This document shows, piece after piece, positions 1 to 22,880 of a stretch of DNA of 22,880 nucleotides (position 1 is its first letter; every line of letters begins with the position of its first letter). The stretch comes from a virus: the IMG/VR virus record IMGVR_UViG_3300027529_000024, positions 1 through 22,880 of that record. One strand, given 5' to 3'. Position numbers and translations under genes: made by a program. The notes under the pieces are model-generated. The model had not been told where the DNA came from and did no database searches. It saw only the letters and a list, made by a program, of their open reading frames with translations.

Positions 1-92
1 TTGTCATGGTGATTCGTTACGAATCTTAATTTAAGTGAATTAAGAATACTTAACTAATTAACCTATAAACTAATTAACTAATTAAACTAATT
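1..92 (+). promoter_or_regulatory. Leader of the gp32-like gene: two hairpins plus four A/T-rich repeats (likely autoregulatory operator)
   Basis: Reading toward the start codon, there is a 6-bp hairpin (11-25, GATTCG/CGAATC with a 3-base loop), then a 7-bp hairpin (25-44, CTTAATT/AATTAAG), then four exact copies of the 9-mer AACTAATTA at 52-60, 68-76, 76-84 and 85-93. The last copy runs into the ATG at 93. There is no Shine-Dalgarno sequence. In T4, gp32 represses its own translation by nucleating at a folded element and spreading along an unstructured A/U-rich repeat tract that covers the start site. This layout matches that logic. The functional role is inferred. The promoter is not visible and may lie outside the window. 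Confidence 0.6.
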
Positions 93-983
93 ATGGCACT
101 AAATATATCGCAGTTGAAGAGTCGCTTGAACTCCCTTTCAAGCCAAGGTTCTGGAAACAGTAAGAAGAATGATGTTCTCTGGAAGCCTAATCCCGGTAAA
201 CAAGTTGTTCGTATTGTTCCCTACAAGTTCAATCCCGAGAATCCGTTTATTGAACTCAAGTTCCACTATAATATCAATGGTAAGACCTATTTGTCTCCTG
301 ACAGCTTTGGTCGTCCAGATCCTATTGTGGAGTTTGCCAATCGTTTGAAGAAGACTGGTTCCAAGGAAGATTGGCAGATGGGTCGTAAGATGGAACCCAA
401 GATGCGCACATTCGCTCCTGTGATCGTTCGTGGTCAAGAGAGTGAAGGTGTGAAGTTCTGGGGATTCGGTAAGACCGTGTATCAAGAGCTTGTGTCGGTA
501 TGTCTTGATCCAGAGTATGGTGATATTACTGATCTCGCAAATGGTCGTGATATTACCATTGAGTTCAAGACCGCAGAGGAAACTGGTAAGAGCTTCCCTG
601 AGACCACAGTTCGTGTGAAGCCAAATGTCACACCTGCTGTTGATCCTAAGAACGCTCAGTTGGTTGATTCCCTCAAGAATCAGACTAACATCCTTGATCT
701 GTTCCCAGAGTTGTCTTATGATGAACTCAAGGACGTTATGGATAAGTGGTTGAATCCAGAAACCGAAACCGCTGAAGTTGAAGTTCCCGCTGGAACTGAG
801 GCTGAAGAGGAAGTCGCTGAAACTCCCGCTACAGTAAAGGCAGTTGCTCCGTCTGGAGTAAAGACTGCTGTTCAACCAAAGGCAGAGACTAAGAAGGCTG
901 CTTTTGTTTCCCCAACCGCAAGTAAGTCAAAGGGCGGATCTACTGATGTAGAGAAGGCTTTTGATGACTTGTTCAACTCCTAA
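93..983 (+). CDS. 32: Single-strand DNA-binding protein, T4 gp32-like
   Basis: This protein coats single-stranded DNA during phage replication and recombination and works with UvsX, the helicase and the polymerase. Residues 25-200 resemble the gp32 core, from VLWKPNPGKQVVRIVPY to the EYGDITDLANGRDITIEF stretch. Then come a helical segment, an acidic region (221-244) and a short tip (281-296) ending DVEKAFDDLFNS, in the place of the gp32 acidic tail that recruits partners. T4 gp32 has a Zn site of one His and three Cys. Here the only cysteine in the whole protein is Cys137, so that zinc site is absent. The length (296) is close to T4 gp32 (301). It is followed by a hairpin and then the recombinase gene. 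Codon use favours C- and G-ending codons, as expected for an abundant protein. The call rests on motif resemblance plus the neighbouring T4-type genes. Confidence 0.8.
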   Translation: MALNISQLKSRLNSLSSQGSGNSKKNDVLWKPNPGKQVVRIVPYKFNPENPFIELKFHYNINGKTYLSPDSFGRPDPIVEFANRLKKTGSKEDWQMGRKMEPKMRTFAPVIVRGQESEGVKFWGFGKTVYQELVSVCLDPEYGDITDLANGRDITIEFKTAEETGKSFPETTVRVKPNVTPAVDPKNAQLVDSLKNQTNILDLFPELSYDELKDVMDKWLNPETETAEVEVPAGTEAEEEVAETPATVKAVAPSGVKTAVQPKAETKKAAFVSPTASKSKGGSTDVEKAFDDLFNS

Positions 984-994
984 AAACAATAAAT

Positions 995-1029
995 AAAGCC
1001 GGTGGAGTTTTTTATACCCCACCGGCTTT
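995..1029 (+). terminator. Hairpin between gp32-like and uvsX-like genes
   Basis: An 11-bp perfect stem (995-1005 AAAGCCGGTGG with 1019-1029 CCACCGGCTTT) closes a 13-base T-rich loop. The run after the stem is weak (CTAGTTAT), so termination is probably partial. The next ATG is only 15 bases beyond the stem and no promoter fits in that gap. The hairpin therefore probably sets how much transcript continues into the recombinase gene. Confidence 0.65.
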
Positions 1030-1044
1030 CTAGTTATACACGTT

Positions 1045-2187
1045 ATGGCAAAAAAATCAAATAGCGGACAAGAATCCAACAGAGACGATCTAATTGATCT
1101 ACTCCAAAATGAGCTTAACAAGGCTAATAAGGATGGTGGAAAGATTGCGTATAGGTTGGATGAACAAGATAATCCGGCTGATATCACTGACTGGATCAGC
1201 ACGGGATCATCTATTTTGGATTTAGCAATCAGCAATCGTCCTCACGGTGGATTGCCTGTTGGTAAAATGGTAGAATTCAACGGTCTTGAAGGCACTGGTA
1301 AGAGTCTTGTTAGTGCGCATGTCGTGGCCGATACCCAAAAGAAGGGTGGAATTGCAGTGGTTATTGATACTGAAAACGCTGCTGCCCCTGAGTTCTGGAA
1401 GAGTCTTGGTGTAAATCTATCTAAACTTCTGTATGTTCAATGTGAAACCGTTGAGGACATTTTTGAACAGATGGAGAAGATGATTGCAATTGTGAGAAAG
1501 TCTAACAAGGATCGTATTCTCACAATCATTGTTGACTCTGTGGCTGCTGCTTCAACAAAGGCAGAACTAGAGAGTGATCATGGCAAGGATGGTTATGCAA
1601 CTGGTAAGAGTATCATTATCAGTAAGGCTATGAGAAAGATCACCAACATGATTGGTAAGCAAAAGGTTCTTACTGTGTTTACTAATCAGCTACGTCAGAA
1701 TCTAAATGCTATGGCATTTGGTGACAAGTATGTAGTGAGTGGTGGTAAGGCTCTGGCTTATCATTGTAGTGTTCGTGTTCGTCTTAACAACACTGGTAAG
1801 CTCAAGAAGGGTGAGGAAATCATCGGTAATGAGTGTAAGGCAGTTGTTGTTAAGAACAGAATGGGTCCGCCCAATCGACTCGCTAATTTCGATATCTACT
1901 ACGATAGCGGAATTGCCGACTACAGCAGTTGGATTAAAGTTCTCAAGGACAATAATCTGATCAAACAAGGTGGTGCATATTATACCTATCAAAAGGATGA
2001 TGGCACCGAATGGAAGTTCCAGTCTAAGGATTTCATTTCTACGTTGCAAACTGACACAAAGCTAAAGGAAGAAATTTACTTGAAGATTTGTGACGCAACT
2101 GTGATGAAGTATAAAGACCCTAACAGCAAGATTGTTGAAGACGCAGAAGTGTCGTCTGACGAAGAAGACGCTGGCGCTGAAGAATAA
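1045..2187 (+). CDS. uvsX: RecA/UvsX-like recombinase
   Basis: An ATP-dependent strand-exchange protein that forms filaments on single-stranded DNA, the partner of the gp32-like protein upstream. Walker A is GLEGTGKS (80-87). The catalytic Glu lies in IDTENAA (Glu110). Walker B is ILTIIVDS (158-165). The DNA-binding and sensor region is TNQLRQN (213-219), followed by the VSGGKALAYH stretch (231-240), all in RecA order. The C-terminus is acidic (EVSSDEEDAGAEE), as in RecA and UvsX tails. At 380 residues it is close to T4 UvsX (391). No Shine-Dalgarno sequence precedes the ATG at 1045. It probably depends on transcription from upstream genes. The next gene starts two bases after its stop, so the two are probably co-translated. 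UvsX is preferred over a host RecA because of its T4-type neighbours. Confidence 0.9.
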   Translation: MAKKSNSGQESNRDDLIDLLQNELNKANKDGGKIAYRLDEQDNPADITDWISTGSSILDLAISNRPHGGLPVGKMVEFNGLEGTGKSLVSAHVVADTQKKGGIAVVIDTENAAAPEFWKSLGVNLSKLLYVQCETVEDIFEQMEKMIAIVRKSNKDRILTIIVDSVAAASTKAELESDHGKDGYATGKSIIISKAMRKITNMIGKQKVLTVFTNQLRQNLNAMAFGDKYVVSGGKALAYHCSVRVRLNNTGKLKKGEEIIGNECKAVVVKNRMGPPNRLANFDIYYDSGIADYSSWIKVLKDNNLIKQGGAYYTYQKDDGTEWKFQSKDFISTLQTDTKLKEEIYLKICDATVMKYKDPNSKIVEDAEVSSDEEDAGAEE

Positions 2188-2189
2188 TC

Positions 2190-3257
2190 ATGAGTGGATT
2201 TACTTCCAACGAAAAGAAAAAGTTGTTCTCGTTGTTTGAGAACATCAAAGAGGATGTCGGGGCTGGTGGCCTTCAAAAAACTACCAACTCCGACATCCTT
2301 ATCGTGGACGGTCTAAATACCTTTATTAGATCGTTCATGGCGGTTCCATCTATGAATGACGATGGAATGCACACGGGTGGGATTGCTGGTTTCTTGAAGA
2401 GTGTCGGTTATGCAATCAAACTATTGAATCCCACCCGTGTTATTGTTGTTTTTGACGGTAATGGTGGTAGTCAAAAACGTCGTAAGATTTACCCAGACTA
2501 TAAGAAGGGACGCAAGACTCGTATCAAGTTCAATAGAACCTATGACGATATGTCTAATAGTGATATTGAGCAAAAGAATCTCAAGATGGAGTTGTTGCGA
2601 CTAATCAACTATCTTGACGTATTACCAATTACTGTGATGGCAATTGATAATATTGAAGCTGATGATACTATTGCTTATTTGGCTGAACAAACATTCAAGG
2701 ACAGCAACGTTACCATCATGTCATCGGACAAAGACTTTTTACAGTTGGCCAGTGACAGAATCAAAATTTGGAGTCCTACCAAGAAGAAGATTTTTGGTTG
2801 TAAAGAAATCGTAGATGAATATGGTATCACATGTAACAACTTCATTTTCTATAGAGCTATGGAAGGTGATGATAGTGATAATATTCCAGGCATCAATGGT
2901 GCTGGTCTAAAAACCATATTGAAGTGTTTTCCGTTTTTGGCAGACGAACGTCAAACTTCTCTGCAAGAAATTTACAATTACGCTGAAAACAACAAAGGCA
3001 AGTATAAGCTCTATGAAAAAGTGTTGAGTGACAAACTGACACTTGATAGAAATCATGAGTTGATGCAGTTGAAAGACACACAAATTCAGTCATTCACTCA
3101 ACTCAGAATTGAAGAGATCATTCAAAAGCCAGTTCCCCATATAAACAAACTGGTCTTCAGCAAGTTGATCAACGAAGATAAAATGTGGAATAACCTACCA
3201 AACTACATGGTATGGTTGAATGAGACTTGGGGTAAGGTCAACAGTTTCGTAATCTAA
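2190..3257 (+). CDS. FEN-family 5'-3' exonuclease (T4 RNase H-like)
   Basis: A flap/5' nuclease that would remove RNA primers and 5' flaps from lagging-strand fragments. The acidic metal-binding residues of the FEN family are all visible: Asp40 in ILIVDGLN, Asp89 in VVFDG, Glu156/Asp158/Asp159 in NIEADDT, Asp180/Asp182 in SSDKDF, and Asp227/Asp228/Asp230 in EGDDSDNIPG, which leads into the helix-hairpin-helix region (GINGAGLKTIL). The basic arch segment (YPDYKKGRKTR, about 101-111) is also present. The 30-residue N-terminal extension before the first strand is longer than usual. The C-terminus after about residue 260 is phage-specific. It starts two bases after the recombinase stop. It could equally be called a RNase H/exonuclease of the T4 rnh type. 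I am sure of the family but less so of the exact physiological role. Confidence 0.88.
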   Translation: MSGFTSNEKKKLFSLFENIKEDVGAGGLQKTTNSDILIVDGLNTFIRSFMAVPSMNDDGMHTGGIAGFLKSVGYAIKLLNPTRVIVVFDGNGGSQKRRKIYPDYKKGRKTRIKFNRTYDDMSNSDIEQKNLKMELLRLINYLDVLPITVMAIDNIEADDTIAYLAEQTFKDSNVTIMSSDKDFLQLASDRIKIWSPTKKKIFGCKEIVDEYGITCNNFIFYRAMEGDDSDNIPGINGAGLKTILKCFPFLADERQTSLQEIYNYAENNKGKYKLYEKVLSDKLTLDRNHELMQLKDTQIQSFTQLRIEEIIQKPVPHINKLVFSKLINEDKMWNNLPNYMVWLNETWGKVNSFVI

Positions 3258-3275
3258 CCAGTATAAAAAGTTGAA

Positions 3276-3300
3276 GATGCTACGCATGTAGTGTAGCATC
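3276..3300 (+). other. Hairpin in the nuclease-helicase intergenic gap
   Basis: An 8-bp perfect stem (GATGCTAC at 3276-3283 with GTAGCATC at 3293-3300) has a 9-base loop. It is not followed by a T-run, so it is not a classical intrinsic terminator. It could be an RNA-processing or stability element. The helicase ATG is 25 bases downstream. Confidence 0.45.
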
Positions 3301-3324
3301 GTATTATCAAATAGAAAGTAACAC

Positions 3325-4710
3325 ATGAGCGACAAAGTAATTATCGACAACCTAAAAAAGTTTGGAAATGAATTCCAAGTTAAATGCATCGCAGGACTGG
3401 TATCTGATCGTCCATTCATTGAACGATTGGCAGACATCGTAGAAGCAGACTTCTTTGAGAATGAGGCACATAGATGGATCGTCAAGGAAAGTATCAGTTA
3501 CTTTCATGAATATCGTGATCTTCCTTCACTCAACGTTTTCAAGGTCAGACTTGAAACCATCACCAATGAGGCACTCAAGGCGAGTATCGTTAACAGTCTA
3601 AAGTTGGTGTATCAAAAGATGAACGATGGTGATTTGAAGTTCATCAAGGAACAGTTTCTTGAATTCTGTAAGAATCAGAAGTTGAAGAATGCCATCATGG
3701 ATGCCGCAGATTTGTTGGCAACTGGTGAGTATGAAAAGATCAAGAGCAAGGTTGATGAAGCTCTTAAGGCAGGCATGGAACGTAATCTCGGTCATTCGTA
3801 TGAAGAAGACGTTGAGAAGCGTATGACTGTGATGGCTCGTAATTCAATCAAAACCAATTGGGAAGTAATTGATGGTTTGATGGACGGTGGTCTTGGACCT
3901 GGCGAACTTGGTATTATTACGGCTTGTGCCGGATCTGGTAAGTCTTGGGTCTTGAGTAAGCTTGGTGCCGAGGCAATGAAGCAAGGAAAGAATGTTCTTC
4001 ACTTCACGTTGGAGTTGAATGAGAACTATGTTGGTCTTCGTTATGATAGTTGTTTCACTGGTATTGACTTCCAGAATATTCGTAACAATGTCGAGGTGGT
4101 CAAACAGAAGATCAACGAAGTGCCTGGTAAATTGAAGATCAAGTATTTCCCGATCAAGACAGTATCAGCTCATAGTTTGAAGTCACATTGTGAACGTATT
4201 CATACTCTGGGAACCAAGATTGATATGATTATTGTCGATTACGCTGATATTCTTCGACCAATTCACAGTGATCGTAATAGTAACAGTTATCAAGAAGCTG
4301 GTGGTATTTACGAAGAATTGAGAAGTATTGCGGGTGAACTACAAGTTCCTATTTGGAGTGCTTCACAAAGTAATCGTGCCGCAATGGATGAAGATATCAT
4401 TCAGGCTAACAACATCGCAGACAGTTATCGTAAGATCATGACTGCCGACTTTGTTATGTCACTCAGTCGTAAAGTTACCGATAAAGTTAACAACACTGCA
4501 CGATTCCATATCATCAAGAATCGTTTCGGACCAGACGGTTTGACATTCCCAAGTAAGATGAATGCCGGATGTGGTCAGATTGAAATATTCAGCGAATCTT
4601 CAAGAGAAGGTATGGCACTTCAGAATGAGATGATGGATGGTGAAAACCAAGTCAAGAAAATTCTGAAGAATAAGTGGAATGCCCATAGTAGCACAGACGA
4701 CGAAGAATAA
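3325..4710 (+). CDS. 41: Replicative DNA helicase, DnaB family (T4 gp41-like)
   Basis: A hexameric 5'-3' helicase that unwinds the replication fork. Residues 1-150 form a helical N-terminal domain, and residues 175-440 the RecA-like motor. Walker A is ACAGSGKS (200-207), the catalytic Glu is in FTLEL (Glu230), Walker B is MIIVDY (301-306), and the DnaB motif with its DNA/ATP sensor residues is SASQSNR (345-351). The C-terminus is short and acidic (STDDEE). The length (461) matches T4 gp41 (475) rather than bacterial DnaB, and the neighbours are T4-type, so gp41 is preferred. No primase (gp61) or loader (gp59) gene lies in this window. The start ATG has only a weak upstream purine stretch (AGAAAG). 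It is followed by a large hairpin before nrdA. Confidence 0.88.
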   Translation: MSDKVIIDNLKKFGNEFQVKCIAGLVSDRPFIERLADIVEADFFENEAHRWIVKESISYFHEYRDLPSLNVFKVRLETITNEALKASIVNSLKLVYQKMNDGDLKFIKEQFLEFCKNQKLKNAIMDAADLLATGEYEKIKSKVDEALKAGMERNLGHSYEEDVEKRMTVMARNSIKTNWEVIDGLMDGGLGPGELGIITACAGSGKSWVLSKLGAEAMKQGKNVLHFTLELNENYVGLRYDSCFTGIDFQNIRNNVEVVKQKINEVPGKLKIKYFPIKTVSAHSLKSHCERIHTLGTKIDMIIVDYADILRPIHSDRNSNSYQEAGGIYEELRSIAGELQVPIWSASQSNRAAMDEDIIQANNIADSYRKIMTADFVMSLSRKVTDKVNNTARFHIIKNRFGPDGLTFPSKMNAGCGQIEIFSESSREGMALQNEMMDGENQVKKILKNKWNAHSSTDDEE

Positions 4711-4718
4711 TTCATAGT

Positions 4719-4788
4719 ATGCCGTTGTAAAAAACCTGACAAAAAAAGTTTCAAAAAGTTCTGTCAGATAGTTTACAACGGCATTTTT
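4719..4788 (+). terminator. Large nested hairpin / terminator between helicase gene and nrdA
   Basis: A 13-bp perfect outer stem (ATGCCGTTGTAAA at 4719-4731 with TTTACAACGGCAT at 4772-4784) encloses an inner 6-bp stem (CTGACA 4736-4741 with TGTCAG 4762-4767). It is followed by TTTT, so it can work as a terminator. The inner loop is A-rich with a repeated AAAAAGTT. The unusually large loop suggests it may also be a processing or regulatory structure in the nrdA leader. Confidence 0.65.
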
Positions 4789-4823
4789 GACACATAATTA
4801 TTTATCACCATTGTAACAAATTT

Positions 4824-7121
4824 ATGAACAAAGAGATTTTTATTAAAAAACGTAACGGTAAGGTAGAGAAATTCAACGCAGACAAAATCAATAAGGTTTT
4901 GCAATGGGCTACCGTTGACATCAAAGGTGTTGGTTTTGAGGAAGTAGCAATGAATGCACACTTGTCCTTCTTTGATGGAATGACAACCAAGGACGTTCAT
5001 TCTATGTTGATCGAAGCAGCTGCAAATTTGATTAGTGAAGAAAAGCCTAATTATCAATATGTTGCTTCACGATTGTTGAATTACCATCTTCGTAAAGAAG
5101 TGTGGGGAGGCAAGAATCCACCCAAGTTGTATGACCTCACAAAGGAAAACATAACCAACTTGGTATATGATGAAGAAATTCTCAACTGGTATACCAAACA
5201 AGAGTTCGACAAGCTTGACGAATATCTGAAGCATGATCGTGATTTCAATTTCACTTATGCCGGTATCAAGCAGTTGTGTGACAAATACTTGGTGCAAAAT
5301 AGATCAACCAAGAAGATCTATGAGACTCCACAGTTCGCATATATGTTGATTGCCATGACGTTCTTCAAGGATTATAAGGAAGGTCGGCTTGAGTATGTAA
5401 AGAAGGCATACAACTATTTTAGCAAACACAAGATCAATCTTCCAACCCCAATCATGGCTGGTGTGAGAACTCCAATGAAGAGTTATGCTTCATGTTCTCT
5501 ATTCACCGTTGATGACACTCTCAAGAGTATCTTCAGCAACAACAGTGCAGTTGGTTTTGCCACTGCAAGTCGTTATGGTATTGGTTTGAACCTTTCTCGT
5601 TTGCGTGCCACCAATGCTCCAATTCGTAATGGTGAAGTTATTCATACTGGACCAATTCCTTTTGCCAAGGCATTTGAATCCACTGTGAAGTGTTGTCACC
5701 AGAACGGTATTCGTGGTGGAAGTGCAACTGTTAACTTTGCTTGGTTCCACTATGACATCATGGATATTCTGGTGTTGAAGAACAATGCCGGAACTGATGA
5801 TAACCGAGTTCGTAAATTGGACTATTGTGTAGGATTGGATAAGTTGATCTTTGAACGTTTCCTCCAAAACAAGGAAGTTACATTGTTCAGTTATCATGAG
5901 TGTCCTAGTTTGTGGAACAGTTTTGGTTTTGCTGACTTCAAGGAAAAGTATGAAAAGGCTGAAGCCAACAAGAACATTAAGTTCAAGAAGAAGGTTTCTG
6001 CTCGTGAATTGATGGGTCTTCTTGCCAAGGAACGTTTGGAGACTGGTCGTATTTATACCATGTTTGTTGACCATGCTAACGACCACGGCAGTTGGTTGGA
6101 ACAGGTTGACACCAGTAACTTGTGTCTTGAAGTCAATCATCCTTTGATTCCTATTGAGGATGTTAATGACAAGAACGGTGAAATTGGCGTTTGTATTCTT
6201 GCTGCTGTAAACTGGTTGGAGATCAAGGATGACGAAGAAATGAAGAGTGTGTGTGAAGTGATCGTCAGAATGTTGGATTCTTTGATCGAACACCAAAACT
6301 ATTTCGTTCCGGCTGCTGAGAACTTTGCCAAGAGACGCCGTAGTCTTGGTGTTGGTGTAAGTAACTTGGCTGCTTTGTTGGCAAAAGAAGGATTGAAGTA
6401 TTGGGATAAGAATGCTCCAAACTTTGTTGCCAAGTGGATGGAGAAGCAGAGTTACTATTTGATTCAAGCATCTGTTGAAATGGCTAAGGAACTTGGTAAG
6501 TGTGAGAAGTTTGACAAAACTAAGTTTAGTCAAGGAGTGTTGCCGATTGATACTTATAAGAGAGACGTTGATGAATTCATCACTGAACCTTTACATATGG
6601 ATTGGGAAGCTCTACGTGAGGAAATCAAGAAACATGGTATGAGACATTCTACTCTTACTGCCTGTATGCCTGTGGAGTCAAGCAGTGTGATTCAGAGTTC
6701 CACCAACGGCATTGAACCTCCTCGTAGTTTGATCAGTTTCAAGGGAAGCAAGAGTAACATTTTGCCAGTGGTGGTTCCAGGCATTGACAAGTATAAGGAA
6801 CATTATACGTTTGCTTTTGACATGCCTGATAATGACGGATATCTCAGAGTGGCTGCTGCTATTCAGAAGTTCACTGATATGAGTATCAGCACAAATACCT
6901 ATTATGTTCCTTCAAGGTATCCTAGTAACAAGGTTCCAGTTCAAGAAGTTATTAAGGATATGTTGATGGCTTACAAGTATGGTATTAAGAATTTGTATTA
7001 CGCTAATACCGATGATGGTGATAAACAAACCGCTATGGAACATAAAAAGACAGAGGCAGTAAAGCCTGAACCCAAGATTGAACAACAATCTGGTTGTGAA
7101 AGCGGTGCATGTGCCCTATAA
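4824..7121 (+). CDS. nrdA: Ribonucleoside-diphosphate reductase class Ia, alpha subunit
   Basis: Reduces ribonucleoside diphosphates to deoxyribonucleotides, with the beta subunit encoded next door. An N-terminal ATP-cone (about 4-95, IKKRNGKVEKFNADKI and LISEEKPNYQYVASRL) indicates dATP/ATP activity control. The catalytic set is complete: Cys224 (YASCSL), Asn432/Cys434/Glu436 (SNLCLEVN), Cys457 (GVCILA), the radical-transfer tyrosines Tyr725-Tyr726 (NLYYANT) and the C-terminal redox pair Cys758/Cys763 (GCESGACAL). The C-terminal tail is nearly the same as in E. coli NrdA. The length of 765 residues is normal (E. coli 761). The start has no Shine-Dalgarno sequence. The stop overlaps a non-coding ATG just before the nrdB ribosome site. 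No thioredoxin or glutaredoxin gene is seen in the window, so the reductant may come from the host or from elsewhere in the phage. Confidence 0.96.
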   Translation: MNKEIFIKKRNGKVEKFNADKINKVLQWATVDIKGVGFEEVAMNAHLSFFDGMTTKDVHSMLIEAAANLISEEKPNYQYVASRLLNYHLRKEVWGGKNPPKLYDLTKENITNLVYDEEILNWYTKQEFDKLDEYLKHDRDFNFTYAGIKQLCDKYLVQNRSTKKIYETPQFAYMLIAMTFFKDYKEGRLEYVKKAYNYFSKHKINLPTPIMAGVRTPMKSYASCSLFTVDDTLKSIFSNNSAVGFATASRYGIGLNLSRLRATNAPIRNGEVIHTGPIPFAKAFESTVKCCHQNGIRGGSATVNFAWFHYDIMDILVLKNNAGTDDNRVRKLDYCVGLDKLIFERFLQNKEVTLFSYHECPSLWNSFGFADFKEKYEKAEANKNIKFKKKVSARELMGLLAKERLETGRIYTMFVDHANDHGSWLEQVDTSNLCLEVNHPLIPIEDVNDKNGEIGVCILAAVNWLEIKDDEEMKSVCEVIVRMLDSLIEHQNYFVPAAENFAKRRRSLGVGVSNLAALLAKEGLKYWDKNAPNFVAKWMEKQSYYLIQASVEMAKELGKCEKFDKTKFSQGVLPIDTYKRDVDEFITEPLHMDWEALREEIKKHGMRHSTLTACMPVESSSVIQSSTNGIEPPRSLISFKGSKSNILPVVVPGIDKYKEHYTFAFDMPDNDGYLRVAAAIQKFTDMSISTNTYYVPSRYPSNKVPVQEVIKDMLMAYKYGIKNLYYANTDDGDKQTAMEHKKTEAVKPEPKIEQQSGCESGACAL

Positions 7122-7123
7122 TG

Positions 7124-7130
7124 AAAGGAG
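7124..7130 (+). promoter_or_regulatory. Strong Shine-Dalgarno site of nrdB
   Basis: AAAGGAG lies three bases before the nrdB ATG at 7134. It is one of the few strong ribosome sites in a region where most starts lack one. It fixes the start and suggests nrdB is initiated independently of nrdA. Confidence 0.7.
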
Positions 7131-7133
7131 AAT

Positions 7134-8195
7134 ATGAAGACTGTATTGAATAAAACTAATATTGACGCAACGAAGAATCCATTGTTCTTGGGAGAGGACT
7201 TGTCACTTCAACGATATGACAAACAAAAGTATCCGAAGTTTTATGATCTATATGATCAACAACTGAACTTCTTCTGGAGACCGCAGGAGGTTTCTTTGGT
7301 GAAGGATATTAGTGATTACAAGAATCTTTCTGATGAAGAACGATTTGTATTCGATAGTAACCTCAAGTTTCAAACTATGACCGACAGTATGTTGAGTCGT
7401 AGTATTCACCAAATGATGAAGCATGTCACAAATCCCGAGTTGGAGATTTGTATGAATACTTGGAGTTTCTTTGAGACTATTCACAGTAATTCATATACAT
7501 ACATTCTCAACAACGTGTATCCAGATGCTACCAAGTTCTTTGATAGTATTCTTGAAGACACCGAGATTGTAAAGAGAGCCAAGGCTATTAGTGAGAAGTA
7601 TGATGCTCTTTTGGCAACCGACAAGGATGACATTCGACAACAGATCTTTGATGCTATTTTGGCTACACAGATCACCGAGGGTCTTGTTTTCTATGTGTCG
7701 TTTGCTTGTAGTTTTTACTTTGGATATCGTGGGAAGATGGAGGGTAATGCTAAGATTATTAAGTTCATCAGTCGTGACGAAAATCTACACGTTGCTATTA
7801 CCCAAAATATTCTTCGTTATTTGAGTGAAAACAAGGAAGAAGGATTCCAAGATATTGTTAAGAAGTCCGAAGACAAGGTATACGAAGCATACAAAATCGC
7901 TGTAGAGGCTGAAAAGGACTGGGCTAATTATCTATTCAGTAAGGGTAACCTTGTTGGATTGACCAATGATAGTTTGAACACCTACGTTGAGTGGTTGGCT
8001 AATAACCGTCTACAAAGCATCGGATATAAGAAGTTGTATCCTAATGCCAAGACCAATCCATTGGCTGGTTGGTTGGACAGTTACTATGACAGTAAGAAGC
8101 TTCAAGTGGCTCCTCAAGAAACCGAGTTGAGTAGCTATGTAAAGGGTGTGGATAACACAATTACAGAGAATGCTTTCGACGGATTTAAGTTATAA
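7134..8195 (+). CDS. nrdB: Ribonucleoside-diphosphate reductase class Ia, beta subunit
   Basis: The radical-generating R2 protein that partners NrdA. The di-iron ligands are all present: Asp84 (MTDSM), Glu114 and His117 (FFETIH), Glu182 (ITEGL), Glu216 and His219 (RDENLH). The radical Tyr121 (HSNSYTYI) is also there. Trp49 (NFFWRPQEV) matches the Trp on the electron-transfer path. The C-terminal tail has the SSYVKG motif, which holds the tyrosine equivalent to E. coli Tyr356, and ends GFKL as the docking peptide. The length of 353 is normal for the family (E. coli 375). With all these residues kept, it should be an active Fe- (or Mn/Fe-) tyrosyl-radical enzyme. It starts 12 bases after the nrdA stop. 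Confidence 0.96.
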   Translation: MKTVLNKTNIDATKNPLFLGEDLSLQRYDKQKYPKFYDLYDQQLNFFWRPQEVSLVKDISDYKNLSDEERFVFDSNLKFQTMTDSMLSRSIHQMMKHVTNPELEICMNTWSFFETIHSNSYTYILNNVYPDATKFFDSILEDTEIVKRAKAISEKYDALLATDKDDIRQQIFDAILATQITEGLVFYVSFACSFYFGYRGKMEGNAKIIKFISRDENLHVAITQNILRYLSENKEEGFQDIVKKSEDKVYEAYKIAVEAEKDWANYLFSKGNLVGLTNDSLNTYVEWLANNRLQSIGYKKLYPNAKTNPLAGWLDSYYDSKKLQVAPQETELSSYVKGVDNTITENAFDGFKL

Positions 8196-8198
8196 ATA
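8191..8198 (+). promoter_or_regulatory. T4-type late-promoter-like motif TATAAATA
   Basis: TATAAATA matches the T4 late -10 consensus. It overlaps the nrdB stop and lies 50 bases before the ATG at 8248. In an AT-rich window this octamer can occur by chance, so this is a weak call. If real, it would mark the following genes as late. Confidence 0.3.
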
Positions 8199-8225
8199 AT
8201 ATGTCACTTTTAATGAGTGACGTAT
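8199..8225 (+). terminator. Possible weak terminator after nrdB
   Basis: GTCACT (8203-8208) pairs with AGTGAC (8216-8221). The stem can be extended outward to about 10 bp with one G-U pair. The following sequence is T-rich but interrupted (ATATTTATATG). It is placed correctly just after nrdB, but strength is doubtful. Confidence 0.4.
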
Positions 8226-8247
8226 ATTTATATGATAGACTTACCAT

Positions 8248-8889
8248 ATGAACTATAGAGATCAACTGAAAAATGCTGTAAAAAAGATAGTAAGAGAGGT
8301 CATTGAGGAAAAGACGACTGAGGTTAATAAGACCTGGGCTGAAATGATGGAATCTTTATCTAAAGAAATCAAGAAGCCTATTACTCTTGACGATGCTGGA
8401 AACTACAACGTATGCGAATGTGAGCCTCATCATATTAACATTCGTCCTATAGTTCACGATATCTTCGATTTACAATACTTTAAAGACGGTGTAGAACGTC
8501 AAAAGATTTTGTATATTCCATTTGAGGATGTCAAGAAGTATGTCAAAGAATGGTTGAATTCAAAAGAACTAAACTATGTTGATAATGCTTATGAAAAGAA
8601 TGTAGAAAACAGCAAGGATAAAGAAGGTGGTAAGAAAGCAGATAAGGCATCAGAAGAACAAAACTTGGTTGATCCAGAAAAAGACAACAAGGTAGTAAAG
8701 TCTATCAAGGCGAAGGCCATGAATGAACCAAAAGATGATCCAACTGAACCTATGCGTCCTGTTGGAAAGACTGAAAAGCAGGTAGATCATAAGTCTAAGA
8801 ATCCATCTTATGAACCTCCAAAGCTACCAAAGAATCTACAAAAGTTGGTAGTCAAATACACCAAGGGCGGTAAGGCTCGTAAAAAGTAA
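8248..8889 (+). CDS. Hypothetical lysine-rich phage protein
   Basis: I do not recognise this protein. The 213 residues fall into three parts: an amphipathic helical start (about 1-45, YRDQLKNAVKKIVREVIEE), a middle that looks like a small folded domain (50-115, with the CECEPHH cluster at about 53-59 and ILYIPFEDVKKYVKEWL), and a hydrophilic, probably disordered tail (118-213) rich in Lys, Glu, Asp and Pro and ending KGGKARKK. No signal peptide or membrane segment is seen. It follows the nrdAB unit and precedes a coiled-coil membrane protein by 11 bases. No Shine-Dalgarno sequence precedes the ATG at 8248. A TATAAATA motif 50 bases upstream could make it a late gene, and the basic tail would fit nucleic-acid contact or a virion component. 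Both ideas are guesses. Confidence 0.65.
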   Translation: MNYRDQLKNAVKKIVREVIEEKTTEVNKTWAEMMESLSKEIKKPITLDDAGNYNVCECEPHHINIRPIVHDIFDLQYFKDGVERQKILYIPFEDVKKYVKEWLNSKELNYVDNAYEKNVENSKDKEGGKKADKASEEQNLVDPEKDNKVVKSIKAKAMNEPKDDPTEPMRPVGKTEKQVDHKSKNPSYEPPKLPKNLQKLVVKYTKGGKARKK

Positions 8890-8900
8890 AATACATTGTT

Positions 8901-9266
8901 ATGGCAGACGGAGAATTCAATCCAAATAGTTACGATGCGGTATTGTCGTCAATCAATACCCAATTACAGGCGATGAATTCAACGTTGACAACGATGCAGA
9001 ACACTGAGAAAGAAAACAACAGTGCGCTGCATAAAAAAATAAACGAAGTAGAAACAAAGATTGATAATAAAATTGACACCTTCAACGCAACGTTAACAAA
9101 GAACATTACAGAAGTTAATAATAAAGTGGTTGCATTGGAGTATTTTAGATATTATCTTGCGGGTATGGTAACTACCGCTTCTGCTCTTGGTGGCGCATTT
9201 TTTTCATATGTTTTTACAAAGTTCTTGGGTGGAGGCGGTGGTGGACCAACCCCTCCACATGCTTGA
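8901..9266 (+). CDS. Small coiled-coil membrane protein
   Basis: I cannot assign a family. Residues 15-80 have a heptad-like hydrophobic pattern (LSSINTQLQAM, KKINEVETKIDNKIDTF, LTKNITEVNNKVVALE), predicting a long coiled coil. One hydrophobic segment (about 84-106, YYLAGMVTTASALGGAFFSY) should span the membrane. A six-glycine run and a Pro-rich end (GPTPPHA) follow. The order coiled coil, then one membrane segment near the C-terminus resembles haemolysin XhlA-type small phage proteins that accompany holins, but the resemblance is in architecture only. It sits between a lysine-rich unknown and a secreted protein, so an envelope or lysis-related role is possible. There is no Shine-Dalgarno sequence at the ATG. 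Confidence 0.7.
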   Translation: MADGEFNPNSYDAVLSSINTQLQAMNSTLTTMQNTEKENNSALHKKINEVETKIDNKIDTFNATLTKNITEVNNKVVALEYFRYYLAGMVTTASALGGAFFSYVFTKFLGGGGGGPTPPHA

Positions 9267-9327
9267 ATAACATAAATCCGTCTTCGTCCAATCTTCGTTG
9301 GTCTAAATTATAACTAAAAGGACATAT

Positions 9328-9675
9328 ATGATTAAAATGGTAATGGGTGTTGCTCTTGCTTCGGTATTAGCATCACAGACGGTCAAGGCGGGAGATCGTG
9401 AATGGGCAACAGTTGGTAAGGTTTTGACAGGTGTAGCTGTTGTTCATGTTATTGATAAGATTGTAAATCCTGCTCCTCAAGTGGTTTACGTTCAACAGCC
9501 AGTAGTAGTTCAACAACCCGTGGTAGTCCAACAGCCAGTAGTGGTTCAACCAGCACCTGTTGTTTATGTGCAGCCTGCTCCAGTTGTTTATTATGCGTCA
9601 CCTAGTGTGGTAGTGTATCCAGGCTGTCCAACGCCGGTTTACAGATATCATCACCATCATCACTGGCACCGTTAA
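9328..9675 (+). CDS. Secreted Pro/Val/Gln repeat protein with His-rich end
   Basis: The N-terminus is a typical signal peptide: basic start, hydrophobic core, then ASQTVKA before GDREWATVGK, with likely cleavage after Ala21. The mature part begins GDREWATVGKVLTGVAVVHVIDK. It is followed by short repeats: three tandem 18-bp units encoding QPVVVQ-type hexads (9493-9546) and two 24-bp units encoding QPAPVVY-type octads (9547-9594). The end is YRYHHHHHWHR, which may bind metal. A good Shine-Dalgarno sequence (AAAGGA) lies 5 bases before the ATG. I recall proteins with a DREWATAGK-type start and PAPVVY repeats in Verrucomicrobiota and Planctomycetes, so this may be a gene taken from the host. Its role is unknown. 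It should act in the periplasm or at the cell surface. A strong terminator follows. Confidence 0.7.
   Translation: MIKMVMGVALASVLASQTVKAGDREWATVGKVLTGVAVVHVIDKIVNPAPQVVYVQQPVVVQQPVVVQQPVVVQPAPVVYVQPAPVVYYASPSVVVYPGCPTPVYRYHHHHHWHR
9493..9594 (+). repeat. In-frame tandem repeats (3 x 18 bp, 2 x 24 bp)
   Basis: Three 18-bp units (9493-9510, 9511-9528, 9529-9546) begin CAACAGCC or CAACAACC. Two diverged 24-bp units follow (9547-9570, 9571-9594). All keep the reading frame of the secreted protein. The first and third 18-bp units differ by one base, pointing to recent duplication. Confidence 0.8.
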
Positions 9676-9697
9676 TTTGATTAAAAATAACAAAAGG

Positions 9698-9725
9698 AAC
9701 CGCTGACAAAATCAGCGGTTTTTTT
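9698..9725 (+). terminator. Strong intrinsic terminator
   Basis: A 9-bp perfect stem (AACCGCTGA 9698-9706 with TCAGCGGTT 9712-9720) with a 5-base loop is followed directly by TTTTT. It ends the 8.2-9.7 kb unit. A promoter begins only ten bases later. Confidence 0.9.
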
Positions 9726-9734
9726 ATTTGGGTG

Positions 9735-9762
9735 TTGACATACAAAAACTGTGTGGTAGTAT
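9735..9762 (+). promoter_or_regulatory. Promoter of the AAA+/VWA pair (extended -10)
   Basis: -35 TTGACA (9735-9740), 16-base spacer, -10 TAGTAT (9757-9762) preceded by TGG, an extended -10. The expected transcription start is near 9769. It shares the GTGTGGTA stretch with the promoter at 16198-16225. Confidence 0.75.
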
Positions 9763-9806
9763 AGGTGGTGTTGAGATCACCTATGAAAAACAAAAAAGGC
9801 AATGAA

Positions 9807-10763
9807 ATGAATTTGACCGTGACGGCGAATTTTGATATTAAGAAGTTCCTTGATACGTGCAAGGATTTGCGTCCATCTTCTCTGATTATGGATGATGTCA
9901 AGTGGAAGTATATGGTTCGGTCCACAATTCGTGGCAAGAACATTCTTCTTCTTGGACCCACTGGTTGCGGCAAGACTCTTGCTGCTCAAACTGTTGCCAA
10001 GGTTGTTGGTAAGGAAAACAAGTTTTTCTACTTCAATCTTGGAGCTACTCAAGATGCCCGTGCATCTCTTATTGGAAATACGCACTTCGACAAGTCTAGT
10101 GGAACCTTCTTCAAGGAGTCCAGCTTTGTTAAGGCTATTCGCACTCCCAACGCCATCATTCTTCTTGATGAAATTTCTCGTTCTCATCACGATGGTGTTA
10201 ATATTCTTATGACCGTTCTTGATGACCTTCAACGTTATCTTCGCCTTGATGAGAAGGAAGATAGTGAAATTGTGAAGGTTGCGGATGGGGTCACATTTAT
10301 TGCTACTGCAAACGTTGGTAATGAATACACCGCTACCCGTGTTATGGACCGTGCTTTGCTTTCACGTTTCCCAGTCAAGATCGAAATGACTCCTCTGGAT
10401 CGTGCCAGTGAGTTTGAACTGTTGAAGTCTCGATTTGATATCACTGATGTAGATAAGCTTGATATGCTTAATGCCGTCTGTGACATTGCGGATCACACCC
10501 GCAAGCAAGTCAAGTTGGAAGATAGCAAGATTACCAACTTTCTTCCTACTCGTTCAACCGTCGAGATTGCTGAACTTATTGTTGACGGATTTAATTTGCT
10601 TGAAATTGCCGAGACTACCATTTATCCTAATTTCAGTGACGATGGTGGCGTTGACAGTGAACGGACCTATGTGAAACAGCTTGTTCAAAAGTATATCAAG
10701 ACTGAATCCAAGACCAATCTGTTCAACGATCCTATCAAGGAAAACAATCAGGTTCCGTTCTAA
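9807..10763 (+). CDS. MoxR/CobS-like AAA+ ATPase
   Basis: A hexameric AAA+ ATPase of the MoxR/CobS type, which usually remodels proteins or drives metal insertion together with a VWA-domain partner. Here the next gene encodes such a partner. Numbering from the Met at 9807: Walker A GPTGCGKT (50-57), Walker B IILLDE (117-122), sensor 1 Asn169 (FIATANVGN) and an arginine-finger-like Arg187 (LLSRFPV). The promoter at 9735-9762 places the RNA start near 9769, so a GTG start at 9765 would not be transcribed. ATG 9783 is possible, but ATG 9807 has AAGG seven bases upstream and is preferred. CobS-like genes are common in T4-like cyanophages, where a cobalamin role was assumed from homology. I would not assume cobalt chelation here. 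Confidence 0.82.
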   Translation: MNLTVTANFDIKKFLDTCKDLRPSSLIMDDVKWKYMVRSTIRGKNILLLGPTGCGKTLAAQTVAKVVGKENKFFYFNLGATQDARASLIGNTHFDKSSGTFFKESSFVKAIRTPNAIILLDEISRSHHDGVNILMTVLDDLQRYLRLDEKEDSEIVKVADGVTFIATANVGNEYTATRVMDRALLSRFPVKIEMTPLDRASEFELLKSRFDITDVDKLDMLNAVCDIADHTRKQVKLEDSKITNFLPTRSTVEIAELIVDGFNLLEIAETTIYPNFSDDGGVDSERTYVKQLVQKYIKTESKTNLFNDPIKENNQVPF

Positions 10764-10794
10764 TAGTATAAACAACAATTAACCGACTTAATTT

Positions 10795-12894
10795 ATGGGA
10801 AAGCAACACAGCGACTTCTGGATGAAGGATTATGACATGGATTGGGATTTTACAGACGAATCCGATGATCTTGATCTTTCTAGTGCCCAGACTGAAACGA
10901 CTGCTCACCTAATTAGGTTGTCGGCCGCACGTAGGGCTATTTCTAACTACGTGTCAATTCTCACCAGTAGAAACATCCCCGTCATGTTTAACGATCAAAA
11001 CGTTAGTATGACTGACGGTAAGACCGTGTATATTGGTGCTGATGTTAATGAAAAGAATAACTTTGATGTAGCTGTCGGATTGGCGCTGCATGAAGGCAGC
11101 CACATCTGTTATTCTGATTTTGATTTGTATAAGACTTTGTGGCAGAAGGTTCCTAGAGAAATCTATGACTGTGCCATTAACCTGAACATTTCCAAGGAGG
11201 AAGTGGCAAACGTCTGTAAGACTTTGTTCAATATTATCGAAGACCGATACATTGACTACACTGTATACAAGAATGCGCCTGGTTACCGAGGTTACTATGA
11301 GGCGCTTTACGACAAGTATTTCAACACCAGTATCATTGATGATGGACTCAAGAGCAACCTATACAGGTCGCTTAACACCGAGTCATACATATATCGTATC
11401 ATCAATATCACCAATGAGTATACTGATCTGGATGCTTTGCCTGGTCTGTATGAAATTGCCAAGACTATCAATTTGACAAACATCAGTCGATTGGACACTG
11501 GTATGTCTCGTCTTGAGTGTGCGTTTGAAGTTGCTACAATTATATTCAAGAACATCAACGAAGCTAAGATGGTTCCTCAACCCAAGATGGATGTCAATGC
11601 TTCTGGTGGCGACGGACAAAATGAGGATTCCAAGGGTCAAGAAACCAAGGTTGAATCTGGTGAAAAGTCTGACAAGGTTAATCCTAAAGATGAAGAAGAT
11701 GCTCTTGGTGGCGATACTACCTCTGTAGAGACAACGGATGCACCTACTGCCAATACTAATGTTGGCGATGATGATAGTGTGTCTCAAACCAAGAAGAGCA
11801 AGATTGCAAGGGCTTTTGAAAAGCAGAAGGAATTTGTTTCTGGTAATCTTAAGAAGAAGAAGGTTTCCAAGAAGGAGAATCAGGTTCTTAATATATTGGA
11901 ACGTAGTCAAATTGATCTGATCGACGTTGGTAACGAATATGTTATTAGTCAGAACAACGTTGGCGCTATTGAATGTATTTTGGTCAAGAACCTTACTAAG
12001 GAACTGGCTATGTCTGAAGAGTTTCCGCTTGGACCTGTTAGGTCTTGGTATGGATACAAGGATGTGTCTTCTATTCCTCAAGTTATTGAGCTACAGAAAA
12101 TCATTGATCGTGGTATTAGTCTTGGAACCAAGATTGGTAAGCGTCTTCAATTTCGTAACGAAGTAAATGTTGAAAAGTTTACTCGCAGGGAAACTGGACG
12201 GCTTGACAAGCGTATTATCCATGAGTTGGGTTTTGATGCAGAAAACATCTTTTACACTACTGCTACTTCTAAATACAAGAAGATGAACTTTCATATCAGT
12301 GTTGATGCTAGTGCTAGTATGAGAGGAAGCAAGTGGAATAAGACTATGCTTCTTTGCACTTCAATTGCTAAGGCTGCCAGTATGTTGGAAAACATTCGTG
12401 TCACCATTAGTTTTAGGTCTACTATGGATAAGATGCCGTATGTTGTGATGGCATATGATTCCAATAAGGATAAGATTGTCAAGATCAAGAATTTGTTTGC
12501 TTTTATTCATCCAGACGGGTTGACTCCCGAAGGATTGAGTTTTGAGGCAATCATGAAAGAAATGCCTGAAGGTGGGGCTGATATGGACAGCTACTTCATC
12601 AATATTTCTGATGGCGAACCATGTTTTTCTTTCAACGGCGAAAGCGTTCAGATACCCGTTGCATATAGTGGTGCTGATGCTGCTTCTCATACCAGAAAAC
12701 AAGTTAACAAGATTCGTAGCATGAACTATCGGGTTATTTCTTACTTCATTAGTGAAAATAACACTGTTCCGCCACAATCTGCTAATATGTTCAAAACCAT
12801 GTATGGCAAGGATGGTGTGTTTATTAATGTTGAAAATATCAATCAGATTGTGAACACGCTCAATAAAAAGATGTTGGAAAGTGTTGACGTATAA
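10795..12894 (+). CDS. Metallopeptidase-like plus VWA-domain protein, partner of the AAA+ ATPase
   Basis: A 699-residue protein with two functional sites. N-terminal: HEGSH (His99, Glu100, His103) is an HExxH zinc-protease signature within LALHEGSHICYSDF. Glu149 in NIIEDRYID is well placed as a third ligand. The middle (about 265-360) is acidic and low-complexity (Asp, Glu, Lys, Thr), probably a flexible linker. C-terminal: a VWA domain with an intact MIDAS: Asp504, Ser506, Ser508 (VDASAS), Thr577 (DGLTPEG) and Asp606 (ISDGEP). Metallopeptidase-like plus VWA proteins paired with MoxR ATPases are known in bacteria (DUF2201 type), and CobT is a related VWA partner of CobS. Here the gene lies 31 bases after the ATPase gene, so they probably form one complex. 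The substrate is unknown, and I infer protein remodelling or cleavage rather than cobalamin synthesis. There is no Shine-Dalgarno sequence. Confidence 0.8.
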   Translation: MGKQHSDFWMKDYDMDWDFTDESDDLDLSSAQTETTAHLIRLSAARRAISNYVSILTSRNIPVMFNDQNVSMTDGKTVYIGADVNEKNNFDVAVGLALHEGSHICYSDFDLYKTLWQKVPREIYDCAINLNISKEEVANVCKTLFNIIEDRYIDYTVYKNAPGYRGYYEALYDKYFNTSIIDDGLKSNLYRSLNTESYIYRIINITNEYTDLDALPGLYEIAKTINLTNISRLDTGMSRLECAFEVATIIFKNINEAKMVPQPKMDVNASGGDGQNEDSKGQETKVESGEKSDKVNPKDEEDALGGDTTSVETTDAPTANTNVGDDDSVSQTKKSKIARAFEKQKEFVSGNLKKKKVSKKENQVLNILERSQIDLIDVGNEYVISQNNVGAIECILVKNLTKELAMSEEFPLGPVRSWYGYKDVSSIPQVIELQKIIDRGISLGTKIGKRLQFRNEVNVEKFTRRETGRLDKRIIHELGFDAENIFYTTATSKYKKMNFHISVDASASMRGSKWNKTMLLCTSIAKAASMLENIRVTISFRSTMDKMPYVVMAYDSNKDKIVKIKNLFAFIHPDGLTPEGLSFEAIMKEMPEGGADMDSYFINISDGEPCFSFNGESVQIPVAYSGADAASHTRKQVNKIRSMNYRVISYFISENNTVPPQSANMFKTMYGKDGVFINVENINQIVNTLNKKMLESVDV

Positions 12895-12912
12895 CAACTC
12901 TTCTGATATAAT
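12884..12912 (+). promoter_or_regulatory. Strong promoter upstream of the 12970 gene
   Basis: -35 TTGACG (12884-12889), 17-base spacer, consensus -10 TATAAT (12907-12912) preceded by TGA (extended -10). The -35 lies inside the last codons of the upstream gene. The expected RNA start is near 12919, giving a leader of about 51 bases. Confidence 0.85.
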
Positions 12913-12969
12913 TTAAACACAGGTATATCATACCTAAACTATAAACATAAATACAAGAAAGGATAAAAA

Positions 12970-13341
12970 ATGAAAAAGACTGATCGTAAGAACAAGACAA
13001 ACCTCACCGTTAATTGGCCGAAGAATATCTTCACAATTGAGGAACTGAACCAGAAGAATCCCGAGTTTGTCAACATCACGTTGCGAGTTCGACTCAAGAA
13101 GGCGATCTCTGATAACATGGTTTCGGAGGTTGGATATCTTCACAATGGTAAGGGTCGTCCTCGTTTGGTGTTAGCATGTTCACCTATTACTCAAGAACAT
13201 ATTGCAGAAGCAAAGAGTAAGGGTGTTGTGCTGAAGGATGGATTGAGTGTCAATGTTTTGACTGTCAATGCTTCTAAGGAAGAGTCTGTTGTCACGATTG
13301 CTGAGTCAACCAATTCACAGAACGTCACTATGTCTGTGTAA
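12970..13341 (+). CDS. Hypothetical small basic protein, possible DNA-binding
   Basis: I do not recognise the family with confidence. The 123 residues begin with a basic segment (MKKTDRKNKTN), then NWPKNIFTIEELNQKNPEFVNITLRVRLKKAI, which looks like a helix-loop-helix fold, then a basic loop GYLHNGKGRPRLVLA whose GRPR resembles an AT-hook or winged-helix wing. The C-terminal third is Ser/Thr/Val-rich. The basic loop suggests nucleic-acid binding, but this is inference. It has its own strong promoter (12884-12912), a good Shine-Dalgarno sequence (GAAAGGA, six bases before the ATG) and its own terminator (13367-13404). It is thus a single-gene unit probably made early and at a high level, as expected for a host-takeover or regulatory protein. 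Confidence 0.7.
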   Translation: MKKTDRKNKTNLTVNWPKNIFTIEELNQKNPEFVNITLRVRLKKAISDNMVSEVGYLHNGKGRPRLVLACSPITQEHIAEAKSKGVVLKDGLSVNVLTVNASKEESVVTIAESTNSQNVTMSV

Positions 13342-13349
13342 TAGTTGAT

Positions 13350-13589
13350 TCAAATATTGTGAGACCAAAGCGGACTTAGCTTAAGCTGTCCGCTTTTTTC
13401 TTTTGAGTAGTAATAGATAGAAGCATCTTTCATGTGTTTTTTGATGTTTTTAACAACACCTTCACACATGTTCCAACTACCATAATAGATAGGTTCATCC
13501 AATTGACTGTCAAATATACTAAAAGATCTTTGACTCGTTTCGAATACAAAAAACGTTTCTTCTTTTGGATTGATCTTTTTAAACTTCAT
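13350..13589 (-). CDS. Antisense orphan small protein (hypothetical)
   Basis: A 79-residue reading frame opposite to its neighbours, filling the gap between two plus-strand genes. Its composition looks natural (FFVFETSQRSFSIFDSQLDE, EPIYYGSWNMCEGVVKNIKK, ASIYYYSKEK), with mixed aromatic and charged residues rather than the skewed look of a shadow frame. No domain is recognised, and there is no signal or membrane segment. Its last 14 or so codons (KSGQLKLSPL and beyond) are encoded by the terminator hairpin of the upstream plus-strand gene, and its first codons overlap the promoter of the downstream gene. No clear promoter or Shine-Dalgarno sequence of its own is seen. It is moderately likely to be a real gene. 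Confidence 0.5.
   Translation of the reverse strand: MKFKKINPKEETFFVFETSQRSFSIFDSQLDEPIYYGSWNMCEGVVKNIKKHMKDASIYYYSKEKSGQLKLSPLWSHNI
13367..13404 (+). terminator. Intrinsic terminator of the 12970 gene
   Basis: A 9-bp stem AAAGCGGAC (13367-13375) with GTCCGCTTT (13388-13396), with an inner palindrome AGCTTAAGCT in the loop, followed by a T-tract (TTTTTT C TTTT). It lies wholly within the antisense 79-residue reading frame. Confidence 0.88.
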
Positions 13590-13597
13590 GATATACT
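13570..13597 (+). promoter_or_regulatory. Promoter abutting the DUF4338 gene
   Basis: -35 TTGATC (13570-13575), 16-base spacer, -10 TATACT (13592-13597) preceded by TGA. The expected RNA start is about 13604, only five bases before the ATG at 13609. It is needed because a strong terminator lies at 13367-13404. TATAAATA at 13602-13609 overlaps the ATG and is probably coincidental. Confidence 0.55.
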
Positions 13598-13608
13598 AGT
13601 TTATAAAT

Positions 13609-14790
13609 ATGGACGTATTACAAGAATATTTTAGTGGAATCGAACAATTCGACTATGCAACAAACAAGAAGAAACTAATTGACAATCTCAATTATCTCAA
13701 GTCGATGTCTGTAGAAGAACAAACCTTCTACAAGAAGTGGGTCGAACTGCAAGAATTAAATCATTATTCTGAACGAGCAGCAATTGCCAGAAACAAGATT
13801 TGGACACCCACAGATCTAAATGATGAAGCAGCCACTATTAAGGAAATTGAAAGTATTAATCCAACAGTAGTTCATGTAGATAATACTGCACTGGATACTG
13901 AATGGGTAATGCTTAGAACGTTTGTTCATACAATGGCATATGATCAAACCCCAGGCAGATTCATCAAATTGTTGATTAGCGATGGCAACAAAGATAATCC
14001 TAGATATCTTGGTGTTATTAGTATGTCCAGTGATGTTATTACAATTACTGATCGTGATAACTATATTGGTTGGACTCCCGATGCAAAACTAAAATGTAAG
14101 AAGCTGAACAACAGTGCAATTGGTAGTTGTATTATGTCTACCCAACCATTTGGATACAACTTCTTGGGTGGAAAGTTGATTGCGGGGTTAGTAACTGGTG
14201 AAACTGTAAGAAATCTTTGGAAGCAGTTGTATGGGCAAACTCTGGCTGGTATTACCACAACCAGTCTATATGGCAGTTACAGTATGTATAATAGTCTTAA
14301 ATGGTGGCACAAGTGTGGAACTAGTAGTGGTAAAATGACTATCAAGCCAGACGATGACATTTACAAGGTATGGCATGACTGGATTAAAGAGAACAAGGCT
14401 GACAAATACAAACAGGCAATGACCCAAAAAGAAGGTGTTAGTGGACCTGTAACTGGTGCCAAGAATCGTGTGTTGAGCATGATTTTCTCTCAGTGTGAAA
14501 TTAAAGCAGCTGAATATGTCCATGGATATGAACGTGGAACATACTATGCTTGTCCCTATCGTAATAGTAGGGATTTCCTAAAAGGAGAAATTGAAGAAAG
14601 CAAGCTAGAGTTGAATCCAATTTACAATGAAAAATACATTATTGATTGGTGGAGACAAAAGGCGATTGCGAGATACAAGACTCTCAAAAGTGAGAATCGA
14701 TTGAAGGGAGACGTTCTGTATTACAATAAAATGATCGGAATGTCTTATGAAGACTCAAAAAAACTTTACTTTGGTGAAGTAGGAAGATGA
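13609..14790 (+). CDS. DUF4338 (DruA-type) domain protein
   Basis: A 393-residue protein whose centre (about residues 110-230) matches the DUF4338 pattern as I remember it: RFIKLLISDGNKDNPRYLGV, then ISMSSDVITITDRDNYIGW, a NNSAIGSCIMSTQPFGYNFLGG stretch (KLNNSAIGS, GYNFLGGKL), and TTTSLYGSYSMYNSLKWW. DUF4338 occurs in DruA of the Druantia anti-phage system and in standalone phage proteins. The biochemical activity is not established. The N-terminal 100 residues are helical and charged. The C-terminal part has YERGTYYACPYRNSRDFLKG and helical ends. No Shine-Dalgarno sequence precedes the ATG. The promoter at 13570-13597 would give a leader of about five bases, so translation may be leaderless. 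I am fairly sure of the family and unsure of the function. Confidence 0.72.
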   Translation: MDVLQEYFSGIEQFDYATNKKKLIDNLNYLKSMSVEEQTFYKKWVELQELNHYSERAAIARNKIWTPTDLNDEAATIKEIESINPTVVHVDNTALDTEWVMLRTFVHTMAYDQTPGRFIKLLISDGNKDNPRYLGVISMSSDVITITDRDNYIGWTPDAKLKCKKLNNSAIGSCIMSTQPFGYNFLGGKLIAGLVTGETVRNLWKQLYGQTLAGITTTSLYGSYSMYNSLKWWHKCGTSSGKMTIKPDDDIYKVWHDWIKENKADKYKQAMTQKEGVSGPVTGAKNRVLSMIFSQCEIKAAEYVHGYERGTYYACPYRNSRDFLKGEIEESKLELNPIYNEKYIIDWWRQKAIARYKTLKSENRLKGDVLYYNKMIGMSYEDSKKLYFGEVGR

Positions 14791-14818
14791 GATTTTTACT
14801 ATTTATTATGGTAAAGGC

Positions 14819-15235
14819 ATGGGAAAAAGTAAAAATCCGTCCGTCAATTATACGTTTGCAGATAGATATCAGAAATTTGTATCTAAGCTGACGCAATTTG
14901 CTAAGTCTGCTAGAACAACGACGGAAAAAGATACTTCTCCTGAAGGTGTATTCACTGGTGATCCTGGTGATTTGCTCATTAAAAATGACAATTTAATCTG
15001 GTATAGAGCAAATACAGACGCAGATTTTAATTCATTATCAGATCAATTTCCCGATCTTACTAAAAAAACACAGTATGTTTTAACCCAAGGCATCAACAAG
15101 AAAGCCTCTTGGGTTAAAACAGCTGCTGGCCCTACCACATGGAAACTACTTGGATACTTCTGTCCAATATTGGGTGTTGATTGTTGTGCTACTGGTTCAT
15201 TTAGCGGTAGCCAAAGCGGTAGTGGTAGCTTCTAA
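14819..15235 (+). CDS. Hypothetical small protein with fibre-like domain
   Basis: 138 residues of unknown function. The N-terminus is basic and helical (FADRYQKFVSKLTQFAKSAR). The stretch EGVFTGDPGDLLIKNDNLIW and the WVKTAAGPTTWKLLGYF that follows resemble the short repeated domain of phage fibre and head-decoration proteins (G-x-P-G-D-L-x..., W-x-K...TGW). The C-terminus holds two adjacent cysteines (VDCCATGS) and a Gly/Ser tail (FSGSQSGSGSF). A structural or adhesin-tip role is inferred. The best Shine-Dalgarno candidate (AAAGG) is too close to the ATG at 14819 to work well. It starts 28 bases after the DUF4338 gene. A 14-bp perfect inverted repeat lies inside the gene at 15076-15121. Confidence 0.65.
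   Translation: MGKSKNPSVNYTFADRYQKFVSKLTQFAKSARTTTEKDTSPEGVFTGDPGDLLIKNDNLIWYRANTDADFNSLSDQFPDLTKKTQYVLTQGINKKASWVKTAAGPTTWKLLGYFCPILGVDCCATGSFSGSQSGSGSF
15076..15121. repeat. 14-bp perfect inverted repeat within the 14819 gene
   Basis: TGTTTTAACCCAAG (15076-15089) is the exact reverse complement of 15108-15121 (CTTGGGTTAAAACA), with an 18-base spacer. It is in coding sequence. On the minus strand the hairpin is followed within six bases by a run of seven T residues, so it could terminate antisense transcription. Confidence 0.8.
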
Positions 15236-15263
15236 TTGACTTCACACTTGCTCGTGGTATAAT
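15236..15263 (+). promoter_or_regulatory. Promoter abutting the UV endonuclease gene
   Basis: -35 TTGACT (15236-15241), 16-base spacer, perfect -10 TATAAT (15258-15263) preceded by TGG. The RNA start should fall at about 15270, next to the ATG at 15271. It starts immediately after the preceding stop codon. Confidence 0.8.
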
Positions 15264-15270
15264 AAGAACC

Positions 15271-16182
15271 ATGAGAAAAAGTTTGTGTTGTATATCCCTT
15301 AAGCTCCAAGAACGTGGTTTCAAAGCAAATACCATGACAAAATCACGGTTTCTTGCACTTGAACGTGTCGATTCACTTGAAATTCTTAGCAAACGTGTAT
15401 TAAACAACGTTAATGTTACAAAAGAAACTATCAAGTATTGTATCGATAAAGGATGGAATTATCGTGTAAGTAGCGATCTATTTCCTCTAAAAACTCTACC
15501 CGAAGCAGATCTATCATTCGATTGTCTTCCAGATAAAGACAAGATTGATCAAGCATTTCGTGAATGTGCTATTCTTATCAAAAATAGTAATATTCGTTGT
15601 AGCACTCATCCCGACCAGTTTGTGGTTCCTGCCAGTGCAAATGAGTCTGTGGCACAGAAATCTATTGTGGAATTGACCTATCATGCTGATATTATGGATC
15701 GGTTGGGTCTTCCTCGTTCGTATAATGCGCCTATAAACATCCACATGAACTGTTATAAGGGAGACCTCAAAGCTACGGCAAAACGGTTTATAGAGGTGTT
15801 TAGACAGCTTCCTGAGGGTGTTAAGAGTCGTTTGGTATTGGAGAACGAAGACAAACCCAATAGTTGGAATGTTGACCAGCTGTATAACTACATTTATCAA
15901 GAAACTGGTATTCCGATTACATATGACAATTTACATTTTCAGTGTAATACTGGCGGTCTGACTGCTAAAAATGCAGTTACACTGGCAAAATCTACATGGG
16001 GTAGTTATGTTCCGCTGTTTCATTTCAGCGATAACGATGTCAAAAATCGTAATCCTCGTGCGCATGCGGACTATCCTACCAAGTTTCCCGAAGAGTTCGT
16101 TGGCGAAGACATTGACTTGGACTTTGAGTTCAAAGCAAAGGACTATGCGATTGAATACTTCGAAAGCAACATCCAAAAATAA
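15271..16182 (+). CDS. uvsE: UV-damage endonuclease, UvsE/UVDE family
   Basis: A TIM-barrel, metal-dependent endonuclease that nicks DNA 5' to UV photoproducts and starts alternative excision repair. Metal-ligand-type residues are seen in family order: His113 (STHPDQF), His158 (NIHMNCY), Glu191 (LENEDKP), Asp219 and His222 (YDNLHF), His251 (FHFSD), His265 (AHADYP) and Glu286 (DFEFKAKD). I could not place the first family histidine. Length 303 is normal for the single-domain form. The N-terminal MRKSLCCISLKLQ matches the first barrel strand, so the ATG at 15271 is the true start, although the promoter places the RNA start almost on it (likely leaderless). It ends before the 16198 promoter. It would protect the phage from sunlight damage, as expected for a surface-water phage. 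Confidence 0.9.
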   Translation: MRKSLCCISLKLQERGFKANTMTKSRFLALERVDSLEILSKRVLNNVNVTKETIKYCIDKGWNYRVSSDLFPLKTLPEADLSFDCLPDKDKIDQAFRECAILIKNSNIRCSTHPDQFVVPASANESVAQKSIVELTYHADIMDRLGLPRSYNAPINIHMNCYKGDLKATAKRFIEVFRQLPEGVKSRLVLENEDKPNSWNVDQLYNYIYQETGIPITYDNLHFQCNTGGLTAKNAVTLAKSTWGSYVPLFHFSDNDVKNRNPRAHADYPTKFPEEFVGEDIDLDFEFKAKDYAIEYFESNIQK

Positions 16183-16197
16183 AAGAAGTAGAAGTTG

Positions 16198-16225
16198 TTG
16201 ACTATCTAAGAACGTGTGGTAAGAT
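16198..16225 (+). promoter_or_regulatory. Promoter of the 16290 gene
   Basis: -35 TTGACT (16198-16203), 16-base spacer, -10 TAAGAT (16220-16225) preceded by TGG. The RNA start is near 16232. The 58-base leader is A-rich and carries a strong Shine-Dalgarno sequence (AAGGA, eight bases before the ATG). Confidence 0.78.
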
Positions 16226-16289
16226 AATTACAAGTTGGTGATGAACTAACGAAACAAAAAAACAAAAACAAATAAAAAGGAAAATAAAT

Positions 16290-16493
16290 ATGTATACTCG
16301 TAAGAATGCTCGTAACAAGACTAACTTCGTCGGCCACAATACCACTGGTGTTGAGCTCTATCTCTCCACTCCAGTTGCTGGTGCCAAGAAGGCTGCTCGT
16401 TTGACCCTTCGTGCTGGTGATACCCGCCTCGATTTGAACGGTCGTCAGATCAAGGCCCTCCGTGAGGTTCTCGCTGCTGGTTACAAGGCCTAA
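16290..16493 (+). CDS. Small basic protein, probably highly expressed (hypothetical)
   Basis: 67 residues: MYTRKNARNKTN (basic), then GHNTTGVELYLSTPVAG, then KKAARLTLRAGDTRLDLNGR, ending in a helix (QIKALREVLAAGYKA). I do not recognise the family. High net positive charge and small size would suit a nucleic-acid-binding or host-modifying protein, but this is inference. Codon use differs from its neighbours: it favours C-ending codons (CTC, TCC, GCC, CGC, GTC), typical of strongly expressed genes. It has its own extended -10 promoter, a strong ribosome site and a terminator starting only 38 bases after its stop, inside the next gene. These signals together point to a very abundant early product. 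Confidence 0.75.
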   Translation: MYTRKNARNKTNFVGHNTTGVELYLSTPVAGAKKAARLTLRAGDTRLDLNGRQIKALREVLAAGYKA

Positions 16494-16496
16494 TCA

Positions 16497-16793
16497 ATGA
16501 CATTAGGAACAACAACATTGATTGTTGGAATGTGGCTGCTGTCGATAGCAGCCACATTTTTTCTTTATACCAGTCTTCGTAAACAAATCAACAATCTTAA
16601 ACAAAATCTGGAAAATACGAAGAACGAATCAGACAAGTTATTCACTACAATAACTGAAGCATTTGAATTGTTGTCTGGTGAACGAGTCAAGGTCATAAAA
16701 GATCTTGAAGAACTGAAGCGACGTATTAGAATGTATGGCAATGAAACGAAAAGGCAAAGCTTCCAACAGCGAAGAGACCGTAGTAAAGAGTAA
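16497..16793 (+). CDS. Small membrane protein with coiled coil
   Basis: 98 residues: a single N-terminal membrane segment (about 5-24, GTTTLIVGMWLLSIAATFFL) without a clear cleavage site, so probably a membrane anchor, then a coiled coil (26-80, LRKQINNLKQNLENTKNESD to IKDLEELKRRIRM). The tail is charged (RQSFQQRRDRSKE). It starts four bases after the previous stop. No family is recognised. Such anchored coiled coils resemble spanin-like or membrane scaffold proteins, but only in outline. A perfect intrinsic terminator (16531-16562) lies inside the codons for the membrane segment, so expression may depend on readthrough. The last 59 bases overlap the start of the next gene. Confidence 0.62.
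   Translation: MTLGTTTLIVGMWLLSIAATFFLYTSLRKQINNLKQNLENTKNESDKLFTTITEAFELLSGERVKVIKDLEELKRRIRMYGNETKRQSFQQRRDRSKE
16531..16562 (+). terminator. Intrinsic terminator inside the next coding region
   Basis: A 10-bp perfect GC-rich stem (TGTGGCTGCT 16531-16540 with AGCAGCCACA 16547-16556) with a 6-base loop is followed directly by TTTTTT. It ends the strong unit of the 16290 gene but encodes MWLLSIAATFF of the following protein. Confidence 0.9.
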
Positions 16794-17232
16794 AGGATTG
16801 TTTGATCACGTTAAACACATCCGTCAAGTTCAAAGTCCAGATTATTATGAGTCATTGACTGAAAGTGAACAAAAGTCATTCAGTAAATACATGATTCTAC
16901 GAGTCTTGAGCATGGACCCAAATGTCATCGAAGAAATATCGTTGATATCAAAATACATGGAGGTTTTGCCTGAGAAGCAAATGTATACATTGTTGATTCA
17001 GTGTCTACCCAAGGACTTCAAGTTTTATCCATATATCAAGAAGTCTACAAAAGATCCCAACCAAACAATTATAGATTGCATCTGTAGAAAATTTAATGTG
17101 GGTAGTCGTGATTCCAAAGATTACTACAACCTACTTATTTCGACTGAAGATGGTATCAAGGAATTGCAAACGTTGGTCGCATCTTTCGGATATTCACAAA
17201 CAGAAGTAGAAGAACTATTTACCAAGGATTAA
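16735..17232 (+). CDS. 62: Clamp-loader small subunit, T4 gp62-like
   Basis: In T4, gp62 joins four gp44 ATPases to load the gp45 sliding clamp for the DNA polymerase. It has no ATPase motif, and none is seen here. From memory, residues 45-160 resemble T4 gp62: KSFSKYMILRVLSMDPNVIE corresponds to its DYSKFMVENALSQFPE region, YTLLIQCLPKDFKFYPYIKK to NYLMAAVPRGKRYGKW, and IDCICRKFNVGSRDSKDYYN followed by LLIS to LLAKRYQVNTNDAINYKSIL. The final part (GIKELQTLVASFGYSQTEVE) matches its end. Length 165 against 187 in T4. It overlaps the previous gene by 59 bases, so initiation may be coupled. No gp44 or gp45 gene is in the window. It is followed after four bases by the dNMP kinase gene. An alignment would be needed for certainty. 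Confidence 0.62.
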   Translation: MAMKRKGKASNSEETVVKSKGLFDHVKHIRQVQSPDYYESLTESEQKSFSKYMILRVLSMDPNVIEEISLISKYMEVLPEKQMYTLLIQCLPKDFKFYPYIKKSTKDPNQTIIDCICRKFNVGSRDSKDYYNLLISTEDGIKELQTLVASFGYSQTEVEELFTKD

Positions 17233-17236
17233 TATT

Positions 17237-17899
17237 ATGAAAGTTATAGGTGTATCAGGCATGGCCAGAAGCGGAAAAGATTTGTTTACAACTGTCGCAC
17301 AAGACATTCTTGAAAAACAATATAAACTCAAGACAGAGCGTCATGCTCTTGCTTATGAATTGAAGAGTGATCTCAAGGATCTTATTTTCAAAAAGACGGG
17401 TATTGATGTGTTCACAGAAGATACCGCACAAAAGACCATTATTCGTCCACTTCTTGTGGCATATGGTGATGTAATGAGAAAGACCAGTGAAGGTAAATAT
17501 TGGACTCAAAAGGTGGAAAAGCACATTGCCAAGTCAAAGGCAGATGTATTTTTCATCACCGATATCAGATATGATCATTATCCAGAAGATGAATGCACTT
17601 GGCTTCAATTCAAGATGGCAGGCAAGTTGGTTCATGTTACCCGATTCAAGATGGGTCCAGCTCCATCCAAACGTAGAGTCACCACATCAAAGCCAGTTAA
17701 AATTTATGAAGCAGCTCCTAATGAACATGAGATGCTTAATAATCCCAAGGTGATGAAACGTGCCGATTATGCTTTTGAATGGGAAGATATGTCGGAGAAA
17801 TACACAACCAAGGAACAGTTATTGGAGTGTCCTTACATTAGAAAACATGTTGAGGATGCTTTGATTTCAATGAAGATTGTAACTAAGTCTGTAATCTAA
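17237..17899 (+). CDS. 1: Deoxynucleoside monophosphate kinase (T4 gp1-like)
   Basis: Phosphorylates dNMPs to dNDPs, acting after NrdA/NrdB and host nucleases in phage dNTP supply. The P-loop is GMARSGKD (8-15), in the form seen in T4 gp1-type kinases. Other kinase features are RPLLVAYGDVMRKTSEGKYW (about 74-93), where the substrate should bind, and FITDIRYDHYPEDE (about 105-118) with the DxR-type motif. The helical C-terminal half has less identity. Length is 220 residues (T4 gp1 241). A Shine-Dalgarno sequence (AAGGA) lies about nine bases before the ATG. The stop overlaps, tail to tail, the stop of the converging minus-strand gene. Confidence 0.85.
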   Translation: MKVIGVSGMARSGKDLFTTVAQDILEKQYKLKTERHALAYELKSDLKDLIFKKTGIDVFTEDTAQKTIIRPLLVAYGDVMRKTSEGKYWTQKVEKHIAKSKADVFFITDIRYDHYPEDECTWLQFKMAGKLVHVTRFKMGPAPSKRRVTTSKPVKIYEAAPNEHEMLNNPKVMKRADYAFEWEDMSEKYTTKEQLLECPYIRKHVEDALISMKIVTKSVI

Positions 17900-18177
17900 C
17901 GTAGTTTCAATTTCAAAATCGGATGATGCGAGTTATGGTTAAAAACTATTTCCGCATCATTTGTTTTATTGCGCATATAGTCAGCCAAAGTGTTTTGGTT
18001 GTTCTTCACAAACTTAACATAAAGTTCGTTACACTCTTGAGCTTTTGCTTGTTTTCTGCTTTTGTTACACGAACAGATTCTTGACAATCCGTCAATGCAT
18101 TCACCCAAACTAATTGCAATTTGGTTTGGATCACCTTTGATTAAGTTATAAAACGATTGATAGTCGCCGATAATCAT
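17896..18177 (-). CDS. Small cysteine-containing phage protein (hypothetical)
   Basis: 93 residues with four cysteines: Cys27, Cys35, Cys37 and Cys49 (ECIDGLSRICSC ... QECNELY), with a strongly basic segment between (NKSRKQAKAQ). The spacing would allow a metal site, but none is proven. The rest is helical (NELYVKFVKNNQNTLADYMR). I seem to recall similar C-S-C-basic small proteins in T4-like phages, but cannot name the family. It is the last gene of the minus-strand operon. Its ATG overlaps the upstream stop by an ATGA junction, and its stop overlaps that of the dNMP kinase gene. No terminator is seen. Confidence 0.7.
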   Translation of the reverse strand: MIIGDYQSFYNLIKGDPNQIAISLGECIDGLSRICSCNKSRKQAKAQECNELYVKFVKNNQNTLADYMRNKTNDAEIVFNHNSHHPILKLKLR

Positions 18178-18551
18178 AGTAGCTTACGTATAATTAAATA
18201 GATAAACAAACTGGATACATAGTTGATTGGAAACAACAACAGAGTATATATTTCATGATAACCAACTGTATATACCAACACACTCACCGTTGCTAATGTT
18301 GACCAGAAACATAAACAAATTGGACATGATATTAGCTTTGTAAAGTAACTTGGGTATTTACTATACAAAAACGTAGGATAGTTAGACATCGCATCAACTT
18401 CTAATTTATACTTTGAGAACTCATCTATTCTAATCAAATTACGAGTATTTGTTAAGGTGGCGATGGTCGTCATGATATCACTTTCAAACCACACTATTAG
18501 TATAAATGATATCCAGAAAATTAGAGGAATGTCGAGGTCTGCTAGATTCAT
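18174..18551 (-). CDS. Small membrane protein, DUF1360-like
   Basis: 125 residues with three likely membrane spans: about 8-28 (PLIFWISFILIVWFES), 82-98 (FWSTLATVSVLVYTV) and 100-122 (YTLLLFPINYVSSLFIYLI). At the start of the second span is SCPICLCFW (Cys76, Cys79, Cys81), which resembles the CxxCxxFW motif of DUF1360 membrane proteins. These are found in bacteria and phages and have no clear function. Both ends overlap neighbours by ATGA junctions, so it is translated as part of the operon. Its role with the glycan genes is unknown. Confidence 0.72.
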   Translation of the reverse strand: MNLADLDIPLIFWISFILIVWFESDIMTTIATLTNTRNLIRIDEFSKYKLEVDAMSNYPTFLYSKYPSYFTKLISCPICLCFWSTLATVSVLVYTVGYHEIYTLLLFPINYVSSLFIYLIIRKLL

Positions 18552-19345
18552 ACGTTTTTATTCAGTTGTTTTTCATTACTATCCAATACACTCTTTAGTA
18601 TTGCTAGGTCAACACCAACCTTGTCACCCAACTTAACCAAAGCCTTTGTATCTTTTGGAAAGCACTTACCACCGAAACCACGTTCACCAGTAAACACCGC
18701 TGTATGTGATTTGGTAGTTCTAGGGTCCAATAACCATAGATCACGAACTTCATAATAGTTGGTTCCCAACTTCTCACAGAGGTCATAGATCTCATTACAA
18801 TATGCCACCTTCATCGCCAACTGAGTGTTGGTGATATACTTTGCGAGTTCGGCATTGATTGGATCAGTTACTCTATAAGTTTTGCTTGGACCTGTAATTG
18901 GTGTATAGATCTCAATCAATTTATAACACAATTCTTTCTTACCACCAAAAATAAAGAACGGAGTTTGTTTAACGTCGGTAGTAAATCCATCGGGTGTCCA
19001 ATACTTTGATTCACCAGCAAACTCTGGACTAAACACAATATCTTTATTGTATGTCTTTATGAGACGATCTGTGGTTCCAATTTCTACAGTAGACTTCAAA
19101 AGAATCAATGGAGTATTTACCCACTGAACCGTTTGTTCCACAATAGCAGTGTTACAACTACCATCTTCGTTTTCTGGAGTTGGAACACAAATTACAGCAA
19201 GATCACACTTATTGATATCATCCTTCGTAGATGAATTTGCAAGTGCTGGATCATAGATCTTTACATCATAATGACCCTTGAAAAAGTTATGAAACGCTTT
19301 TCCTACATATCCATAACCAATGATTCCTATTGATACTTTATTCAT
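18548..19345 (-). CDS. Nucleotide-sugar dehydrogenase, UDP-glucose/GDP-mannose type, short form
   Basis: Oxidises a UDP- or GDP-sugar to its uronic acid using NAD. The N-terminal Rossmann domain has the GYGYVG motif (10-15). Catalytic residues are present: Glu108 (FSPEF), Lys179 and Asn184 (AMKVAYCNE), Cys228 with Lys231/Asp232 (GGKCFPKDTKAL). The protein ends at residue 265, soon after the active-site Cys, so it lacks the C-terminal UDP-binding domain of the usual 400-450-residue enzyme. There is no sign of a frameshift. The next gene starts at an ATGA overlap. The ATG at 19345 is chosen because it overlaps the upstream stop (ATGA) and gives a normal N-terminus. The truncated form may bind its substrate differently or be regulatory. 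Confidence 0.85.
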   Translation of the reverse strand: MNKVSIGIIGYGYVGKAFHNFFKGHYDVKIYDPALANSSTKDDINKCDLAVICVPTPENEDGSCNTAIVEQTVQWVNTPLILLKSTVEIGTTDRLIKTYNKDIVFSPEFAGESKYWTPDGFTTDVKQTPFFIFGGKKELCYKLIEIYTPITGPSKTYRVTDPINAELAKYITNTQLAMKVAYCNEIYDLCEKLGTNYYEVRDLWLLDPRTTKSHTAVFTGERGFGGKCFPKDTKALVKLGDKVGVDLAILKSVLDSNEKQLNKNV

Positions 19346-20544
19346 ACTAGTTTTTCTAAATACCACTTATCATTAATATCTATCAATCCTCGACCATAAT
19401 CTTTTAAGTTATTTACCTTTAACTTGAAAATATCAAACTCTACACTACCTATAACACCACTATCTTCCAACATCAATTGAAGCATGTTGAAGAACTCAAA
19501 GTTTTGTGTAGTTAACTTAGATGCATCGAACTCAACAATTACATCATTTGTCTTTTGATCCTCATATCTCTTCAATTTCTTCTTGAGATTGAATTTGGTA
19601 TTCTTTTGTTCAGCCTGAATATAACGATCATATGGAACGTCTGTATAGATTGTGTCACACCATGGTTCCAACAACATCAATCTGTATTCATCACAATTGA
19701 TTGCTACAAACCCAACATCGTAACGTTTAGGCACAATAGGCTTCATGGTATCTGTGTGTTTCACAAAGTGACCCCACTTACGAATGAAGTTTCTGGCACT
19801 CTTGTTGTTCTGAGCCAACCACTCATCACTTTCCTTACCAACGGTGGTTAGAGTAGGATTATAACGGCTACCACGACAAGTCATGTGATATACACATCCT
19901 TCCCATGTTTGAACAAACTTGTAACCGTTCAATTGAAAACGATTGAAGATGTCACTGTCTTCTTTGCTTTGAGGAGCATAAAGTGGATCATGACCACCAA
20001 TTGATTGAAAGTCCTTTTTGTAAAGAGCCCATGGTGCGAATATACCCTCGGTGGTTTTGTCACGGCGGTTGATCTTACTTTCATTGAACCACTTTAAGAA
20101 GTTCTCTTCAATAAACAACTCTGGCTCAGTTCCAAAATCCATCACAATCTTCTCTGGGCCTGGAGGATGAAGAGGTGGTTCGATTCGGGTCAAACTCACA
20201 ACTGTGCCTGGCTGAATGTATTTCTCAATGTGCTTGTCAAAATTTGGACACGCATACATGTCGGCGTGGTAAATCATGACCACATCGTTGGTGGCAACGT
20301 CGTTGATCAAACGGTCATATAAAATTGTGTGACCTAGACGGGTTGGACCATCGTTCCGAATGAACTTAAAATGAGGATCGTTCTCGGCAGTTTGCTTACA
20401 CCAATCAGCTGTTCCATCATCACTAAAATCATCAGCGACACAAACTTCATGTTGTGTGTGACTTAGATTTTTTCTCAAAGAAGCATATGCCCACTTGAGA
20501 TACTTCAGGTTGTTTCTGCTTGGTATTATAAAACTTATTTTCAT
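19342..20544 (-). CDS. Glycosyltransferase family 2 (GT-A) with C-terminal extension
   Basis: Transfers a sugar from a nucleotide-sugar donor, probably to a glycan on the phage or cell surface. The N-terminal GT-A domain (1-230) has FIIPSRNN (5-12), VADDFSDDGT (36-45), the metal-binding DxD-type IYHADMY (Asp95), a catalytic-type acidic pair in QSKEDSD (Glu195-Asp196) and a metal-type His220 (VYHMTC). Residues 240-400 form a second domain with alternating strands (YDVGFVAINCDEYRLMLLEP, NDVIVEFDASKL) that I do not recognise. The first residue is firm. No signal or membrane segment is present, so it is cytoplasmic. There is a 36-base gap to the methyltransferase gene upstream, without a Shine-Dalgarno sequence. 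Confidence 0.85.
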   Translation of the reverse strand: MKISFIIPSRNNLKYLKWAYASLRKNLSHTQHEVCVADDFSDDGTADWCKQTAENDPHFKFIRNDGPTRLGHTILYDRLINDVATNDVVMIYHADMYACPNFDKHIEKYIQPGTVVSLTRIEPPLHPPGPEKIVMDFGTEPELFIEENFLKWFNESKINRRDKTTEGIFAPWALYKKDFQSIGGHDPLYAPQSKEDSDIFNRFQLNGYKFVQTWEGCVYHMTCRGSRYNPTLTTVGKESDEWLAQNNKSARNFIRKWGHFVKHTDTMKPIVPKRYDVGFVAINCDEYRLMLLEPWCDTIYTDVPYDRYIQAEQKNTKFNLKKKLKRYEDQKTNDVIVEFDASKLTTQNFEFFNMLQLMLEDSGVIGSVEFDIFKLKVNNLKDYGRGLIDINDKWYLEKLV

Positions 20545-20580
20545 GTTTAAAGTAACGTAGTTCGTCTTAATACATAGTTT

Positions 20581-21243
20581 TTACTTTTTAAAAATAAAAG
20601 CTATTTCCGATGATTCCTTTGTATAATGTGGCCATTCATTATACCAACGGTTTCTCTTGGATTTTTTTATAACTACACTGTCAATATTACTCTGAATATA
20701 TGACATGTTTGGCAACAATTCAATTGGTGTGTATATGTTATTTTGGAAATTTTTCAATACATCAAGAATCGAGAAATTACAATATTTTCTATTCCTAAGA
20801 TAGGTGTTGTCATACGGTTCGGTCGCATGTAAATCTTCTATTACAAATATACCACCAGATGATAGTTTCTCAAACACTGTATTGAAGCATATCAACTGTT
20901 CTGGAGTCGTATGTGGACCGTCATCAATTATGACATCAAACGTGAAGTCATATTTGTTTTTGAAAGTTTGCCAATCTTCTTCACTTCCTTGATTCACATG
21001 TTCATAAACAAATCGGTCACTTTTTACTTTTGGGTCAAGTATGTCCAAACCATATAGAGTAGAATTTGGAAAATAGTCATTCCACAAATTGATACTACCT
21101 GGTCTAGTTCCTATTTCTATTACATTTTTACACAAAAATCGGCGTGTCTCAAAAACATCATCATAACAATCATTGTATCCATGGCCAGTCATGTTTTTGT
21201 CTGTTTTATAGTTTTCCCAGTCAAATTTTAGTTTGTTTTCCAT
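20581..21243 (-). CDS. Sugar O-methyltransferase-like SAM enzyme (MycE/TylF type)
   Basis: A Rossmann-fold, SAM-dependent methyltransferase. Motif I is VIEIGTRPG (41-49), the SAM-ribose acid lies in GLDI (Asp67), the VIIDDGPH motif (104-111) has the acid-rich DDG-H form of metal-dependent macrocin/mycinamicin-type sugar O-methyltransferases, and GGIFVIEDLHA (130-140) is the next strand. It is preceded by acceptor-type residues (YDDVFETRR). With glycosyltransferases on both sides, methylation of a surface sugar is a reasonable inference. The start is the ATG at 21243, four bases after the previous stop. An in-frame upstream codon at 21339 would overlap the previous gene by 92 bases and give an unusual extension, so it is rejected. 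Confidence 0.75.
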   Translation of the reverse strand: MENKLKFDWENYKTDKNMTGHGYNDCYDDVFETRRFLCKNVIEIGTRPGSINLWNDYFPNSTLYGLDILDPKVKSDRFVYEHVNQGSEEDWQTFKNKYDFTFDVIIDDGPHTTPEQLICFNTVFEKLSSGGIFVIEDLHATEPYDNTYLRNRKYCNFSILDVLKNFQNNIYTPIELLPNMSYIQSNIDSVVIKKSKRNRWYNEWPHYTKESSEIAFIFKK

Positions 21244-21247
21244 AATA

Positions 21248-22114
21248 TTAGATGTATTGCGTTGCTTCGACAAAATTACCTCCCAATGGAAATTGTCTTT
21301 GAAGCGTGATGTTCTTGGTATACTTTGCAATGGTATCATTCATACCACTTTGATTTCCAATGTTGACAAGTGCTCGAGTTTTTATGTAAAACTGAATACG
21401 TAGAGGTAACATACTCATATCCAACACTTTGTTTATATTAGCAAACCTTGTGAGTTCTATTGGTTTTGATGTCCAGTAGTAATAAGGTAAATCATACAGA
21501 TTGATGTATTTCAACAACTTTTCATCTGATTGATAGTCATAACGGTTCGACAACAACAGTGTTCCAAATGGCTTGTCACCAGTAAACCCATTGATGATTT
21601 TATCACCCAAACCAATCTCTGATTTGCTAAAATACAATTCTGGCAAAACATCATCCAATTCATGATCTCTGAATTGCCAGAACTTCAACATTTGTTTGGC
21701 AAGAGGTTCATCGGGTAATTCTGGATTATAGATTCTGTAGTGATCGTGAAATATATCACCCTCACAAGTATCAACATAACCGTCCACATAAGGATTATTT
21801 GCAAATATGTCTTTGACTACACTAAATGGTTTGTTGGTCAGAACAGACGGACTTAGAATGTCTGAGAACAATTTGAACAACAACGCCTCAGATGGTAGAT
21901 AAACCTTACAATCTGGATACTTTCTTTTTAGTTTGCGTGGTAGTGCTGAGATGATACCCCAATCACCAATACCAAAACATGTTCTGAGAATCACGAACTT
22001 TTGTTTTGCCAAATAGTCATCGGGAATGAATCTAGCATCACTTTGAGGAAATCCCAAAGCTTCACATTCATATACATTCACTCGTTTATCGTTAAGAATT
22101 CGCCAAAATATCAT
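21248..22114 (-). CDS. GT9-like glycosyltransferase (heptosyltransferase-type fold)
   Basis: 288 residues. After an N-terminal FVILRTCFGIGDWGIISALP (40-59), whose GDWGxxSALP resembles the opening loop of GT9 ADP-heptose:LPS transferases (GDxxxxxP), comes KLKRKYPDCKVYLPSEA, as in that family. Near the end, NIGNQSGMNDTIAKY (about 251-265) resembles the GT9 motif that binds the donor (D.G..H.A). The middle is unusual (DTCEGDIFHDHYRIYNPELP). It is cytoplasmic and GT-B like. Substrate is unknown. It may be a phage-specific branch. The ATG at 22114 overlaps the previous gene by 23 bases, typical of coupled operon genes. Confidence 0.65.
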   Translation of the reverse strand: MIFWRILNDKRVNVYECEALGFPQSDARFIPDDYLAKQKFVILRTCFGIGDWGIISALPRKLKRKYPDCKVYLPSEALLFKLFSDILSPSVLTNKPFSVVKDIFANNPYVDGYVDTCEGDIFHDHYRIYNPELPDEPLAKQMLKFWQFRDHELDDVLPELYFSKSEIGLGDKIINGFTGDKPFGTLLLSNRYDYQSDEKLLKYINLYDLPYYYWTSKPIELTRFANINKVLDMSMLPLRIQFYIKTRALVNIGNQSGMNDTIAKYTKNITLQRQFPLGGNFVEATQYI

Positions 22115-22880
22115 TGCACATTTCTCTCCATTGTTTCAACCAAACTTGTTCGGTGTAATATTTTTGATAATTTGATTTGGTAACATCAACACATTGGTTG
22201 TAAAAATCTTTATCATCACGCAATTGAATTGCCAACTTATTAGCACTTTCAATATCTCCAGTATCAACACTTAGATCTGGATGTAGAATTTGTTGAGTAT
22301 CCAATCCTTTATATCCAATACATGGTATACCCCAATAAGAACAATTCAATGCAAACGTTCCAGCAACTCTGGGTCTCATCAAATGAACACCATAACTAAA
22401 CTTGGACAAGGCAATCATCCAATCAGTCCACTCCAAAAATGGCAAGTGGTTTAGATTTGGAGTATGTTCTTCATTTTCAATACGTCTACCCATACTTGGA
22501 ACCCAAATAGGTTTATTGAAGTTACGTGCCACAAAGTAACTATCAATCCCACTATACCAACTACAGAAGTTACCACCAATAATAACTTCACCATTACGTT
22601 CTGGGGTAATGTTCTTCGCACGTAACCCATCATCCACAATCAGAGTTTGAATAGTATACGTTTTCTTTTTGTATATACCACTGTAATATGGAACATCTGT
22701 TTTACTATGAGCAAACAGTATATCCATAGATCCAACAAAGTTCAAATATCTGATTTGATCAACATACTTGTAATCTTGATAATACCAATGACTACCCTCT
22801 TGCATATGACCAACCTTCTTACACAACTTTTTAGCATTGACAAGAAGTGTCTCAAGATTGAGTTGTGAAATGTCCTTGGG
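22092..22880 (-). CDS. GT-B glycosyltransferase, 5' end beyond the window
   Basis: The reading frame is open to the right edge of the window, with 18 further codons before any candidate start, so the true start lies outside. About 262 residues are visible. The fragment contains KVGHMQEGSHWYYQDYKYVD, SMDILFAHSKTDVPYYSGIY, and later MRPRVAGTFALNCSYWGIPC followed by IGYKGL, which matches the GT-B pattern of an acceptor-side small domain followed by a glycine-rich donor-binding turn. The Trp and Tyr richness is notable. It is the most upstream gene of the glycan operon that can be seen. It could be a GT4- or GT1-like enzyme. The exact family is uncertain. Confidence 0.7.
   Translation of the reverse strand, partial: PKDISQLNLETLLVNAKKLCKKVGHMQEGSHWYYQDYKYVDQIRYLNFVGSMDILFAHSKTDVPYYSGIYKKKTYTIQTLIVDDGLRAKNITPERNGEVIIGGNFCSWYSGIDSYFVARNFNKPIWVPSMGRRIENEEHTPNLNHLPFLEWTDWMIALSKFSYGVHLMRPRVAGTFALNCSYWGIPCIGYKGLDTQQILHPDLSVDTGDIESANKLAIQLRDDKDFYNQCVDVTKSNYQKYYTEQVWLKQWREMCNDILANS

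Follow-up and report, generated by a model that had tools for sequence, protein, structure and literature searches.

In the virus record IMGVR_UViG_3300027529_000024, a 22,880-base fragment of a T4-like phage that was analyzed whole and is referred to here as the window, a MoxR/CobS-type AAA+ ATPase is encoded beside a partner protein that combines an HExxH-bearing N-terminal domain with a VWA domain. The evidence supports that the two genes form a co-transcribed pair in an early-type operon. We consider it probable, at roughly 60%, that the pair constitutes an ATP-driven machine for protein remodelling or proteolysis that acts early in infection, a reading drawn from sequence conservation, structural models, and analogy with related systems. 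Within the window, profile matches place genes for gp32, UvsX, RNase H, the gp41 helicase, NrdA, and NrdB upstream of the pair. Judged by gp41, the closest named relatives of the phage are an uncultured 484-kb phage and Microcystis phage Mel-JY01 (41–45% identity); a megablast search of the whole window against phages gave no match.

The ATPase (326 aa; 9783–10763, + strand) matches Pfam AAA_5 (1.2e-17) and phrog_249 (1.5e-23), the latter labelled ‘porphyrin biosynthesis’ (CobS). Its Walker A (9954–9977), Walker B DE, ATAN, DRALLSR, and sensor-2 TR motifs are invariant in the alignment of relatives. This combination of an AAA_5/CobS profile with Walker A and B motifs, sensor 1, and arginine finger identifies a complete MoxR/CobS-type ATPase, as the initial annotation had proposed from the DNA alone. 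That annotation also located the gene correctly on the + strand, but its start at 9807 (318 aa) is an internal ATG. The ATG at 9783 is the more likely start, since the ATPases of relatives begin MKN..., and a GTG at 9765 is unlikely because of the predicted promoter at 9735–9762. In PADLOC, the ATPase gave only generic AAA matches and the partner matched no defence model.

An intrinsic terminator-like hairpin with a T run (9698–9725, + strand; read directly as AACCGCTGACAAAATCAGCGGTTTTTTTA) divides the pair from the upstream gene at 9328–9675, and the same two elements precede the promoter at the corresponding place in most of the 13 relatives checked. The promoter itself, TTGACA-16-TAGTAT (9735–9762, + strand), is of the sigma-70/early type, and TTGAC[A/T]-16-TANNNT lies just 5' of the ATPase start in 13/13 relatives checked. 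The region contains no more promoter-like sites than chance would give, so it is this conservation that carries the case; together with the preceding hairpin, it bears out the earlier suggestion that the ATPase is under its own promoter. Sigma-70-type promoters serve early genes in T4-like phages. In every relative at 45% identity or above, the partner gene adjoins the ATPase gene, separated from it by -41 to +51 nt. More distant marine relatives have the two genes the other way round, as cyanophages do, and their ATPase lies ~0.2–0.7 kb downstream of the partner; in Mel-JY01 the genes are separated by 13 kb, and the ATPase has an extra N-terminal part. The upstream gene at 9328–9675, kept in that position in many relatives, encodes a small protein with a signal-like start, VVVQQP repeats, and a His-rich end (HHHHHWHR), without a family match. 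At the other end, a strong promoter-like sequence (TTGACG-17-TATAAT; 12884–12912) overlaps the end of the partner gene and likely serves the gene at 12970–13341.

The partner (699 aa; 10795–12894, + strand) was delimited from its reading frame, alignment, and structural model, and has no Pfam match. It comprises an N-terminal zincin-like domain (residues 36–262; 10900–11580), delimited by AlphaFold2 and by a profile match to the N-domain of the cyanophage ‘peptidase’, a disordered acidic linker (residues 259–319; 11569–11751; pLDDT < 50), and a VWA domain (12280–12891). The N-domain contains HEGSH (residues 99–103; 11089–11103) and, within an N-x-x-E-D-x-x-I-D motif, Glu149-Asp150 (11239–11244), the proposed third metal ligand and its neighbor. 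A possible VWA ‘finger’ segment with the motif GxLDxR (residues 458–480; 12166–12234), whose role is suggested by NorQD, has G468 and D471 invariant in the partner alignment and aligns with EGxLDxxxL of CobT. The MIDAS is formed by D504-x-S506-x-S508 (12304–12318), T577 (12523–12525), and D606 (12610–12612); all of these features are on the + strand.

Both metal sites are strictly conserved. We compared 77 non-redundant relatives, the most divergent at about 20% identity, that had been gathered by patterns without HExxH, by tblastn to named phages, and by profile-derived patterns containing HExxH. H99, E100, H103, N146, E149, D150, D504, S506, S508, and D606 are each present in 77/77, and T577 in 75/77, so that the residues singled out in the initial annotation (HEGSH, Glu149, and the five MIDAS positions) all stand as described. 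Relatives L001–L025, gathered without HExxH in the search, all keep this motif too. By composition, 0.006 HExxH motifs would be expected in the partner; conservation, rather than this expectation, is the real test of the motif. Loss of HExxH with retention of the MIDAS, the pattern that would have spoken against a functional site, was found in 0/77 relatives. Beyond the family, HExxH is missing from Thermus phage P23-45 gp50 and from true CobT, both of which retain the VWA domain; gp50 is a VWA protein adjoining a MoxR-like ATPase (L117:5702–7393). Halovirus HHTV-2 encodes the partner in two pieces (L115:98–1165, 1385–2671), gp2, with HEVQH and EDNHID, and gp3, with the VWA domain; the zincin half is there a protein in its own right. 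Family members are also carried by two contigs (L107 and L108) filed as Pelagibacter and Flavobacteriaceae MAGs, which are possibly phage contigs binned with their hosts.

We used AlphaFold2 to model the partner with 53 relatives. The whole protein reached a pLDDT of 78.6 and the N-domain alone a pLDDT of 91.9 (pTM 0.88). In the model, HEGSH lies in a helix (residues 87–106) that follows short strands forming a small sheet, and E149 lies in a later helix (residues 134–160). The expectation that HEGSH would occupy a helix thus held, and confidently; an active-site helix with HExxH, followed by a later helix with a conserved Glu, is the order expected of a gluzincin. With the whole model as query, the best Foldseek match in the PDB was the VWA domain of NorD in NorQD (9qh6; E 4.7e-8), with the Rea1 MIDAS also matched, and this fold combined with DxSxS-T-D marks a VWA domain with a MIDAS. 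Searches of BFVD returned full-length matches to viral proteins named CobT or VWFA, as well as ORF892 of Acidianus two-tailed virus (ATV; 3.8e-5). For the N-domain, the fold search against the PDB gave nothing significant: the only matches with appreciable probability were to the minimal metallopeptidase selecase (4qhi; probability 0.51–0.66, E > 2), the best plausible one at E 2.4 and probability 0.66. A PDB sequence search with the partner alone returned nothing, and Pfam searches of 53 N-domains gave weak, scattered matches only. The N-domain is therefore assigned as a probable zincin on its motif, conservation, and modelled helix placement rather than on a fold match.

The initial annotation knew of no phage counterpart with a proven function, but the pairing has precedents. 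Iyer et al. (2021) described a MoxR gene and a metallopeptidase-vWA gene (ASV44729.1 and ASV44728.2, respectively) in subgroup 2.2 jumbo phages and proposed virion assembly with processing as their role (PMC7824862). Going by this published description, the window pair has the same two-gene architecture in T4-related phages, i.e., a MoxR gene beside a vWA gene with an N-terminal metallopeptidase domain, whereas its context is early and replicative. The pair also corresponds to the ‘peptidase’ (T4-GC 146) and ‘cobS’ (T4-GC 150) of T4-like cyanophages, a layout present in 463 phage records. The cyanophage pair shares HExxH, N-x-x-E-D-x-R-I-E, an acidic linker, a DxSxS MIDAS, a nearby MoxR partner, and a replication-gene setting, with ED-x-RI(E/D) common to ‘peptidase’ and window partner. 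It differs in that the peptidase comes first, and the partners are too distant for tblastn and are linked by profile only: the two N-domains align at 78% probability (E 1.8e-5), an alignment that superposes the two HExxH motifs and sets ED-x-x-I against ED-x-R-I. Literature searches returned nothing on when the cyanophage pair is expressed. In an archaeal virus, the p618-p892 pair of ATV has been studied biochemically (PMC4124505); there, a viral MoxR ATPase is stimulated by its VWA partner, but the pair has no peptidase domain and is implicated in extracellular tail growth. The NorQ-NorD system (PDB 9qh6 and others) likewise joins a MoxR ATPase to a VWA partner, and its finger-in-pore docking and twisting have been described (PMC13036017). 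Both the finger and the C-terminus of NorD dock on the ring; NorD serves iron insertion, however, and its structural match to the window partner stops short of the HExxH domain.

For the window pair we infer zinc binding, proteolysis, and ring docking. The ATPase, like others of its family, would form a hexameric ring. By analogy with NorQD, the partner VWA domain would dock on this ring with its finger segment in the pore, and the MIDAS metal would grip a target that ATP turnover would twist or pull. The N-domain is probably a gluzincin-like metalloprotease, in which His99, His103, and most likely Glu149 would bind the metal and Glu100 would serve as the catalytic base; tethered by the acidic linker, it would cut or process the gripped or remodelled target. 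Counting against this reading, P23-45 gp50 and bacterial CobT lack HExxH yet pair with a MoxR-type ATPase, so such rings can work without a protease. The N-domain's failure to match a solved zincin significantly and the separated genes and extended ATPase of Mel-JY01 weigh on the same side.

The gene neighborhood suggests when this target would be met. In the window family, the order is gp41, nrdAB, the pair, and genes for DruA-like, UV-endonuclease-like, and clamp-loader-like proteins and a dNMP kinase. Cyanophages have gp47, gp46, peptidase, cobS, and gp45, with gp44 next in S-PM2 and Syn19, and Ochrobactrum OC has gp47, gp46, deformylase, CobT, CobS, gp45, gp44, and RegA. Elsewhere, the pair is near DNA polymerase (Bacteroides phage BS162P1 and locus L094), DnaB (Thermus P23-45), dNMP kinase, ThyX, and MazG (Cantare), or rIIA/rIIB (locus L074). 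The named neighbors in several lineages are thus replication, nucleotide, or early genes, and no head, tail, or packaging gene was found among them in the lineages examined, where many neighbors are unnamed. Three further genes in these neighborhoods deserve mention. The DruA-like (DUF4338) gene (13609–14790; Pfam DruA 5.8e-20, PADLOC DruA 1.5e-15) adjoins the pair in most close relatives; here a Druantia-type protein is a stable part of the phage gene set. The endonuclease gene (15271–16182; phrog_8420, 1.2e-47), kept in relatives, encodes a protein that resembles UvsE-type UV damage endonucleases by sequence. In LR756508, the phage of 484 kb, the gene directly upstream of the MoxR-VWA pair encodes an ATP-dependent protease (L022:8265–10238; phrog_4871, E 6e-234).

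The published proposal for this architecture (PMC7824862) would instead make the pair a chaperone-protease that assembles and proteolytically matures head or tail proteins, and the analogy with ATV p618/p892 in tail formation (PMC4124505), together with the BFVD match to ATV ORF892, is consistent with it. The promoter, however, is an early-type sigma-70 element, not a T4-type late TATAAATA. The neighbors also point less to a virion protein than to a target encountered early, at the stage of take-over or DNA replication; this context is suggestive only and not decisive, because many of the neighbors lack names and early genes can also encode assembly chaperones in T4. We regard a role in virion assembly as possible, with the odds well against it.

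Two other functions were weighed, both more doubtful. Wss1 is a minigluzincin that works with Cdc48 (PMC4559962), and Wss1/Spartan with Cdc48 thus offer an HExxH minigluzincin and an AAA+ ATPase acting in protein removal. By this analogy only, as Wss1 and Spartan are separate, eukaryotic proteins without a VWA domain, the pair might conceivably be a replication-coupled machine that clears protein roadblocks or DNA-protein adducts; were this so, a phage family that is widespread and currently listed under B12 genes would do this work. It is somewhat less probable still that the HExxH/E149 site, instead of cutting, serves to carry or deliver a metal, with the pair as a metal-insertion chaperone and the di-iron NrdB as a possible client. 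The best structural match is indeed the iron-insertion partner NorD, and nrdB is near the pair, a few genes upstream, in the window and close relatives. In cyanophages, however, the pair is flanked by gp46 and gp45 rather than placed next to nrdB, and there is no obvious reason why metal delivery alone would require the strict conservation of Glu100, the presumed catalytic residue.

The remaining reading concerns cobalamin. One published view is that cobST occurs widely among tailed viruses, that the ‘peptidase’ is a mislabelled cobT, and that it raises B12 (PMC8651126); a B12 role has also been proposed for cyanophages (PMC2984593), whose cobS is counted as a B12 gene at ~1 copy per myo-cyanophage genome (PMC9983427). 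The PHROG labels of the window pair point to cobalamin genes, and the pair shares with CobS-CobT a CobS-type ATPase and a CobT-like VWA domain with an acidic linker. The VWA half aligns to the CobT VWA domain with 94% probability in hhalign, as expected of a CobT-type VWA, and hmmsearch matched PDB CobT 9uka (2.4e-5), with the main stretch over the VWA region. In contrast, the CobT-defining N-terminal domain PF06213 was not found by profile search in the window, and hhalign of the N-domain to CobT gave no alignment (0.4%). Membership of CobT was rejected on the missing PF06213, and that of DUF2201_N/DUF2201 (PF13203), which the initial annotation had put forward for checking, on the lack of a profile match and an N-domain hhalign probability of 0.7%. 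No CobN was seen in the 22,880-base fragment.

We also compared the partner with 20 bona fide CobT proteins. These came from a PF06213 search of the class sampled around G004; automatic gene picks in a wrong frame were left out, and the set was restricted to proteins with a DNSGS MIDAS. At the matching site, HExxH was present in 0/20; these proteins mostly have RHHDxxxH followed by xExARxE, and one carries an unrelated HEPAH elsewhere. CobT may be a relative with a broken site, although the profile match is too weak for proof. The phage moreover encodes class Ia NrdA/NrdB (Pfam, window), and class Ia ribonucleotide reductase needs no B12. Because the N-terminal half is not CobT-like, CobT lacks HExxH, and the reductase is of class Ia, B12 synthesis by the pair is unlikely, in agreement with the doubt first raised over reading phage CobS-like genes as cobalamin genes, and a cobaltochelatase in which the pair, together with host CobN, would insert cobalt and so increase B12 appears the most improbable function of all.

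The architecture is already described and the pairing is widespread; what is new here is the absence of HExxH from CobT (0/20), the class Ia reductase, the promoter kept in 13/13 relatives, and the early or replicative neighbors. The CobT test and the early or replicative setting bear on two rival published readings, i.e., a B12 gene and a virion chaperone-protease, and the sequence test speaks against the first. The usual ‘B12 gene’ label for such phage genes is probably wrong, because they conserve active-site residues that are absent from true B12 enzymes. If the partner of cyanophage cobS is a metalloprotease with an intact active site, which CobT is not, then many inventories of viral metabolism would be miscounting a remodelling gene as one of vitamin metabolism.
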